DNA of 64,000 bases from a candidate division BRC1 bacterium HGW-BRC1-1 (GTDB taxonomy: Bacteria; Sumerlaeota; Sumerlaeia; Sumerlaeales; Sumerlaeaceae), in assembly GCA_002842095.1 (NCBI GenBank), contig PHCB01000009.1, positions 195,468 through 259,467 on the forward strand, given 5' to 3'. This document shows positions 1 to 64,000 of this stretch, piece by piece. Every line of letters begins with the position of its first letter. The stretch's first letter is position 1. The notes below the pieces were generated by a model. The model saw nothing but the letters and a program-made list of their open reading frames with translations, searched no databases and was not told the DNA's origin. Position numbers and translations under genes: made by a program.

Positions 1-933
1 AAGTCCGGAGTGGGCACGGCAACCGCCACGTCCATCAGTGTAACCGCCGGCGGCACCACGCTGGTTAACATCACCCTCGGAGTGACGAGCGCGGGTCAGG
101 TGGAACTGGACAAGACCAGCTACGGCTTTGGAGCCCTGGTGGGCATCACAGTGAAGGACTCTGATCTGACAGCGCCGACCATAAGCGTAAACGCCAAAAC
201 CAATGCCACACCGGCCGGGGTAGCCGTAACACTTAACCAACTATCTTCGGGCGTTTACACCGGATCCGTGGGGCTGAAGAATCCGGCGGACGCGACTGCT
301 TCGGATCCCCTGGGTGCAACGGCAGGCGACACAATCACCGTTACCTACAACGACGCAGATTCCGGAAGTGGCTCGCCCGCAGTCGTGACAAAAACAGCGA
401 CAATCACCAATCCTCCCAACATCATCCTCGAAAGTCGTAACAGCTCGGGGGGCCTCACGCCCAGCCCTGATTATGTGGAGTGGGCACCGTCGGGTTCAGA
501 CTTTGCCAACAGCACCGCCAAAAGCACAGCACCGGGCCTCTCGGGCACGGGCAGCCGTTACATTGGTGAAGGCAGCCAGGGTTGCTATGCGGAGTTCACC
601 TTCCCGGTGGAAAACCGCGCATTTTATGACCTCCAGATAACTCTGGGCTCTGGCACCAATCACAACTCGCCCGGTGCCAGCTACCGTCTCCAGCAGGCCG
701 GCCACGCCGACGTAACCGGCACCTTTGATCTGTCACGCTTTACCACGGGCCTGGTCAATGACTGGTACGGTCTACACTCTGGCGTTCTGCTGGACCGCGG
801 CACGGCGGTGCTCCGCATCACCAATAACAACCCGTTATCCGCAGGGTCGGGTGAGCGCTTCAACATGGATGCGGTGCGGCTTCAATATGAGATTCACGCG
901 CCCGTGGCCCTCAGTAGCTTCAGTGTGGAATAA
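1..933 (+). CDS. C-terminal part of a secreted/surface protein with a golvesin-like domain (5' end outside window)
   Basis: The frame is open from base 1, so the gene starts upstream and only about 310 C-terminal residues are visible. The first part is Thr/Ser/Gly-rich and reads like beta-sandwich repeats. The last 170 or so residues resemble golvesin/Xly-type carbohydrate-binding modules: an aromatic NDWYGLHSG segment, then a strand with VLRITNNN, and a terminal FNMDAVRLQYE strand (compare the 'aDAvrl' ending typical of that family). Such domains sit at the ends of extracellular enzymes and adhesins. No catalytic domain lies inside the window, so the function of the whole protein is unknown. 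The family call rests on motif resemblance only. Confidence 0.6.
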   Translation, partial: KSGVGTATATSISVTAGGTTLVNITLGVTSAGQVELDKTSYGFGALVGITVKDSDLTAPTISVNAKTNATPAGVAVTLNQLSSGVYTGSVGLKNPADATASDPLGATAGDTITVTYNDADSGSGSPAVVTKTATITNPPNIILESRNSSGGLTPSPDYVEWAPSGSDFANSTAKSTAPGLSGTGSRYIGEGSQGCYAEFTFPVENRAFYDLQITLGSGTNHNSPGASYRLQQAGHADVTGTFDLSRFTTGLVNDWYGLHSGVLLDRGTAVLRITNNNPLSAGSGERFNMDAVRLQYEIHAPVALSSFSVE

Positions 934-946
934 TCTCCTTTGCTCG

Positions 947-987
947 CCGGGGTGAACTTTTTCGCCCCGGAGCGGCTATCTTTTTTT
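947..987 (+). terminator. Likely rho-independent terminator after the secreted protein
   Basis: A 9-bp stem (CCGGGGTGA at 947-955 pairing with TCGCCCCGG at 962-970, one G-T wobble, 6-nt loop) lies 14 bases after the stop. A run of seven T follows at 981-987. The T run is about 10 bases beyond the stem, which is further than ideal. Confidence 0.5.
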
Positions 988-1016
988 GAAGGCGCACGAC
1001 GCCTTCCTACGAACGG

Positions 1017-1838
1017 ATGGTTTACAACGAAGTGAGTTCACAACTGCGGGTGTTGCTCGTGGGCGACGCCGTGGGGCGGCCCGGTCGGCGCGCCCTGAAG
1101 AAGTTCCTGCCGGCATGGAAGCGCGAAGGTCGGGCAGATTTTATCATCGCCAACGGCGAGAATTCCGCCCACGGCAAGGGGATCAGCGGCGACACCGCCA
1201 GCGAGATGTTCGACGCCGGGGTGGACGTGATTACCACCGGCAACCATGTGTGGGACAACAAAGACGTTTTCCGGTTCATCGACGATGAGCCGCGGCTCAT
1301 CCGCCCCAACAATTATCACCCGGCGGCGGAAGTGCCCGGACGCGGTTACGGCGTGTTCGAGTGCGAGACCACCGGCTTCACCATCGGCGTGGTGAACGTG
1401 ATGGGGCGTGTGATGATGGAACCGCTCGAGTGTCCGTTTCGCACAACGCGCGCGGCGATCACGCAACTGCGCCAGCGCACCAACATCATTTTCGTGGACC
1501 TGCACGCCGAGGCCACGAGCGAAAAAATTGCGTTGGGCTGGTACCTCGACGGCACGGCGACGTGCGTCTTCGGCACCCACACCCACGTGCAAACGGCCGA
1601 CGAGCGGCTGCTGAACCAGGGCACGGCGTTTATTAGCGACCTCGGCATGACGGGCGCCCACGACAGCGTCATCGGCATGAAGTATGAATCGGTCATCAAC
1701 CGCTTCCTGCGCGGAATGCCCAGCCGGTTCGAAGTGGCCGAAGACAACGTGCAACTGCGCGGCGCGCTGGTGACCGTGGACCCCGACACCGGCAAAGCCA
1801 TCAGCATCGAGCGCGTGGTGGAGAAACTGGGCGGGTAG
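1017..1838 (+). CDS. ymdB: YmdB-family metallophosphoesterase (2',3'-cyclic nucleotide phosphodiesterase type)
   Basis: The 273-residue length is usual for the TIGR00282/YmdB family. Metal-site motifs occur in the expected order: VGDAVGRPG with Asp17, ANGENSAHGKG (Asn46, Glu48), TTGNHVWDNKD (Asn76, His77), a His in VDLHAEATSEK, and FGTHTHVQTADE near residue 187. Characterised members are dinuclear-metal enzymes that hydrolyse 2',3'-cyclic nucleotides and affect biofilm and RNA turnover in Bacillus. The physiological substrate here is not shown by sequence. The gene stands alone between a terminator-like hairpin and the convergent homoserine dehydrogenase gene. Confidence 0.88.
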   Translation: MVYNEVSSQLRVLLVGDAVGRPGRRALKKFLPAWKREGRADFIIANGENSAHGKGISGDTASEMFDAGVDVITTGNHVWDNKDVFRFIDDEPRLIRPNNYHPAAEVPGRGYGVFECETTGFTIGVVNVMGRVMMEPLECPFRTTRAAITQLRQRTNIIFVDLHAEATSEKIALGWYLDGTATCVFGTHTHVQTADERLLNQGTAFISDLGMTGAHDSVIGMKYESVINRFLRGMPSRFEVAEDNVQLRGALVTVDPDTGKAISIERVVEKLGG

Positions 1839-1869
1839 TCCAGGACATTCCGGGAAAAAGATCCGCTGT

Positions 1870-3177
1870 TTACAAATCCTCTTCCACGCGGAGGATGAAC
1901 GGCTCTTCGCGGGTGATGCCCATTTTGGCGGTGTCGGCCAGGGCGGCTTGCACGTCGTGTTCCACGGCTTTGTGGGTCACGATGATCACGTCGGCAGCAG
2001 GCGTACCGGCGCTACCGCGCTGGATCATGCTGCGGATGGAGATGTTGTGATCACCCAGCGCGCCGCTCAGCTTGGCCATCACGCCAGGCTGGTCGGCCAC
2101 AGCGAAGCGCAAATAATATGCGGTCTCCAACTCGGACACCGGGCGCAGATTTTTCGCTCCGGTTTTCTTCACGCGCAGGCGATGCTCGCCGGGCGTGCGG
2201 CCCTGACCCACGGCTGCGGCAATGGCGGCCACGTCGCTCAACACGGCGCTTGCCGTCGGGTCTGCCCCCGCGCCGCGTCCGTAGAACAGCGTCTTGCCCA
2301 CCAGATCACCTTCGACCATCACGGCGTTGAACACGCCGTCCACGCCCGCCAGCAGGCTTTGCTTGGGCAGCAGCGTGGGATGCACGCGCACTTCCACGCG
2401 GCCGGAATCATCCGCCTTGGCGATGCCCAGCAGCTTGATGGCGAAGCCCAACTCAGCGGCATATTCGAAATCGACCTGCTTCATGCGCGTGATGCCCTCG
2501 ACGAAGACATCGGTGAAGCGGATGTCGTGGCCGAAAGCCAGCGACGCCAGCACGGCGGTTTTATGCGCGGTGTCGTAACCCTCGATGTCGTAGGTCGGGT
2601 CGGGCTCTGCGTAGCCGTGGGCCTGCGCCTCGGCCAGCATGGTGTCGAACGCCTTGTGCTGCGACGCCATGTGGGTGAGGATGTAGTTGCACGTGCCGTT
2701 CAAGATGCCCGCCACGGTGCGCACGCGGTTGGCGGTGAGGCCCAGCTCCAGCGCGCGGATGATAGGGATGCCGCCGCCCACACTGGCTTCGAAAAAGAGC
2801 GCGGCGTTGCCTTCCTCGGCGGCGGCAAAAAGCTCGGCGCCGAAGGTGGCCAGCATCGCCTTGTTCGCGGTGACGACATGCTTGCCCGACCGCAGCGCCT
2901 TTTCCACGAAGGTGCGCGCCGGCTCGAGGCCGCCCACCAGCTCGATGATGACGTGTATGTCGGGGTCGTTCAGCAGTTCGTTGGCGTCGGAGGTCAGGAT
3001 GGTGGGGTCGTATTTAGCCTCGCGGGCGCGGACGATATCCACGTCGGCGATGCGCGTAATGCGCGCCTGCACGCCGGTGCGCTCGGTGAGCAATTCCGCG
3101 TTGCGGGCGAGTGCGTTCACCACGCCCGTGCCAATGTTACCGAATCCAATGAGACCGATGTTAAGCTGCTGAGTCAT
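1870..3177 (-). CDS. hom: Homoserine dehydrogenase with C-terminal ACT domain
   Basis: The 435-residue enzyme reduces aspartate semialdehyde to homoserine with NAD(P)H, at the branch to threonine and methionine. The N-terminal Rossmann fold has GLIGFGNIGTG. It is followed by TANKAMLA, by the catalytic-domain segment VAGILNGTCNYILT and by YAEPDPTYDIEGYD. A C-terminal ACT domain (around YYLRFAVADQPGVMAKLSGA) suggests allosteric control by an amino acid, usually threonine. The start at 3177 is chosen because AAGGAAAG precedes it at good spacing and the protein then begins MTQQLNIGLIGF. The longer open frame to 3228 would add a disordered leader. MetF lies upstream on the same strand, which fits methionine synthesis. 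Confidence 0.95.
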   Translation of the reverse strand: MTQQLNIGLIGFGNIGTGVVNALARNAELLTERTGVQARITRIADVDIVRAREAKYDPTILTSDANELLNDPDIHVIIELVGGLEPARTFVEKALRSGKHVVTANKAMLATFGAELFAAAEEGNAALFFEASVGGGIPIIRALELGLTANRVRTVAGILNGTCNYILTHMASQHKAFDTMLAEAQAHGYAEPDPTYDIEGYDTAHKTAVLASLAFGHDIRFTDVFVEGITRMKQVDFEYAAELGFAIKLLGIAKADDSGRVEVRVHPTLLPKQSLLAGVDGVFNAVMVEGDLVGKTLFYGRGAGADPTASAVLSDVAAIAAAVGQGRTPGEHRLRVKKTGAKNLRPVSELETAYYLRFAVADQPGVMAKLSGALGDHNISIRSMIQRGSAGTPAADVIIVTHKAVEHDVQAALADTAKMGITREEPFILRVEEDL

Positions 3178-3299
3178 GACGCTTTCCTTGAAGGGCAATA
3201 AGTTTGGGTCGCGCGGGTTTGGCGGCAACCGTGGGAGTCATCCGAATGGGTGAGGGGGCGTGAGGCAAGCAAAACGTGTGCGGGCTGCGGGCTGCGGGG

Positions 3300-3341
3300 A
3301 TGGACGTAATGGACGATATGGACACTATGGACGAGATGGAC
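3300..3341 (+). repeat. Period-9 ATGGAC array, 5 units, single arm (hom-metF intergenic)
   Basis: ATGGAC occurs at 3300, 3309, 3318, 3327 and 3336, each separated by three variable bases (gta, gat, act, gag). No GTCCAT arm is present nearby. It lies between metF and hom, which are both on the minus strand, so their transcript would carry the GUCCAU form. It belongs to the repeat family also found near 6.5, 9.5, 12.4, 15.0 and 22.5 kb. Confidence 0.9.
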
Positions 3342-3372
3342 AGGAGCAGGGGAGGAACACAACGGGGCGAGG

Positions 3373-4254
3373 TCAGGTGCGCGGGTAGCCCAGTCGGTGC
3401 ATGATGGTTTCCACGGCGAGGGATTCGTTGAGGCAGTAGAAGTGGATGCCCGCGACGCCGTGGGCGAGGAGGTCTTCACATTGCTCGGTGGCCCAGTCGA
3501 CGCCCAATTCAAAGGCCGCGTCGTCATCGTTTTCCACGGCTGCGAGGCGCGCCTCCAGGGCCGCCGGGATGCGCGTGGGGCCGTGATAAGTCTGTGCAAG
3601 TTGACTGGTGAAACGGCGCAACTGCGCAACGGTCTTGAACGGCAGAATGCCCGGCACAATCGGCACCGTGATTCCGGCGGCTGTGCATCGGTCCACGAAA
3701 CGGTGGAAGGAATCGTTGTCGAGGAAGAGTTGGGTCATGATTACATCGGCGCCGGCGTCGACTTTTTCTTTCAACCGGCGGATGTCGCCCTCGGGGCTCT
3801 CGGCCTGCGGGTGGGTCTCGGGGAAGCCGGCCACGGCAATGCCGAAGTCGCCCGCCTCGCGCGCCAGGCGCACCATTTCGATAGCCTGATGGAAACCCTG
3901 GGGATGCGGGGTCCAGTCGGTTTCGCCGGGGGGCGGGTCGCCGCGCAGGGCGATGAGATTGCGGATGCCGAGGGTGCGCAGCTCGTCAAGCTGGGCGCGG
4001 ATTTCATCGGCAGAGTAGCCAATGCAGGTGAGGTGGGTCATCACCTCGAAGTGGAATTCGTCGCGCAGACGCGCGCTCCACTCCACGGTTTTGCAGCGCA
4101 GGTTCGTGCAGGTGACCGACACAAAGGCCGGACGCAGAGCCGCAATAATGGGGATGCGCTCGGCAAGTTTGACTTCACCGGCGGGGGTGCGCGGAGGGAA
4201 AAATTCGACCGAGAGCGCCGGGCGGGTGGCAGCATAAATTTCAGATAGCAACAA
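3373..4254 (-). CDS. metF: 5,10-methylenetetrahydrofolate reductase
   Basis: The 293-residue length is typical for bacterial MetF. It is a FAD enzyme that makes 5-methyltetrahydrofolate for methionine synthesis. Family motifs visible are LSVEFFPPRTP with the catalytic-type Glu, VSVTCTN, HLTCIGYSADEI, NLIALRGDPPPGE, VAGFPETHPQ, KVDAGADVIMTQLFLD and GIHFYCLNES. The start is an unusual TTG at 4254 (a second TTG follows at 4251), with GGAGGAGG about nine bases upstream and no suitable ATG. The neighbouring hom gene on the same strand supports a methionine/threonine context. No riboswitch could be recognised upstream. Confidence 0.93.
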   Translation of the reverse strand: MLLSEIYAATRPALSVEFFPPRTPAGEVKLAERIPIIAALRPAFVSVTCTNLRCKTVEWSARLRDEFHFEVMTHLTCIGYSADEIRAQLDELRTLGIRNLIALRGDPPPGETDWTPHPQGFHQAIEMVRLAREAGDFGIAVAGFPETHPQAESPEGDIRRLKEKVDAGADVIMTQLFLDNDSFHRFVDRCTAAGITVPIVPGILPFKTVAQLRRFTSQLAQTYHGPTRIPAALEARLAAVENDDDAAFELGVDWATEQCEDLLAHGVAGIHFYCLNESLAVETIMHRLGYPRT

Positions 4255-4452
4255 GGGTGGGTTCCTCCTCCCGACGTGAAAGACATTGCCCCAAAGAGGC
4301 GGTGCATGGCAGAATAGTTCGGCGGTGAAAGTCGTGCGATGTCAAAGAAAAGCATGGAAGCGAAAACTTTGGCGCAAAGATGCAACGGGACCGTTCTTCT
4401 GGTTTCCCATTCAACTTCCTGCTTCACTCCTGCTTGGTGACATTGTCAGGCT

Positions 4453-5880
4453 ATGATTGTGCTGGGTCGGTTATTTAAAATTCCCTCGGGTTCGCGACGA
4501 CGGTTGCCTGCGTTGGGGCTGCTGCTGATGGTGCTTTTGTTGCTGCTGCTTTTTAACGTGCCCATCTGGCGGTTACTGGGGTTGATGGAGCGGTCGCTGG
4601 AGAGCACGCTGTCGGAGCGCTTGAAATGGAGCGCGCATTGGATTCAGGACGGCCTGCTCGAGGGGGGGCGTCCGCCGGCGGTACTGGACCTGCTTCAGAA
4701 CCAGCCCCGCGAGCGACAGGCGGATCTTCTGGATGTGTTTGAAGACACCTCGGCCTATGCAGCCCTGGCGCGACGCCTGACCGATCTGCAAGTTAACAAC
4801 GAGTTGGATCAAGCAGTGCTGCTCACAACAAGCGGGCTCGTGGTGGCCGATGGTCGGCGTTCGCAACCGCCCGGGAGCGACTATCGTTTTGCGTCCATCG
4901 ACGAACAACAACTCGCCGGAGCGGAGGCCTTGATGGGATCGGCCACGGCGCTTTATGAAATCGAGGGTCGCCCCTACAAACGCTATTACACGCCCATGAT
5001 AGTGGACGGGCACACCGTGGTGGGCGTGGTGGGGGTGGCCATCAGTCCGGCGTATCTGGCCGAAATCAACCGCCTGCGCAGTCGCGTGTGGGTGCAAAGC
5101 ATCGTGGGCTCGCTGCTGTTGCTGTTGGTGGCGGTTTCGGTGTGGCGGCTGTTTGGGAGTCTGGTCTCCATGGAGCAACGTGCCATGCAGAGTGCGCGGG
5201 TGGAGGCGATGGGTGCACTGGCGGGCGGCGTGGCCCACGAACTGCGCAATCCGCTGAGCATCGTGAGGGTGCTCGCGGAGGAGATACGCGGCGAGCAACC
5301 GGCGGGGTCGCGCAGCGCGGAAAATGCTGCGGACATTATTTCCGAAACGGACCGCCTGAACGAAATGGTCAGCCAGTTTCTGTCGTTGAGCAAACCGCCC
5401 GACCCGGCCGACACCGCGCTGGTGGATGTCGGCGCGGAACTGGGACGTGTTGTACAGTTGGTATCGCGGGGCGCAGCGGGTGATACTATTTCCTTCGAAA
5501 CCGATTTGCCTGCGGACCCGGCCCGGGTGCGCGCCGACGAGCGCGCGTTGCGTCAGGTTTTTCTGAACCTGCTTCTCAATGCCATGGAAGCCATGGAGGG
5601 ACGCACGGGGGTGGTGCGCACCACACTGCGAGAGCGGCGCGGTCATGTGGAGATTCACGTGACAGACACCGGTGCGGGCATTTCTCCGCGCGATCTGCCG
5701 CGGGTGTTTGAGCCGTTTTTCACCACGAAACGCATGGGCACGGGGCTGGGCCTGGCGTTGACGCGGGGCATCGTGGAAAACCTCGGGGGAACGATTGAGA
5801 TAGAAAGTGAACAGGGCCGCGGCACTGTGGTGACCGTGGTTCTGCCCACGGCGTCACCCGACGGAAAAGGCGCGGCTTGA
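4453..5880 (+). CDS. Membrane sensor histidine kinase (NtrB/ZraS-like)
   Basis: The protein has 475 residues. TM1 is at about 20-38, then a 175-residue extracytoplasmic sensor domain, TM2 at about 215-232, no clear HAMP, then a dimerisation domain with the H-box GGVAHELRNPLSIV (His262). The ATPase domain shows N-box NLLLNAMEAMEG, G1 VTDTGAGISPRD, the F-box VFEPFFTTK and G2 GTGLGLAL. The H-box and ATPase style resemble kinases that act on sigma-54 response regulators. No partner regulator is adjacent, since the next gene is a DUF523 protein, so this is an orphan kinase in this window. The signal is unknown. Confidence 0.88.
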   Translation: MIVLGRLFKIPSGSRRRLPALGLLLMVLLLLLLFNVPIWRLLGLMERSLESTLSERLKWSAHWIQDGLLEGGRPPAVLDLLQNQPRERQADLLDVFEDTSAYAALARRLTDLQVNNELDQAVLLTTSGLVVADGRRSQPPGSDYRFASIDEQQLAGAEALMGSATALYEIEGRPYKRYYTPMIVDGHTVVGVVGVAISPAYLAEINRLRSRVWVQSIVGSLLLLLVAVSVWRLFGSLVSMEQRAMQSARVEAMGALAGGVAHELRNPLSIVRVLAEEIRGEQPAGSRSAENAADIISETDRLNEMVSQFLSLSKPPDPADTALVDVGAELGRVVQLVSRGAAGDTISFETDLPADPARVRADERALRQVFLNLLLNAMEAMEGRTGVVRTTLRERRGHVEIHVTDTGAGISPRDLPRVFEPFFTTKRMGTGLGLALTRGIVENLGGTIEIESEQGRGTVVTVVLPTASPDGKGAA

Positions 5881-5965
5881 GACAGCGGGCCTCGTTTCGC
5901 TTGATCTTTCAGTCGTGGAGCATGGAATTGATGAGCATCACTCTATTGAAGAGGAAATTGTTTCG

Positions 5966-6448
5966 ATGAAACTTGTCAGTTCCTGCCTGATCGGCCTGTG
6001 CGCAACGTGGCGAGCCAAAGATAATTCGCATTCCAAGCTCGTGGAACTTATGCAGTCGGGAAAAGCGATCCCCGTTTGTCCTGAACAAATGGGCGGATTG
6101 TCGACACCCCGCGCCATGGCAGAAATCGTGGGCGGCAATGGCGAAGATGTGCTTGATGGCAGAGCCCGCGTGATGACCCGCGAGGGCGAGGATGTGACGT
6201 CGGAGTATATCCGAGGCGCCGAGGAAACGCTGAAGATCGCCCGGATGGTAAAGCCCGAAGAAATCATTCTGAAAGAGAACAGTCCGTCGTGTGGTGTGCG
6301 ATGGATTTACGACGGCACCTTCAAAGGCAACCTCATCGGAGGCAGCGGCGTAACCACGGCCCTGCTGCGCCGCCACGGATTTACGGTGGTCAGCGATCAG
6401 GAATTTGAAGCCGCATCCGGCGCAGAGGATCCGAACCTGTATCTGTAA
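5966..6448 (+). CDS. DUF523 family protein
   Basis: The protein has 160 residues and begins MKLVSSCLIGL, the usual DUF523 N-terminus with an early Cys. PVCPEQMGGLSTPR and ILKENSPSCGV carry the other conserved Cys residues, and a glycine-rich GVTTALLRRHGF segment follows. The spacing of three conserved cysteines suggests metal or cofactor binding, but the family function is not established. The start at 5966 has GAGGA about ten bases upstream. An upstream in-frame ATG at 5915 would add 17 non-conserved residues. The 3' end is followed by a large inverted period-9 array. Confidence 0.85.
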   Translation: MKLVSSCLIGLCATWRAKDNSHSKLVELMQSGKAIPVCPEQMGGLSTPRAMAEIVGGNGEDVLDGRARVMTREGEDVTSEYIRGAEETLKIARMVKPEEIILKENSPSCGVRWIYDGTFKGNLIGGSGVTTALLRRHGFTVVSDQEFEAASGAEDPNLYL

Positions 6449-6477
6449 AAATGCGAATCCGGCGGAGACGCCGGAAG

Positions 6478-6593
6478 ATGGACTTAATGGACACTATGGA
6501 CTAAATGGACGTTATGGACCCCGGGCGGGCTTGCCGATCAAAAATGCTTTCGTCCATCCTGTCCATAGAGTCCATATCGTCCATTTCGTCCAT
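6478..6593 (+). repeat. Inverted period-9 array: ATGGAC x5, 32-nt loop, GTCCAT x5
   Basis: The left arm has ATGGAC at 6478, 6487, 6496, 6505 and 6514. The right arm has GTCCAT at 6552, 6561, 6570, 6579 and 6588. Every unit is exactly 9 bp and the two arms have equal unit numbers. The three-base spacers are mostly not complementary, so a folded transcript would be five 6-bp helices separated by 3x3 internal loops. It lies between convergent genes (DUF523 and the GH20-like glycosidase), a position where a bidirectional terminator or 3'-end structure would be expected. Confidence 0.92.
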
Positions 6594-6608
6594 CTTAAAG
6601 CCTTAGCA

Positions 6609-9440
6609 TCAATTCCTCAGCTTGGGCTTTTTCGCCTCCGCTTGCACCACGTTCATGCCCAGCACCACCAAGCTGCTCATGCCGTTTTCCGACACAAACT
6701 CCACCTTCTTGATGACCTTCTCGGCGTGGGGATTTTTCCAGATGTAACCGTGCAGATAGCGCGGCATCTTTCCTTCTTCCTTCTTCTCCCACAACAGGGG
6801 AGTGGGGCCGGCCTCGCGGGGATCATCGAAGGAAAACACATACTGCCCTAATCGCCAGGGCCACGTCACGCTTGTGCCGTCGTCGTATGTCACCACGGTT
6901 TTAGCGATGGCCGGATCGGCCGGGCCGCCGAACGTTGCCGCGGTGAGGAAGTTCAGCGCTGACGCCGTGGTTTCCACCGCGATCTCCAGCGTTTTGGGCC
7001 ACTCACCCTCGGGGTTCATCCGTCCCGCCAGCAGCACGCCCCGCGCCTTCTTGGTCGGACCCTGCACCACACGCATCAACAACCGACCAAACCATTCCTC
7101 ACCCACAGGAACGCCCGCCATGCTGTCGCCGCTCTGCAGACCCAGCCAGGGGTCGCCTTGCTTTGCCGGCTCCAGATCGAAATTCGCCACATCGTCCAGC
7201 AACGCCACGCGCCCCTGCGCTCCGGCTGTTGGCATGGCGTCCGCATTCCAGATGCGCTGGAATTCCTTCAGAGCATCGAAGGGCAGTGCCGTGTGGGGCA
7301 ACGCTCCTCCCGTCCACGCTGCCTCGGCAGAAATGATCCACGCCGCTACTTGCTTGGAGTTTTCTTCAATCGCCTGCTGGTTAAAATCGAAACCCGCCCA
7401 GGTGGTGTCCTGCATTCCGATGATTTTCCCCGCCCCCGGCGCGCCATCTTTCTTTTGTTCGGTCACCACTTGGCGCGTGATGTTGACGATATTCTCCGGC
7501 TCAAACCACGGGCTCGCAATAACCTCCAGCCCCTCATCCATAAACAGTCGCAGACTGGTGTAAGCCTCGGGCTTTTCCGACGCATAATGCCAATCCGTCA
7601 CGGTCACCTGTTTCGGGATTCCCGCGCGGCGAACCTTCGCCTCTTCCAGACTCGGGGCGTTGCGCGCGTCGGTCGCCTCGCCGCGAAACAGGAACAGGTC
7701 GCCCCAGATCATCGCCCGAAGACCCATGGCGCGCACGCGCTTGTCCCAGAATGCGACACTCTCCAACAGCGCTTCCGTCGTGGTTTCCAGTTCATCATGC
7801 GAAATCTGCACGTACTTCGCAGGCTTGAACAATTTCACAGCGTCGCGAATCACGTCCTCCACAATAGCGCGCTCTTTCGGATCGGCGGCGTTAAACGCCC
7901 GCCTGTTTCCGGCGTCGGGCAGATCGATGTCGTCCCACCGCACCCACTCCTTCAGCCCGAAAGCCGGCAGGAATGGCACTACATCCAAATGCTCGCGCTG
8001 CGCGGCCTCGGCCACCTGCGTCACATCTTCCATCGACATGGCATGCGCGCGCCGGTGCAACTGCGGGTGGCTCGGCCACTTCACCAAGGTGGCGTAGTAC
8101 ATCAGATGGTTGAACTTGAACGCGCCGACAATATCGTGAATCAGCCACGACTGAACCGGTCCGGCGTTGGAGCCGTTGAACATCATCATCCCGCGATATT
8201 CCAGCGAGGGATAATCCGAAATAGAACAACCGCGCACGTAAACACCCTCATCGTTATGCCGGTAAAGCTGACGCAGCGTTTTCGTGCCGTGCATCAGCCC
8301 CTCGGTGGTGGCCGCGTCGATTGCCACGCCCTGCTTGCCCACCATGATCTGATATTGTTCCGGATGCTTGAAGAGATCACGCGTCTTGTTCGTTTTCAAG
8401 AGGCGCAATTGCACGTGGGGAAAGCTTTCGTCTTCCGTGATTTCTATGCCGTGCTCTACAGCATCCTCGGCCACTTCACCCTTGAGACGCTCCACAAATG
8501 CACGCTCGGCCTTGCTGCCGGCACGCGCCTCAATGGCAATTTTCACAGGCTTCCGCACCAGCCAATTGTCCTGCTTCCACTCAAGCTTCTTCGGCGTCGG
8601 GATGATCCGGTCGGGCAGGGGGTCCGCTTTCAGAACCTGCTTCTTCTCGCCCAACCCCGCCTTTACCACACCCTTTGATTCCGCACCTTTTTCACGCGCC
8701 GGTGGGAATTGCATGGTCAGCTCGTATTTGATGTGATGGCGCACATCCAGCGGCACATCCAGCACGCCGAACCAGAACACCATCTTGCCGTAGCTAACTG
8801 TGTTCTTGCGATAGTCGAGCAACGTGAGCGGCATGTTGCCGGTCGTCTCGATATCCACCGGCCCCAGCCGCGTGTCCAGCTTCAGCGACGAAAATTTTGC
8901 CGCCAGCGTTATGTCCTTCAGTTCACCCTGCAGGGGAAGTCCGGCGATCATCGTGGTCTCGCGCGAGCCGTCGGCCGTGGTCCATTCGAGGGAACGCCCC
9001 GCCAACCATGCCGGGTTGATCTCGCAAATCATGTGTTCCATCAGCAGGGGCGTCAGGTCCGTCGTCACCTTCGCATCCACCGACATGCGCAGCTTGCGGC
9101 CCGGCAGCACCTCGATGCGCTGCTCGCCGGAAAAGTCTCCCGTGTCGATCTTCATCGGCAGATAAATCTCGCCCCCTTGCGCCGTGCGTGTCGACATGGT
9201 ATCGTTGCGTTGATCCTTGTCCTCGGGGTAGCCGTAGTAGTGCTTGTTCCAATCCGGATCCACGACCCAGAAGTCGCTCCCCTGGCCAAACGGCAGCCCA
9301 TCCAACACGATACTGAAGGACCCGCCGTCCCCCGCGCTCACTCGCAGACCGTCAGCCTCCACCACCTGAGTGGCTGCCTGAACAGAACCCACCAAACCCG
9401 CCACCAATGACACACCGAGAAGAATCTGAGAAGTTTTCAT
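6609..9440 (-). CDS. Secreted GH20-like (beta-N-acetylhexosaminidase-type) glycoside hydrolase
   Basis: The 943-residue protein has a Sec signal peptide (MKTSQILLGVSLVAGLVG, cleavage near SVQA-A). About 250 residues of beta-rich N-terminal region follow. A GH20b-like domain begins at RIIPTPKKLEW and includes TEGLMHGTKTLRQL. A TIM-barrel region follows with YRGMMMFNGSN, VVPFLPAFGLKEW, QISHDELE (candidate catalytic Asp-Glu pair) and WGDLFLF. The C-terminal 200 residues form another beta-rich module. GH20 enzymes normally have the acidic pair in a GGDE-like context. Here it is HDELE, so the substrate may differ from chitin oligomers. The start at 9440 gives the signal peptide directly. Confidence 0.72.
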   Translation of the reverse strand: MKTSQILLGVSLVAGLVGSVQAATQVVEADGLRVSAGDGGSFSIVLDGLPFGQGSDFWVVDPDWNKHYYGYPEDKDQRNDTMSTRTAQGGEIYLPMKIDTGDFSGEQRIEVLPGRKLRMSVDAKVTTDLTPLLMEHMICEINPAWLAGRSLEWTTADGSRETTMIAGLPLQGELKDITLAAKFSSLKLDTRLGPVDIETTGNMPLTLLDYRKNTVSYGKMVFWFGVLDVPLDVRHHIKYELTMQFPPAREKGAESKGVVKAGLGEKKQVLKADPLPDRIIPTPKKLEWKQDNWLVRKPVKIAIEARAGSKAERAFVERLKGEVAEDAVEHGIEITEDESFPHVQLRLLKTNKTRDLFKHPEQYQIMVGKQGVAIDAATTEGLMHGTKTLRQLYRHNDEGVYVRGCSISDYPSLEYRGMMMFNGSNAGPVQSWLIHDIVGAFKFNHLMYYATLVKWPSHPQLHRRAHAMSMEDVTQVAEAAQREHLDVVPFLPAFGLKEWVRWDDIDLPDAGNRRAFNAADPKERAIVEDVIRDAVKLFKPAKYVQISHDELETTTEALLESVAFWDKRVRAMGLRAMIWGDLFLFRGEATDARNAPSLEEAKVRRAGIPKQVTVTDWHYASEKPEAYTSLRLFMDEGLEVIASPWFEPENIVNITRQVVTEQKKDGAPGAGKIIGMQDTTWAGFDFNQQAIEENSKQVAAWIISAEAAWTGGALPHTALPFDALKEFQRIWNADAMPTAGAQGRVALLDDVANFDLEPAKQGDPWLGLQSGDSMAGVPVGEEWFGRLLMRVVQGPTKKARGVLLAGRMNPEGEWPKTLEIAVETTASALNFLTAATFGGPADPAIAKTVVTYDDGTSVTWPWRLGQYVFSFDDPREAGPTPLLWEKKEEGKMPRYLHGYIWKNPHAEKVIKKVEFVSENGMSSLVVLGMNVVQAEAKKPKLRN

Positions 9441-9489
9441 GCGAGCAAAAGATAGCGGAAAAACCACGCGGTCAAGGAGACACGTGCTA

Positions 9490-9588
9490 ATGGACGAGAT
9501 GGACTATATGGACGAAATGGACAAATGCCCTTTTAAGAACCAAGTCCAACCCGGTGTCCATTATGTCCATATCGTCCATTTCGTCCAT
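9490..9588 (+). repeat. Inverted period-9 array: ATGGAC x4, loop, GTCCAT x4
   Basis: ATGGAC occurs at 9490, 9499, 9508 and 9517. GTCCAT occurs at 9556, 9565, 9574 and 9583. A loop of 33 bases separates the arms. As at 6.5 kb, both arms have the same copy number and an exact 9-bp period. This copy lies between divergent genes (the glycosidase, minus, and the Nudix gene, plus), so it would be in a 5' leader or promoter region rather than at a 3' end. Confidence 0.92.
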
Positions 9589-9633
9589 CTCCCCCCACCC
9601 AGCAACAGGGCTTGACACGCCCCTCGAAACCGC

Positions 9634-10404
9634 ATGAAGTCTCAAATGGATTATTCTGGGAGAAAACCGACCGCCGTGGCCACTAAGAAAAGCACCAGCA
9701 CGAAGAGCAAAACGAAACCCGCACCGGTGGAGGAACCAACGGAACATCTCACCGTTTCGGTGATGACGGACGTGGTTCTTTTCACCTTCGACGACCAGCA
9801 GTTGAAAGTGCTTCTCGTGCGCCGCTCCACACCACCTTTCGAAGGCCTGTGGGCGTTTCCCGGTGGTTACCTGGAACAGGAAGAAGAACTTGATGGCTGC
9901 GCGGCGCGTGAACTGAAAGAAGAAACCGGCCTCACCGGCGCCCGACTGAAACAATGGGGAGCCGTGGGCACCATCGCGCGCGACCCCCGCGGTCGCTCTG
10001 TGTCGGTGGTCTACTTCGGCGCCGTATCATCGGAAGTTTCCAAACCCCAACCGGCCGATGCCATCGACGAGGCCGAGTTCCACCCCGTGAAACGACGCCC
10101 GCGTCTCGCGTTCGACCACGAGACCATCATCAAGGCGTTGCTCAACACCCTGCGCGACGAGATCATCCGTAGCGAAATCCTCTTCGATTTCTTCCGCTCG
10201 GTCATTCCGTCGTCCGACATGCTCGCCCTCATTGAGCAGGTCTGGGGAACCACTGCCGACCGTCGCAAATGGGACTCCTTCATGCACTCGCTGCCATTCC
10301 TGCAGGAGATGAGCGGTGGTTCGCGCTTCCGCCTCGACCGCACGGAAATGCGCCGCTGGCTGCGCACCCACACGCTGCCCATTGCCGACCTGTTCTCCAA
10401 CTAA
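9634..10404 (+). CDS. Nudix hydrolase with C-terminal NrtR-like winged-helix region
   Basis: The protein has 256 residues. Residues 1-38 are Lys/Ser/Thr-rich and probably disordered. The Nudix domain follows with a complete box: G78, E84, R92-E93, E96-E97, G99. It can therefore bind metal and hydrolyse a nucleoside-diphosphate derivative. The last 100 residues (including IEQVWGTTADRRKW and RTEMRRWLR) resemble the winged-helix part of NrtR regulators of NAD metabolism. Classic NrtR repressors often have a degenerate box, whereas this one is intact, so it may be an active ADP-ribose-type hydrolase, a regulator, or both. It is followed 36 bases later by folC. Confidence 0.75.
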   Translation: MKSQMDYSGRKPTAVATKKSTSTKSKTKPAPVEEPTEHLTVSVMTDVVLFTFDDQQLKVLLVRRSTPPFEGLWAFPGGYLEQEEELDGCAARELKEETGLTGARLKQWGAVGTIARDPRGRSVSVVYFGAVSSEVSKPQPADAIDEAEFHPVKRRPRLAFDHETIIKALLNTLRDEIIRSEILFDFFRSVIPSSDMLALIEQVWGTTADRRKWDSFMHSLPFLQEMSGGSRFRLDRTEMRRWLRTHTLPIADLFSN

Positions 10405-10440
10405 CCACACGCCTCCAGCCCACCCACCAAGGCCACGCTG

Positions 10441-11919
10441 ATGAGCAAAGTGACCCTCGATAATTACGCCCAGGCGGAAGCGTTTCTGAACGGCTTTCTC
10501 AACTGGGAAAAATGGCTGGGCGTGCGCCCCATTGCTTACGACACGAAAGCGGTCGATCTCGAACGCTTTGCAAACGTGCTGGCATTGTGCGGCTCCCCCC
10601 AACTCGGCTTCAGTTCCTACCACGTTGCCGGCACCAAGGGCAAAGGTTCCACCAGCGCGTTCATCGAATCGATCCTGCGCGCCCACGGCCTGCGCACCGG
10701 ACTCTACACCTCGCCCCACCTGGAAAGCTACTGCGAGCGCATCGCGCTGAACGGCCAGCCCGTTGCCGAAAAGATGTTCTGCGAGTTGCTGGAAGAACTG
10801 AGCCAGTTCATGCCAGCGCCCGACACCACAGAACAGCCCGCCTCGCTGCGCACGGTGTTCGAATATCTCACCGCAGCGGCCATGCTGGCTTTTACAAACG
10901 CGCAGTGCAACGCCGCCGTGGTGGAAACCGGATTGGGCGGACGCCTCGATTGCACCAATGTTTTCAACGACCCGCCCTTTCGCGACGGCGCGTTTCATGT
11001 AGCTGTCATTACCCCGATTGGCTTCGACCATATTTCCGTGCTGGGCGACACCATCGCTGCCATCGCTTCTGAAAAGGCCGGAATTCTGCAACCCCACGGC
11101 ACCTCTGTGATGGCTGCGCAACCTCAAGCGTGGGCCGCCGAAGTGGAGGCCACCGTCAACGCCACTGCCCTCCAACGCGGCGCCGAGCCACCAACCCCTT
11201 CAGCGAAACTGGTGGAAGTCGCCGGCGTGAAACACACTGGCACCAACGACGCAACACAACCCCAGACCATGACGGTGCGACTGATCGCCGGTTCGGACCT
11301 CGATCCGCAAGAGTCGACCCTTAGCCGCGCACTGGCAACCGCCGGCGGCATGACACTGACCTCGCCCCTGTTGGGGGCGCATCAGGCCACCAACCTGCAA
11401 ACAGCCATCGCAGCCTTGCTGTGCGCCGAAACGCTGCCCGGGGGCGGCGAACTTTCACCAGAAGCCGTGATGCAGGGGGTGGCCAACGTGAAATGGCCGG
11501 GGCGGTTCGAACAGGTGGGTGACAATCCCCCCATCGTTATCGACGGAGCTCATTGCCCGCTCTCCGCTTCTGCCCTCACCGAAACCATGGCCACGGTTTT
11601 CCCCGGACGCAGCGTGATTCTCGTGGCGGCATTCATGCGCGACAAACAGTTTGACGCCATTGTGGAGCGTCTGGTGCAGGGTCTTCCCTTACGAGAGGTT
11701 ATCGCCACCGGGCTGAACTTCCCCCGGGCGATGGAACCTCAATCGATTGCGGAATCCTTCCAACGCGCCGGCCTGCCCGGCCAGATCATTCATCTGGCAA
11801 ACACACCCGCCGAAGCCGTGCAACAAGCCCGGCAGGCAGCCCGCGGCGACGACGTCATCCTCGCCACCGGCTCGCTCTTTCTGGCCGCCCCCGTGCGCCA
11901 CGCAGTAGCGCATAAATAA
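10441..11919 (+). CDS. folC: Bifunctional folylpolyglutamate synthase / dihydrofolate synthase
   Basis: The 492-residue Mur-ligase-superfamily enzyme adds glutamate to dihydropteroate and reduced folates. It shows the P-loop GTKGKGST (residues 64-71), TSPHLESYCERI, VVETGLGGRLDCTN, ITPIGFDHISVLGDT, EKAGI and, in the C-terminal domain, VIDGAHCP. At 492 residues it is somewhat longer than the usual 420-430, with an extra stretch around residues 235-290 between the central and C-terminal domains. The start ATG at 10441 has AAGG eight bases upstream. It is probably co-transcribed with the preceding Nudix gene. Confidence 0.93.
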   Translation: MSKVTLDNYAQAEAFLNGFLNWEKWLGVRPIAYDTKAVDLERFANVLALCGSPQLGFSSYHVAGTKGKGSTSAFIESILRAHGLRTGLYTSPHLESYCERIALNGQPVAEKMFCELLEELSQFMPAPDTTEQPASLRTVFEYLTAAAMLAFTNAQCNAAVVETGLGGRLDCTNVFNDPPFRDGAFHVAVITPIGFDHISVLGDTIAAIASEKAGILQPHGTSVMAAQPQAWAAEVEATVNATALQRGAEPPTPSAKLVEVAGVKHTGTNDATQPQTMTVRLIAGSDLDPQESTLSRALATAGGMTLTSPLLGAHQATNLQTAIAALLCAETLPGGGELSPEAVMQGVANVKWPGRFEQVGDNPPIVIDGAHCPLSASALTETMATVFPGRSVILVAAFMRDKQFDAIVERLVQGLPLREVIATGLNFPRAMEPQSIAESFQRAGLPGQIIHLANTPAEAVQQARQAARGDDVILATGSLFLAAPVRHAVAHK

Positions 11920-12118
11920 AACCTGCCCCCTGCTTTTTCCCGTCACCCCGTTCCGTTAGAGCGTTTTCGATTCAAAGGATTACATACTCGTGGTGCGCTG
12001 GGATGTCGAATTGTAACCGCCCATCCCTGACGTAGGTGGCGACCACGGCCTCGCCCGGGCACCCGATGCTACCGCCTCCCACTTGCCCATTTGCTGGCGG
12101 ATGACAACCTCGGTGCTA

Positions 12119-12206
12119 CCGGTGTGCAACCGGTGTGCAAGCGGTGTGCAAGCGGTGTGCAAGCGGTGTGCAAGCGGTGTGCAAGCGGTGTGCAAGCGGT
12201 GTGCAA
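12119..12206 (+). repeat. 11-bp tandem repeat, 8 copies of (G/C)CGGTGTGCAA
   Basis: Eight consecutive 11-bp units start at 12119. The first two begin CC and the next six are identical GCGGTGTGCAA. A degenerate ninth unit follows. Each unit carries the same sequence on one face of the helix because 11 bp is close to one helical turn. The identity of the last six copies indicates recent slippage or selection for uniformity. No unique spacers are present, so it is not CRISPR. Confidence 0.93.
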
Positions 12207-12401
12207 GCGGTTGCAACTGGCGCGCAATCGGCAAGCCATTATCTATCCATGGGTCTGCCTCAGGCCTCCACGCGGCCTCCAGTTTGCCGTGCACACACAG
12301 TCGCCCCTAACCCAATGCTCCAACTATTTCGAGATTGCAGGATCTGGCAACACTTGCGTCAAAACCGCTCTAACCATCGCCTTCGCGTCGGCCCCAACCC
12401 C

Positions 12402-12479
12402 GTCCATATCGTCCATTCAGTCCATCTCGTCCATCTCGTCCATCTCGTCCATCTCGTCCATCCCGTCCATCCCGCCGAT
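12402..12479 (+). repeat. Period-9 GTCCAT array, 8 units plus a degenerate ninth
   Basis: GTCCAT occurs at 12402, 12411, 12420, 12429, 12438, 12447, 12456 and 12465, with a degenerate GCCGAT at 12474. Four consecutive spacers are ctc, indicating local expansion. No ATGGAC arm lies nearby. In transcripts from the minus-strand gene downstream of its terminator this would read AUGGAC. Confidence 0.92.
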
Positions 12480-12487
12480 CCTCCCCC

Positions 12488-12525
12488 AAAAAGAAAAACG
12501 GCGGGGAGCCTTTCGGCTCCCCGCC
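12488..12525 (-). terminator. Strong rho-independent terminator of the unknown secreted protein gene
   Basis: The perfect 11-bp stem GGCGGGGAGCC/GGCTCCCCGCC (12500-12510 and 12515-12525) has a 4-nt loop. On the minus strand it is followed by GTTTTTCTTTTT. It lies 34 bases past the stop of the minus-strand gene. Confidence 0.9.
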
Positions 12526-12558
12526 TGGGGGGTTTTGTTCAAGTGCGATTGATCCGAG

Positions 12559-14604
12559 TTACTGGATCGAACCGTCTTCCACCAACGGGCTTTCGCTGAT
12601 CGCGATCGAATCGACCGTGAAGCGACCTGCTTCAGTCAGAGGCTGTGCATCGCCTGTGAATGTGAGCGAGTCAAGCAAGCCAACGGACGGACGCAGATCG
12701 CGACCGTTGAGGGCCGGGGTCGTTGCCAATTCGCTGGGCTGGTTGGTGTAGCCGCCAACGGGGTCCGTCACGCCTTGAGCGGCGAAGATGTACCACGTAG
12801 GCATGCGCTGTTGGATGGTCCCAGCCACGTCAGGACGGATGGCCAAGCTCAACGGGGTCGCGATCATAAGATCGTAGAAACCACCGGTGTTCTGGGTTCC
12901 GATACCAGGCATGGTCTGCTGGGAGATAGCACGTGAAGGCGCACCACCGGCCAACGCTCCACCCATCTCAAACTTCTGAGCGTAGGTGTTGTCACCCGTT
13001 GCAACCTGCAGACGAATCTGCGGCTGTACGTTGGTATTGACATTGCTGGAGAGGTGATAACGCAACAGGTACTGCTTGCCAGCGGCGACACGCGGACGGC
13101 TCGTCAGGACTGCTCCTGGCGAGAACGACGCGATAGCGATACCGACCTTGCTGCCACCGACGAACGTCGCATTCGGCTCGTTGTTGAAAGCTGTCGAGTC
13201 GAGCGTGACACCGAAGGTGCCTTCCGTTTTGACCGGCCCGGCGGCGAAATCATACGTGCCGGGACGACCATCCAGAACATTCTGGAGGTAGGAGAAGCGG
13301 GTCAGGTTAGCATAGCCAGGCGTTTCGTTGCCGGTGATCTTGAGGCCACCAGCATCGCTTCCCGACGGTGCAAGAGTCGTGATAGGAGTCCACGACAGTG
13401 CAGAGGTGGGAATCGTGCCAATCACGCTTTCGGTGAGACCGATGGTGCCGGCATCACTCAGCTTCGAAGCGTCCACAATAAAGTGCCGTGTAATTGCCGA
13501 ACCTGCCAAGGCAGGAACGTCGACCGGATTGAGGTCCGAGCGATACATCGACGGGTTATTGGGATCAGCTGAAGGCTGAATTTCCGGACCAAGCTCATCA
13601 CCACGAACGCCTACAGTGCCTGCACCGTTGCCAGAGAAGACCTCAAGGGTCGCTGCCTGGACAAAGTTGATGTGCATCTGCATGCGGGTCGCGGGTAGCG
13701 TAGCGCCGGAACCGAGCGGAGTACCATACACATACCATTTCGAGCGAACGAAGTTACTCGCGCCGACTGTGCTGTAAGGCATCGTCGAAAGCGAATAGGC
13801 ATCCGTCGTCATCCATGAACCCGTGCGGGAAAGACCAATTGAACCGGTATCGGCATTGAGACGCACCGTGATCGCCTTGTTGGTGGCGTCATAAGTACGT
13901 GAAACAATACTGCCGAAGCTCGGATCGGAATTGCCCGGTGTGGCAATAAGAACCTGCCAACCCGTGGGGGCCGTATCGAACGTGTCAATCGAGACGTTGC
14001 CCAGCGCTGAACCGCCAGACGCCGTATCGCAGACGTTATCGATGGAATTGATGAGGATTTCACTCGTTGCTACACTGGTACCATCTGAGACGTAGAAGCG
14101 CATCACCTTACCCGCTGCATGCTCAGCAAGCTGAGCTGCTGTGGGGCTGAAAGGCGGCGAACCAGCCAGAGGAGACAGGACGATGTCGCGAATCGAGATG
14201 CTCGGATTAACCGAACGAAGCTCGTTCGCTCCCGGGGCCAAGGCCGCCGGGTTACCAGCCAAATCATCCGCAACGATGGCAGCTGAACCAACAAGGATCG
14301 GATCCTTGCCGTTCACTTCATACCACTGCTGAGGATTAATGCTGTCCTGATCTGCTATGTCATCTGCTTCGGCGAAGCTCCAGAGGAGATTTGCCTTGGG
14401 TGTATCCGCATCGCTCACAAAGTCGTCCAAATTCAACGCACCTGTGAAAACGAAGAAATTGGCGCCCGTGCCCACACAATTGGGGGAATCGAGGTCGCCA
14501 ACGGTTACGTCCGGGATGTTAAAGATCACCGGAGCTGCACCGAAGCTGGTCGCACTAAGGGATAGCGCTCCCGCCACGAGGGCTGTAAGTAGCCCTTTTA
14601 TCAT
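12559..14604 (-). CDS. Large secreted protein of unknown function
   Basis: The protein has 681 residues. A Sec signal peptide (MIKGLLTALVAGALSLSATS, cleavage near FGA-A) is followed directly by a motif-rich region, PVIFNIPDVTVGDLDSPN and then FVFTGALNLDDFVSDADTP, which looks like a beta-sandwich module. The rest is Ser/Thr/Gly-rich with predicted beta strands and few Cys or Lys, as in exported or surface proteins. No enzyme motif, anchor or sorting signal was recognised. The C-terminus ends simply in VEDGSIQ. GGGAGGG precedes the ATG by about 11 bases. A strong terminator follows, so it is a single-gene unit. Its pyrimidine-rich codon use differs from the very G-rich neighbouring genes. Confidence 0.8.
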   Translation of the reverse strand: MIKGLLTALVAGALSLSATSFGAAPVIFNIPDVTVGDLDSPNCVGTGANFFVFTGALNLDDFVSDADTPKANLLWSFAEADDIADQDSINPQQWYEVNGKDPILVGSAAIVADDLAGNPAALAPGANELRSVNPSISIRDIVLSPLAGSPPFSPTAAQLAEHAAGKVMRFYVSDGTSVATSEILINSIDNVCDTASGGSALGNVSIDTFDTAPTGWQVLIATPGNSDPSFGSIVSRTYDATNKAITVRLNADTGSIGLSRTGSWMTTDAYSLSTMPYSTVGASNFVRSKWYVYGTPLGSGATLPATRMQMHINFVQAATLEVFSGNGAGTVGVRGDELGPEIQPSADPNNPSMYRSDLNPVDVPALAGSAITRHFIVDASKLSDAGTIGLTESVIGTIPTSALSWTPITTLAPSGSDAGGLKITGNETPGYANLTRFSYLQNVLDGRPGTYDFAAGPVKTEGTFGVTLDSTAFNNEPNATFVGGSKVGIAIASFSPGAVLTSRPRVAAGKQYLLRYHLSSNVNTNVQPQIRLQVATGDNTYAQKFEMGGALAGGAPSRAISQQTMPGIGTQNTGGFYDLMIATPLSLAIRPDVAGTIQQRMPTWYIFAAQGVTDPVGGYTNQPSELATTPALNGRDLRPSVGLLDSLTFTGDAQPLTEAGRFTVDSIAISESPLVEDGSIQ

Positions 14605-14938
14605 AATAATTCTACCCTCCCTTCCGAGGATTGATAATGGTCGCCTGCCGCTACGTATGCGGTCAGACCTGATGCAAAATAATATGGGAAGTCATTGTGG
14701 AATGGGCTCGAGCGGCGCGCACGCGAACGCTCTGATGTATTTACACGGCCTTTATGCCACGGAAGGAACCTCGTCCGTCAACATGTTTCGGCACCGGATC
14801 GATAACACGGCACCCTGATCCATCTTTAGCAAAGACGATACCATCAACCCGATAAGCGGAGTCAACGACAAATTGAGAGAGATGCGACACATCATGTTGG
14901 ACAGTATATAACCGGTGACGCTCTGAAAAAACAAAAAC
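14605..14938. other. 334-bp upstream region of the unknown secreted protein gene
   Basis: This is non-coding sequence between the secreted-protein start and the following repeat array. It must hold the minus-strand promoter, but no convincing -35/-10 pair or operator could be picked out. It is less GC-rich than the surrounding genes. Confidence 0.6.
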
Positions 14939-15073
14939 ATGGACGGAATGGACTTTATGGACGAAATGGACCAGAGAAACCCTTCAGTCCATAGTGTCCA
15001 TAGTGTCCATAGTGTCCATAGTGTCCATAGTGTCCATAGTGTCCATAAAGTCCATATCGTCCATTCAGTCCAT
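14939..15073 (+). repeat. Asymmetric inverted period-9 array: ATGGAC x4, 15-nt loop, GTCCAT x10
   Basis: ATGGAC occurs at 14939, 14948, 14957 and 14966. GTCCAT occurs at 14987, 14996, 15005, 15014, 15023, 15032, 15041, 15050, 15059 and 15068. Six successive right-arm units are identical GTCCATAGT, which marks recent expansion of one arm only. It ends 5 bases before the stop codon of the minus-strand methyltransferase gene. Confidence 0.94.
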
Positions 15074-15078
15074 CCCCC

Positions 15079-15777
15079 TCACCGCTTCCGCCCCACCGCG
15101 CACAGATGCGCGCTTACCCAGCGCTTCGGCCACAGCACCCTCACGTCCGGCAGCTTTGGCCCCGCCCACCAGCCGCCGCGATGGGCCACGCCCACCAGTT
15201 CCAGACCCGCCCCTCGCACCAGCGCCCCCAGCCGATCCTCGCCAAACAAATTGCAATGGTCCCACTTAAGCATGTGCCCCTGACCGGTCAGCTTGTGGAG
15301 CCACTGCATCCGACGGTTATAGTTGGGCGTCTCCACAAACAGCATCCCGCCGGGCTTCAGCACCCGCGCGGCCTCCGCTGCCATCCGCGCCAGCGCAGCG
15401 TTGTCGGCCACGTGCTCAATCATGTCGAACGAGACCACGGCATCAAAATAGTTATCCTCGAAGGGAAACGGATCGCCACACCCCTGCCACGCCACGCTCC
15501 CACCGGCGTCCCGCGCCGCGGCTCCCGCCACCTCTGCCGCCTCGTGCGCCACTTCCATCCCGTGCAACTCCAACCGGGGGTTCATGGCGTGAAGAAACCG
15601 CAGGAACATCCCATAGGCGCAACCCACGTCCAACAGGCGCAACTCCCCCTGTTCCAGCGCCGGCAGATGCTCGATTAAAAAGGACACCTGCCCACCGAAG
15701 AACCCCCACTTCGAGGCATAATCACCATATTCCTCGCGCCAGCCGGGCCGGTCTTCCACAAACTCCCGTCGCTCCAT
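15079..15777 (-). CDS. Class I SAM-dependent methyltransferase
   Basis: The protein has 232 residues. Motif I is LLDVGCAYGMFL (Asp50 to Gly56), an acidic residue ends strand 2 (HGMEVA), motif II/III is AVVSFDMIEHV, and VLKPGGMLFVETPN follows. This is the UbiG/methyltransferase-11 style used on small molecules, lipids or sugars. The substrate is not predictable. The C-terminal tail is Trp/Lys/Arg-rich. GGAGGGAGATG precedes the start. It is divergent from ftsH, and its 3' end abuts the period-9 array. Confidence 0.85.
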   Translation of the reverse strand: MERREFVEDRPGWREEYGDYASKWGFFGGQVSFLIEHLPALEQGELRLLDVGCAYGMFLRFLHAMNPRLELHGMEVAHEAAEVAGAAARDAGGSVAWQGCGDPFPFEDNYFDAVVSFDMIEHVADNAALARMAAEAARVLKPGGMLFVETPNYNRRMQWLHKLTGQGHMLKWDHCNLFGEDRLGALVRGAGLELVGVAHRGGWWAGPKLPDVRVLWPKRWVSAHLCAVGRKR

Positions 15778-15973
15778 GGTTCATCTCCCTCCGCAAATCT
15801 CTGCCATACAATCCATCATCAACGCTATATAAGACCTGCAATGGTCCACTATTGCAAAGAATAGAAAACATGCCCCAATGCACTAAATCTCAGCATCAGC
15901 GGAGCCGGGGGCTCTTTCCTCGCCTCGCCTCCGCCAACCCCGGAAGCACTTCCCCGAAAGGGCTATCAACTGA

Positions 15974-17920
15974 ATGAACGGACTTAAATCCGCGACTCTC
16001 TGGATTGTCATCTTCCTCGTCTTCATCCTCATGTGGGTGCAATACAGCGACAAGGAACAGCCCCAAAAGATTGATCTGACGCAGGTAACCCAACTCGCCC
16101 AATCGGGCAAAATCACGGGTAAAGTGACCGACAAGGAGGGGCGCCTTGAAGGAACCTACACCAACGACGAGGGCAAACCCCAGAGCTTCACGGCAGAATA
16201 TCTGCCCGGCGAAGGCCAGGGCGGACGCGTCTACGATCTCTTTGAAGACAACTCCATCGCCTACGAGGTGAAACGCACCTCGCCCTTCTTCACCCAGATT
16301 CTCTTCTCCCTCGTGCTGCCCCTCATCATTTTCGTCGGCCTGTGGTTCCTCATCATGCGCCAGATTCAGGGCAGCGGCAACAAGGCCATGAGCTTCGGTA
16401 AAAGCCGCGCAAAGCTGATGACCGGAGACCAGACGAAAGTAACCTTCGCCGATGTGGCCGGCGTGGACGAAGCCAAACAGGAACTGTGCGAAGTGGTCGA
16501 CTTCCTCCGCGACCCGCAGAAGTTCTCGCGTCTGGGCGGCAAAATCCCCAAGGGCGTGCTGCTGGTGGGCCCTCCCGGAACCGGTAAAACGCTGCTGGCG
16601 AAAGCTGTCGCCGGCGAGGCCAGCGTCCCCTTCTTCTCGATCTCCGGTTCGGACTTCGTGGAGATGTTCGTGGGCGTGGGCGCAAGCCGCGTGCGCGACC
16701 TTTTCGAGCAGGGCAAGAAACACAAACCCTGCCTCATCTTCATGGACGAAATTGACGCCGTCGGGCGTCACCGCGGCTTCGGCATCGGCGGCGGCCACGA
16801 CGAACGCGAGCAGACCCTGAACCAGCTTCTCGTGGAGATGGACGGTTTCAACTCCAACGAAGGCATCATCCTCATCGCCAGCACCAACCGGCCCGACGTT
16901 CTGGACCCCGCGCTGCTGCGGCCCGGACGCTTCGACCGTCAGGTGACCGTCGACTATCCCGACCTCAACGGACGCGAGCAGATCCTCGCGGTGCACGCGC
17001 GCGGCGCAAAACTCAACCGCGACGTGAACCTGAAGGTCATCGCAAAGGGAACGCCCGGTTTCTCCGGCGCCGATCTGGCGAACCTCATCAACGAGGCCGC
17101 CCTGCTGGCCGCCCGCCGCAACCGCGACGACGTGGGAATGGCCGAGCTGGAAGAAGCGAAGGACCGCGTGATGATGGGCCCCGAACGCCGCAGTCTGGCG
17201 CTCACCGACAGCGAGAAGAAGCTGACCGCATATCACGAAGCCGGCCACGCCATCACGGCCAAGTTCGTCACCTCGGAAGAAGAGGTACACAAGGTCACCA
17301 TCATCCCCCGCGGGCGCGCCCTCGGCGTGACCAGCTACCTGCCCTCCGAGGAGCGGTTCACGCTCTTCAAGAGCAAGCTAAAGGATCGCCTGGTGTACAT
17401 GCTGGGCGGACGTGCCGCCGAGGAAATCATCTTCGGCGACTTCACCACCGGCGCCGGCAACGATCTGATGCGCACCACCCAGATGGCCCACCGCATGGTA
17501 TGCGAGTTCGGCATGAGCGACGTGCTGGGCGCCCGCACCTATGGAGACTCCAACGCGCCGCCCGTCTTCCTGGGCCGCGACTCCGGCGGCAGCGACCGCG
17601 GCTACAGCGAAGCAACTGCTGCGGTGATCGACTCGGAAATCAAAGCCATCGTGGACGAAGCCCACCGCCGTGCATTGGAAATACTCGGCGAGAACAAGGA
17701 CCTCCTCATCCGCGTGTCAGAAGCCCTCATCGAGCGCGAAACGCTCACCGGCGATGACATTGACATCCTTATGCGTGGCGAGACTCTGCCCGACCTGCCC
17801 ACCCCCGACCCAACACCACCCCCGACTGCCACACCACCACCCGAGGAAAAGAAGCGCAAAGAGCCCCGCCTCTTCGGCAAGCCAATCCTCGACCGCCCCA
17901 AAGAACAACCCAGCAGCTAA
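15974..17920 (+). CDS. ftsH: ATP-dependent zinc metalloprotease FtsH
   Basis: The 648-residue inner-membrane AAA+ protease degrades misassembled membrane proteins and unstable regulators. TM1 is near residues 7-22, a periplasmic domain follows, and TM2 lies near 98-120. The AAA domain has Walker A GPPGTGKT (199-206), Walker [13 protein letters not shown] and the SRH segment [17 protein letters not shown]. The M41 protease domain has the zinc motif HEAGH (421-425). The C-terminal 50 residues are Pro/Thr/Lys-rich and disordered. GAAAGGG precedes the ATG and a strong terminator follows, so it is likely monocistronic. Confidence 0.97.
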
Positions 17921-17943
17921 ACAAGAAACACCCCACAAAATCA

Positions 17944-17987
17944 AACCCCGGTCCTGTGACTCCCACAAGACCGGGGTTCTTTTTTTT
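17944..17987 (+). terminator. Rho-independent terminator of ftsH
   Basis: The 10-bp perfect stem AACCCCGGTC/GACCGGGGTT (17944-17953 and 17969-17978) is followed by CTTTTTTTT. It sits 24 bases past the ftsH stop. The opposite strand is also T-rich after the stem, so it may also serve the convergent deacetylase gene. Confidence 0.92.
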
Positions 17988-18025
17988 ATGTAGGGGATTG
18001 TTTGATCCATCCTGCGTGAAAGTTT

Positions 18026-18961
18026 TTACTCCAGCCAGTCCTCGGTCGTCACCACCTCTGCCCGCTCTTTCAAAGCTTCTAAAAATGTGCGGGCCAACCC
18101 AGCGCGTGTTTCCACCGGGATATTGAAAAATCCCGCTTTGCGGAAAAACGGCAGACGAACCTGCGAGAAGTCCGTCAGATCGGCGCCGTGGAAGAGCAGC
18201 AGGATCGGCATGCCCGGCTTCCACGCGAACGACCGGAGCAGTGTGCGGAAGTACTTCTCGCCCATCCTCATGGAAACCCCCGCCTGAAATGGCAGGTGCA
18301 ACAACGGCGCCGTGGCCGCGGGAATCTCCAGCAGCGGCGAATCTGCCTTCACCATTTGCGGTCTGTCCTGATCCACGCGGTAAGGCCGCAAAGGCCCGAA
18401 AGCCTCGCCCCAGTTGGAATACTGGCTCTTGGCACCACCCCCATCGGGCTTGCCCGCCTGGCGTTGCATCCGCCGGTCGAGGGCGCGAAAAACCCAGCCC
18501 CAGGGACCCGGCATAATGCTCGAATCATACGCATAGCCCCGCTGCGCCAACACCCGCAGCAGCGCCGGCGACGCCCCGTAACCCGGAGCGCGAAACCCGC
18601 GGGGCACCACGCCCAACATTTCCTTCAAGACCCTCTCGGAGCGGCTCACATCGGCGTCCAAATCGGCCTCGCTCAGGCGGCGATAGTTCAGGTTGTGGTC
18701 CCACGAATGGTTGCCCAGCGCGTGGCCGGCGTCCAGCAGGGTCTGCAACAGCGCGGCGCGGGGGGCATCGGAAGCGTCGCGACCCACAACGAAAAATGTG
18801 GCGCGCACTCCCGCCTCTTCGAACAAGACTTTCAGGCGCGGGATGGCGTCGCGATAAACATGGGCCGCCATTTCGTGGGGCACCGACACCCCGTAACACG
18901 CAGCAATGGCCCACAGGTCATCAAGATCCACATGCACGAAGGCGACACGTTGCGCGGTCAC
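18026..18961 (-). CDS. Polysaccharide deacetylase (NodB-fold, CE4-like)
   Basis: The protein has 311 residues and no signal peptide. NodB motifs are HVDLDDLW near residue 10 (Asp12-Asp15, motif 1), ATFFVVG, GNHSWDH (His85 and His89, metal ligands), RAPGYG (Arg124), and a late LLLFHGADLTD resembling motif 5. A long central insertion (about residues 140-215) separates the motifs, as in deacetylases that act on lipid-linked sugars such as ArnD-type enzymes. The predicted reaction is removal of an acetyl or formyl group from an amino sugar. The substrate is unknown. The start is GTG at 18961 and its Shine-Dalgarno is distant. Confidence 0.82.
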   Translation of the reverse strand: MTAQRVAFVHVDLDDLWAIAACYGVSVPHEMAAHVYRDAIPRLKVLFEEAGVRATFFVVGRDASDAPRAALLQTLLDAGHALGNHSWDHNLNYRRLSEADLDADVSRSERVLKEMLGVVPRGFRAPGYGASPALLRVLAQRGYAYDSSIMPGPWGWVFRALDRRMQRQAGKPDGGGAKSQYSNWGEAFGPLRPYRVDQDRPQMVKADSPLLEIPAATAPLLHLPFQAGVSMRMGEKYFRTLLRSFAWKPGMPILLLFHGADLTDFSQVRLPFFRKAGFFNIPVETRAGLARTFLEALKERAEVVTTEDWLE

Positions 18962-19015
18962 GGCTTTGGGGGAACTCCTTGATTTCGTGCGATGCGACCC
19001 TGTCGCGGGATGGTG

Positions 19016-20674
19016 TTACTCCGGCTTCGCCTCGCCGTCGCTATTCTTTGTGCGATCGCGGTTCGTGCGGCCCCGGCGTGATCCGTCGGCGTTGTTGCCC
19101 TCGGGCCGGTCCGGACGCTGACGGCTCTCGCCTGCTATGGGGGGAACATCGTTGCCGCCCGGGCGACCCGGAGCGCGGTTGGGACGTTCAGCCTGGTCGC
19201 CGCGATCCGCAGTTCCGGTTCTTTCGCCCCGGGGGAAATTCGCCGCAGACACGGTGGTGGGCGCTTCCAGCTTTGCGGGTTTGGCCGTCACCGTGGTGGT
19301 GCTGGCCGATGCCGTGGCCGTGGTGGTGCGCTCCTCGCCCTTGCCCGTGCTGGCCTTCACCACGGTCTGGGTTGTGGAAACCGACTGGGTTTTCAAAGTC
19401 ACGGTGGTGGGCTTGTCCTGCGCAGCCGCGCGAGCGGCGGCGGCTCCCGCCGTGGAGGGGTTATCTTGTTTCGCAGGTGCCGGCGTGGGTGCCGGCGTGG
19501 GAGTGGGCTGGGGCGTGGGAACCGGCGTTGCGACCACCGGTGTGGGCGTGGGAATGGAAGGCAGAACCGGCTGGGCCTGTTCGGCCAGCATGGCGTTCAT
19601 TTCCTCCTCCACTTCATCCTGAGTTTTTTCCTGATCCGTTACAGTCCCGTCGGCATCGCTGGTGGAGGCACTCGTGGGCGTGGGGGCGGAAACAGCCTCG
19701 CTCACCCGCTGGGGGCGCGAAGCAGGGCGCACACTGAAACCCTCGCTGTCGTCGGTGGAAGCGTCCACGGAAACAGAATCGCCTTCAAGCTCCCCGTTCA
19801 TGTCGGTTTCCGTGGCCGCCCAGGGCAGGCCCTGCGTCATGTCGCCATGGATGCTCGGCAGCACGGGTTGGACGGGCCCTTGTGAACCGTCGGGCAGACG
19901 AGGCAGGCTTTTCTCGGGCGACAGCAAAATGGTTCTCTCGGCGGAATTGAACGGACCGCCGATAAGGCGACCGGAGCGGTTGACCAGTTCCAGCCGCACC
20001 TTGTGAAGTCCCGGAAGCAGGCCCTTCAGATGAAAGGTGTTGGTGTCGCGGAGGATGAACCGCTTGCCATCCACGAAGGCGTTCACCTGAAACTCGCCCG
20101 TGGGGCAGAGGTCGCCGCCGGTCACGATAAAATTCAGCGCCACGTCGGCTGCATCGATGCCGCGGTACTCGCCCTGAGGAAGATTGTATGTCAGCAGGGG
20201 CAGGCCCGCCGTGGGACGGTTTTCGTCATCAGCGTGCATCACGTGAAAGGTCACCATATCGAAGTAGCCCGGTATCGCCTCGTGCAGCCGATTGGCCACG
20301 AACACGCGGATGGTGTGGGTGCCCGGAGCCACGTTGCGGAAAATGTGCGGGTGGGTGGCATCGAACTGAACCTGAAAGGGACCGTCATCAAGCACCCAAT
20401 GGATGTTGCAACTCACGGGAGCGATGGTCGTGCCCGCCAGTTGGAAGTGTACGGCAACATCGGGGCCGGGCACACACTGCTCGGCAACCGGCGAGGTAAT
20501 GCGCACCTGTGCCGCAGATTCGCGGCCCGCGAGTACCACCATCACGGCCATCATGGTGACGGCCCATTTCCACGCTGCTTTTACGTTCACGCTTTTATGC
20601 CTTCCCTGAGTACGGCGATATTGCTTGCTGCGTCTATGCCGCGAGCCGGAGCGGCGGTCAAAGAAATTAACCAT
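19016..20674 (-). CDS. Secreted protein with Pro-Thr-rich and basic C-terminal tail, unknown function
   Basis: The protein has 552 residues. The N-terminus is very basic (residues 1-30), then a hydrophobic signal segment at about 34-50 ends in ESAAQ. Residues 55-270 form two Ig-like or bacterial-Ig-type beta units (HWVLDDGPFQVQ, APGTHTIRVFVANR, NAFVDGKRFIL, LPGLHKVRLELVNR). The remainder is low complexity: acidic Ser/Thr stretches, a [12 protein letters not shown] tract, then Arg/Gly/Asp/Asn-rich sequence to the end. It looks like an exported or periplasm-spanning protein with a disordered tail. No homologous function recognised. GAGG lies six bases before the ATG. Confidence 0.72.
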   Translation of the reverse strand: MVNFFDRRSGSRHRRSKQYRRTQGRHKSVNVKAAWKWAVTMMAVMVVLAGRESAAQVRITSPVAEQCVPGPDVAVHFQLAGTTIAPVSCNIHWVLDDGPFQVQFDATHPHIFRNVAPGTHTIRVFVANRLHEAIPGYFDMVTFHVMHADDENRPTAGLPLLTYNLPQGEYRGIDAADVALNFIVTGGDLCPTGEFQVNAFVDGKRFILRDTNTFHLKGLLPGLHKVRLELVNRSGRLIGGPFNSAERTILLSPEKSLPRLPDGSQGPVQPVLPSIHGDMTQGLPWAATETDMNGELEGDSVSVDASTDDSEGFSVRPASRPQRVSEAVSAPTPTSASTSDADGTVTDQEKTQDEVEEEMNAMLAEQAQPVLPSIPTPTPVVATPVPTPQPTPTPAPTPAPAKQDNPSTAGAAAARAAAQDKPTTVTLKTQSVSTTQTVVKASTGKGEERTTTATASASTTTVTAKPAKLEAPTTVSAANFPRGERTGTADRGDQAERPNRAPGRPGGNDVPPIAGESRQRPDRPEGNNADGSRRGRTNRDRTKNSDGEAKPE

Positions 20675-20812
20675 CTCACGCCTCGCAAGTCTGCTACAAG
20701 TTTAAGAGAGGGAGCAAGCGCCATACCAACGGGATTGCGCTGCGAGAGTGTCGGTCCCACATGGGAGACCCGTCGCATCGTTTTCTGTTTCACCCGGCTT
20801 TGCGTCAGGACT

Positions 20813-22276
20813 TTATGCTTGTGCCTGATCCTTGGCATTGGCGGGCGTGGTTATGCCGCTCATGAGATAGTCGATTACGTTCTGCGCGGTGTAGCGCTTG
20901 CCGTGTCGACTCACCAATTCGCGGACGACATCCAGGTCATCGCCGGTGGTTACCACTGGCAGTTCGAGTCCACCGACCTTTTGCATCTGACCGTGGCCGA
21001 TGTTAGCCATCAGGGCGTTGCACAAACACTTGCGCCCAACGAGGTCTTCGGCCTTGCCGCCCTTGGCCAGGTAATCCTTCGCCGGTTCGGCGGCGCATCG
21101 ATATCCGATATCGCCGCTATCCTTCAGATACGCCGTGCGCAGATAGCCCAGATCGCAGATGCGGGGGCGTTGCAGATACACGTCCTGCTCACTGTTGGTG
21201 CCTTCCACGCTCACAACCTTGAAGGGGAACCCAGTGGGTGACGCCAGAGGATCGGTCTTCACGTAGGTGTCGCCTGCCAGAATGGCATCGAGAGTCTGGG
21301 TGCGCAAAGTATCATCGTAACCCGAATCCACGCACATGGCGAAGGCCGTGCCGACCTGAACGCCCTCGGCGCCCTGATCGAGGGCTTCCTGCAACTTTTC
21401 GGGACGACCATAGCCGCCGGCCAGCCAGAAGGGGCGGCCTATTTCGGCAATCTTTTTCAGGTCCACCACGTCCTTCGGACCATAAATCGGTTCGCCGCCC
21501 TCGGTGAATTGGGGCGCGCCGCGCGGGGGCGCGTTGTGCCCACCCGCCGTGGGACCTTCCACCACGAAACCATCCACCGCGCCACTGGCTTTTCTCACCA
21601 GCGCGAGGGCCAGAATGGCCGATGAAATAATGGCGATGAACATGGGGCGATTGATGGTCGGCAGGCTGACGGTTTTCAGCATTTCGCGCGGATCGAATTC
21701 CATCCAATGGTCTTCGCCGGGCTTGGCACCCGCCACATCGATGCGCAGAGCCGCACGCATGTGTTTGGCAAACTTGTCGATGACGCCGGGAATCTCCATG
21801 GGAATACCCGCGCCCATGAGCACGCAGTCGACCTTCGCCAGCATGGCCCCGTAGAGCGAGCTGAGGGTCGCGACCTGAATCTTCTCGAGAAAATTGATGC
21901 CGATTGGACCTTCGTGGCCTTCCTTCGCGAGGAAAACCTCCACGAAGTTGCCAACCATCTTAACCTCTTCGGCGCGCCGCGAGGGTTTGAGGTTGGGCAT
22001 GGGCAGTCGTTTATAGGGTTGGTCGGGAGCCCGGCCACCTTCGATGAAATAATCGTTCAGAATGGCCTTCGCCAATTCCTGATCCGGGAACGCGGCCAGG
22101 GCACGGCGCATATCGCCACTCAGATCGCCATCCTGCAGGCGGCGCACCATAACGGCATCCAGAGCGGTGCCCGACACCACGCCAAGATGTCCGGCCATGG
22201 AGACTTTGCGTGCAAGCAGCCAATGGGACACCCCCGCGCCCATGCCACCTTGTATGATCTTAGGGAAGTTCATCAT
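20813..22276 (-). CDS. Nitronate monooxygenase / PfaD-like flavin enzyme
   Basis: The 487-residue FMN-type TIM-barrel protein of the 2-nitropropane-dioxygenase superfamily shows KIIQGGMGAGVS at the N-terminus (flavin-binding start), VDCVLMGAGIPM, DGFVVEGPTAGGHNAPP (phosphate-binding region), PFWLAGGYGRPEKL and EGVQVGTAFAMCVDSG. Its length (about 120 longer than simple nitronate monooxygenases) and C-terminal segment resemble PfaD-type enoyl reductases of polyunsaturated fatty acid or polyketide synthesis. No such synthase genes are nearby, so it may act alone in detoxification or lipid metabolism. The Shine-Dalgarno is weak, and two adjacent ATG codons could serve as the start. Confidence 0.8.
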   Translation of the reverse strand: MMNFPKIIQGGMGAGVSHWLLARKVSMAGHLGVVSGTALDAVMVRRLQDGDLSGDMRRALAAFPDQELAKAILNDYFIEGGRAPDQPYKRLPMPNLKPSRRAEEVKMVGNFVEVFLAKEGHEGPIGINFLEKIQVATLSSLYGAMLAKVDCVLMGAGIPMEIPGVIDKFAKHMRAALRIDVAGAKPGEDHWMEFDPREMLKTVSLPTINRPMFIAIISSAILALALVRKASGAVDGFVVEGPTAGGHNAPPRGAPQFTEGGEPIYGPKDVVDLKKIAEIGRPFWLAGGYGRPEKLQEALDQGAEGVQVGTAFAMCVDSGYDDTLRTQTLDAILAGDTYVKTDPLASPTGFPFKVVSVEGTNSEQDVYLQRPRICDLGYLRTAYLKDSGDIGYRCAAEPAKDYLAKGGKAEDLVGRKCLCNALMANIGHGQMQKVGGLELPVVTTGDDLDVVRELVSRHGKRYTAQNVIDYLMSGITTPANAKDQAQA

Positions 22277-22604
22277 ATACCGTTGCCGTGTTCCTATACG
22301 TAGACCATGTTATTATTTGCGCAAGCGGCCAAAAGGTCGCGCACAAATGCGGGCGCACCGAGACGCAGTTTTATTGCCATTATAAAACATTCAGGCGAAG
22401 TCGATAGCCCCAATGGGGGATGTGTCAAAGACAAACGATACCCGAGAGAATGTTTCTTTATCCAGTAAAATCAATGATTTGAGGGGGGGAGATGGACCAG
22501 ATGGACTTTATGGACGCAATGGACAATATGGGCGGACAGCGATGAAAGGTGGAGGGTGCTTTTCCTCCCTTGAATAAGCCGCGTGCCACGTTCCATGAAA
22601 TACC
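22277..22604. other. 328-bp divergent intergenic region with a period-9 array
   Basis: This region lies between the PfaD-like gene (minus) and the MscS-type channel (plus), so it carries both promoters. The only structure recognised is the ATGGAC array at 22492-22533. The first 200 bases hold nothing that could be identified. Confidence 0.7.
22492..22533 (+). repeat. Period-9 ATGGAC array, 4 exact units plus ATGGGC, single arm
   Basis: ATGGAC occurs at 22492, 22501, 22510 and 22519, with ATGGGC at 22528. No complementary arm is present. It lies 72 bases before the start codon of the mechanosensitive channel gene, probably in its leader. Confidence 0.9.
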
Positions 22605-25600
22605 ATGGAATTTTTAATCGACTTTAACGCCGCTGCGTCTTATACTGCCCGCCGAGGTTTGCGCTGGGCCTTTCTGCTGACAGCTTCACTCCTTGCAGCA
22701 CCCACACCCGCTGTGGCGCAGACGACCTCATCAGCCATCATCATCGAACCCTCCTCTCCGGGTCGGCGCACTACGGCTCCGGCTCAATTGAAGCCAGTGG
22801 CTGCTCCCACCCCCACGACAACGGCAACGGTAGCGGTGGAGGCACCTGCTGTTGACACGACGACAACGGCTACCGCCGACCCTGCCACCTCGCCCACTGA
22901 AACGGCAGACAACGCCACAACCGCCCCCGTCGATGGGGCACCCGCATCTCCCGAGCAACTGGCCGCCGCGCTGAAAAAAGCCGAGGAGAGTACGACGGAA
23001 GAACCTGCCAAATCTGAACTGGTGAACCTGTACAAGGAAGCTCTGGCAGCCGCCAATGCCGCGGAGGATTGGCGCGCCAAGGCCCTCGATCAAGTGGCTC
23101 GACGCGAGAGTGGCCCCGCGCGCTCGAAAGCGCTGCAGGAAGAAATAGCACGGTTGAAATCAAGCGAACTACCTGACATTCCCACGACAGCCACGGTGGG
23201 CGATCTCGACCCCATGGCAACAGCCGCCGAAGCGGAATTATCCGCGCTGAAAAAACGTTTCGAAGAGGCACGCAAGGGGCTGGACTCGCGAACCGCCCGG
23301 CGCACGGAACTGCCGCGGCTTTTAAGTGAAGCCCGCCAACGCCTGGAAGAACAGCGCCAAAAAGCCAATGAGACACCACCAGCGGGACAATCAACCGATG
23401 CGTCCAACGCCCGGCAATCGCTCATGGCGGCCCGCACGGCTTCGCTGGAAGCGGAAGTTTCCGCTTTGGAAGCGGAGGCTGCGCGGCTGGAAAACAACGC
23501 CGACCTGCAGACGCTGGAGGTGGAGGCGGCCAATAATGCCCTCAAACACACCGAAGCTCGCGCGAAACTATATCGCGACGCACTGAACGACCGGCGCCGA
23601 AGGGAAGCCGCCGACGCGGTGGCTGCCGCCCGCAAGGCCCGCGAAGAACTGGCCACCTCGGATCCGGCGGTGCGCGCCGTGGCCGCCGAAAACGAGAATC
23701 TGGCGCAGCAGCGCACCGGTCCCGAGGGGCTGGGCGTGAAAATCGAGCAGGTGCAGAAGAAACTCATCGAGGTTGAGGCTGATCGCGAGCAGTTGAAAAA
23801 CCAGAGCGATACACTGCGCAAGCGCATGGAGGCCACGGGACGCACCGACGCAATCGGGCAGTTGCTGCGCAAGCAACAGCGCACACTGCCGGATCCGCAG
23901 GTTCTAAAAAAAGAAATCTCCGCCCGGCAGGACACCATCTCCGAGGCTCGCACGCAACTGGTGGAAGCCGAGGATCGCCGCGCAAATATCGCTGACGAAG
24001 AAACAAGCGTGCGCCAGGCTCTGAAAATCGCGGGAAAATTGACGGCAGACGAGATTGATTCGACGGTGCGCGAACTGTTCACAACGCAACGTCGTCTGCT
24101 CGACAGTACCATCACCGATCTCAACTCGTGGTTCTCAACGCTGCTGGACCTGGACACAAGCCAGCGCCTGCTGGAGCGCGATACCAAACAGTACGTCGCC
24201 CACATCGAAGAACTGGTCCTGTGGACCCGCAGCACACGCCCCATAGGAACGAGCGAGATCGCGCCTTCACTCAACGCTTTACGGTGGCTCTTTGCACCAA
24301 CAAACTGGATGGATCTGGGCAGAGGTCTGGCCCACGACGCGCGTAACAATCTGGCGTTGTATCTGCCGTTGTTAGTTCTGGTGCCGGCACTGATGGGCTT
24401 TCGCCGCCGCCTTAAAATGCGCCTGCGTGCAAACGGTGAACAGATTCTGAAGGGGCGTGATGAATCACTACTCCACTCCTTGAAGGCTCTTGGATTGTCG
24501 CTGTTCACCGCTTTGCTGATACCGGCCCTAATGCTCTTCTTCGCCTGGCGTCTCCAGTTGATCTCGGATCAGACCGACTCGTTCAGTTTTCACTTCGGAC
24601 GCGCCCTGCAAATATCCTCCATGAGTTTTTTCTGGCTCTTGCTGACGCGACGCCTTTGCAGCCCTTACGGCGTGGCGGAAGCACACCTGCGATGGGGCAA
24701 GCAGGCGGTGCGGGGATTGTTCATCAATCTCACATGGTTCATTCCCGTCATGGTGACATCCATTTTTGTCATGGTGATGCTGTCACGACCCGATGACACG
24801 ACGATGCGCGACAGTCTCGGACGGATCGTTTTCATTGTCGCGGCGCTAGCGTTTGCCTGGTTTCTCCACAAACTGCTGCAACCACAAGAGGGCGTGCTGG
24901 CACCCTACATGGAAGCCCATGGAGGTCCGTGGGGGAATCGACTTCGGAAACTCCTGTGGATAGTCATGCCGGGGATTGCCGTGTCAACCGCCGTGGCCGC
25001 CGGATTGGGCTGGTTTTATGCAGCCATACGCGTGACCTCAAGTCTGCAACAAACCTTCCTGCTGGCTGTGGCGGCCGCCGTGGTGTATTCTCTGCTGCGA
25101 CGCGGATGGATGATTGCCCGGCGCGAACTCGCCATGAAGGAAGCGCGCCGCAAGGCCGCCGCCGCAGTAGCCGCCGCCGCAGAAAAAACCGATGCCGCAG
25201 AGGGAATTGTGCTACCCGACCCTAACAAACAGTCGGACAACACAGCCAGCGTGTACGAACTGAGCGCACGCGTGGAGCAACTGCTGCGCGTGTTTTTCAT
25301 GGCACTGGTTATTGCCGGTCTCTGGTATATCTGGGCCGACGTTCTACCCGCCTTTAACATTATGAATCGTGTGGAGCTGTGGAATTACACGGCGCAAACC
25401 ACCGAGATGCAGACACTGGCCGATGGCACCCTGAAAGCCCAGAGCATTACCAAAACCATCCCCGTAACCCCCGGCACGCTGGTGTGGGTCACGGTCATCA
25501 TCGCGCTGACACTGCTGGTGGCGCGCAACATCACGGCGCTGGTAGAGTTTGCCATCGCCGACCGACTGTCCCTCGACGATGGGGCGCGGTTTGCCTACAC

Positions 25601-26303
25601 CGCGCTAACACGCTATACGGTGCTGATTCTGGGCCTGGCTCTGGGATTTCGAAACCTGGGCATTAACTGGGGAAGCGTCCAGTGGCTGGCCGCTGCGGTA
25701 TCGGTTGGTCTGGGCTTCGGCTTGCAGGAGATTTTCGGTAACTTCGTCTCCGGACTGATCCTGCTGTTCGAGCGACCGGTGCGGGTGGGCGACACCATCA
25801 CGATTAACGGCACCACCGGAACCGTCACGCAGATCCGGATTCGTGCGACCACGATTCTCGACTGGGACGGCAAGGTGCTGGTGGTGCCCAACAAGTCGCT
25901 CATCACGAGCGAGGTGAGCAACTGGACACTAAACGACACGGCCACCCGCGTGAAGGTGCTGGTGGGCGTGCAATACGGCGCCGATACGGATCTGGTGCGC
26001 AAAATTCTGGTGGATGTTGCCTGCAATCATCCGCTGGTGAAAAGATCACCGGAACCATTTGCGATGTTCCATACCTTCGCGGACAGCACACTGAATTTCA
26101 CCCTGTTTGCATTTACCAGCAAGCTGGCCGATCGCGGCAATGTGATCCACGAGCTGCACCGCGACGTGGCCGTGCAATTGCAAGCCGCCGGCATTTCCAT
26201 TGCATTCCCGCAGCGCGACGTCCACCTGATGCCCGCCGGTCCGCTGGAAGTAATCATGCGCAAAGGCGAACAAAAACCCGCCGGAGGCGAGAAGCAAAAG
26301 TAG
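22605..26303 (+). CDS. Large MscS-family mechanosensitive channel (MscK/KefA-like)
   Basis: The protein has 1232 residues. A Sec signal peptide (about 1-39) ends in VAQ. Residues 40-130 are Thr/Ala/Pro-rich. A long periplasmic Ala/Glu/Arg-rich coiled-coil region spans about 130-540, and many membrane segments lie between 590 and 1080. The MscS core has the pore helix region WGSVQWLAAAVSVGLGFGLQEIFGNFVSG, then ERPVRVGDTITI and the beta domain with RIRATTILDWDGKVLVVPN. This architecture matches MscK/MscM-type channels that release solutes on hypo-osmotic shock. A leader with a period-9 array precedes it. It converges with an APC permease 25 bases downstream. Confidence 0.9.
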   Translation: MEFLIDFNAAASYTARRGLRWAFLLTASLLAAPTPAVAQTTSSAIIIEPSSPGRRTTAPAQLKPVAAPTPTTTATVAVEAPAVDTTTTATADPATSPTETADNATTAPVDGAPASPEQLAAALKKAEESTTEEPAKSELVNLYKEALAAANAAEDWRAKALDQVARRESGPARSKALQEEIARLKSSELPDIPTTATVGDLDPMATAAEAELSALKKRFEEARKGLDSRTARRTELPRLLSEARQRLEEQRQKANETPPAGQSTDASNARQSLMAARTASLEAEVSALEAEAARLENNADLQTLEVEAANNALKHTEARAKLYRDALNDRRRREAADAVAAARKAREELATSDPAVRAVAAENENLAQQRTGPEGLGVKIEQVQKKLIEVEADREQLKNQSDTLRKRMEATGRTDAIGQLLRKQQRTLPDPQVLKKEISARQDTISEARTQLVEAEDRRANIADEETSVRQALKIAGKLTADEIDSTVRELFTTQRRLLDSTITDLNSWFSTLLDLDTSQRLLERDTKQYVAHIEELVLWTRSTRPIGTSEIAPSLNALRWLFAPTNWMDLGRGLAHDARNNLALYLPLLVLVPALMGFRRRLKMRLRANGEQILKGRDESLLHSLKALGLSLFTALLIPALMLFFAWRLQLISDQTDSFSFHFGRALQISSMSFFWLLLTRRLCSPYGVAEAHLRWGKQAVRGLFINLTWFIPVMVTSIFVMVMLSRPDDTTMRDSLGRIVFIVAALAFAWFLHKLLQPQEGVLAPYMEAHGGPWGNRLRKLLWIVMPGIAVSTAVAAGLGWFYAAIRVTSSLQQTFLLAVAAAVVYSLLRRGWMIARRELAMKEARRKAAAAVAAAAEKTDAAEGIVLPDPNKQSDNTASVYELSARVEQLLRVFFMALVIAGLWYIWADVLPAFNIMNRVELWNYTAQTTEMQTLADGTLKAQSITKTIPVTPGTLVWVTVIIALTLLVARNITALVEFAIADRLSLDDGARFAYTALTRYTVLILGLALGFRNLGINWGSVQWLAAAVSVGLGFGLQEIFGNFVSGLILLFERPVRVGDTITINGTTGTVTQIRIRATTILDWDGKVLVVPNKSLITSEVSNWTLNDTATRVKVLVGVQYGADTDLVRKILVDVACNHPLVKRSPEPFAMFHTFADSTLNFTLFAFTSKLADRGNVIHELHRDVAVQLQAAGISIAFPQRDVHLMPAGPLEVIMRKGEQKPAGGEKQK

Positions 26304-26328
26304 CAGCGGCGGGTCCGAAGCATTGTCG

Positions 26329-28386
26329 TCATCCCACGCAACAACCCACGACAAGCTTGACGGGTTTGCCCTTGCCATCGGCCACCATGGCCCAAGTTAC
26401 GACCATCTGCTCCATTTGAACATCCGGTGGCAGAGCGGCGCTGCGACCGAGCACGATCTCGTCGACGTCCAGATCGTGGGCGGTGCGTGCGATGGCAAAC
26501 CACGCGTTATTGCTGGGCACCACGATGGGCACTATGCGGGCGCCATACTTCTCCGCCAGGCTGACTACCGAGGTGAAAAGCCGTTCCTCGTCGCTGGTGA
26601 ACAGATGCTGGAATGCTGCGTCGCCTTTTTCCACCTTGGCCGTCATGGCCACCACTCCAGCAGATCCGGGGGGCTGTTCCTCCATCACACGGCGCAGATG
26701 GGCCAGATTCCCGGGGTCGCGCAGAGGCACGAGCACGCGGCGCCCCTCGGCGGGCAGGCCGAGCACATCGGGTTGCAAATCCGTACAGCGGTCGAGGATG
26801 AACTTTTCCAAGTGCCCCTCGGCACTGTGCGTGGCGGCAGTGGCTTGTGCCCGGCGGCGGCTGAGCACCTCGCTGACCGTAAACACGAGAAACAGCGATG
26901 CAGTGAAGGCGATGCCCCAAACCGTGGCGACCTTCTTGGTGAAGAGGTTCATCACGGCAGCCGAGGCGAGCATGAGCGTGATGATGCCCAGCCCCAGCGG
27001 CACCTCGCGACCCAGGATGCGCGGGTTGAGGGGCACTTTCCATCCGCGTTCACCAGTGTAACTGCGACGCAGCATCAGCATGGCCAGCCCCATGAACGTG
27101 AAACTCCACACCACGCCGAACGCGTATGCCTCGCCCAGTGTGTAAACATGGCCACCACTGGCCAGAATAGTAAATATCTGCATCGCTACGATGAGATTGA
27201 TGATCCGGTGGCTGGTGCCATAGCGGTGTTGCGGGTCGCGGAACCAGTCGCTGAGGATGCCATCCTCGGCCACGCGGTTCAGCACGCCGTTGGCACCGAT
27301 GATGGACGTGTTCACCGCGCCGCTGAGCAGAAGTGCTCCGACCAGGACCACAACTGTCTGGAAGGCGAGCTTGAGCGCCGATGGGCCGGCGAGGCTGAGC
27401 ACCAGGCCGTTGAGCAGATTATCGTGATAGTGGGCGCGAATGGCGTCGGGTACGAGCATCACCGAGGCAAACGCGACAAAGCTGGTAAAGGTGAGCGAGA
27501 AGACGAAGATGACCAAGCCCGCGCGCATCAGGTTGCGGTGCTTGGGCGCTTCGATCTCGCGGTACACCTGGGCCAGGGTCTCCTCGCCGCTCATGGCCAG
27601 AATGGAATGGCCAAATCCGACCAGAATGAGCACCGGTGTAAGCGTGGCAAGGGCGGGCACGTGGGCAAGCCAACCCAAGGTTTGCTCGCGCATGGCGGGA
27701 TCGGGCACCACGGCCAGCGGGGGGAGATGGACGCCGCCGGGTCGGAGGGCCATGGTGATCAGTGACCAGAGGATGAGCACGACGGCCATTCCCGCCGTAA
27801 CCTGCATGATGCGCAGCGCCTTGCCGCTGCTCTCCTCGATGCCGCGCACGTTGGCGCGCCAGAAATACAACGTAACGCCGATGGCGAAGATCACGGAAAA
27901 CGCGGCGCTGGACACCGGCAGCTGGTGCCCGGCGACGTGACGAAAGATGCTGTCGGCCAGACCATGCACATACTGCCCCGCGCAAACCGAACTTATGGGT
28001 CCCGTGAGCACATAATCGAACACGAGCGCCGATACGCTGATCTTGGCCATGGTGCCACCCATGGCCTCGCGAACAATGCGGTATACTCCACCACGCGTGA
28101 ACATGGAGCAGCTCTCCACATACACGGAGCGCACGGCGTAGGAGAAGATCATCACGCCGAGAATGAACCATGGTGCTGACCGCCCAACCGCCTGCTCGGC
28201 GATGCCGCCGATGTAATAGGCGGTGCTGGCCAGGTCGCTGAGAACCACGGCGGCTGCTCGCCAGAAAGAGATAAACGTGAGCATGACCGTGGTGACAATG
28301 ACCACGCGCGCAGGAGTCACTACCGGCGAAGCTGCCGGCGAGGCGGGCGACGAAGGCGCCCGATTGGTGCCACTGAACGACAACAT
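26329..28386 (-). CDS. APC-family amino acid permease with C-terminal USP-like domain
   Basis: The protein has 685 residues. It starts at MLSFSGTN (28386), with AAGGGAA just upstream. The first in-frame codon at 28440 would add an Arg-rich leader. About twelve hydrophobic helices span residues 30-520, including the APC-type start with LASTAYYIGGI, GGVYRIVREAMGG, GFGHSILAMSGEETLAQV and GANGVLNRVAEDG. The C-terminal 150 residues are soluble with GRRVLVPLRDPGN and LDVDEIVLGRSA, resembling universal-stress-protein folds fused to transporters. Substrate is unknown. Its start faces the phage-head island across 709 non-coding bases. Confidence 0.83.
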   Translation of the reverse strand: MLSFSGTNRAPSSPASPAASPVVTPARVVIVTTVMLTFISFWRAAAVVLSDLASTAYYIGGIAEQAVGRSAPWFILGVMIFSYAVRSVYVESCSMFTRGGVYRIVREAMGGTMAKISVSALVFDYVLTGPISSVCAGQYVHGLADSIFRHVAGHQLPVSSAAFSVIFAIGVTLYFWRANVRGIEESSGKALRIMQVTAGMAVVLILWSLITMALRPGGVHLPPLAVVPDPAMREQTLGWLAHVPALATLTPVLILVGFGHSILAMSGEETLAQVYREIEAPKHRNLMRAGLVIFVFSLTFTSFVAFASVMLVPDAIRAHYHDNLLNGLVLSLAGPSALKLAFQTVVVLVGALLLSGAVNTSIIGANGVLNRVAEDGILSDWFRDPQHRYGTSHRIINLIVAMQIFTILASGGHVYTLGEAYAFGVVWSFTFMGLAMLMLRRSYTGERGWKVPLNPRILGREVPLGLGIITLMLASAAVMNLFTKKVATVWGIAFTASLFLVFTVSEVLSRRRAQATAATHSAEGHLEKFILDRCTDLQPDVLGLPAEGRRVLVPLRDPGNLAHLRRVMEEQPPGSAGVVAMTAKVEKGDAAFQHLFTSDEERLFTSVVSLAEKYGARIVPIVVPSNNAWFAIARTAHDLDVDEIVLGRSAALPPDVQMEQMVVTWAMVADGKGKPVKLVVGCCVG

Positions 28387-29095
28387 ATGTTCCCTTCTCG
28401 GGAAAGACGGCAGGCGGGGTCGCACGCGTTTCACGCGCACGACGTCGTCGTCTCACTTCCCTTGGTCGCCTGCGAGGTTAGCTGACGGACTCGGAATGTG
28501 GAAGCCATCCCGTTGCGCACGATGGTGCGCAATTCGCCCCGGAAACCTGGGTCCCCCGTCCGCGGCCGAGGCCGCGGTTCGGCGTTTGCTATGTAAAATT
28601 AAAATGTGCCGTGGCGACCCGTGAGCCGCGCGGTGTGATGCCCGCCACCAAAGCGCAACAAATGCTTCTTGGAGCGACATGAAATACAGGGCCACCGCAG
28701 ACATTCTTGTCGAAATAGTGACAACGGAAAGATCCGAACCGGGCACATGGTTTACGCTTAGCCTATTTGTGCAGTCGGAGGAATGGCATTCCAGGGAAAA
28801 GCAAAAAGCGAAACGGCCAAAAAGAGATGCTTCTCTGACCGACGCGCTTTGCGGTGACCGGCGAGGGCGCCGGTCCCACATTAACCGCAAAGGGGACGAA
28901 GACCAAGGGAGGCGCATTGGAACCGCATCCTTTGCTTTATTATAACCCTGCATTTCTTGGCGCTTTTTGCGTGTTCGCGTCAGATTTTTTTGGTCGCCGA
29001 AGGGTCGCCAAAGGCCCCCATGGGAATTTACTTTTATAGAACTTTTGTTCTACGCTCTTCCGGTGTTCGATCAAAACAAAACACTGGGAGACACC
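28387..29095. other. 709-bp non-coding region upstream of the phage-head island
   Basis: No gene could be supported here. Two inverted repeats are visible: CCGCGGCC-GA-GGCCGCGG at 28560-28577, and GACCGGCG-AGGG-CGCCGGTC at 28856-28875. Neither is followed by a T run. The open frame at 28679-28945 has a plausible Shine-Dalgarno but a Lys/Arg-rich, non-domain-like product, so it is not called. No integrase, att-like direct repeat or tRNA was seen. The base composition falls towards AT just before the portal gene. Confidence 0.7.
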
Positions 29096-30634
29096 ATGCA
29101 GCCGCCACAACCCATCTTCAAAACTGTTGCCGGGGAAAACGCCGGACTCGACTCCGTTAACCTCTCTCCCGCCGGTCCCTGGGCCTGGGGGAATTCCTAT
29201 TGGCGCGGGATGCCCGGGGGCGCTTACGGACTGTTCCGCGAGATGGAGGAGAACGACGCGCATCTGCACGCTGTCCTGCAGACGCGCAAAAACTGTTTGC
29301 TGGCGTGTTCGTATCACCTCGCGCCGGCAGACGACTCCGCCCAGGCGGCGGCTCTGGCGCGCGACCTGGAGGTGCAGCTGCGCGCGGCGGAGGGTTTCGA
29401 TGCGGCGCTGTTTGCGCTGCTTGACGCCTTCGCCCGGGGATGGGCGGTGGCCGAGATCATCTGGGAGACAACGCCCAACCGCGCGCCCCGCGTGGCGGCG
29501 CTTATCCCGGGGCGACCGGAGCGCTTCGCTTTCGACACCAGCGGCGCGCTGGTTCTTCTGGACGGAAATCCAGCGCCTCCATCAACCGCACTCACCACCG
29601 CATCCACGCCGCGGCTTGTGCCACGACCGGGTGAATTTTCGGTTCCGTATTCGCGCGGTGCCCGACCCATGCCGGCGCGGAAATTTCTCACATTTACGTT
29701 TCAGGGTTCGCCCGCCAATCCCTATGGCACGCCGCTGTGCGGGCGGGCGTGGTGGCTGTACTGGCTGAAGCGGCGCGGGGTGGCGCAGTGGGCATCATTC
29801 AACGAACGCTTTGGCGCGCCCACGGCGGTGGCGCGTTACAGCCCGGCCACATCGGCCGAGGAGATCGAGCATCTGCGCGAGGCGCTGTCATCGTTGCAGC
29901 GCGACGCCGGGTTGATCATCCCCGACGGCGTGGGTCTGGAACTGCTTGAACCACGCGCCGGTGGGGCGTCGGGCACGTATCGCGACTTCGCCGATTGGTG
30001 CAATGACGAGCTTTCGAAAATCGTGCTGGGGCAAACGCTGACCACAGGCGAGGGGCGTCGCAGTGGCAGCCTGGCGTTGGGCCAGGTGCACGAACGGGTG
30101 CGCGGCGAGTATCTGGCGGCCGACGCACGGGCGCTAGCGGCGGCCATCTCGTCGCAGCTTCTGCGCTGGATGACCGACTTCACCGCAGGCCCAGCGACAC
30201 CAGCACCCCGCATGATTTTCGACACAACGGACCCTGCGGAATTTCGCGCCCAACTGGAACTGGACCGCGAGTTGGTGAAGCTGGGCGTGGCGCTTCCCGA
30301 GCGTTATTTTTACGAGACCTACCGCCGCACGCAACCGGCACCCGGCGAGCGCGGCATGCGCTACGACGACGCCAACCTGTACCAGTATCACCTGCAATAC
30401 GGTGTGCTGACAGTGAACGAGGTGCGCGCCTCGCTGGGGATGGCTCCGGTGGCATGGGGGGATCGATCGACCCGCGACGACGCTTCGGCAGACAGCGACG
30501 ATCCGCGCAAATCCACAACCTCGGGTGCAAACCTGAACAACAAAAGCGCGGGCGCGGATCGCGGGATGGAATTGGATGGAGACGCCGACGAGGGCGACGG
30601 GGCCGAGCTGCGCCGTGAGCGACGCAGGCGATGA
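29096..30634 (+). CDS. Mu-like phage portal protein (DUF935)
   Basis: The 512-residue protein matches the Mu gp29/DUF935 portal family in length and pattern. YGLFREMEENDAHLHAVLQT is followed by ALLDAFARGWAVAEIIWE, PYGTPLCGRAWW, FNERFGAPTAVARY, KIVLGQTLTTGEG and EVRASLGM near the C-terminus. The portal forms the dodecameric ring through which DNA enters the capsid. The start at 29096 is preceded by GGGAG. An open frame to 28967 has no family sequence in its extension. No terminase gene precedes it, although in Mu-like phages gp28 (terminase) normally does. This is the first gene of the head island. Confidence 0.88.
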   Translation: MQPPQPIFKTVAGENAGLDSVNLSPAGPWAWGNSYWRGMPGGAYGLFREMEENDAHLHAVLQTRKNCLLACSYHLAPADDSAQAAALARDLEVQLRAAEGFDAALFALLDAFARGWAVAEIIWETTPNRAPRVAALIPGRPERFAFDTSGALVLLDGNPAPPSTALTTASTPRLVPRPGEFSVPYSRGARPMPARKFLTFTFQGSPANPYGTPLCGRAWWLYWLKRRGVAQWASFNERFGAPTAVARYSPATSAEEIEHLREALSSLQRDAGLIIPDGVGLELLEPRAGGASGTYRDFADWCNDELSKIVLGQTLTTGEGRRSGSLALGQVHERVRGEYLAADARALAAAISSQLLRWMTDFTAGPATPAPRMIFDTTDPAEFRAQLELDRELVKLGVALPERYFYETYRRTQPAPGERGMRYDDANLYQYHLQYGVLTVNEVRASLGMAPVAWGDRSTRDDASADSDDPRKSTTSGANLNNKSAGADRGMELDGDADEGDGAELRRERRRR

Positions 30635-30690
30635 CGGAACACCCGTTTTTCCAAATTAAAATTTCACGAAATGAAAGGAGACGCAGCATC

Positions 30691-31632
30691 ATGAAAGACG
30701 AAGAGGCAGTGGAAATGGAGGTGTTCCGCGCGGGCGACTACGGCGAGCGGGGCGCCTGGACGGAGGAGCAGATCGATCGGCTGGCGACGGATTACAACGC
30801 GCAGTTGCACGAGGCTCCGCTGACGCTGGACCACGCCCAATCAGGCCCGGCGTTGGGCTGGGTGCGGGCGCTGCGCCGGGTGGGCGACCGCCTGGTGGCG
30901 CAAGTGGCACTGGGGCCGGGGAGGGTGCGCGAGTTTCTGCGCGAGGGCGGTTTCAAAAAACGCAGTGTGGAAATTCAGCGCGAGCATCCCTCCACGGGCA
31001 GGCCCTACTTGCGCGCTGTGAGCCTGCTGGGTGCGGCATCGCCCGCCGTGGAGGGGCTGGGTCCGGTGGCGTTTTCTGACACCCCGCCGGCATCGGCGGA
31101 CAACGCGGTGGTGATCGTCAGCGAAACGCCCAACGCCAACCAACCCGTCGAGGAAGGAGATGACGCCGAGCGTTCGCATCTGGCGGCGTTGCTGCGCGAG
31201 GAGATGCAACGCCTGCGCAGCCTGGCGGCCGAGCGCGAGACGCAGCATTTCGTGCGCGACTTGCGAGGCCGGGGCGTAACGCTGTTCGCCGAGGACGAAG
31301 CGATGGTGGCGCGACTGGCCCATCAGGCGTGGTCCGCACGGCCCGATGCGATTGGTTCGACTGCAATCAGCGTCGATGCATCGCCACTTGATGCGCTGTT
31401 CGATTGGCTGGGCGGACTGCTGGCGGGTCGCGCGTTGACTCCGCCGAAAGGCGAGGCCGCGCCGGAAACGAACAACGGTACCAACCCGCCCCTCGCGGCA
31501 GCGTTCTCCGAGCGATGCGATCCCGCATCGGCGGCCCTGCACCAGCGCGCCCTGCTGATCCAGGAAGCCAACCCCGCGCTCAGCTATTCGGAGGCGCTGA
31601 TGGAGGCTGCAACGCAAGCACGCAATTCCTGA
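30691..31632 (+). CDS. Mu-like phage I protein (prohead protease/scaffold)
   Basis: The protein has 313 residues. The N-terminus has MEVFRAGDYGERGAWTEEQ, then APLTLDHAQSGPALGWVRAL and GFKKRSVEIQREHP, typical of Mu-like I proteins. A helical scaffold-type region follows, and the C-terminal NPALSYSEALMEAATQARNS matches the usual end of the family. In Mu this protein cleaves itself and releases a scaffold that directs capsid assembly. The start at 30691 has AAAGGAG ten bases upstream. It sits directly after the portal. The minor head protein (Mu gpF), which usually lies between the two, is absent. Confidence 0.82.
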   Translation: MKDEEAVEMEVFRAGDYGERGAWTEEQIDRLATDYNAQLHEAPLTLDHAQSGPALGWVRALRRVGDRLVAQVALGPGRVREFLREGGFKKRSVEIQREHPSTGRPYLRAVSLLGAASPAVEGLGPVAFSDTPPASADNAVVIVSETPNANQPVEEGDDAERSHLAALLREEMQRLRSLAAERETQHFVRDLRGRGVTLFAEDEAMVARLAHQAWSARPDAIGSTAISVDASPLDALFDWLGGLLAGRALTPPKGEAAPETNNGTNPPLAAAFSERCDPASAALHQRALLIQEANPALSYSEALMEAATQARNS

Positions 31633-31773
31633 CCACGAGCAGAGCACATTCCGCACCCCACCGTTCCGATGGCGAACCAACCGCGCACGACCACCGGAGC
31701 CTCAACCATTCGCATCAATTTGCGCGGCAACCCCTTTGCCGATTCAAACCCCAAAAGGAGGGGGAAGTACCTC

Positions 31774-32169
31774 ATGGCTTATTACCTGTTCGACAAAGCT
31801 TACCGCATCGCCGAGGCGCAAACCAACGGCGTGCCCGCCAATCGCGTGGTGGTTCAGAGCACGCTGGAGGGCGACTGCCAACTGCCCGCCGACGCCAACG
31901 CCGCAGGCCTGCTTGGCATCACGATGCACAGCCAGCTCACGCCGGGCCGCCGCGTGACGGTGCGCAAAGGCGGCACCGCCGAATGCGTTTCGGCGGCAAC
32001 CATCGCACCCGGCACACCGCTGATGGTGGCCGACGCGGGGGGTCGTGTGAAACCCGTCGAGGGCGCTGCCGGTGCCCACGTCAACTGCATCGGCTTCGCC
32101 GAGTCGGGAGCTTCCGCCATGGGCGACGTGGTGGAGGTGTTCCTGTGCATCCATCAGCGCATCATGTAA
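31774..32169 (+). CDS. DUF2190 phage capsid decoration/stabilising protein
   Basis: The 131-residue protein begins MAYYLFDKAYRIAEAQTNGV. It is a small beta protein with GRRVTVRKGGTAECV, APGTPLMVADAGGRVKP and GDVVEVFL, matching DUF2190 proteins that lie before the major capsid gene in Mu-like and siphovirus head clusters. Members act as capsid decoration or stabilisation proteins. AAAAGGAGGGGG precedes the ATG at 31774. The in-frame start at 31669 would add a non-conserved leader. Confidence 0.82.
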   Translation: MAYYLFDKAYRIAEAQTNGVPANRVVVQSTLEGDCQLPADANAAGLLGITMHSQLTPGRRVTVRKGGTAECVSAATIAPGTPLMVADAGGRVKPVEGAAGAHVNCIGFAESGASAMGDVVEVFLCIHQRIM

Positions 32170-32256
32170 CGCAGCGCGTCGCGACACCGCAACATCCGCA
32201 ACCGGGCCTGTCGGCGCCCGAAGCCGCAACGAACCAACCAAGGAGAATGACCGACC

Positions 32257-33201
32257 ATGCCTGACCCGACTACTGTCCACATCGACGCTGCGTTGACGAG
32301 CGTGAGCGTGGCCTTCCGCAACAACGAGTTCATCGCCGAACAGGTGGCGCCCACGGTGCCGGTGCGCAAGCAGAGCGACCGCTATTTCGTGCTGGACCCG
32401 GACAAGATGGCCCAGCGCGAGACGCTGGATCATCGCGCGCCGGGGGCAGAGGCCCGCGAAGTGGATTTCGCACTGAGCAGCGACAGCTACTACTGCGAGG
32501 ACCACGCGCTGGAAACCGCCATTCCCGACGAGGAACGCGACAACGCCGATCTGGCGCTGCAACCCGAGATCGACCGGACCGAGTTTCTCACCGAGAAGAT
32601 TCTGCTCAACCGCGAGATTCAGTTGGAAACAACGCTTCGCACCAACACCCACGTGGAAGAGTTGGAGGTTGAGGATTCCGGCGGCTGGGCCGGTGAAACC
32701 TCGAACCCCTTCGCGAACCTGGACGCCGCCGGCATGAGGATAATGTCCGGCATTCAACGACGCCCAAATACACTGGTGGTGGGCTACGCCGTGTTCGATA
32801 TTCTGCGCAACCATCCCAGGATAATTGAGCGCGTGCAGCACTGCATGCCCGGCGTGGTGACGACGGACCTGCTGGCGCAGTTGTTCGATCTCGACCGGGT
32901 TGTGGTGGGGCGCGCCATGAAGAACAGCGCGCCTTTGGGCAGATCGCCCGACATGCACCCCGTGTGGGGTAGCGATCATGTGTACCTCATGTACGTGCCG
33001 CAACGAGCCGGCCTGAAGCAACCGGCGGCGATGTACACCTTCGCCTGGAACGGTGCGGGCGGCGGTGTGGGTCGCGACGGCACCGTGGTGGAACGCTGGC
33101 GCGAAGACCGGCGCAAGGCCGACATGATTCGCGTGCAAAAATACTACGACCACAAGGTGATCGCCTCGGGCGCCATGATTCGATTGGTCAACGTGACCTG
33201 A
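32257..33201 (+). CDS. Phage major capsid protein
   Basis: The 314-residue protein sits in the major-capsid position between DUF2190 and DUF1320 genes. The N-terminus ALTSVSVAFRNNEFIAEQV followed by VPVRKQSDRYFVLD is typical of HK97-fold capsid proteins found with DUF2190. Later segments include TNTHVEELEVEDSGGWAGE, RRPNTLVVGYAVFDILRNHP and a C-terminal DMIRVQKYYDHKVIASGAMIRL strand. AAGGAG precedes the ATG at 32257. All regions expected of a full-length capsid subunit are present, with no stop or frameshift. Confidence 0.82.
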   Translation: MPDPTTVHIDAALTSVSVAFRNNEFIAEQVAPTVPVRKQSDRYFVLDPDKMAQRETLDHRAPGAEAREVDFALSSDSYYCEDHALETAIPDEERDNADLALQPEIDRTEFLTEKILLNREIQLETTLRTNTHVEELEVEDSGGWAGETSNPFANLDAAGMRIMSGIQRRPNTLVVGYAVFDILRNHPRIIERVQHCMPGVVTTDLLAQLFDLDRVVVGRAMKNSAPLGRSPDMHPVWGSDHVYLMYVPQRAGLKQPAAMYTFAWNGAGGGVGRDGTVVERWREDRRKADMIRVQKYYDHKVIASGAMIRLVNVT

Positions 33202-33293
33202 GCCACCCCATGACAACGGCGGGCGGAGCGGAAGCCGTGCCCCTCCCGCCATCCTGCTTTTTAACCCGATCATTTCTTTTGGAGAAACGAACG

Positions 33294-33704
33294 ATGTACT
33301 CAACGATGGATGATTTAAAATTACGATTCGCCCCCGGGTTTGTGACCGCCGTGAGCGACGATGACGCCGACGGTGAACCGAACACGGAGGTGGTGACGCA
33401 GGCCATAGCGGATGCTGACGCCGAGATTGACGCGCGACTGTCGCCGCGGTTCAACGTGCCCTTCAGCCCGGTGCCCGCATTAGTGGCGGGGATATCGAGC
33501 ACGCTGGCCGCGCGAAATCTGGCGCGGCGTTCGGCAGCTTCCGACGGGCCATCAGCCCAGGAGATCACAGCGGTGGAAAGACTGCTGACAGACCTGGCCG
33601 AGGGGCGCGCCAACCTCGGACAATTGTCAGGGGCGGCGCGAATGATTGTCTCGATACCGCTCGACACTGAGGGCGACAACGGCGACGGAGGGACCGGACA
33701 ATGA
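33294..33704 (+). CDS. DUF1320 head-completion protein (Mu gp36/J-like)
   Basis: The protein has 136 residues. MYSTMDDLKLRF followed by ADAEIDARLSPRFNVPFSPVPALV is the hallmark of DUF1320, the Mu gp36-type protein that connects head and neck. The C-terminal part is helical and acidic (DTEGDNGDGG). The start at 33294 has TTTTGGAG upstream. An upstream open frame to 33210 adds unrelated sequence. It is translationally coupled to the next gene by an ATGA overlap at 33701-33704. No tail gene follows. Confidence 0.83.
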   Translation: MYSTMDDLKLRFAPGFVTAVSDDDADGEPNTEVVTQAIADADAEIDARLSPRFNVPFSPVPALVAGISSTLAARNLARRSAASDGPSAQEITAVERLLTDLAEGRANLGQLSGAARMIVSIPLDTEGDNGDGGTGQ

Positions 33705-34102
33705 CAACGCAACGCAACAAAGTGCTGTGGGCTTCGACCATGGTGGAATCTGCCGCTGAACTGGCGGGGTTTCTCCGCGAGTATCACGAACGACCACGCG
33801 AGCGCGAGGCACGACGCTCGATGGTGGCGGCGTTCATGAACCTCGGACGGCGGCTTCTGCCCGACGCGGCGCAGGAGACGGTGACGGCCATCGTGGAACT
33901 CTGCGTGATGGAAACCGTGCGGGCGGCGTCGGCGGAGGGAGGTCGCGCATCGCGACCAGTCGAATGCCGCGCCGCGCCGCTTGTGGATGAAAGCGATGCG
34001 TTAACTGAAAAAACCACTTCATCACAGGACAGACAAACCAATGACGATCCGAGCCATTCTGGCAACCACCGCCGTCGCGGCGTTGATTCTCGCAGGATGT
34101 AA
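33701..34102 (+). CDS. Small helical protein of unknown function in the head island
   Basis: The protein has 133 residues. The ATG overlaps the stop of the DUF1320 gene (ATGA), arguing for translation. Residues 1-85 look like a compact all-helical domain (SAAELAGFLREYHERPRERE, MNLGRRLLPDAAQE, AIVELCVMETV). The last 45 residues are low complexity and overlap the start of the lipoprotein gene by 62 bases in another frame. It occupies the position of Mu gp37/K but does not resemble it. The C-terminal part may be an accidental extension. Confidence 0.55.
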   Translation: MTTQRNKVLWASTMVESAAELAGFLREYHERPREREARRSMVAAFMNLGRRLLPDAAQETVTAIVELCVMETVRAASAEGGRASRPVECRAAPLVDESDALTEKTTSSQDRQTNDDPSHSGNHRRRGVDSRRM

Positions 34103-34805
34103 CAAAGACGAGGCCGAGCTGGCCCGCATGGAAACGCCGAAATCAGAGGCGGCCATGGCAGGCGCGCCCGTGCAGCACGCACCCGGCGAGGGTGTGCAGG
34201 TTGAGCCCGGCATGGGAATGCCTTCGCCACCCGAGGGTGCGGTTCAACCCGCGCAGAATAATCTGGCGGGTGGGGTGGTGCCGCCACCACCCCCGGCGGG
34301 ACTGACCGAGGACGGTACCAACGTGTCGCTGGCGGGCGTGAAGTTCACCATCGGTAACGATTGGAAAAAGGTGCCGACGGCATCGAAACTGCGGGCGGCG
34401 CAATACGAGTTGCCGGGCCCCGGCGGCGCGGGAGAAGCCATAGTGTTTTACTTCGGCCCCGGCCAGGGTGGCGACGCAAAGGCCAACATCGACCGTTGGG
34501 TCGGACAGTTCAAACAGAGCGACGAAACATCCCCGAGCCAGGAACTGAACGTGGCGACTCTCGATAAGGACGGCATGAAGGTGGCACTGGTAAAAACCGG
34601 GGGAACATATTCACCCGCAGCCATGGGACCCATGGTACCGGCCGGTGAACCGAAGGCCGACTACGCGCTGTTCGGCATGGTGATCGAGGGCGGACCGAAG
34701 GGCAGCATCTTCATTCGGGCCACCGGTCCCAAGGCCACCATCGACGCGCAAACAGCGGCGCTGGAAGCACTGGCGAACAGCGTGGCCAAGGCACCGGCAG
34801 AGTAA
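34041..34805 (+). CDS. Lipoprotein of unknown function
   Basis: The 254-residue protein has a clear lipobox LAGC at residues 17-20, so the mature protein would be an acylated envelope protein beginning CNKDE. A Pro/Gly/Met-rich linker (about 40-95) precedes a domain with VKFTIGNDWKKVPTASKLRAAQYELPG, EAIVFYFGPGQGG and SIFIRATGPKATID, a pattern seen in small outer-membrane or surface lipoproteins of unknown role. It begins 62 bases inside the preceding gene's reading frame. A terminator lies 57 bases after the stop. It may be a host gene at the island's edge or a phage lipoprotein (superinfection-exclusion type). Sequence alone cannot decide. Confidence 0.75.
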   Translation: MTIRAILATTAVAALILAGCNKDEAELARMETPKSEAAMAGAPVQHAPGEGVQVEPGMGMPSPPEGAVQPAQNNLAGGVVPPPPPAGLTEDGTNVSLAGVKFTIGNDWKKVPTASKLRAAQYELPGPGGAGEAIVFYFGPGQGGDAKANIDRWVGQFKQSDETSPSQELNVATLDKDGMKVALVKTGGTYSPAAMGPMVPAGEPKADYALFGMVIEGGPKGSIFIRATGPKATIDAQTAALEALANSVAKAPAE

Positions 34806-34861
34806 CGCGGAGAAACGCACCGCACCACAAGATCACTGCAAACAAGATTAACGATGCATGG

Positions 34862-34896
34862 GCCCGTCCGCCGAACCAGCGCGGACGGGCTTCTTC
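34862..34896 (+). terminator. Rho-independent terminator ending the capsid-island transcript
   Basis: The 10-bp perfect stem GCCCGTCCGC/GCGGACGGGC (34862-34871 and 34881-34890), with a 9-nt loop, is followed by TTCTTC. It lies 57 bases past the lipoprotein stop and before the next small gene, so it may divide the island into two transcripts. Confidence 0.75.
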
Positions 34897-34941
34897 GTGC
34901 CCATGACATGTTCGACAAGACCGGAAAGGGAGGAGCGCAAG

Positions 34942-35235
34942 ATGGAAGAAGAAATCTGGCGGGGCGAGGTGAGCAACGAACTCAAGCACATCACCCACAC
35001 AATGACCGACGTGCAGCGTCAGGTGCAGGATATGCGCTGCGAGATTTCAACGCAGATGGAAGAGCATCGCAGCTACCACGCCCGCAACGAGCATCGCTGG
35101 GGTTTCGCGCGGTGGTGTCGGCTGCACCCGTTTCGACTGTCTGCCATCGTGGCAGCGGCAACCGCGGCCACGTGGGCCAACAACGATCCGACCCTGTTGC
35201 GCGTCATCGTATCAGCGTTGGTGAGTTTGAAATAA
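34942..35235 (+). CDS. Small coiled-coil membrane protein, possibly phage-derived
   Basis: The 97-residue protein has residues 5-50 predicted as an amphipathic helix/coiled coil (VSNELKHITHTMTDVQRQVQ, CEISTQMEEHRS). A basic patch HRWGFARWCRLHPFR follows, then one or two short hydrophobic segments at about 66-95. GGGAGGAGC precedes the ATG at 34942. The layout (coiled coil plus C-terminal membrane helix) is common in small phage proteins encoded near lysis or head genes, including some holin-like proteins, but no family was recognised. It follows the island terminator and converges with the aminopeptidase gene. Confidence 0.6.
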   Translation: MEEEIWRGEVSNELKHITHTMTDVQRQVQDMRCEISTQMEEHRSYHARNEHRWGFARWCRLHPFRLSAIVAAATAATWANNDPTLLRVIVSALVSLK

Positions 35236-35253
35236 AAGGCGTGGCGCGCCTTT
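35235..35253 (-). terminator. Short terminator of the M29 aminopeptidase gene
   Basis: The 7-bp stem AAAGGCG/CGCCTTT (35235-35241 and 35247-35253) has a 5-nt loop. On the minus strand it is followed by TATTTC. It starts at the last base of the convergent small gene's stop codon and lies 3 bases past the aminopeptidase stop. Confidence 0.55.
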
Positions 35254-35256
35254 GCG

Positions 35257-36411
35257 TCAGGATTTTTTCTTCGAGGCGCCCAGGTTTTCCGGGTTTAGTT
35301 TCTTCAATGCGGGCACGGTGAAGAGGCCATCCTTGCGGATCAGTTTGCCGTCGAAACGGATTTCTCCGCCGCCATATTCGGGGCGCTGGATGCAGACCAA
35401 ATCCCAATGGACGGCGCTGCGGTTGCCGTTGCTGGCTTCATCGTAGCATTGGCCCAGCGCCATGTGGAAGCTGCCGGCGATTTTCTCATCAAACAAAATG
35501 TCGCGCATGGCATCCTGCACGTGGGGATGGAAACCGATGGCGAACTCGCCCACGTAGCGCGCGCCGGGGTCCTGATCCAGCACAGCGTTCAGGCGGCGGG
35601 TCTGGTCGTCGTCGGCCCCGCGGGCCTCCACCACACGCCCTCTTTTGAACGTGAGAGCCACGTTCTCGTAGGCCGCACCCTCCCACAAAGTGGGCGTGTT
35701 GAACTGCACGGTGCCATTGATGCTGGTGCGCACGGGCGCGGTGAAGCACTCGCCGTCAGGGATGTTCATTTCACCGCAGCAGGGGATGGCCGGAATGTTG
35801 TGAATGGAAAAATGCAGATCGGTGCCGGGGCCGGTGATGCGCACCTCGTCGGTGGCTTCCATGAGCTTCTTCAGCGGCTGGGCGGCGCGGTCCATGCGAG
35901 CGTAGTCCAGGCAGCAGACCCGGTAATAAAACTCGGCGAACCCTTCGGTGCTCATCTGCGCCATTTGCGCCATGGCCGCGTTGGGGTAGCGCAACACAAC
36001 CCAGCGGGTGTGTTTCACGCGCTCCTGCAAATGCACCGGATGCACGAGAAGGCGCGAATACATGTCCATCTGCTTGCGGGGCACGTCGCTCATTTCGAAA
36101 GCGTTGGCGGGGCCGCGTATACCTATGTAGCAGTCGGCATCTTTCATCTGCTTCAGTTCGAAGCGCGCCATGCGTTTGATGGTCTGCTCGCTGGCGGCTG
36201 TGACGATGTTGCGGACAATGTGGGGCTCGGTGATGTGCAGGTACGGAGCCGCTCCAGCGCGAACAACTTCCTCGGCCACGGCCATGCCCAGAGGGAGGGT
36301 GTCGGCGCCCACGCAGTTGATGAAGACCAACTCGCCCGGTGCGGCCTTGGTGGAATGGCGCACGAGCAGACGGGCCAGCTCGCGATCGCGCGGGTCGATG
36401 GGTGAAAGCAT
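35257..36411 (-). CDS. M29-family metal-dependent aminopeptidase
   Basis: The protein has 384 residues, near the usual 370-410. N-terminal DPRDRELARLLVRHS, GELVFINCVGADTLPLG, ITGPGTDLHFSIHN, NIPDGECFTAPV (metal-ligand Glu region), GTVQFN, RYVGEFAIGFHP, FDEKIAGSFHMALGQCY and NRSAVHWDLVC (late His-Trp-Asp ligand region) follow the M29 pattern. These enzymes remove N-terminal residues from peptides with two metal ions and are cytosolic. The metal-binding Glu and His residues appear retained. It is divergent from acpS and ends at a short terminator shared with the island boundary. Confidence 0.87.
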   Translation of the reverse strand: MLSPIDPRDRELARLLVRHSTKAAPGELVFINCVGADTLPLGMAVAEEVVRAGAAPYLHITEPHIVRNIVTAASEQTIKRMARFELKQMKDADCYIGIRGPANAFEMSDVPRKQMDMYSRLLVHPVHLQERVKHTRWVVLRYPNAAMAQMAQMSTEGFAEFYYRVCCLDYARMDRAAQPLKKLMEATDEVRITGPGTDLHFSIHNIPAIPCCGEMNIPDGECFTAPVRTSINGTVQFNTPTLWEGAAYENVALTFKRGRVVEARGADDDQTRRLNAVLDQDPGARYVGEFAIGFHPHVQDAMRDILFDEKIAGSFHMALGQCYDEASNGNRSAVHWDLVCIQRPEYGGGEIRFDGKLIRKDGLFTVPALKKLNPENLGASKKKS

Positions 36412-36532
36412 GGGGAGGGTCTCCTTTGGAGCGGTGATGGGATTGAAGCATGGCGGGCGGGGTTGAAGGAGGCAACGTGAAATTCAGATTTCGCATTGCG
36501 GAACGTGAAACCGGGTTGGCAGAGTGCGAGCC

Positions 36533-36919
36533 ATGATATTCGGAATCGGTGTTGATCTGGTTGAGGTGTCGCGCATTCGCGAGAGCCTGGAGAAGTTTCC
36601 CGAGCGTTTTGCGCGCAAGGTTTTCACGAAGGTGGAGCAGGAATATTGCACGCGCATGCCCGAACCGGCAATGCACTACGCGGCGAGGTTTGCAGCGAAG
36701 GAATCGTTTCTGAAAGCCCTGGGCACAGGAAAAGCACGGGGGATCGCGTGGACAGAAGTGGGAGTGGCGAACCTCGACAGCGGCCAGCCGACACTGGAAC
36801 TGTCCGGACGCGCCGCCGAAGTGATGGCCGAACGAGGCGCAGCTGTGGCGCATGTGTCGCTGTCGCACTCGAAGGGGCACGCCCTTGCAGCGGTGGTGCT
36901 GGAGAAGCTGGGGGAGTAG
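36533..36919 (+). CDS. acpS: Holo-[acyl-carrier-protein] synthase
   Basis: The 128-residue phosphopantetheinyl transferase activates ACP using CoA. GIGVDLVEVSRI carries the metal-binding Asp and RFAAKESFLKALGTG the catalytic Glu/Lys cluster. VSLSHSKGHALAAVVLE is the C-terminal family signature. ATG at 36533 gives the standard N-terminus. A GTG nine bases upstream is a possible alternative. The 3' end runs directly into the inverted period-9 array that precedes lexA. Confidence 0.93.
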   Translation: MIFGIGVDLVEVSRIRESLEKFPERFARKVFTKVEQEYCTRMPEPAMHYAARFAAKESFLKALGTGKARGIAWTEVGVANLDSGQPTLELSGRAAEVMAERGAAVAHVSLSHSKGHALAAVVLEKLGE

Positions 36920-36923
36920 AAGC

Positions 36924-37103
36924 ATGGGAGGGATGGGAAGAATGTGAAGTATGAGAAGTAGGGCAGGTGGGCAGTAGGGCAGTTGGGCAGTTGGTGAATT
37001 GGTAAGTTGGTAAGTTGGGTGAAAAGTGAAAAAAGTAGTTTCAGCCACAAGACGCCCCCCAAACCATAACTCCCATAATTCCCATTCCTCCCATCCCTCC
37101 CAT
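36924..37103 (+). repeat. Inverted period-9 array with variant hexamer (ATGGGA / TCCCAT) enclosing a period-8 array
   Basis: The left arm has ATGGGA at 36924 and 36933, then ATGTGA at 36942 and ATGAGA at 36951. The right arm has TCCCAT at 37071, 37080, 37089 and 37098, with a degenerate copy at 37062. The period is exactly 9 in both arms. Between them, 36961-37016 holds seven 8-bp units drifting from GGGCAGTT to GGTAAGTT. Unit lengths and inverted layout match the ATGGAC arrays, but the hexamer is different. It lies in the acpS-lexA gap. Confidence 0.85.
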
Positions 37104-37121
37104 TTTTTTCTTGCCCTGTTA

Positions 37122-37133
37122 GAACAAATGTTC
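37122..37133 (+). promoter_or_regulatory. LexA (SOS) box upstream of lexA
   Basis: GAACAAATGTTC is a perfect GAAC-N4-GTTC palindrome, the LexA operator type best known from Gram-positive bacteria. It lies 12 bases before the ATG at 37146, as expected for autoregulation. It also covers the alternative ATG at 37128, which argues that translation starts downstream. Confidence 0.8.
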
Positions 37134-37145
37134 CCTACTTCCCCC

Positions 37146-37793
37146 ATGCTCACCGATAAACAGCAGCAAATCCTGGATTTCATCCTCGCGGCCCACGAGG
37201 CTGGCGGCGTGTTTCCCAGCGTGCGCGAGATCATGGCGCACATGGGGTTTGCCAGCACCAACACCGTGGACTACCACCTGCGCAAACTTGACGCCGCCGG
37301 TGTGATCGAGCGGCGGGGGCGTCTGGCTCGCAGTTTTTATCTGCCCGAGGGATCGCCCGCAGCCACCCCGGCGCGGCGCTCCTCGCGGCGCGCTTCGGTT
37401 TCATCGCGGCAGACGGGCATTCCGCTGGTGGGACGCGTTGCAGCGGGCGAACCAATTCTGGCAGAGGACAATTTCGAGGGGCTGCTTGATTTTCAGGATA
37501 TCTTTGCCACCGACGCAGAAACCTTCGCCCTGCGCGTGCAGGGCGAAAGCATGATCAACGCCGGGATTCACGACGGCGATATGGTCATCGTGCGGGCCGG
37601 GGCCAAGGTTGAAAACGGCGGCATCGGCGTGGCGGTGATTGGCGACGAAGCCACCGTGAAACGCATTTTCAGCGAGAAAGCCCACTGGCGTCTGCAACCG
37701 GAAAACGCAGCCATGCAACCGCGCCTGGTGGCGAAGAACGACAAAACGTTCCGCCTCGCCGGCAAGGTCATTGGCGTCGTCCGAAAAATGTAG
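37146..37793 (+). CDS. lexA: LexA repressor
   Basis: The 215-residue SOS repressor and self-cleaving protease has the N-terminal winged helix MLTDKQQQILDFILAAHE, PSVREIMAHMGFASTNTV and HLRKLDAAGVIERR. A linker with the Ala-Gly cleavage region GRVAAGEPI follows. The catalytic Ser lies in LRVQGESMINAGIHDGDMV and the catalytic Lys in DEATVKRIF. A 30-residue Arg/Ser-rich insertion lengthens the hinge. Start 37146 is preferred over 37128 because a LexA box overlaps the latter. Neither has a clear Shine-Dalgarno. RecA was not found in the window. Confidence 0.93.
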   Translation: MLTDKQQQILDFILAAHEAGGVFPSVREIMAHMGFASTNTVDYHLRKLDAAGVIERRGRLARSFYLPEGSPAATPARRSSRRASVSSRQTGIPLVGRVAAGEPILAEDNFEGLLDFQDIFATDAETFALRVQGESMINAGIHDGDMVIVRAGAKVENGGIGVAVIGDEATVKRIFSEKAHWRLQPENAAMQPRLVAKNDKTFRLAGKVIGVVRKM

Positions 37794-37837
37794 GCGGGCG
37801 CAAGCTGCGGGTTTCCCCGGGAAAAACGTTGAGCCGG

Positions 37838-39775
37838 CTAAAAACTCAGCGGGCCATCCGTGGGGTCGGATCGGTCGAGAAACGTTTGGGCCCAGGCTTC
37901 CAGCATCATCAGAGTCCACAAGCGGTGGCTGTGGTCGGTGCGACGGGTTGTGTGGTCCTCCACCAGACGTTTCACCTCGGTCATGTCGAACCAGCCTCGT
38001 CCGCTGGCAGTTTGGCCCAGCAGGAAATCGCGCGTGAAACCTGCCAGGGGCCCGCGGAACCACTCGCCCACCGGCACACCGAAACCCATTTTCGGGCGAT
38101 TCAAAAATTCCTCGCTGAAGTAGCGCGACGCCACCTTTTTGAGCACGGTTTTATGACGCCCGTTGGGAAACTTCACGTCGGCGGGCAGGCGCGCGGCGAA
38201 CTCCATGACGTGCTGGTCGAGCAGCGGCGACCGCCCCTCCAACCCGTGGGCCATGGTGGCGCGGTCGACCTTCGGCAGCAGCGCCCCGGGCAGGTACAGC
38301 GAGATGTCGCCATACATCATACGATCCACCAAAGCCTTCGCGGTGCCGTCGGCCATGAGCGCCACGGTCAACGCCTCGGAGTCGCCACCGGGCGCGTCCA
38401 TCACGGCGCGCATGGCGGGCGATAGCAGCGCGTGTTTCATGGTGTCGCGAAAGATAACCATGTTCTCCACGTACAGGCGGTTTTCTTCCATGAGAGAAGC
38501 GCGGTTGATGAACGATAGCTGGCGCGCGCGCGGCGAACCGGGCATCGAACGTTCCAGCGCACGCAGCAATGGCGCGGCGGTGCGGCGCAGCCCCTCGGGC
38601 AGGCGGCTGTAGGCGGCCATGCGGGCCAGCCCCCCATAGCGCGTGTAACCGGCGAAGCTTTCGTCGCCACCGTCGCCGCACAGGGCCACGGTCACAAACT
38701 GCTTGGTCATGCGCGCGAGGTAATACGTGGCGATGGCGGAGGAATCGGCAAACGGCTCGTCGTAGTGCCACGCCAGCGCGCCGAGGCATTCGAGGGCGTT
38801 GGGCTCCACGATAAACTCCTCGTGAGTGGTCTCCAGCTTTTCGGCCACCTGCCGCGCATAGGGCAGTTCGTTGAACTTTGCTTCGTTAAACCCGATGGAA
38901 AATGTGCGCAACGGCCCCGAAACATGGCGGCGCATGAGCGCCGTGACGAGGGACGAATCGACCCCACCGCTGAGAAAACAACCCAGCGGCACATCGCTGA
39001 CCATTCGCATTTTAACCGCTTCGTCGGCCAGTTCGTGGGTCCGCTCCACGGCATCTTCGATGGAGATGGCGGTCTTGGGTTCGTACTCAAGGTGCCAGTA
39101 GCGCTCGATCCTCGGTTCGCTGCCGGGGTTCCAGCGCAGGTAATGGGCGGGCGGCAGCTTGTGCACCCCTTCGAGGATGCTGAACGGGTGGGGCACGTAT
39201 TGATAGGTGAGATAATGGTTCAGCGCCATGGGGTTTAGGCGTCGTTCCAGGCGGGGCTCGGCCAGCAGACTTTTCATTTCGCTGGCGAAGATGAGCGCCT
39301 CGTCCGGTGTGCCCACGTCGAGGTGGGCGTAGTACAGCGGTTTTTTTCCGACGCGGTCGCGGGCCATGAAAAGGGTGCGTGTGGTGTGGTTGAAGATCGC
39401 GAAGGCAAACATGCCGTGGAGGCGCTCGAGCACCGCCGGGCCCCACTGGCGGTAACCATACAACACGGTTTCAGTGTCGCTGCGAGTGCGGAAGTTGTGG
39501 CCCAGCGCCTTCAGTTCGGCCCGCAGCAGAGGGAAGTTGTAAACCTCGCCATTGAACACGATGACGATTTTGCCGTCTTCGGTCTGCATGGGCTGGCTTC
39601 CGCTTTCGAGATCGATAACGGCGAGACGCTGGAAGCCGAGACCAATACTCCCCTGCAAATGGGTACCGTTTTCATCAGGCCCACGGTGAGCCATGCACGC
39701 TTTCATGCGTTCGATGAGCGCGCCGTCCACGGGGCGGGACGGGTCGCGGAAGAGCTTGCCTGTAAATCCGCACAT
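37838..39775 (-). CDS. asnB: Asparagine synthase (glutamine-hydrolysing)
   Basis: The protein has 645 residues. The start is fixed by MCGFTG, in which Cys2 becomes the N-terminal nucleophile of the glutaminase domain after Met removal. RGPDENGTH, LAVIDLESGSQPM and IVFNGEVYN follow. The synthetase domain has the PP-loop LSGGVDSSLV and CGDGGDESFAGYTRY. This size and style match the AsnB/exosortase-associated amidotransferase group, so the substrate may be aspartate or another carboxylate on a surface polymer. The next gene downstream on the plus side is lexA, convergent, with 44 bases between. Confidence 0.9.
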   Translation of the reverse strand: MCGFTGKLFRDPSRPVDGALIERMKACMAHRGPDENGTHLQGSIGLGFQRLAVIDLESGSQPMQTEDGKIVIVFNGEVYNFPLLRAELKALGHNFRTRSDTETVLYGYRQWGPAVLERLHGMFAFAIFNHTTRTLFMARDRVGKKPLYYAHLDVGTPDEALIFASEMKSLLAEPRLERRLNPMALNHYLTYQYVPHPFSILEGVHKLPPAHYLRWNPGSEPRIERYWHLEYEPKTAISIEDAVERTHELADEAVKMRMVSDVPLGCFLSGGVDSSLVTALMRRHVSGPLRTFSIGFNEAKFNELPYARQVAEKLETTHEEFIVEPNALECLGALAWHYDEPFADSSAIATYYLARMTKQFVTVALCGDGGDESFAGYTRYGGLARMAAYSRLPEGLRRTAAPLLRALERSMPGSPRARQLSFINRASLMEENRLYVENMVIFRDTMKHALLSPAMRAVMDAPGGDSEALTVALMADGTAKALVDRMMYGDISLYLPGALLPKVDRATMAHGLEGRSPLLDQHVMEFAARLPADVKFPNGRHKTVLKKVASRYFSEEFLNRPKMGFGVPVGEWFRGPLAGFTRDFLLGQTASGRGWFDMTEVKRLVEDHTTRRTDHSHRLWTLMMLEAWAQTFLDRSDPTDGPLSF

Positions 39776-39791
39776 GGGTGTTTGGGTGCGC

Positions 39792-41198
39792 CTATTTGGT
39801 CAAAAGATTGAGGAGGTCCTGCTTCTCGAAGCGACCCTGCACAACGCCCTTGCGTTCGCCGCCGGGGGTATAAACCGCGATGTTTGGCACGCGGAAGATG
39901 CCGAGTTCCTGAGAGAGTTTCGTGTCGCTGAGGACGTCAAAATAAATGGGGACGTAGCCGGCGAGAGCGGCGGCCACATCAGCCGACGGCAAGACGCTTT
40001 GCTCAAGGGTAGCGCAGCGGTCAGACTTTTCCGAACGCGCGTAAAGCATGATGGGCTTGTTCTCGGCCCGGGCCTTGGCGAAGCCGGCCCTCACGTCGCG
40101 CACCCAGGGGATGGCGGCCATGGCGGTCGGTGTGGCGGTGGGGGGTGGCGCCGTGACGCCCACTGCGGTGGCGGTCGTCACGGCGGCGATGGAGGTCAGG
40201 CTTTCATCGGGAGCGGAGGAGGTGTCCATGGCGGCGTCGACGGACTGGCGCGCCATCACGTGAATGCCGCAGCGGCCGTTGTTGGCGGCCGTGCTGTCGG
40301 TGATAAACATGGTCTTGCCATCGGTCAGCAGCACGGCGTCGGCGATGGAGCGCACATCCTCGGTGGTGCCGGTGATGGCGCTGGGGGTAACCGCGCCGGC
40401 AGCATTAATAGTGAGCAGCGTTTTTGTTTTCGCAAAAGGAATGACAGCGCTGCCCGTAACGGGGTCGAAGAAGATACCTTCTCCGGCGCGCGGCTCGGGC
40501 ATGATGTCTTGCGACAAACGGCGAAGTTGGTAGGAGCCGGGATTATCCAGAGTGCCACCAGTCCAGACCCATGCCGCACCCTTGGCCACGCCGTAGATCA
40601 TCTGCGTGGCGGGGTTCACGATAACGTCGCGGATAAGAGCTGTTTCGTTGGTACCCTGAACGGGGCCGGTCAGGCGTGCGGTGTTGCGGTCCATGACGGC
40701 CAGGCGCCCGAAAGCAAACGTGGTGATGAGTTTGTCGCCCACCACATCGAGGCCCAGCACGCGCAGGCCGGGGCGAACCTCGCCGTTGTTGCCGAAGGCG
40801 GGGTCGAGTTGGCCGTTTTGTTTGAACTTGCGAATCCACGAACTGGCGTTGTCGCCCGTGTCGGCCGAAACGTAAAAGGTGCCGTCGTTGCCCACAGCCA
40901 GACCCGAGTAGCCGCGCATGGCCGGAAAGCGGTTGCGGCAGACAACGTAAAACCCGGGGTTGGCGCTGAGGGGCTGGTGGATCAGAATAACAGGAAGATC
41001 GGTTTCGCCCTCGGCGCGGTTGTTGAACGTGGTAACCACCACATCGCCCGATGGGGTTGTGTCGGCAAAGACCGGTGCATAGGGGGGCGGGATGGAAATG
41101 GTACGCGTGTACTTCCACTCCTGAGCCTGAGCCGGTTGTGTGAAAAAGAGTGTGGCCGCGGAAAGCGCGACGAGGGACAAAAAGTTTCGTACAGACAT
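39792..41198 (-). CDS. Secreted beta-propeller-like protein with C-terminal thioredoxin-like domain
   Basis: The protein has 468 residues. A Sec signal peptide MSVRNFLSLVALSAATLFF ends at AQAQ. Residues 25-320 read as propeller blades (GYSGLAVGNDGTFYVSADTG, RVLGLDVVGDKLITTFAFGR, MIYGVAKGAAWVW). An Ala/Thr/Pro-rich linker leads to a DUF255/thioredoxin-like domain: GFAKARAENKPIMLYARSEKSDRCATLEQ, YFDVLSDTKLSQELGIFRVPNIAVYTPGGE. The usual CxxC is replaced by a single Cys (SDRC), so it is unlikely to be a normal disulfide reductase. It lies 16 bases upstream of asnB and is probably co-transcribed with it. Confidence 0.75.
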   Translation of the reverse strand: MSVRNFLSLVALSAATLFFTQPAQAQEWKYTRTISIPPPYAPVFADTTPSGDVVVTTFNNRAEGETDLPVILIHQPLSANPGFYVVCRNRFPAMRGYSGLAVGNDGTFYVSADTGDNASSWIRKFKQNGQLDPAFGNNGEVRPGLRVLGLDVVGDKLITTFAFGRLAVMDRNTARLTGPVQGTNETALIRDVIVNPATQMIYGVAKGAAWVWTGGTLDNPGSYQLRRLSQDIMPEPRAGEGIFFDPVTGSAVIPFAKTKTLLTINAAGAVTPSAITGTTEDVRSIADAVLLTDGKTMFITDSTAANNGRCGIHVMARQSVDAAMDTSSAPDESLTSIAAVTTATAVGVTAPPPTATPTAMAAIPWVRDVRAGFAKARAENKPIMLYARSEKSDRCATLEQSVLPSADVAAALAGYVPIYFDVLSDTKLSQELGIFRVPNIAVYTPGGERKGVVQGRFEKQDLLNLLTK

Positions 41199-41296
41199 GA
41201 TGACCGTCTCAAAAAATAGGATGTGGGGATTTTGACACCGGGAACTTGATCAATGCCACAATAAAACTAAGCGCATGAAAAAAGTCCATTCATGGT

Positions 41297-43228
41297 TCAG
41301 GGTTGAGTTGTCGCCACACCCTGGGCGAGAGCCTCGGCAAGAGCCACGGGATTTTGAGTATCGCGCTCGAGGGCCTGCATCAGGAGACGATGTGCATTGA
41401 AGGTGTCGCGCGACAGCCGGGCGGCGCGGGCGGCCAGGGCCAGCGAGGAGGCGCTGCCCATGCTCTGCTGGATCATCCCCTCCAACTCGATCTGAAGCGC
41501 TTGTCGCTGGGTGGGGTTCTGCGCTGCGGCATCGAGCTGGGCGGGGCGAAATGGGTTCAGGAATTCAATCCGGTGAGCGGCAATGTAGTTCACGGTGCCA
41601 GTGGTCTCGCGCACGAATACCGCCTCGCCATCGTCAAAATAGACGAGCTTCATGTCGGGGCGTGCCGCCAGGCGGGGGGCGAGGTGGTTGGGAGTGTTGA
41701 ACCAGTCGCGGATGTCGACCACGAACGTCGCCAGGTCGCAGCGGGCGATGATTTCATCGAGACGCTCGGGCTTTTCCTGCGCATCCAGCAGATCGCGCCA
41801 GGTCGAGTGGTCGTACACATCCAGTCGACCATCGATGAAGACTTTCGTGCGCCCGGCGAGGTGATACAGCAGGTGCCCTCCCAAACCGTAGGAGTTGAAC
41901 ATGTTCCCGGGCGGGGGTGCGGCGGTGAGGAACTCGGTGGTGGCACAGGGAAGCACGCGACAGTTGCGGCCGATCTCGGGCGGGGAGGCTCCCCCCCACT
42001 GCAATGCGCCGGTCATTTTCAGTGTGCAGATCAACAGCGCGGCCAGCGCGGCGGATGTGGGAATCAGGCCGCGATGGCGGGCAAGCCATGCATCGAGGGG
42101 CGCGAGATGGCAGACCAAGACGGCTGGCACAGCAATCGCAAAAAGGGCCACGTGGCGGCGCTGATAAAACATCAACGCAGCCAGCACGACGAGCGTTGCC
42201 CAACTCCACAACGGCAGCCGCGGCCCACGACGCACCGCAATCAGAGCCGCTGCGGCGAGCAGGACCAGTGCAATCAGTCCGACGTAAACCGGCGCGGGAA
42301 GGCTGTAACCGGGAACCGTCACAACAAGCGGCATCCACTCCCAGATGCTGTTGGTTACCTCGGGGATATCCGCAATCTTGCCCGCCAGAGCCAGAATGTG
42401 ATAACCGTAGGGGTTCGCCATCCATGCGACGAAACAAAGCAACAGCGGGAGAACCCGCCCGCCCAGGGTGAGGGCGGGTTGTGAAGTTCCCCCCCGGAAC
42501 CACTGAATCAGGCCCATGAGCAGATAAAACCCAACCGGCACAAAGCCGATGAGAAATCCTGCATGGAAATTTGGCCACGCGACAAAGATAAACGGCAGCG
42601 CCCACAAACGCCAGGCAGCGCCCGCAGTGGGCGCGGTGGCCAGCAACAACAACACGCCGGCCATAAAGGTGGGGGTGAAAACATCGGGGCGCGGGTTGAA
42701 GCGCATGTAACTGGCCAAAGCCGCGGCCAGCAGCAGTAACGCCATGGTGCCATGGGGGGCGCCCCGCCGCAGGGAGACGAAATACACCGCCGCAAAACCG
42801 GCCGCCACCGCAGCGAGAACAATCAGCACAAGGCCGCCGCCGCTGGGGCCGAAGAAAGAATCCACCCCCGAGCCGAGGGTGAAAAAGAAGTAGTACAAAG
42901 CCGAAGCAAGCCAGCCCGAGCTGATCCACTCGTTCCCGGCGGCGGTGAAGGAAAAGATGTCGGTGCGGGGCAGGCGTCCGAACTCGACCAGTTCGCGCCC
43001 CAGCGCGAGATGGAACCAGATGTCGGTATCGGACACAGCCGTGATGGTGAGGAAAACCAACACCACGAACAGGAAGATGGGGATGATGCCAAAGGCAAAG
43101 ATGCTCGACGCCAGAGATTGGGGCCGAGCCGCGACGGCCAATTCAGCGAGCAGACCGGCAGCACGCTGGCGGCGGGCGGCCTGGCGTTCCGCGCGGCGCG
43201 GGTTATCGGAGGATGGCGTTGGAGTCAT
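41297..43228 (-). CDS. Polytopic membrane protein, GT-C-like, unknown function
   Basis: The protein has 643 residues. After a basic cytosolic stretch, at least ten hydrophobic helices run to about residue 420. The first loop carries VSDTDIWFHLALGRELVE followed by RTDIFSFTAAGNEWISSGWL, a conserved signature of a family of uncharacterised membrane proteins that resembles the acidic loop of GT-C glycosyltransferases. A soluble C-terminal part (GLGGHLLYHLAGRTKVFIDGRLDVY, then helical repeats) follows. It is the last gene of the recJ operon, overlapping the SAM hydrolase gene by 4 bases. Enzyme activity is not demonstrated by the sequence. Confidence 0.72.
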   Translation of the reverse strand: MTPTPSSDNPRRAERQAARRQRAAGLLAELAVAARPQSLASSIFAFGIIPIFLFVVLVFLTITAVSDTDIWFHLALGRELVEFGRLPRTDIFSFTAAGNEWISSGWLASALYYFFFTLGSGVDSFFGPSGGGLVLIVLAAVAAGFAAVYFVSLRRGAPHGTMALLLLAAALASYMRFNPRPDVFTPTFMAGVLLLLATAPTAGAAWRLWALPFIFVAWPNFHAGFLIGFVPVGFYLLMGLIQWFRGGTSQPALTLGGRVLPLLLCFVAWMANPYGYHILALAGKIADIPEVTNSIWEWMPLVVTVPGYSLPAPVYVGLIALVLLAAAALIAVRRGPRLPLWSWATLVVLAALMFYQRRHVALFAIAVPAVLVCHLAPLDAWLARHRGLIPTSAALAALLICTLKMTGALQWGGASPPEIGRNCRVLPCATTEFLTAAPPPGNMFNSYGLGGHLLYHLAGRTKVFIDGRLDVYDHSTWRDLLDAQEKPERLDEIIARCDLATFVVDIRDWFNTPNHLAPRLAARPDMKLVYFDDGEAVFVRETTGTVNYIAAHRIEFLNPFRPAQLDAAAQNPTQRQALQIELEGMIQQSMGSASSLALAARAARLSRDTFNAHRLLMQALERDTQNPVALAEALAQGVATTQP

Positions 43229-44151
43229 GGCCGTGTGGGTTTCCGCAGCAGCACTTTGTCCAAAAGCCGAAGACCAAGAACCTCGTGGGCGTTACAATGG
43301 TTCACGGCTATTTCGAGGTTACCCATGGAGCCGAAGTAAGCCAGCGCCTCGCCAGGTTTCACATCGTTATACGTGCGTTGAATGCCCGTGAAGACACGGT
43401 CGGCCACATGCACATTGATCGAATCACGGGTGTCCGGTCCGGGGAAATGTTTGCGGAAAAGTTCCTCGGGAATGTTCGTCACCGCGTTGCCAAAATGGTC
43501 GAAATAGATGATGTCACCTCCCACGGTGCCGCGGTCGTACCATGCCGTGCTGGCGGCCAGACCAAAGCAGTCAACGGAGCGGGGAGCCAGATCGTCGGGG
43601 TCGACGCCCGCCGCTAAGTGCGCCGCCGCCGGGGCGAACACGTCGCGACCGTGAAAGGTGGAACTGCTGTGGGGCAGATGAAACTTTTTCTCACACAAAA
43701 TGCGGCATCGGCTGTCGGGGTCTCGCTGGGCCACGTAGCCCAGCAGGCCGTTGTTTGGACCGATAAACCACTGGCCATGGGCGCGCAAAAGCACCGGATC
43801 ACGAGCCGAACCAACGCCGGGGTCGACCACGGCGAGGAAGATGGTCTCGGGCGGGAACCACGCATAGGCCGCCGAAAGCATGAGCGCACCCTCGATGACG
43901 CCCTGCGGAACCACATCATGGGAAATGTCGACGATGTCCGCGTCGGGGCAAATGCCCTTAATGACCCCCTTCATCACACCCACGTACCACCCCTCGGTGC
44001 CGAAATCGGACAGCAGCGCAATGAGGGGCCGCCGTGGCGACGACTCCGGCGTTTCGGGTTTCGCTTTGGCAGCGGGTTTCTTTGGTGCTGCTTTCGAGGC
44101 CGAGGGCTTGGATTTCGTTTCAGCGCTTTTGCGCGGGGGCGTGGGGGTCAT
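43225..44151 (-). CDS. SAM hydroxide adenosyltransferase (DUF62 / S-adenosylmethionine hydrolase)
   Basis: The protein has 308 residues. After a Lys/Ala/Pro-rich leader of about 40, the domain has ALLSDFGTEGWYVGVMKG, VVDPGVGSARDP, GPNNGLL and HGRDVFAPAA. The Asp110, Arg117 and His167 pattern matches the Asp-Arg-His triad of DUF62 enzymes, which hydrolyse SAM to adenosine and methionine. The related chlorinases and fluorinases lack this triad. The C-terminal beta domain is present. It overlaps both neighbours by ATGA (44148-44151 and 43225-43228), placing it in the middle of an operon with recJ and two membrane proteins, an unexplained association. Confidence 0.85.
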   Translation of the reverse strand: MTPTPPRKSAETKSKPSASKAAPKKPAAKAKPETPESSPRRPLIALLSDFGTEGWYVGVMKGVIKGICPDADIVDISHDVVPQGVIEGALMLSAAYAWFPPETIFLAVVDPGVGSARDPVLLRAHGQWFIGPNNGLLGYVAQRDPDSRCRILCEKKFHLPHSSSTFHGRDVFAPAAAHLAAGVDPDDLAPRSVDCFGLAASTAWYDRGTVGGDIIYFDHFGNAVTNIPEELFRKHFPGPDTRDSINVHVADRVFTGIQRTYNDVKPGEALAYFGSMGNLEIAVNHCNAHEVLGLRLLDKVLLRKPTRP

Positions 44152-46406
44152 GCCTGACTTTTCTGTGGCGGATTGGCCGGGGGCACAGCCGCGTTGGGAG
44201 ATGTGGTGATTTTGTCGTCGGGGACATCAATGATCGGCGTGGTGCCGACGAACGGCGTTGGCTCGGGAGTCGGGGCTGGGGTCGGCTCCGGCGTGGGAAC
44301 GGGCGTCGGCGCGACCGCCGGTGCGGGCGGTGCCTCGGCCACGGGTAAAGTCGCGGGCACCTCGGTGGCGGTGGGCGTGGTTGCCGCATCCGCCGCCGCC
44401 AACACCAGACTTTTTTCCAGCGCATCACGCTGGAAAATCAGCAGGCGATCCACGCCCTGGGCCGAGAACGTCGCGATCGGTTTCTGGGTTCCGGTGAACA
44501 GCGCACGCTCGAGGCGGCCAAAAAATCCCTGCCGCACCTGCAGAAGCGCAAAATCGAAGGGCGGCTGGGCCGGCGCGAAATCCACCCCCGCGGGCAGCTT
44601 GCCCCAGCCTTGCAAATTCTGCAAAGCGAGTTCGTTGAGAGCGAGGGCCTTCACCTTCATGCCCGGACGGGTGTTGTCGCGCAGCCATGCCAGCACCGGC
44701 TCGTTCACGGCTTCGCCCCAGTATGCCGTTTCAAACCGGTTGTTGGCCGCGCCCTTGGCACCACCGGTCAGACGGTTGTAAAAGTTCAACTCGTTGGGAT
44801 GGGCCAGCATCAGATCCACGCCACCCCACACCGCAATGGAGGCCAACGCCAGCAGGGCGAAGGGTCCGCGGTTCTGGCGGTCGGCCCCGCGCACAGCGCG
44901 GGCCATGAGCCACGCAAAACCACCGCCCCCCAGCAACGCGATGAACGGAAACGCCTGAAAAAACAGCCGCTCACCATCGTATTTCGGCGCGCCGGGCAGA
45001 CCCGCCACCAGCAGCGGTGTCACGGCCAGCAGCAGATAAAGCACCGGCACCGGCTTGCGCCGGGCATAACCCAGCGCCACGAAGACGCCCACGCCCGACA
45101 GCAGCAGCGCCCACTCGGGCAGCGCCACGGCAGTGATAACCCACGGATAATGCCACGGCGCGGCGGGAAAATGGTAGCCGTACATCTGACCCAGATAGAA
45201 CACGGCGGTGCTCTGGTGGCCGAGATAAAACGCAGCGTATTCGAGCATCCGCATGGCGGAATCGTTCCACAGCCACGGCCACAGGGCTATGAGCATCAGC
45301 GGCGCCAGCAGCAGCAGCGCGAACATGTTCGAGGCGTAATCGCGCCGGTAATAAATCTGCGCCCACAGCACCAGCGGGATGGGCAGCACCAGCGCGGTGA
45401 CCTTCGTGCCCACGGCGATGGCGAAAGCCAGCGCAAACAGCGGGGCCAGCCAGGCGTGCTTCACCCCGGCCAGAAACGCAGCCGTCGCCAGCAGCACCGT
45501 GAGTGCCAGCAGCGTCTCGGAAGCCGCAATGTGCGCATGACCGAACACGCGGGGATAGAGAATATACATGAGCGCCGCCGCCATGCCGCCGATGCGACCA
45601 AAGGCGCGGGTTCCCATCCAGCAGATGAGCGCCACCGTGAGCGCAAAAGCCAGCGCCACGGGCAGCCGCGCGGCACGCATGGGATCGCCACCGCCGGGGG
45701 TGAACATCTTCATGCCGAGGCCGGTGACCAGCTTGGGCACGGGCCCAACCTCGGGGTGCAGCGGATCGTTGCCGTCGGCGCGGTTTCCCCAGAATTCGTC
45801 GATGCGTTTTTTCGTCAGAAATTCGCTCTCGCCCGAGATGGCGCGGGTGGTCCACTCCGCCGCCCGCTCGGCACCCTGGCGGTACAGCGCTTCATCCCAC
45901 GAGTGGCCGAAACCGCCGTACGTCAGAATGACCAGAAGAAAGGCGATGAGTCCCAGCATGGCGGCCACAATGGGATCGAGCCAGTGCATGCGCCGCGAAA
46001 AATAGGTGACACCGGGAGGCCGGGGCGCCGGGGCCAGCGGCGCGAAGGGATCGCGGCGCAGCGGACGCCCCGCGTGTTTGTGAGCCCCCATGTGCGGAGG
46101 GCGTTCTTGTCGGGCGGTGCGCAAGCGCGGCGGCGGCAGCTTCGCGGCCGGCACGGTCTCGCGCAAATTCAGGGGGGGCGGTGTGTCCATATCGTCGTCA
46201 AATTCGTCCCCGGAGGGTGGCACCGCAGAGGGCGTCAGGCGCAGCGACGTGGGGTCGAGGTCGGGATCATTGGCGCCCAAATCCTCATCAACCTCATTCC
46301 GCAGGCGAAACGGCGCAAAGCCGCTATCGGGCGCGGACGGACCATCCGTGCGGTCGTCCTCGCGGGGCAGGACGGGATCGTCGTCATGGGGAGGATGTGT
46401 TGTCAT
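44148..46406 (-). CDS. GT39-like polytopic glycosyltransferase with disordered tails
   Basis: The protein has 752 residues. Residues 1-140 are acidic/Pro-rich and disordered. Many membrane helices begin at PIVAAMLGLIAFLLVILTYG. The first extracytoplasmic loop has GHSWDEALYRQGAERAAEW, the acidic motif of PMT/ArnT-type GT-C enzymes, and YPRVFGHAHIAASE follows. A soluble region has NRLTGGAKGAANNRFETAYWGEA, and the C-terminal 90 residues are a PTPVPTPEPTPAP-type linker. The likely role is transfer of a sugar from a polyprenyl carrier to protein or glycan outside the membrane. It overlaps recJ and the SAM hydrolase gene by 4 bases each. Confidence 0.78.
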   Translation of the reverse strand: MTTHPPHDDDPVLPREDDRTDGPSAPDSGFAPFRLRNEVDEDLGANDPDLDPTSLRLTPSAVPPSGDEFDDDMDTPPPLNLRETVPAAKLPPPRLRTARQERPPHMGAHKHAGRPLRRDPFAPLAPAPRPPGVTYFSRRMHWLDPIVAAMLGLIAFLLVILTYGGFGHSWDEALYRQGAERAAEWTTRAISGESEFLTKKRIDEFWGNRADGNDPLHPEVGPVPKLVTGLGMKMFTPGGGDPMRAARLPVALAFALTVALICWMGTRAFGRIGGMAAALMYILYPRVFGHAHIAASETLLALTVLLATAAFLAGVKHAWLAPLFALAFAIAVGTKVTALVLPIPLVLWAQIYYRRDYASNMFALLLLAPLMLIALWPWLWNDSAMRMLEYAAFYLGHQSTAVFYLGQMYGYHFPAAPWHYPWVITAVALPEWALLLSGVGVFVALGYARRKPVPVLYLLLAVTPLLVAGLPGAPKYDGERLFFQAFPFIALLGGGGFAWLMARAVRGADRQNRGPFALLALASIAVWGGVDLMLAHPNELNFYNRLTGGAKGAANNRFETAYWGEAVNEPVLAWLRDNTRPGMKVKALALNELALQNLQGWGKLPAGVDFAPAQPPFDFALLQVRQGFFGRLERALFTGTQKPIATFSAQGVDRLLIFQRDALEKSLVLAAADAATTPTATEVPATLPVAEAPPAPAVAPTPVPTPEPTPAPTPEPTPFVGTTPIIDVPDDKITTSPNAAVPPANPPQKSQA

Positions 46407-48151
46407 TGTCCGTTCCGGATTTTCAGATCGCGCAAGCGCATTTCAAGCCGCTCGCTGCCACCAAAATAGTCGTTAATGGTCGGCTCGAAAGCCACATCAA
46501 TGCGGGCCCGCGCACACCGGCTCAACTCGGCGGCCAGTTCCCCCAGACCAAAACCGATGGCAGAGAACCGCCGCCCGTTGGGAGCCGCCAGCGCCAGCTT
46601 CAAATGATTGGTTCCCACCACGCGCGGCTGCTCGGTCATCGAAAAATTCTCCGCGGCAAAAACCGGTGCGGGGTTCGACTGGCCGAAGGGCTCCAGCGCA
46701 AAGGCATCCTGCGCCAGACGAATTTCCATCTCGTCGGGTTCCACGACGGTATCGATGAGCAGCGGCGCATTCATGTCCATCTCCTCCATCGCGTCGCGGG
46801 CGTAAAGATTGATCGCCGCGCGAAAGCTGTCGATGCATTTGCTCTCGATTTGCAAACCGGCGGCGCCGGGGTGGCCGCCAAAAGTGATGATATGCCGGCG
46901 GCACGCATCAAGCGCAGCGTGAATGTTGAAGCCCGGCACGCTGCGCCCCGATCCCTTGGCGCGTCCGTCATGCTCGCTGAGGACAATGGTCGGCCGCCCG
47001 AAAGCGTCAACCAGCTTCGACGCCACGATTCCAATAACGCCGATGTGCCACTGCGCCCCGCTGACCACCAGCACGCGGTCGTGTTCGAGGTCCGCCGTAT
47101 CGCGCACCAAATCCATCGATTGCTCGAAGATACGCGACTCCACGCTGCGCCGGTCGCGGTTGAATTCCTCCAACTTGCCGGCAATTTCCGTCGCCCTGGC
47201 GGCGTCATTGGTGGTCAGCAGTTCCACGCACACGCTGGCGTGCTGGGTGCGTCCGGCGGCGTTCAGGCGCGGAGCCATCTGGAAGCCGATCTTTTCTGCA
47301 GTCACCGCCCCGGGACCGAAATCCAGCATATCCATCAGAGCGCGCAAACCCACATTGGTAGTGTGTCGGGCCTGCTCCAGACCGTGCTTCACCAGCGTAC
47401 GGTTCTCACCCACCAACGCGGCCACGTCGGCCACGGTGCCGATGGCCGTGAGGTCCATAACAGAACGCAGGAACGCGATGGCATCACCCGAGGAAACACC
47501 CTCGTGCTTGAGCACCGCGTGGGCCAGCTTGAACGCAACACCGACCCCCGCCAGTGCCTTGTTGGGATAACCGCAATCGGCACGATTGGGGTTCACCACG
47601 GCGGAGGCGTCGGGCAGTTGGTCGTCGGGCTGGTGGTGGTCCGTAACCACCACGTCCATCCCAATGCGGCGCGCATGGGCAACCTGTTCCAGCGCGGTGA
47701 TTCCATTGTCCACGGTGATCAGAAGGCGCGTGCCGGTCGCGGCGATGGAGTCCAGCGCAGCGGCCTGCATGCCGTAACCCTCGTTGAGGCGGTGGGGTAT
47801 GTAATAACGCACGGCGCCGTGGCCGAGAAATTTGAACAGACGCACCAGCAGCGCCGTGCTGGTGATGCCGTCCACGTCATAATCGCCAAACACGGTTATG
47901 GCTTCGCCGGAATGGATGGCGTGGGAAATGCGCGCCGTGGCGGCATCCATGTCGCGCATGAGGAAGGGATCGTGCAAGCCCCCGAGGGACGGGTGCATGA
48001 AAGCGTCGAGGGCTGCGGCGTCGTCACCCAGACCACGGTTGGCCAGCACGCGCGCAACGGCGGCGTTCAAACCCAGCGCCGAAGCAATCTTGCGCGCGGG
48101 TCCTCCCTGCTCTTCACGGTATTCCCAGCGGTAACTTTTGCGATTCACCAA
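46403..48151 (-). CDS. recJ: Single-stranded-DNA-specific exonuclease RecJ
   Basis: The 582-residue 5'-3' ssDNA exonuclease acts in recombination and repair. The DHH phosphoesterase motifs are FGDYDVDGITSTALL (Asp90, Asp92, Asp94), VTVDNGI-type motif II, and TDHHQPDD (DHH at 171-173). DHHA1 shows GGHPGAAGLQIE. The C-terminal OB-type domain follows. The start is non-ATG: TTG at 48151 or GTG at 48148, with AGGAAGG somewhat far upstream. It is first in a four-gene operon in which every junction overlaps by 4 bases, so translation is coupled to the glycosyltransferase, SAM hydrolase and membrane protein genes. Confidence 0.94.
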   Translation of the reverse strand: MVNRKSYRWEYREEQGGPARKIASALGLNAAVARVLANRGLGDDAAALDAFMHPSLGGLHDPFLMRDMDAATARISHAIHSGEAITVFGDYDVDGITSTALLVRLFKFLGHGAVRYYIPHRLNEGYGMQAAALDSIAATGTRLLITVDNGITALEQVAHARRIGMDVVVTDHHQPDDQLPDASAVVNPNRADCGYPNKALAGVGVAFKLAHAVLKHEGVSSGDAIAFLRSVMDLTAIGTVADVAALVGENRTLVKHGLEQARHTTNVGLRALMDMLDFGPGAVTAEKIGFQMAPRLNAAGRTQHASVCVELLTTNDAARATEIAGKLEEFNRDRRSVESRIFEQSMDLVRDTADLEHDRVLVVSGAQWHIGVIGIVASKLVDAFGRPTIVLSEHDGRAKGSGRSVPGFNIHAALDACRRHIITFGGHPGAAGLQIESKCIDSFRAAINLYARDAMEEMDMNAPLLIDTVVEPDEMEIRLAQDAFALEPFGQSNPAPVFAAENFSMTEQPRVVGTNHLKLALAAPNGRRFSAIGFGLGELAAELSRCARARIDVAFEPTINDYFGGSERLEMRLRDLKIRNGQ

Positions 48152-48346
48152 AACTTTTTTGACACCTTCCTGCGGGCGGATTCCTGCGAACAGAAACGCT
48201 GCGCGTTCACCACAGTTCTGCCATCAACACGTTTAAACCATTTAAGTTCCTCCCGGCGGACCAAGTCAAGGCTCCCGCGCCCGAGGGTTGTGGCGCGAAT
48301 GAAACGACTGGACACCGGGCGCGCACTTGCTCTTCTAATCGGAATT

Positions 48347-48736
48347 ATGACCAAAAACAATCCTCCGCTGTCAGAGGCCGACTATAACGTACTTCAGGAA
48401 TTCCTCCACCTTTACAATACGCACGAGTTTTATGAAAGCCACGAGGTTCTGGAAGCCCTGTGGCTGGAGCATTTCGGCGACAACCGCCTGTTTTATCAGG
48501 GATTGATCATGTTCTCCACGTCGTTTCTGCACTTGCAGCGAAACAACCTGAGCGGGTTTGCAAAGCTGCTGACGAGCACCCGGGCGAAGCTGGAAAGCTA
48601 CCCTGACGAGCATTGCGGAGTAAGCCTGGGCGATGTGCGCCGCAGCATCGACTACTGGCAGGAGCGCCTGCGCAACCACAGCCCGGAAACCCCGGTGGTG
48701 TTCGACCCCGAGCGGATTCCAAAGCTGGGTGGGTAG
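48347..48736 (+). CDS. DUF309 domain protein
   Basis: The 129-residue all-helical protein has LHLYNTHEFYESHEVLEALW, FYQGLIMFSTSFLHLQRNN and GFAKLLTSTRAKLESYP, the DUF309 signature with its conserved His/Glu residues. Its function is unknown. Some homologues sit with segregation and translation genes. The ATG at 48347 puts the domain right at the N-terminus. An in-frame ATG at 48299 would add 16 residues. The same frame stays open antisense to recJ for 2 kb because of GC-rich codon bias, which is not coding. Confidence 0.85.
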   Translation: MTKNNPPLSEADYNVLQEFLHLYNTHEFYESHEVLEALWLEHFGDNRLFYQGLIMFSTSFLHLQRNNLSGFAKLLTSTRAKLESYPDEHCGVSLGDVRRSIDYWQERLRNHSPETPVVFDPERIPKLGG

Positions 48737-48978
48737 CAACGTATTCCAGGGCTGCGACCCCTCCGGGGTCGAAAATTTTTCGTCTTGGTCCCGGGGGTGT
48801 CGCTACGCTCAACCCCCGGCTAATTGCTCAAATCCCTTCGGGATAAGGGACAACCGTAGGACATTTCCCGCTGATGAATCAATCTTTACATTATGAACCC
48901 ATCCCAAACCCGGAGGGTTCAAACCCATCGAAGGAACGACTTACCGGTGAACCCGCAGCGGTCCCCATAAAAAGATAA

Positions 48979-49013
48979 AGGGCCGTTTGGAGACGCAATC
49001 TCCGGACGGCCCT
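48979..49013 (+). terminator. Long hairpin, possible terminator (bidirectional)
   Basis: A 15-bp stem (AGGGCCGTTTGGAGA with TCTCCGGACGGCCCT, two G-T wobbles) has a CGCAA loop and AT-rich flanks on both sides (AGATAA before, ATCTTATTT after). It lies 240 bases past the DUF309 gene, so it may end a longer transcript or be a repeat element. Confidence 0.55.
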
Positions 49014-49109
49014 ATCTTATTTCAGAGCGCAGCGGTCATACCCCTTGTGCAAACGTCTCGTCCCCTGAACCCGCAGGGTTCATCGCTATCAGAGGAGCTA
49101 CTCGTCTCT

Positions 49110-49242
49110 GAACTTGGAGGATTCATAGCCATCAACCGGCGCTTGAACACAGCAACACCACCAGACCATTAGCGGCCTCCCATGAACCCGGAGGGTTCAT
49201 AGCTATTAGCCGGTGGTTGAGCGCAGCGACACCACCGGACCA
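49110..49242 (+). repeat. Two direct copies of a 60-bp palindrome-bearing repeat
   Basis: Copy 1 (49110-49169) and copy 2 (49184-49242) share the core GGTTCATAGCTATTAGCCGG (copy 2 form) and an ACACCACCGGACCA-like tail, with scattered differences. A related fragment, GGGGGTGTCGCTACGCTCAA, lies near 48795 in the opposite orientation. Repeated copies with divergence suggest a mobile or REP-like element rather than local slippage. Confidence 0.75.
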
Positions 49243-49431
49243 CAGCGTCGTTACCGTCCGCATCCCGGCGGGATGCCAGATTCCAGCCATGGACCATGCG
49301 GACGGACTCCCACCCGGCATGAGTACTTGCGCAGGGCGTTGAAGATGTTCTCATGGAGGGGCGTAATCAGGGCCGTGTGATTCAATAGCACGGCGCACCA
49401 CAAACCGCTTTTATTTCCCGGAGGACCGCAC

Positions 49432-51306
49432 GTGCCCCCAGTTGAACATCATGTGATTTTGCTGACCCTCATTTGTGCAATGTGCGGGGGCGTTGGCTTG
49501 ATGATTTTCGGGCGCAAGCTGGGGGTGCCGGCCATCGTGCTCCTGCTGGCGGGCGGTGTGTTTCTGGGACCGCAGGCCTTGGGGTGGGTACAACCATCCA
49601 GCTTGGGTGGCGTGCTGCCGGTGTTCGTTTCCATCTGTGTGGGCATCATCCTCTTTGAAGGGGGGATGTCGCTGGATATCAAGGGCTACCGCACAGCGGG
49701 CAAGTTTATCCGGCATCTGGTTACGTGGGGTGTGTTCATCACGTGGGCGTTATCCACGCTGGCTCTGATGTTGCTGACGGATGTATCGCTGCCGTTTGCG
49801 CTGCTGGCGGCGAGCCTCGTCACCGTGACCGGCCCCACGGTTATCATGCCGCTGATGAAACGCATTCGGGTGAAGCCTAACCTGCGCGACATCCTCAGTT
49901 GGGAGGCCGTGCTGGTGGATCCCATCGGCGCTTTCCTGGCGGTTTTGTGTTTCGAGGGAATCGTGCGACAGGGTGGCGGCGCGGCGCTGACCAATTTCGG
50001 ACTGCGCATCGCGGTGGGTCTTGCCGTGGGCCTTATCGGCGGCCTGCTACTGGCGTGGATCCTGCGTCGCAATTGGATTCCCGAGGATATGCTGAGCGTG
50101 TCGGTGCTGGCCGGGGCTGTGCTGATTTTCGGCGCGGCGGAACTGGTACTGTCGGAGGCGGGGTTGCTCTCCACCGTTGCGGGCGGACTGGTGTTGGGTG
50201 CGTCGAACCTGCCGTGGTTGAAGGAGGTCAAGCGCTTCAAAGCGGAATTGTCGGAGTTGATGATCGGCATGTTGTTCATCTTGCTGGCGAGTCGGCTGAA
50301 GATCGATCAGTTCAAACAGTTTGGTTGGGAGGGACTGGCGCTGGTGGCCGTGGTGGTTTTCGTGGTGCGTCCGGTGATGATTTTCATTCTGGCGCGGGGA
50401 CGCGGGTTCGACCTGCGCGACAAACTGTTCCTCAGCTGGGTGGCACCGCGCGGCATCGTGGCGGCGTCCATGGCCAGCCTCGTGCGCATCACGCTGGAAC
50501 AGAGGGGCATGGCCGAAACCGGTCTGTTCGGTTCGCTGGCAGCCTTCATCGGGCTGGAGGTCAGGGGGTCGGCGGTGGCAGCGGCGGAGTTCGTGGAAAC
50601 GTTTGTGTACTCGGTCATCGTGGTGACCATCGTGTTGCAGGGGCTGTCGGCGGGTTGGGTGGTGCGCCTGCTGGGGCTGAGGCTACCCGAGGCGAAAGGC
50701 TTGCTGATTGTGGGCGCCCATCGTCTGGCGCGGGAACTGGCGGTGTTTGTGCGCGACGTGGCGGGGATACCGGTTTTCGTGGCGGATACGAATGAAGCAT
50801 CGGTGAAACAAGCCCAGCGCGAGGGGCTGCGAGCCGTGCTGGCCGACGCGCGGCATCCGCAGCCCATCGAGGAATTCGCCCACGACCAGATCGGTCGCGT
50901 CGCCGCATTAACAAACAACGAGGACCTGAACGCCCGGGCATGCCGGGTTTGGAGCGAAGTGGTCGGATCGTCGTCGGTGTGCCGATGGTCCACGGGCAAG
51001 GGCAACGAAAAGGCCGAACAGGATGCCCGCGGCGTGGTCATCTGGAACACTCTGGGCCGGCCCTCGCGCGTGAGCGACGAGTTGGACTGGGGCCACCGCA
51101 TCATGCGCCGCGAGCCGGCTGCCGGTTTCGAACAGGCCGAGGGAGACATGGTGTTAGCTGCCGCTTCTCCGGGCTCGCTGAGTCTGGGGGCCACCACCCC
51201 CAACGGCGATGCTTCCAAGCGCAAGCTGCTGGTGGTGGGTCCGGGTCCTGCCCCCGAGGAAGAAACTTCAGGTGTGGCAGAGACTGAAGAAAAGCCCGCG
51301 CCCTAA
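49432..51306 (+). CDS. Cation/proton antiporter (CPA family) with C-terminal RCK/TrkA-N-like domain
   Basis: The protein has 624 residues. About twelve to thirteen helices span residues 1-410, including GVFLGPQALGW, ICVGIILFEGGMSLD, TVTGPTVIMPL, WEAVLVDPIGAFLAV and SWVAPRGIVAASMASL, which carry the antiporter-type conserved polar residues. Residues 425-545 form a Rossmann-like region (LLIVGAHRLARELAVFVRD, FVADTNEASVKQA, ALTNNEDLNA) with a degenerate nucleotide motif. It probably exchanges Na+ or K+ for protons in the inner membrane. The start is GTG at 49432 with GGAGG upstream. Confidence 0.88.
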   Translation: MPPVEHHVILLTLICAMCGGVGLMIFGRKLGVPAIVLLLAGGVFLGPQALGWVQPSSLGGVLPVFVSICVGIILFEGGMSLDIKGYRTAGKFIRHLVTWGVFITWALSTLALMLLTDVSLPFALLAASLVTVTGPTVIMPLMKRIRVKPNLRDILSWEAVLVDPIGAFLAVLCFEGIVRQGGGAALTNFGLRIAVGLAVGLIGGLLLAWILRRNWIPEDMLSVSVLAGAVLIFGAAELVLSEAGLLSTVAGGLVLGASNLPWLKEVKRFKAELSELMIGMLFILLASRLKIDQFKQFGWEGLALVAVVVFVVRPVMIFILARGRGFDLRDKLFLSWVAPRGIVAASMASLVRITLEQRGMAETGLFGSLAAFIGLEVRGSAVAAAEFVETFVYSVIVVTIVLQGLSAGWVVRLLGLRLPEAKGLLIVGAHRLARELAVFVRDVAGIPVFVADTNEASVKQAQREGLRAVLADARHPQPIEEFAHDQIGRVAALTNNEDLNARACRVWSEVVGSSSVCRWSTGKGNEKAEQDARGVVIWNTLGRPSRVSDELDWGHRIMRREPAAGFEQAEGDMVLAAASPGSLSLGATTPNGDASKRKLLVVGPGPAPEEETSGVAETEEKPAP

Positions 51307-51407
51307 GGCAATATCCAGCGGGGGTGTGTCGTAAACACGCTGATTTTTTTGTTGTTGAAGCGACTTTGAGCGTGTGTGTATCTCAGCTTTTGCGAGTGAT
51401 CAACCCG

Positions 51408-51432
51408 CCTCCGGTTTTCTGCCGGAGGTTTT
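51408..51432 (+). terminator. Terminator/attenuator hairpin between antiporter and bS22-like gene
   Basis: The 7-bp perfect stem CCTCCGG/CCGGAGG (51408-51414 and 51422-51428) has a 7-nt loop and is followed by TTTTA. It lies 102 bases after the antiporter stop and 35 bases before the small ribosomal protein start, so it could also attenuate that gene. Confidence 0.6.
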
Positions 51433-51466
51433 ACCGTGTTGCACAGCCGCCTCGAAAGGAGGAACC

Positions 51467-51556
51467 ATGGGTAGCGTAATCAAGAAGCGCCGCAAGAAGA
51501 TCCGCAAGCATAAGTACAAAAAGTTGCGCAAGCGCATGCGCCATCAGCGCAAGTAG
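51467..51556 (+). CDS. Tiny basic ribosomal protein, bS22 / AURKAIP1-COX24 type (29 residues)
   Basis: The 29-residue protein begins MGSVIKKRRKKIRKHKYKKL and consists almost entirely of Lys/Arg. This matches the AURKAIP1/COX24 (DUF1713) domain and the bS22 proteins found on actinobacterial 30S subunits. It is preceded at ideal spacing by AAAGGAGGA, one of the best Shine-Dalgarno sequences in the window. Genes this short are often missed in annotation. The expected role is binding rRNA in the small subunit near the decoding region. It stands alone between a hairpin and the sugar permease gene. Confidence 0.85.
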   Translation: MGSVIKKRRKKIRKHKYKKLRKRMRHQRK

Positions 51557-51653
51557 CCGATTCATTCGGTTATGAGCGTGCAAAGCGACTCGCGGAACCA
51601 AGCGGCGCCGGGCGGGATGAAGCAGTCCCGTTCCGGCGACCGGATGGGTGTGT

Positions 51654-51671
51654 GCGGGAAGTACTTCCCGC
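51654..51671. promoter_or_regulatory. 18-bp perfect palindrome upstream of the sugar permease gene
   Basis: GCGGGAAGTACTTCCCGC is an uninterrupted inverted repeat 13 bases before the permease ATG. Its size and position fit an operator for a dimeric regulator. It lacks the central CG of most LacI-family sites and has no T run, so it does not look like a terminator. No regulator gene is adjacent. Confidence 0.5.
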
Positions 51672-51684
51672 GCCGCCACACCTC

Positions 51685-52581
51685 ATGAAACTCGAAGCCC
51701 GCCAGAAATGGTGGGGATTGTTTTTTGTGGGGCCGAACCTTTTTCTATTCGCAGCCTTCGTGCTGCTCCCCGTGCTGGGTGCCTTCGTTCTCGCCTTCAA
51801 AGATTACCAGGCGGGCAAGGGCGTGTTTGCCAGCCCGTGGGTGGGACTGGCTAATTTTCGCGATGTAGTAGCCGACCCGGTTTTCGCCGGGGACTTTTGG
51901 ATGGCCCTGGCCAACACCGCCGTCATCACCATCGTGCTGGTGCCCGTGAACATCGGGCTGGCTCTGGTGCTGGCGGCGATGATTTTTCCACTACGCGAAC
52001 GCATTCAGGCGTTCTTCAAGGCGGCGTTCTATCTGCCCGGCATCATCAGCGCCGTCATCATAGCCATCGTGTGGCAGTGGATGTTCACCGAGCATAACGG
52101 GCTCATCAACCTGACCCTGCGGGGCATGGGATTCGCCGGCGTTCCATGGTTCAGCGAACGCTGGAGCGCGGTGTGGACGATCATCCTCAGCAGCATTCCG
52201 TATGCCCCCGGGGCGGGCATCATCCTGTATCTGGCAGCGCTGGGGCGCGTGCCGCCCGAACTGACCGAGGCCGCACAGATTGACGGGGCCGGGTTCTTCC
52301 AGCGCTGGCGCCATGTGATACTCCCGCTACTGAAACCCACCACGCTTTACATGGTGGTCATCAGCACCATCGAATCGTTCAAAATTTTCACGCCCATCTA
52401 CGTCATGACCCGCGGGCGACCTGCCAACCAATCGACCTCAATCGTGTACGAGATTTATCAGAACGCTTTCGACTCCAGCGAATTCGGCATCGCCAGCGCC
52501 GAAGCGATCATCCTGTTCGCCATCGTGCTCGTCTTCGCGCTGATCCAGTTCAAATACCTTCGCAGCGACGACGAATATTAA
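51685..52581 (+). CDS. Sugar ABC transporter permease (MalF/UgpA type)
   Basis: The 298-residue protein has six membrane helices. The N-terminus WWGLFFVGPNLFLFAAFVLLP is followed by NFRDVVADPVF, NTAVITIVLVPVNIGLALVLA, and the EAA loop LTEAAQIDGAGFFQRWRHVILPLLKP, which contacts the ATPase. Family members import oligosaccharides or glycerol-phosphate compounds together with a second permease, a binding protein and an ATPase. None of these is adjacent here. A MalG-type partner lies 8.5 kb away at 61090. ATG 51685 is chosen. A GTG at 51652 would put the palindrome inside the coding sequence. Confidence 0.9.
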   Translation: MKLEARQKWWGLFFVGPNLFLFAAFVLLPVLGAFVLAFKDYQAGKGVFASPWVGLANFRDVVADPVFAGDFWMALANTAVITIVLVPVNIGLALVLAAMIFPLRERIQAFFKAAFYLPGIISAVIIAIVWQWMFTEHNGLINLTLRGMGFAGVPWFSERWSAVWTIILSSIPYAPGAGIILYLAALGRVPPELTEAAQIDGAGFFQRWRHVILPLLKPTTLYMVVISTIESFKIFTPIYVMTRGRPANQSTSIVYEIYQNAFDSSEFGIASAEAIILFAIVLVFALIQFKYLRSDDEY

Positions 52582-52650
52582 AAGCAGACGGCATCGAGCC
52601 AAAGCATTGGCTTCGAGATTTCACCGCGTCTCCGTGTCAGAAGTTTAGCT

Positions 52651-53814
52651 TCATGGAGCCGTAGCCGCATCGCTGCTGTACTGGAAGGTGAGGCTGGTCC
52701 AGACGCTTTTGCCGCCGAACTCGGGCGGCAGGGGGCCGAGATTGCCGACCCGGTTCATGGCATCCAGCGCGCAGGCATCGTAGGCTGTGACGCCGGTGGA
52801 CTTTGACACGCGCACATTGCGGATGGTGCCGTCGGGGAGGATCTCCCACTCAAGCACGCAGGTGATGTTGGGATCATCCACGCCGGGCGGAACTGTGAAG
52901 GCGGACTGGATGCGCATCTTGGCGCGGGTGGTGTAAAGCATGGAGAGCATCCCCTGATTGCGATCGAGGGGGAGGGGCGCTCCCTCCACGCCCTCGGGTA
53001 CTCCCGGCACACCCACCTCGGTGCCCGGAATAATGTCGTCATCGATTTGCGCATTGGCCGGGGTCTGCTTGGGCAGGTCGGATCCGGCCAGGCGATTGCC
53101 ACCGGTGCCGCCATCGGCAATGTCATAGGCGCTGGAAACCTTCGGAGTCTTTTTCGCTTCAGCGGCCTTCTTGCGCTCCTCATCTTCCTTCTTTTTTGCA
53201 TCGGCAGCTTTTTGTTTGGCTGCATCAGACTTCTTTTTTGCCTCCGCGGCGGCCTTCTTTTTTGCGTCCGCCTCTTCCTTTTTCTTCGCTTCGGCGGCAG
53301 CCAGCTTTTTCTCCTCAGCCTCGGTGGGCGTGGGTTTGGGGGTCGGAGTCGGCTTGGGCGTTGGGGTGGGAGTCGCCGTCGGTTTCGGCGTGGGAGTGGG
53401 TGCCGGGGTTGGAGTAGGCGCGGGGGTGGGGCTTTCTCGCACCACATCCACAATGTTTTCAGATACCGGTGTGGGTGCCGCGGTGGGCACCGGGGTGGGG
53501 GTGTCGAGCTTGATGGGTGTGGGTGATGGCGCCGGCGTGGGGGAGGCCTCGGGTTCGGGTTCCGGAGTAGGCGAAGGCTCGGGGCCGGGCGTGGGAGATG
53601 GAGCCGGGGCTTTGCCATCGCCCGCCTCAATTTCCGGATTGTTCATCGCATCAACGACTTCCTGCGTAAGGGCCGCATCGAGGCTGGTGCCCTTGGGAAG
53701 AATCACGAACTGCATGATCTGCTCGGGTTTCGTCGGAGCAAAGAACGTCCATCCCAACAGCAAGCCGATGGCCAGCACGTGAAGTATGAACGAGTATTTG
53801 ATTTGATGGCGCAT
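52651..53814 (-). CDS. TolA/TonB-like protein with C-terminal TonB domain
   Basis: The protein has 387 residues. An N-terminal membrane anchor ([22 protein letters not shown]) is followed by acidic and Pro/Thr-rich linkers (residues 60-160), then a Lys/Ala/Glu coiled-coil segment ([20 protein letters not shown]), and a C-terminal TonB-type domain ([37 protein letters not shown]). This matches TolA, which links the TolQR motor to the outer membrane during division and envelope upkeep. It is third in a tolQ-tolR-tolA order. TolB and Pal are not in the window. Start 53814 is chosen so the protein begins with the anchor. Confidence 0.85.
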
Positions 53815-53842
53815 GGTCAGCAGGCGGTGGCGCGACGTCTCG

Positions 53843-54376
53843 TCAGGGCGCGATGGTGGCCGGGGTTGAAGCGGCCGGGGTGGAGGCGGGTTTATCGGCG
53901 GATTCGGTAGCGGAGGGTGTGGGTTGCGTGGCCGCGGCAGCGGGCGGAGCAACGGACAGCGGCTCGACCGGGAGACCAACCGCCTGAACGCCCGAACGAC
54001 GAACAGCCGCCACTACCTGGATGAACGTGTCGTATGAGACATCACGATCGGCACGAATCTCCACGGCCACCTTGCTGCCGGATTTCGCCTGCATCGTGAG
54101 GCGCGATTCGATATCGGTGAGTTCCGACGGCGTGTCATTCATGAAGAAATCCTGGCGGCCATCAACGGGCTTGGGCACCATGATGGTGTAGAGCTTGGTC
54201 TGATCCTGGGTCAGTTGAGGCGCCCCTTCACTCAGCGTGGGCAGGGCGAGGTCAATGCCATAGTGGATGGAAGGCGCCACGAGCATGAACGCGATGAGCA
54301 GCACGAACGCAACGTCGAGCAGCGACGTCAGGTTGATCTCATTGAGCGGTTTCAAGGGGCGGCGATGACGTATCAT
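53843..54376 (-). CDS. tolR: TolR/ExbD-family biopolymer transport protein
   Basis: The protein has 177 residues. The cytosolic N-terminus [24 protein letters not shown] includes the membrane helix with the conserved Asp that carries protons. A periplasmic domain follows ([29 protein letters not shown], the ExbD/TolR signature). The C-terminal 40 residues are Ala/Pro/Thr-rich. It works with TolQ as the proton-driven stator of the Tol-Pal system. It starts 11 bases after tolQ and is followed by the TolA-like gene. Confidence 0.9.
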
Positions 54377-54387
54377 GGCAGTCTGGC

Positions 54388-55113
54388 TCAGTCGCGCCCG
54401 TCGCGCAGGATGCGCTTCAGGATGATATTATTAAGCTCGAGAGAGAACGCGTCCATGCGGGCTATCATGATAGATATCTTATTTGTAAACACATTAAAAA
54501 AGACACTGGCCGGAATGGCTGCGATAAGACCCGCGATGGTTGCCACGAGAGCCGTGGCCATGCCCGGGGCCAATGCCTGCAAGGCTGCGCTGCCCGCGCG
54601 ACTCATGGCCTGGAAAGCACCAAGCACGCCCCACACTGTTCCGAACAGCCCGATAAACGGGGCCGCGCTGGCCGTTGTCGCCAGGAAAATGACGTAACTC
54701 TCGAGCCGACGAATCTCGGTAGTGACGGTCTTCTCGACCACCCGCTCGAGACCACTGCGGGAAGCGGAGAGGCGCTCGGCCAGCGTCAGTTCGGGGTCAT
54801 TGTACCAGTCCTCCATCTTCATTTCCAGATACGCCTCGCGCAGGATGCGGGCGAGGGGGCTGTCTGGATAATTGGAGGTGTGACGATATGCCTCTTCCAG
54901 ACTACCACTGACGCATTTATCAATGAAATGGTCGCTCTGGCGGGAGGCCGCACCAAACTGGAAAAACTTGTAGAAAACAATGGCCCAGGAAATGACCGAA
55001 AGAATCAGACACCCAATCAAGCACAGGATGCCGATAAAATCGCTGTCTCCGATGGCCTGGAAAATATTGACGTGAACAGCGTCAATCCCGATGAGGGACA
55101 AATTCTGAAGCAT
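54388..55113 (-). CDS. tolQ: TolQ/ExbB/MotA-type proton channel protein
   Basis: The protein has 241 residues and three membrane helices: one near residues 25-48, and a pair in YVIFLATTASAAPFIGLFGTVWGVLGAF and GMATALVATIAGLIAAIPASVFFNV, which match the MotA/TolQ/ExbB signature with the conserved Thr and Gly-rich faces. Start ATG at 55113 has GGAAGGA just upstream. The longer frame beginning with TTG at 55131 would place that Shine-Dalgarno inside the gene. It is first in the tolQ-tolR-tolA operon. Confidence 0.92.
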   Translation of the reverse strand: MLQNLSLIGIDAVHVNIFQAIGDSDFIGILCLIGCLILSVISWAIVFYKFFQFGAASRQSDHFIDKCVSGSLEEAYRHTSNYPDSPLARILREAYLEMKMEDWYNDPELTLAERLSASRSGLERVVEKTVTTEIRRLESYVIFLATTASAAPFIGLFGTVWGVLGAFQAMSRAGSAALQALAPGMATALVATIAGLIAAIPASVFFNVFTNKISIMIARMDAFSLELNNIILKRILRDGRD

Positions 55114-55188
55114 AAGCGAGAGTCCTTCCAACTAGAGCAATATCAACGGTCTGCAAAGGAATCAAGGGGGTGTTGCGGGTGAAAAAAG

Positions 55189-56094
55189 CTACTCCATCTC
55201 AATGCCCATGGCGGTCAGCACACGTTCAAGTTCATCGAGAGAATCATAGTATATCTCAATACGGCCCTTGGTGGGGTCAAATGCTTTTACGCTCACCCGG
55301 CAAGTCAGGTGCTCGATGAGACGCTCACGCAATTGTTGTACATGGGGGTCGAGGGCTTTGATGGTTTTAGATTTTTTCGGGCGATTGGCGATAGAAACCG
55401 CCATCTGCTCAGCCTCGCGGACGGACAATTCGCCGCGCACCACTGCATCGCGAAGTTGCTGCTTGTCGAAGTCTGTCTCAAGGCTGAGGATGGCCCGCGC
55501 ATGGCCCGCGGTAATCCTTCCACCCTCGATGTCCTTTTGAAAGGGAAGCGGTAACTTCAGCAAACGCAATGCATTGGCCACAGCCGAACGACTTTTTCCA
55601 ACACGGTCTGCAACGTTTTCCTGGGACAGACCGAAGGTGTCCATGAGCGCCTTAAACGCGCGCGCCTCTTCCATGGGGTTAAGGTTATCGCGTTGGAGGT
55701 TCTCCACGAGAGCGTGTTCAAGAACAGAGCGGTCGTCAAGTGTGCGAACGATGACCGGCACATCCTTGAGGCCGGCCAGACGCGAAGCACGCCAGCGGCG
55801 TTCGCCGGCAACAATCATCAGTTGATCTCCGCGCGGAGTAACGATGAGCGGCTGGATCACGCCCTGCTCACGAATACTTGCGGCCAGTTCCTCAAGGGAA
55901 GCTTCGGTAAAGATGTTGCGGGGCTGATAAGGGTTGGGCGTAATGCCATCGAGTTCAATGTGTCGCACCCGGTCGACCGATGAATTAGCCTGCTGTGCGG
56001 CAAGCTGTTCTTCCTCGGCCGGGGTTGCCGGAGGAGGGGAAACGGGCAGTAGTGCCGCAAGTCCTTTACCGAGTCCGCGTTTTTTCGACTGCAT
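55189..56094 (-). CDS. parB: Chromosome partitioning protein ParB
   Basis: The 301-residue parS-binding CTPase clamp starts MQSKKRGLGKGLAALLP, with the N-terminal motif that contacts ParA. It then shows YQPRNIFTEASLEELAASI, the CTP motif GERRWRA, the arginine-rich ENLQRDNLNPMEEARAF, the helix-turn-helix LSQENVADRVGKSRSAVANAL and a C-terminal dimerisation domain. AGGAGGT precedes the ATG at 56094. The gene overlaps the 3' end of parA by 29 bases. Two perfect parS sites lie upstream of parA. Confidence 0.95.
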   Translation of the reverse strand: MQSKKRGLGKGLAALLPVSPPPATPAEEEQLAAQQANSSVDRVRHIELDGITPNPYQPRNIFTEASLEELAASIREQGVIQPLIVTPRGDQLMIVAGERRWRASRLAGLKDVPVIVRTLDDRSVLEHALVENLQRDNLNPMEEARAFKALMDTFGLSQENVADRVGKSRSAVANALRLLKLPLPFQKDIEGGRITAGHARAILSLETDFDKQQLRDAVVRGELSVREAEQMAVSIANRPKKSKTIKALDPHVQQLRERLIEHLTCRVSVKAFDPTKGRIEIYYDSLDELERVLTAMGIEME

Positions 56095-56845
56095 GTATGA
56101 CCTCCTGAGCGAGCGAAATATAGTTTTGGGCACCGGAAGAGCGGAAATCATAGAAAATGATGGGTTTTCCGTGGCTCGGAGCCTCGGAAAGGCGCACAGA
56201 TCGTTGAATCGCAGTTTTAAAAACCTTGTCGCCGAAGTGCTTCCGCACCTCCTCGGCCACCTGCTGGGCGATATTCAGGCGTCCATCGTACATCGTAAGC
56301 AGAATCCCGAGGATATCGAGCGTGGGGTTGAGCCGCATCTTCACGCGTTCGACCGTTTGGATCAGCAACGACAACCCCTCGAGGGCATAATACTCTGCCT
56401 GAACCGGGATGAGAAGCGTTTGCGAGGCAGCCAGAACGTTGAGAGTCAGCAACCCGAGTGAGGGGGGGGCGTCGATCAGGACATAATGGAACTGCTTGGC
56501 ATACTCTGCCAGCATAGTCTTAAGACGCATCTCTCGAGCATCCATCTCCATCAGCTCAATTTCCGCACCATACAGAGCCGAGGATGACGGAACAAGGGTG
56601 AGGTTCTCAACGAACGTTTTCCGCGCCGCCTCCTGCATGGTGGTCGAATCAAGCAGGACTTCGTATATGGAAGGGGCCGCCTTCTCGATGCCCACGGCAG
56701 AGGTCGTGTTCGCCTGGGGATCCATATCCACCAGCAAGACCTTGCGGTTAGCGGCGGCGAGGCAGGCCGCCAGATTAACAGCGGTTGTGGTCTTACCCAC
56801 CCCGCCCTTTTGGTTGATCAACCCGATTATGGGCAATGAAAACAT
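56066..56845 (-). CDS. parA: Chromosome partitioning ATPase ParA (Soj)
   Basis: The 259-residue deviant Walker ATPase has LINQKGGVGKTTTAVNLA, LLVDMDPQANTTS, VLIDAPPSLGLLTLNVL and LGILLTMYDGR, so it has all ParA/MinD-type motifs and no N-terminal DNA-binding domain, as in chromosomal Soj. The start ATG at 56845 gives MFSLPIIGLINQKGG. A GTG at 56857 in the same frame is an alternative, and neither has a good Shine-Dalgarno. It is co-transcribed with parB. The parS sites lie 150-190 bases upstream. Confidence 0.95.
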   Translation of the reverse strand: MFSLPIIGLINQKGGVGKTTTAVNLAACLAAANRKVLLVDMDPQANTTSAVGIEKAAPSIYEVLLDSTTMQEAARKTFVENLTLVPSSSALYGAEIELMEMDAREMRLKTMLAEYAKQFHYVLIDAPPSLGLLTLNVLAASQTLLIPVQAEYYALEGLSLLIQTVERVKMRLNPTLDILGILLTMYDGRLNIAQQVAEEVRKHFGDKVFKTAIQRSVRLSEAPSHGKPIIFYDFRSSGAQNYISLAQEVIHAVEKTRTR

Positions 56846-56997
56846 CCTTTTTGCCACACGATTAACGTTACAACATGCTCTACGAGATCAGCACTGCACC
56901 CTCAAGGCAAAAAAAGGGCGGTTTTGGGGGCAATATTATAAAAAACGGGACTAATGGAAGCTATGCGAGCGATGAAAGGGGTGGGATCTAACAGCAT

Positions 56998-57013
56998 TGT
57001 TTCACGTGAAACA
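56998..57013. promoter_or_regulatory. parS site 1
   Basis: TGTTTCACGTGAAACA is a perfect match to the canonical bacterial chromosomal parS palindrome bound by ParB. It lies upstream of parA. Confidence 0.97.
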
Positions 57014-57022
57014 TTAGTGGCC

Positions 57023-57038
57023 TGTTTCACGTGAAACA
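57023..57038. promoter_or_regulatory. parS site 2
   Basis: This is a second perfect TGTTTCACGTGAAACA, with 9 bases between the two sites (25-bp centre spacing). It ends 2 bases before the stop codon of the FmdB-type gene, so the pair is confined to the gap between parA and that gene. Confidence 0.97.
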
Positions 57039-57040
57039 AA

Positions 57041-57352
57041 TTACTTGGAGTCTTTGGCCGGCGTCGCAGGTTTTGTATCGGATTTCGGGGTGGACTCAGC
57101 TTTTGCCGGTTTTTTGTTGTCTGTTACTCCACCCACCGGTGTTTTTCCGGTTTTCCCGCTACCTTCCGAAGATTTCTTGTAGTCAGTAATGTAAAATCCT
57201 GTTCCCTTAAAAATCAGGCCGGTTCCGCCGCTAACGAGTTTTGTCAGTTTCCCGCCACATTTCTCACACTTGGTAAGAGGATCGTCGCTGAATTTTTGAA
57301 AGTACTCGAATTCTTCGCCACATGCTTCACACTGGTATTCATACGTTGGCAT
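57041..57352 (-). CDS. FmdB/zinc-ribbon family protein
   Basis: The protein has 103 residues. MPTYEYQCEACGEEFEYFQ and DPLTKCEKCGG supply two CxxC pairs (Cys8/11, Cys29/32), forming the zinc ribbon typical of FmdB proteins. The C-terminal half is Lys/Thr/Pro-rich. The start at 57352 has GGAG seven bases upstream. The role of the family is unclear and some members are called regulatory. Its stop is 2 bases from a parS site, so the same stretch serves gene end and partition site. Confidence 0.88.
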   Translation of the reverse strand: MPTYEYQCEACGEEFEYFQKFSDDPLTKCEKCGGKLTKLVSGGTGLIFKGTGFYITDYKKSSEGSGKTGKTPVGGVTDNKKPAKAESTPKSDTKPATPAKDSK

Positions 57353-57439
57353 TGTACACTCCGCCAAATTCTGGTTGCGTTCATCAGACAACTACACTTG
57401 CATGACCCAACATAATCCGAGGATGCTCAACACCTTGTC

Positions 57440-58885
57440 GTGACCCGGATATTAGCCATAGGCACAGGACCGCTTTTTGCCCCCGATGTACGCGTGTTCA
57501 ACGCACAAGCGTTGCGCACATGGCAATTCACGCGCCCCCTCATTGATCACGGCCACCAGGTGGACCTTGTGGTTCTTGCGGTCGAGGGCGTCCCGCTCAC
57601 CTCCGATCCAAATAAACCCGCACTAACCACCGTGGTCCGCGATAATTTCTCCTATCAGCTTTTCCAAACAACCGACCCGGTTATTATAACGGCTGAATTA
57701 CAGCGTCTGCTTGATGCCAATCCTTATGATTGCGTCATTGCCATCAACAATAACGCCGCCGCCATCGCCTGCCGCCTCCACACGGTTCTTCCCATCTGGG
57801 CAGATCTCAATGGCTATATCATGGGAGAGGCCCAGTCCCGCGGGCGCGTTTATAGCTCCGACGAATACCTGCTCCATTTCTGGCAACGGGAGGCAATCGC
57901 CTTGAATCGCGCCGATCGGTTCTCGACCTGTTCATTCAAACAGATGTATGCCACGTTGGGCGAACTGGGAACCGTGGGACGCCTGAACCGATTCACCTGC
58001 GATCACCCTTTCGTAAACGTCGTGCCTGTAGCGGTATACGAAGAATTCCTGGATCCGAAATCCTTCCCAGCCCCCAATACATACCGAGGCATGCGCTTCC
58101 CCGCCGACGCTTTCGCGGTCCTCTGGAGCGGCGGATTTAACACCTGGACCGATGTTGATTCCCTCGCAGGAGCCTTGTCGCTGGCCATGGAACAAGTCCC
58201 GAGGATGCACTTCGTGGCAACCGGGGGTGCCATTCCTGGTCATGATGAACGCACCTACGACCAATTCGTCCAGACTCTGCACGAAACCGGCTTTGGAGAT
58301 CGTTGCCATTTGTTGGGATGGGTCGAAGCAAGAGAGATATTCGCCCTCTATAAAGATTGCGACATCGGCATCAATGTTGACGCGCTTAATTACGAGGCTG
58401 TGTTCGGAACCCGAAACCGCCTGACGAACATGATGGGGGCCGGACTTACCACGTTATCCACTCTGGGAACTGAACTTACAGAGATTATCGAGGAAAACAA
58501 ACTGGGCTACGTGGTCCCCATTGGTGATGTTCAGGCCTTTGCCGATGCCCTCGTGCGGGCTGCGCACCATCCGATAGAACGTGCCGGCATGGCCCGCCGC
58601 GCCTTGGAATTCTGCCGTAGCAATTACACCTATGAAACGACGATGAGACAGGTGTTGCGTTGGGTTGAAGCACCCCGCCTTGCCCCCGATAACGAAGAAA
58701 AATTATTCCGCTTCCCGGAAGTCACCGACCTGGCATCCGTTGCCATCAATCCTCTTCAGGAACACGGACTGCGCACGGACCCTGAACGCATAGCGGGTCT
58801 GGAGCAATCTCACGCAGACCTGACGGCCATACGCAGCAAGCCTTTCTTCCGTTTTTTCAAGAAGTTGAAAAGTTACTGGAGCTAA
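57440..58885 (+). CDS. Glycosyltransferase (GT4-like)
   Basis: The protein has 481 residues and two Rossmann-like halves. The N-terminus ILAIGTGPLFAPDVRVFNA is followed by ALRTWQFTRPLIDHGHQVDL. The C-terminal half has VLWSGGFNTWTDVDSLAGAL, HFVATGGAIPG, RCHLLGWVEAREIFALYKDCDIGIN and a GLTTLSTLGTELTEII stretch as in GT-B enzymes. The donor and acceptor are unknown; a surface glycan role is likely. The start is GTG at 57440; no in-frame ATG lies upstream. It is divergent from the FmdB gene and followed by a hairpin. Confidence 0.78.
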   Translation: MTRILAIGTGPLFAPDVRVFNAQALRTWQFTRPLIDHGHQVDLVVLAVEGVPLTSDPNKPALTTVVRDNFSYQLFQTTDPVIITAELQRLLDANPYDCVIAINNNAAAIACRLHTVLPIWADLNGYIMGEAQSRGRVYSSDEYLLHFWQREAIALNRADRFSTCSFKQMYATLGELGTVGRLNRFTCDHPFVNVVPVAVYEEFLDPKSFPAPNTYRGMRFPADAFAVLWSGGFNTWTDVDSLAGALSLAMEQVPRMHFVATGGAIPGHDERTYDQFVQTLHETGFGDRCHLLGWVEAREIFALYKDCDIGINVDALNYEAVFGTRNRLTNMMGAGLTTLSTLGTELTEIIEENKLGYVVPIGDVQAFADALVRAAHHPIERAGMARRALEFCRSNYTYETTMRQVLRWVEAPRLAPDNEEKLFRFPEVTDLASVAINPLQEHGLRTDPERIAGLEQSHADLTAIRSKPFFRFFKKLKSYWS

Positions 58886-58904
58886 AAGACCGTCACAAAA
58901 AAGC

Positions 58905-58946
58905 AGCGCCGTTAACGAGTTGTCTCGATAACGACGCTTTGTGTTA
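58905..58946 (+). terminator. Likely terminator of the glycosyltransferase gene
   Basis: A 15-base stem (AGCGCCGTTAACGAG with CTCGATAACGACGCT, two mismatches) has a TTGT loop and is followed by TTGTGTT. It begins 20 bases after the stop codon. Confidence 0.6.
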
Positions 58947-59025
58947 ACTTTGTTGAATGTATATTTATCGACATCAAGCCAACCGCGAATAATTATCCAT
59001 TTAACGATTCGCTTTGTTCATCTAA

Positions 59026-59991
59026 TTACGGCTTAACAAGCACATTCCACGCACGTGCTGGTTTCACGCCGTCGGCCTTGGTCCACTGCTGCAAAACCAG
59101 TACGCCACCGACTGAAACAACCTCCGCGGCTTCTCCGGACAAAGACCCCTTCACCTTGATAACAAAGGGCTTGGTGTATGCCACGACCTCGCCCGAGGCT
59201 GTTGCAACCTTGGCATCGGGTTCGGGCAACACAGGATTTTGCCATTCGAGCCCCTTGATTTTCTGCGGGAAAAAGAACGCAGGAGTCATCCCTTTGCCAT
59301 CGGCCGCAACCACGGCCGCATCATCCGCAGGGCGCACAGTCAACTCCACCGTCAACTCTTTGCCCTCACGTTTTGCGACGACTTCAGTTCCCGGTGCCGC
59401 ACCGGCCTCGGGAGATAGTCTCGCAAACCGATCGAACAAAGCCTCGTTCACAGGCTTGGCCGTCCCCACCGGAAGCGTCAGCGTAAGCTCTTTCTTGCCC
59501 GGGATGCACCGGTCTTTGCACATCAACCAGCGGGCCTTCACCTTGAAGGTCACTTCCTTGGCCGCCGGATCCGATAATTCAGGCGTCACGGGAATCACCA
59601 GCATCGTCTCATCGGAGTAACCATAGGAAAGCAGCGGGCCTGGCGAGATGAACTTGATGGGCGTGGGATACAGCACTTCCGTAGCCTTGCCGTTCGTGAA
59701 CTCCACCAGTTCCACCTTGGTGTCCAGACCTGTCTCGCCGGGGTTTGACCAGTAGATATGCCATTCCGGGGCGATCTTGAAACGCACACCCAGCTTGAGG
59801 GGCCTTCCGGCCTCCACTGCGGTCGTGTTTGCCACCAGTTCAACCTGAACCACCTTGGCGGGGTCCACCACGTCCTCGGGGGCCTCCACAGCGTCGGACT
59901 CCTGGGCCCAACCTGCGGCCGGAATCCACGCAATAAACAGCGCGAGGGTCAGAAATCCCGCCACTATATGTGCATTTTTAAAACAGTTCAT
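59026..59991 (-). CDS. Secreted stand-alone DsbD N-terminal-like (DsbC/DsbD_N) domain protein
   Basis: The 321-residue protein has a signal peptide (residues 1-29) ending before QESDAVEAP. The domain begins with VVQVELVANTTAVEAGRPLKLGVRF, then APEWHIYWSNPGETGL and the redox segment RWLMCKDRCIPGKKEL with two Cys, as in the periplasmic N-terminal domain of thiol-disulfide interchange protein DsbD. The membrane domain and C-terminal thioredoxin domain of DsbD are absent, so it must work with separate partners. The C-terminal half is a second beta-rich module. Start 59991 is chosen with GAGG upstream. Confidence 0.8.
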   Translation of the reverse strand: MNCFKNAHIVAGFLTLALFIAWIPAAGWAQESDAVEAPEDVVDPAKVVQVELVANTTAVEAGRPLKLGVRFKIAPEWHIYWSNPGETGLDTKVELVEFTNGKATEVLYPTPIKFISPGPLLSYGYSDETMLVIPVTPELSDPAAKEVTFKVKARWLMCKDRCIPGKKELTLTLPVGTAKPVNEALFDRFARLSPEAGAAPGTEVVAKREGKELTVELTVRPADDAAVVAADGKGMTPAFFFPQKIKGLEWQNPVLPEPDAKVATASGEVVAYTKPFVIKVKGSLSGEAAEVVSVGGVLVLQQWTKADGVKPARAWNVLVKP

Positions 59992-60086
59992 TTGTCTGTA
60001 ATCCTCAAAGTGTAATAATCGCAACTATCCGCCCTTTGTCTGGGGCAATTTCCGTGCCCACCCGCACAAGCCCACCATCTTCGTCG

Positions 60087-61025
60087 CTACTGGCCCTTGC
60101 TTATCAGCAGGTCCACCTTCTGCGGCTTATCGAAACCCTTGTCAGCGTCGGGCGACTGCGTAACGACCGTTCCCTTGGGCTTGTCACTGGCAAATTCTGT
60201 GATATTGCCAACTTCCATTCGCGAACTCTTGATCTTGTTGATGGCGTTTTCCTGCGTTTCGCCCACAACCGACGGCACCACAAACGATGACTGGCCGCTA
60301 CTCACCACCACGCGCACATCGGCCTTTTCTTTGATCCGCGTGCCGGGCAGCGGTGCCTGGTTGATAATCTCTCCGGGCGCCACCAACCCGCTCAGCTCAG
60401 CCCGCTCCAGTACCATCCCCAGCTTCACCTTGCCCAATTGTTCCAGGGCAGCGTCCACCTTCATGCCACGCACATTGGGCACCGTGGTTTCGGGCGTCTT
60501 GATATAAAACCGCATCGCGTAATAACCGATCCCGCCGGACAACGCCATCACGATCGCAGTCACCAGAATCGAGCGGAATATCAGCCCGAAGAAACCCATG
60601 ATGTACCAGATGAATCCGAACCGATGCCGTGCCGAGTAATCGCGCCGCGGCATATCGGCTATGCGGTCTGCGCCCCTGGGCCTCGGACGCGGTTTGGGGC
60701 GACCCGGCTTGGACTTGGTGGTCAGATTTGGCTTCAACTGCTTGGAGATGCTGGACATCTGGATAGTGTCGCTTCCGCCCCCCGCACTCGCCGTCGTTCG
60801 CGTGCCCAGGGCCGGAGTCGCCGCTTCGTCCTCATTCAGCCTCAGGCCCGGCGTACCCAAAGGCAGCGTATCACTCCCCTCATCGTCATCCGGTGAAAGC
60901 TCTACGCGCGCTCCTGCTTCGTCGGCGTTCTGCTCATCAGATTCGCCCCCCGTGTCGCTCTCCTGCAAACCGGACATCTCCCTCTTACCCCGCCACAATT
61001 TATGTCCTTTTTGCTTTTTGCTCAT
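60087..61025 (-). CDS. Membrane protein with two PASTA domains
   Basis: The protein has 312 residues. The N-terminal 130 residues are acidic then basic and Pro/Arg-rich, without motif, probably cytosolic and disordered. A membrane helix (FRSILVTAIVMALSGGIGYY) spans about 155-178. Two PASTA domains follow: PETTVPNVRGMKVDAALEQL with GEIINQAPLPGTRI, then SFVVPSVVGETQENAINKI with GTVVTQSPDADKGF. PASTA domains bind peptidoglycan fragments or penicillin-binding proteins. No kinase domain is attached, unlike PknB-type receptors. An internal ATG (60977) is a possible alternative start. Confidence 0.85.
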   Translation of the reverse strand: MSKKQKGHKLWRGKREMSGLQESDTGGESDEQNADEAGARVELSPDDDEGSDTLPLGTPGLRLNEDEAATPALGTRTTASAGGGSDTIQMSSISKQLKPNLTTKSKPGRPKPRPRPRGADRIADMPRRDYSARHRFGFIWYIMGFFGLIFRSILVTAIVMALSGGIGYYAMRFYIKTPETTVPNVRGMKVDAALEQLGKVKLGMVLERAELSGLVAPGEIINQAPLPGTRIKEKADVRVVVSSGQSSFVVPSVVGETQENAINKIKSSRMEVGNITEFASDKPKGTVVTQSPDADKGFDKPQKVDLLISKGQ

Positions 61026-61089
61026 GAGATTGTCTCAAACCTACCATGGCCCAAGGTGCCCGATTCGCTCCACATCCATGTGTAAATCA

Positions 61090-62175
61090 TCATCCCTTCA
61101 CCCCGCCCACGGTCAGCCCTTTCGTCAAGTGCTTCTGGAACAGGAAGAAGACCACCACCATGGGGATGCTCGCCAGCAGGGCGGCAGCCATAACCACGCC
61201 GATGTTGCGCGGCCCTGCGTTAAATTGCAGCGTCTTCAGACCCACCTCAAGCATGTACAGGTTTTGGTCGTTTGTAATAATCAGCGGCCACAAGAATGCC
61301 TTCCACGCCCCGATAAAGGTGAAGATGGCCCAGACCCCCAAGATGGGCTTCGACAGGGGAATGATCACCCGCACGAAAATTCCAATCTCGGTGCACCCGT
61401 CGATGCGCGCCGCATCCTCCAACTGACCCGGCAGACTCTGGATGTACTGTCGCATGAGAAAGATTCCGACCGGTGCGGCCAGTTGGGGCAGTACGATGGC
61501 CATGAAACTGTCGTGCCAGCCCAGGCCGCGGGTGAACAACAGAAACAACGGGATGACCGTCACCTGACCGGGAATCATGATGGTCGCAATCACGATCCAG
61601 AACAGCCATTTCTTCCCCCAGAAATTAAACTTGGCGAATCCGTACCCTGCCATGCCGTTCAGCAGCACGCTCAGGATGGTGACCAACAGCGAGATGAACA
61701 GCGTGTTCTCGAACCACAACATCAGGCGGGCCGCCTTGATCACCCTTCCCTTCTCGTCGGGTGGTGGCGTTCCCGCGGCCAATTCCCAGGCGCGAAAAAA
61801 CCAGCGGTGCACGGGTGCCGCGCGGAATTCGTTTTGTGGCATGGCCGTCACATCGAACAACCCGCTGCGTCCGTCCGGATCGGCAAAGTTATCGAGCGTG
61901 AAATACGTTCGCGCCCATCCGCCCCACCGCTCCGGGCGCAGCACGGTATCGCGATCCAGCGCGGAAATAGTGCCCCGCAGTGGCACATCGCGCTGCAATT
62001 CGCTTTGTGGCGAAAAAGCGCTCAGCACCATCCATACCATCGGCACGAACAGCAGCATCGCCGCAAGCGTGAGGAGCGTATAGCCCAACACTCCCGCTGA
62101 ACGTGCGAGAATTTTGGAGGCTGGGTTTTTCTCGTGACTCATCACGCTCTCGTGGCTTGCATCCTTACCCGCCAT
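61090..62175 (-). CDS. Sugar ABC transporter permease (MalG/UgpE type) with periplasmic insertion
   Basis: The protein has 361 residues and six helices. The C-terminal part has NTLFISLLVTILSVLLNGMAGYGFAK, LPQLAAPVGIFLMRQYIQSLP and the EAA loop QLEDAARIDGCTEIGIFVRVIIPLSKP, typical of MalG permeases. Between helix 1 (LLFVPMVWMVLSAFSP) and helix 2, about 85 residues (QRDVPLRGTISALDRDTVLR onward) form a longer periplasmic loop than usual. No ATPase or binding protein is adjacent. Its probable MalF-type partner lies at 51685-52581 on the opposite strand. The start at 62175 lacks a clear Shine-Dalgarno. ATG at 62142 is an alternative. Confidence 0.88.
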   Translation of the reverse strand: MAGKDASHESVMSHEKNPASKILARSAGVLGYTLLTLAAMLLFVPMVWMVLSAFSPQSELQRDVPLRGTISALDRDTVLRPERWGGWARTYFTLDNFADPDGRSGLFDVTAMPQNEFRAAPVHRWFFRAWELAAGTPPPDEKGRVIKAARLMLWFENTLFISLLVTILSVLLNGMAGYGFAKFNFWGKKWLFWIVIATIMIPGQVTVIPLFLLFTRGLGWHDSFMAIVLPQLAAPVGIFLMRQYIQSLPGQLEDAARIDGCTEIGIFVRVIIPLSKPILGVWAIFTFIGAWKAFLWPLIITNDQNLYMLEVGLKTLQFNAGPRNIGVVMAAALLASIPMVVVFFLFQKHLTKGLTVGGVKG

Positions 62176-62220
62176 TGTAAAGTGTGGAGTATTGAATGGC
62201 AGCGCCGGTCAGCCCGAAAC

Positions 62221-63513
62221 TTATGGCCGTGTCGCCGTGCCGTTGTTGGTTTTCAATCGGTTCAACCACGAAGCCGGTAGTAACGATGGATTTGTTGGCG
62301 GGACTGGTGGAGCGGTCACTGCAGGCGTTTCCACCTCGCCCGCGGGTGCTTTGCCCGACGACCATAATTTGGAGATGCCACTGTCGGGTGCAAAGGCCAC
62401 CAACATAAAGGCACCCACCAAACCCACCGCCAGCAGCAAAACCATCATCGCCGTTGTGCGGCGCACGCGGCGATTAATGGCATCGGCAGAATCCTTCACC
62501 AGCGGAGCCACCTTCGTGCGCATTTGCGCATCCAGTTCCGTGCCCACCATGGCCTGCACGTGCTTGGGTAGACTGTTCAAGATCGCTTCGTGGGTCTGTT
62601 TTTCCACTTGCTCGGAAATCAATTCCCGGGCAATTTTCGGCACCAGTTTCTGGGCGGCATTTTCAATCACCAACACCACCTTTTCCGATGCTTCCGGCAC
62701 CAGGTTCTCCGCTTCCTTCTGAACCCGACGCTGCGCCTCCTTGGGCAGAATCTGCTCCACGCTCTCGCGTACACGCTCGCGGGTCATGGCCGGCAGCAGA
62801 CTCTCCGCCACGCGCCGCACGGCCTTTTCGGTCTCGTCGCGCAGGATGCCCTCCATGGCCTCCGTCACCTTGCGCTCGGCCAGTTTTTCCACCATGCTCC
62901 GAGCCACCTCATGAACGGTCATCTTCACCAGTTCCTGCTCTTTTTCCGCCGTCAGAGCCGTCACCCGACTGTCCACTTCACGCCGCGTTTTCTGGTCCAC
63001 CTGACTCACAATGTTTTGCAGCGCACGCTCGATGATGATCTGCGTACGTTGCTCCACGGCTTCCTGCACATGGGTTTCCGCCAGGCGCTTCATCCAAGCC
63101 TCGGCCGCCGTGCGCAAATGTTCGCGTGCCGACGCCAGCACCTGTTTTTCTTCCAGCAGCGCTTTCACCTTGCCCACCAGCAGCCCCGGCTCAAAGGGCT
63201 TCAGCAGATAACCGTTGGCCCCGTTGAGGTTCTGGCTTTCGCGCTCCACCTCATCCTCGGGAACCAGAAGCAGCACCGGCTTCTCGCTCAGTTCCGGATC
63301 CTGACGCACGCTTCGCGTGGCCTGCACACCGTTTATCTCGTGCAGATCCGAGGCGATAATCAACAAATCCACATCCGCCATTTCCGGATACGACAGCGCC
63401 GCCACCGCGTTGGAAGCCGTGGTCACGCGCCAGCCATTGTTCGTCAGCGTGGTGCGGCACAACTCCTGCACCGCAATGCTTTCGTCCACCACCAGAATTT
63501 TTTCGCCTGCCAT
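62221..63513 (-). CDS. Pseudo-receiver protein with long helical region and C-terminal membrane anchor
   Basis: The 430-residue protein has an N-terminal receiver fold (KILVVDESIAVQELC, Asp10/Glu11 retained; GANGYLLKPF with Lys105). At the phosphoacceptor position, five residues after Asp49, it has Ala54 (DLLIIASDLHEINGV), so it probably cannot be phosphorylated in the usual way. Asp56 two residues later is a possible substitute. Residues 120-345 are a long charged helical region with repeated AERKV/RESVEQILPKEAQRRV-like heptads. A membrane helix lies near 353-373 (MMVLLLAVGLVGAFMLVAF), then an Ala/Pro tail. GGAG precedes the ATG by six bases. Confidence 0.78.
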   Translation of the reverse strand: MAGEKILVVDESIAVQELCRTTLTNNGWRVTTASNAVAALSYPEMADVDLLIIASDLHEINGVQATRSVRQDPELSEKPVLLLVPEDEVERESQNLNGANGYLLKPFEPGLLVGKVKALLEEKQVLASAREHLRTAAEAWMKRLAETHVQEAVEQRTQIIIERALQNIVSQVDQKTRREVDSRVTALTAEKEQELVKMTVHEVARSMVEKLAERKVTEAMEGILRDETEKAVRRVAESLLPAMTRERVRESVEQILPKEAQRRVQKEAENLVPEASEKVVLVIENAAQKLVPKIARELISEQVEKQTHEAILNSLPKHVQAMVGTELDAQMRTKVAPLVKDSADAINRRVRRTTAMMVLLLAVGLVGAFMLVAFAPDSGISKLWSSGKAPAGEVETPAVTAPPVPPTNPSLLPASWLNRLKTNNGTATRP

Positions 63514-63544
63514 GACTTCTCCGCATCCTTATTCTGTGGCCTGG

Positions 63545-63997
63545 TTAACCGGAAATAATACGATCCAGAAAATCCTGATAATAAAACTCTTCACCCGTTG
63601 CAAGCACTGCCCGCTGGCGAAACTCCGCAAGTTGATCCCCCACGATGCGCTGACCCTCGCGGGTACCCAACCTCTGAGCAGCCACAAGATAGATCGTGCG
63701 CACCAGCCGTGTCAATGCCTCCAGCGTTTCTTCGTAAATCACGTGAAAGGGCGCGGAGTTACCCTCACGTTTTATAAACTTCTCGAAGGTCGACACGTCC
63801 AGCTTGTCCCCGGCCAGACACACCAGATCGGCACGGGGGTAAGACATCACCACGCCATTCCAGTAAAACGCCAGCAAATGCGCATCCTCCGGCCCCACCG
63901 CAAAATCCGGTGTGACCAAAAGGGACTCCATAAGGTTCTGCGCAAATCCCCCGAGAAAACCCACCACCGTTTGAAAATGCATGAGTTTCAAATTCAC
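63545..63997 (-). CDS. Hypothetical protein, possibly truncated by the window edge
   Basis: At least 150 residues are visible. The frame is open to the last base of the window, so the true start may lie outside. GTG 63997 and ATG 63982 are candidates. The sequence looks like a compact alpha/beta domain (AHLLAFYWNGVVMSYPRADLV, then FHVIYEETLEALTRLVRTIYLVAAQRL and EFYYQDFLDRIISG). No family recognised. It lies 31 bases upstream of the pseudo-receiver gene on the same strand, so the two probably form an operon and may work together. Confidence 0.6.
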   Translation of the reverse strand: MNLKLMHFQTVVGFLGGFAQNLMESLLVTPDFAVGPEDAHLLAFYWNGVVMSYPRADLVCLAGDKLDVSTFEKFIKREGNSAPFHVIYEETLEALTRLVRTIYLVAAQRLGTREGQRIVGDQLAEFRQRAVLATGEEFYYQDFLDRIISG

Positions 63998-64000
63998 ATT

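Follow-up and report, generated by a model that had tools for sequence, protein, structure and literature searches.

A cluster of phage head genes lies among ordinary host genes in the genome of the candidate division BRC1 bacterium HGW-BRC1-1 (Sumerlaeota). This raises the question of whether it is what remains of a recently trimmed prophage or a set of genes that is kept for a function of the host. To our knowledge, the genetic basis of gene transfer agents (GTAs) outside the Alphaproteobacteria is known for few cases. According to reviews, new GTAs and defective prophages are indistinguishable by sequence alone (PMC11841831). Here, conservation throughout the class, trees of unlinked genes that agree with the host tree and a promoter motif common to separate loci together provide a test that separates a GTA from a defective prophage. 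Applying it, we consider it likely that the cluster belongs to an old, vertically inherited GTA-like system that is spread over several loci, derives from a Mu-like phage and is owned by the host. Our literature search found no GTA report for the Sumerlaeota, an uncultured phylum.

The head-gene operon and its surroundings

The window, that is, the whole stretch of 64,000 nt that was analysed, is located on contig PHCB01000009.1 of the 3.77 Mb genome, and the head cluster occupies its positions 29096–35235. A first-pass annotation had described five intact, consecutive head genes between host genes. Pfam and PHROG profile matches confirmed that the genes for the portal, protease, DUF2190 protein, major capsid protein (MCP) and gp36 are intact and directly succeed each other (Table 1, with likely starts placed by Shine-Dalgarno position). 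The flanking genes are indeed of the ordinary host type (MscS-type channel, amino-acid permease, M29 peptidase, AcpS, LexA and AsnB), and near the window's head cluster we found no gene for a terminase, tail protein, integrase or transposase.

Table 1. Features of the head-gene operon in the window
Feature	Position	Strand	Evidence
Promoter motif AAGGGT-N4-AAR-N9-GNGAATT	29000..29028	+	Exact match, 96 bp before portal ATG
Portal protein, DUF935 / Mu gp29 type	29096..30634	+	Pfam Portal_Mu PF06074 7.1e-87; PHROG 113 4.3e-86
Head maturation protease / scaffold, Mu gpI type	30691..31632	+	PHROG 976 1.4e-33
DUF2190 / cement-type head protein	31774..32169	+	PHROG 673 1.6e-9; Pfam Phage_cement sub-threshold 0.0028
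Major capsid protein (MCP)	32257..33201	+	PHROG 1005 1.3e-73
Head-tail adaptor, Mu gp36 / DUF1320	33294..33704	+	Pfam Phage_Mu_Gp36 PF07030 7.9e-20; PHROG 195 connector 6.7e-23
Small helical protein, family c11	33701..34102	+	Relatives 3' of head genes in the window's family
Predicted lipoprotein, family c10, LAGC lipobox	34041..34805	+	Lipobox from sequence
10-bp inverted repeat GCCCGTCCGC/GCGGACGGGC	34862..34890	+	From sequence
Coiled coil and C-terminal membrane segment, family c8	34942..35235	+	Conserved motif YHxxNEHRWG...HPxR

The extent of five genes given in the annotation was too short. Behind gp36 the operon continues with three further conserved genes that recur 3' of the head genes in relatives, namely c11, the lipoprotein gene and the coiled-coil/membrane gene. 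In the window's family, five loci have the c10 lipoprotein gene at an equivalent place, and c11 opens the tail locus in two other genomes (G016 and G022). Family c8 is present in 10 of the 39 genomes compared; in the window's family its genes follow the head genes, and in other genomes they are close to the tail fibre gene. The c8 protein has no Pfam match and might be holin-like, judging by its layout. The inverted repeat in front of it is a possible terminator or attenuator.

Conservation and inheritance of head genes and terminase

We compared the operon across 39 genomes of the class, mostly MAGs. An orthologous MCP/head locus is present in 34 of these, normally in one copy and without internal stops. 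The MCP orthologues are 45–60% identical across the class, with a mean column identity of 65%. Portal orthologues were found in 23 of the 31 head loci examined and orthologues of the DUF2190/cement-type protein in 29 head loci. The candidate catalytic residues of the protease, H68 and S112 in the numbering of the longer ORF, are invariant in all 27 orthologues.

The annotation had regarded the cluster as a stand-alone module, and this applies to the window only. Searching the remaining genome, as it had suggested, revealed an orthologue of the terminase large subunit (TerL) on another contig. With TerL and the head locus on separate contigs, a single packaged fragment would be unlikely to carry both. 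Head clusters that do not adjoin a terminase recur throughout the class, and TerL is found in 33/39 genomes as a single-gene locus surrounded by host genes (PHROG 38, 8e-68); in G013 it adjoins the head cluster. Walker A/B and acidic nuclease residues of TerL are conserved class-wide, and the protein is 27.8% identical to the TerL of BalMu-1. The profile PF03237 did not recover the orphan TerL, and matches to PHROG 2 of about 360 aa, first taken as a class-wide terminase ATPase, are PhoH, as judged from their sequence.

The patristic distances of all three proteins are correlated with those of RpoB (r=0.78 for MCP, 0.84 for TerL and 0.89 for the portal), whereas the best of 9,999 permutations reached 0.34–0.51; they are also correlated among themselves. 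All 30 module MCPs form a single clade (SH-aLRT 98) that is separate from phages, and two 'viral' contigs within this clade are near-copies of chromosomal loci. Across the class the conserved head cluster sits in differing chromosomal contexts; between genomes of the same genus, the neighbourhoods of the head, TerL and tail loci are unchanged. MCP and TerL are absent together in only two genomes, and the co-loss is not significant. In same-genus pairs, dN/dS was well below 1 (MCP 0.05–0.19, portal 0.09–0.14, TerL 0.15–0.33, compared to RpoB 0.04–0.14), which demonstrates that the module genes are under purifying selection.

A shared promoter motif and the tail genes

The promoter motif upstream of the portal gene has a GAATTGAC end and abuts a -35-like element. 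Only two exact matches exist in the 3.77 Mb genome, the second of which precedes a paralogue of c11. In relatives, the motif is found before portal/head, TerL and tail operons, which are unlinked loci, and in family f13 a second repeat type likewise precedes unlinked loci. Predictions based on the motif were borne out for the missing portal of one genome and for a third locus in the window's genome, that of the c11 paralogue. The window genome's own TerL has no recognisable motif. The sites in G005, G012 and G019 are not independent evidence, as these genomes were among the sources of the motif; closer to independent are those in G000, G010, G014, G016, G022 and G023, although the G000 and G023 sites also entered a later weight matrix. 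The longest exact string common to the promoters was near chance in most genomes, and local alignment of the promoters gave a signal in about five. G005 contains the motif more than 50 times, including copies before host genes; its activator would thus not be module-specific. Endolysin-like and holin-like genes are also located behind motif copies in this genome.

Outside the window's family, tail-tip-like genes lie 3' of the head cluster or at a separate third locus. The c6 model resembles tail-tip proteins and weakly matches the RcGTA virion chain 6tba_6A, and the models of both c6 and c5 weakly match JBD30 baseplate chains. Since the Foldseek matches of c5 were mixed and weak with low TM-scores, we keep its identity to 'tail-tip-like'. 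The recognised tail-tip genes c6, c5 and c9 were not found in the window's family. Likewise, searches with PF10145 and the G000:C29 protein as queries revealed neither a tape measure nor a tail tube that occurs throughout the class; these tape-measure queries matched sporadic phage-like contigs only. For these two reasons, DNA delivery is unexplained in the window's family.

Origin and role of the system

We propose that the ancestor was a Mu-like tailed phage that would have been split into head-adaptor, terminase and, in most lineages, tail-tip operons. A host activator would bind direct repeats of 9–10 bp immediately 5' of a sigma70-like -35 element and probably turns on the unlinked operons together. 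The products would then build a procapsid with a portal, which the protease would mature and the separately encoded TerL would pack with host DNA. Lysis would free the particles, and these would bring DNA to neighbouring cells as a GTA. GTA-like packaging of cell DNA by the system is probable. More tentatively, the system might be an independently domesticated GTA whose age nearly equals that of the known Sumerlaeota. Its genome would be fragmented into separate head, packaging-motor and tail-tip operons that a single activator motif holds together, and the window's family would have kept a particle that lacks recognised tail genes; we regard this as possible but doubtful. If so, the particle of the window's family would deliver DNA, if at all, by a route unseen among GTAs. 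If confirmed, the system would mean that DNA transfer under host control arose here independently, raise the question of the minimum tail in a GTA and supply a search recipe for other phyla (orphan TerL, orphan head genes and a shared promoter).

Every recognisable gene of the cluster is phage-derived and true Mu-like prophages do occur in the class (G010:C26, G034:C185), as would be expected for a recently trimmed Mu-like prophage whose frames are intact by chance. The MCPs of these true prophages, however, are only about 26–28% identical to the module MCPs and branch outside the module clade. Together with stop-free orthologues at 45–60% identity, host-congruent trees, low dN/dS, a class-wide orphan TerL and a fixed chromosomal place in same-genus pairs, this makes such a remnant extremely improbable. 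Neither a complete Mu-like prophage at this locus in close relatives nor relaxed selection, which the first-pass annotation had named as findings against a selected function, was observed, and its preference for a GTA-like function over a trimmed prophage is upheld. Capsid-forming PICIs have head genes and a terminase without a full tail, a combination also seen here, and a satellite with its own capsid could take tails from helper phages. Yet the locus has host-gene flanks and no integrase or mobility gene, TerL is unlinked, positions are fixed within genera and the trees match the host, so that we consider a satellite very improbable.

A shell retained for a use other than DNA, as a nanocompartment or as part of a secreted or defence device, would agree with the absence of recognised tail genes from the window's family and with the lipoprotein and membrane protein genes behind the head genes. 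The annotation had offered a domesticated compartment or a defence capsid, and neither is supported. Encapsulin-type nanocompartments combine an HK97-fold shell with a cargo enzyme and have no portal or terminase, whereas here portal, protease, adaptor and TerL with its ATPase and nuclease motifs are conserved, which a compartment does not need. Moreover, no dedicated cargo enzyme is conserved beside MCP, and eight module proteins had no match among the PADLOC models of anti-phage defence systems. We thus judge this use quite unlikely. It is also unlikely that the particle is a bacteriocin-like killer or lysis device similar to PBSX and not a DNA-transfer agent. Vertical inheritance of several phage-derived genes and the lysis-type genes behind motif copies in G005 are consistent with such a device, but the whole head and packaging motor are kept and the tail is reduced, which is the reverse of tailocins. 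Furthermore, PBSX itself packages host DNA and has been called GTA-like (PMC12946183).

GTAs are defined by caudoviricete-derived proteins that form particles, by full endogenization, often at several loci, and by mostly vertical, host-congruent inheritance; they encapsidate mostly random host DNA, cannot fully package their own genome and deliver DNA to other cells (PMC9662315). For the GTA-like system described here, head genes and TerL have Pfam/PHROG matches to such proteins, the head, TerL and tail loci are apart among host genes, and inheritance is vertical (RpoB correlations of 0.78–0.89, where permutations reached at most 0.51; a single MCP clade). The system shares its portal, protease and gp36 types with Mu-like siphophages and prophages (JBD30, G010:C26, BalMu-1). 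In contrast to these, the cluster has no linked terminase, tail, tape measure, transposase or lysis genes, lies between host genes and has co-diversified with the host, fixed in place. As in RcGTA/Rhodogtaviriformidae of the Alphaproteobacteria, whose genes occupy five loci in R. capsulatus (PMC9662315), a head and TerL derived from tailed phages are vertically inherited in congruence with the host and distributed over several loci. Unlike the linked head-tail cluster of the RcGTA type with TerL beside the portal, the system in this different phylum has a Mu/DUF935-type portal, a PHROG 38 TerL that almost never adjoins the head cluster, and no class-wide tape measure. By description, VSH-1/BhGTA of Brachyspira (Brachygtaviriformidae) is similar in its divided, multi-locus genome outside the Proteobacteria (PMC9662315, PMC11841831), whereas the Sumerlaeota system extends across an entire class. 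FpGTA of Faecalibacterium, also likened by description, is GTA-like and outside the Alphaproteobacteria; its packaging is experimentally supported, whereas that of the Sumerlaeota system is predicted. FpGTA has been described as podovirus-like (PMC12946183) and thus offers an earlier example of a GTA that lacks a long tail.

Head and terminase genes across the class

The five head genes of the window had been described by the first-pass annotation as intact and consecutive between ordinary host genes, and both statements were borne out. Identification with Pfam and PHROGs confirmed a Mu-type portal, a head maturation protease, whose His and Ser are invariant in all 27 orthologues, a DUF2190/cement-like protein, the major head protein (MCP) and a Mu gp36 adaptor. 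Three further genes behind gp36 (families c11, c10 and c8) all recur in relatives, and no mobility gene was found among the genes flanking the locus.

Features of the head locus in the window, and tail-associated families of other loci
Feature	Position in the window	Basis or description
Promoter motif	29000	one of six matches
Mu-type portal	start 29096	Shine-Dalgarno
Head maturation protease	start 30691	Shine-Dalgarno
DUF2190/cement-like protein	start 31774	Shine-Dalgarno
Major head protein (MCP)	start 32257	Shine-Dalgarno
Mu gp36 adaptor	start 33294	Shine-Dalgarno
c11	33701-34102	behind head genes
c10	34041-34805	lipoprotein, behind c11
c8	34942-35235	coiled coil with C-terminal membrane segment, behind c10
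c6		~200 aa, or alternative 320-350 aa form
c5		~1050 aa
c9		fibre-like, DDHxQYL motif, signal peptide

The named relatives of the window's genome (G000) identify it as a member of Sumerlaeota. Of the 39 class genomes, 34 encode the MCP, as a rule in single copy and without internal stops. These MCPs are 45-60% identical to that of the window, and matches outside the phylum are only distant (27-30% identity, three genomes). In a synteny comparison within the class, the order portal-protease-cement-MCP is kept, usually with gp36; most genomes also carry a terminase large subunit (TerL) apart from the head cluster. The chromosomal context of the head locus differs between families. Within a genus it is kept: the head, TerL and tail loci of G016 have the same flanks as those of G022, and the pair G021/G029 shares flanks at two loci, head and TerL. 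On genus time scales, the head locus has a fixed chromosomal position. On one contig (G029:C183, L199), the protease, cement, MCP, gp36 and c6 genes are absent between portal and c5, which reflects either lineage-specific loss or misassembly.

The absence of a terminase holds for the window but not for its genome, where a TerL orthologue lies on another contig (G000:C1; PHROG 38 terminase, 8e-68; Pfam Terminase_6C, 2.7e-9). A search of the class for TerL with Pfam PF03237 gave almost no matches, and class-wide weak PHROG 2 matches of ~360 aa were rejected as terminases because they are PhoH proteins. Among the weak PHROG 2 matches, a 566-aa protein of G026 is a real TerL, and its use as a query yielded orthologues in 33/39 genomes, including 18 of the 20 of high quality. 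Walker A (PRGxAKST), Walker B (LDD) and the acidic nuclease residues (D487, E547 and D625/D626/D629 in G000 numbering) are conserved class-wide. TerL is mostly solitary among varying host genes; it adjoins the head cluster in G013 and lies ~10 kb from it in G033. A small ORF of ~90-110 aa that overlaps the TerL start in at least 15 genomes is, by position only, a small-terminase candidate. In the window's genome, a tRNA-Ser (gct) at L140:7194-7286 precedes the orphan TerL by ~100-230 bp and may mark a former integration site. One in-frame TGA each was observed in the G012:C101 TerL and the G026:C35 c5, representing a pseudogene, an assembly error or recoding.

A motif upstream of portal and terminase genes

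Upstream regions of portal and TerL were compared within each genome by local alignment. Strong matches were obtained in five genomes, with scores (control maximum in brackets) of 50 (26) in G005, 42 (25) in G033, 37 (26) in G019, 33 (28) in G035 and 32 (29) in G021. In 1.12 Mb of loci, the resulting motif, AAGGGT-N4-AAR-N9-GNGAATT, occurs six times, each time upstream of a portal or TerL gene and with constant spacing. The sites of G005, G012 and G019 do not count as independent support, as the motif was partly derived from them. With a weight matrix, further sites appear upstream of additional portals and TerLs; the tail loci of G012, G016 and G022 are also preceded by one, as is a displaced G012 gp36. 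The motif often continues into TTGAC, with -10-like hexamers 16-17 bp further on in several cases; direct repeats one helical turn apart that abut a putative -35 element have the layout of an activator site. In three genomes of family f13, both portal and TerL have three 9-bp repeats (GTCCG) upstream; in a fourth, these repeats precede the portal. G005 has two TerL copies (C90 and C51), each with the motif upstream.

Genome-wide, G000 contains two exact matches, one before the window portal and one at C8:117934, and no clear site upstream of its TerL. The latter match leads a third locus (L361:1435-2873) with a c11 paralogue (3.6e-13) and an ORF of 236-253 aa, for which we found no Pfam match, only a sub-threshold PHROG match and no clear relatives. 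In G014, a one-mismatch match led to the portal that is absent from the head contig (9.9e-149). In G005, more than 50 copies occur, mostly of a GGGAATA variant; some lie upstream of host genes (e.g. for a PstS-like protein), others upstream of genes that are holin-like or endolysin-like (L344, L353). There, the motif marks a broader host regulon, and its activator may be a global regulator. A holin-like gene of 70-75 aa near phoH is 64% identical between G000 (L096:6812-7021, C1) and G005 (L344:1755-1979); the motif precedes it in G005 and was not recognised in G000.

Inheritance, selection and function

Patristic distances correlate with those of the host reference RpoB for MCP (0.78), TerL (0.84) and portal (0.89), and between MCP and TerL (0.82), with permutation maxima of 0.34-0.51. 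When two prophages and 32 viral contigs are included in the tree, the module's 30 MCPs group in one clade (SH-aLRT 98). The sole viral contigs inside it, L238 and L230 (IMG/VR), are near-identical to the chromosomal head loci of G024 and G010, respectively, and are chromosome pieces filed as viral. The dN/dS check suggested at first pass (NG86, same-genus pairs only) gave 0.05-0.19 for MCP, 0.09-0.14 for portal, 0.12-0.24 for protease and 0.15-0.33 for TerL, all well below 1; RpoB has 0.04-0.14, with one RpoB pair (G009/G018) at 0.20.

Gene transfer agents (GTAs) are defined by tailed-phage proteins, endogenization at multiple loci, diversification in step with the host, random host DNA and delivery (PMC9662315); the first three, which are testable in sequence, were all found here. 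We consider it likely, judging from the genomes, that the module has a GTA-like function. It does not belong to the RcGTA family, as it has a Mu-type portal and an unlinked TerL of PHROG 38. The module has kept its portal, its adaptor and an intact packaging motor, which argues for DNA packaging and against a shell for non-DNA cargo. The fixed position and vertical inheritance likewise argue against a prophage remnant and a phage satellite. The selected shell function that had earlier been suggested for testing against a recently trimmed prophage is in line with this fixed, vertical pattern and the low dN/dS; the lack of a terminase applied to the window only.

Tail genes

The tail is the main weakness of the GTA-like reading. 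Outside the window's family, c6, c5 and c9 follow gp36 or sit at a separate locus (G016, G022, G012 and G036); among the class loci compared, they are absent from the window's family. G010 carries a true prophage in which the tape measure is followed by c6 and c5 homologues, and the matches of the c6 model include tail-tip and tail-tube proteins (JBD30, lambda and others), which suggests that c6 and c5 are tail-tip proteins by position and predicted fold; confidence in the c5 model is middling, and its structural matches are weak. No class-conserved tape measure was found: PF10145 matches were confined to four genomes, in two of which they lie in prophages. In the window's family, either the tail genes are unrecognised and scattered, with the C8 locus as a lead, or the particles are tail-poor.

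The PF10145 match of G000 lies on a 5-kb contig (C29; L189, 5,038 bp) that encodes a 752-aa tape-measure-like protein with c6-like and c5-like genes. As its sole relative in the class is the G010 prophage, this contig is probably a piece of a separate phage or prophage. The c9 proteins (e.g. L056:15105-16643) have N-terminal leaders resembling signal peptides, and so does the prophage homologue in L193.
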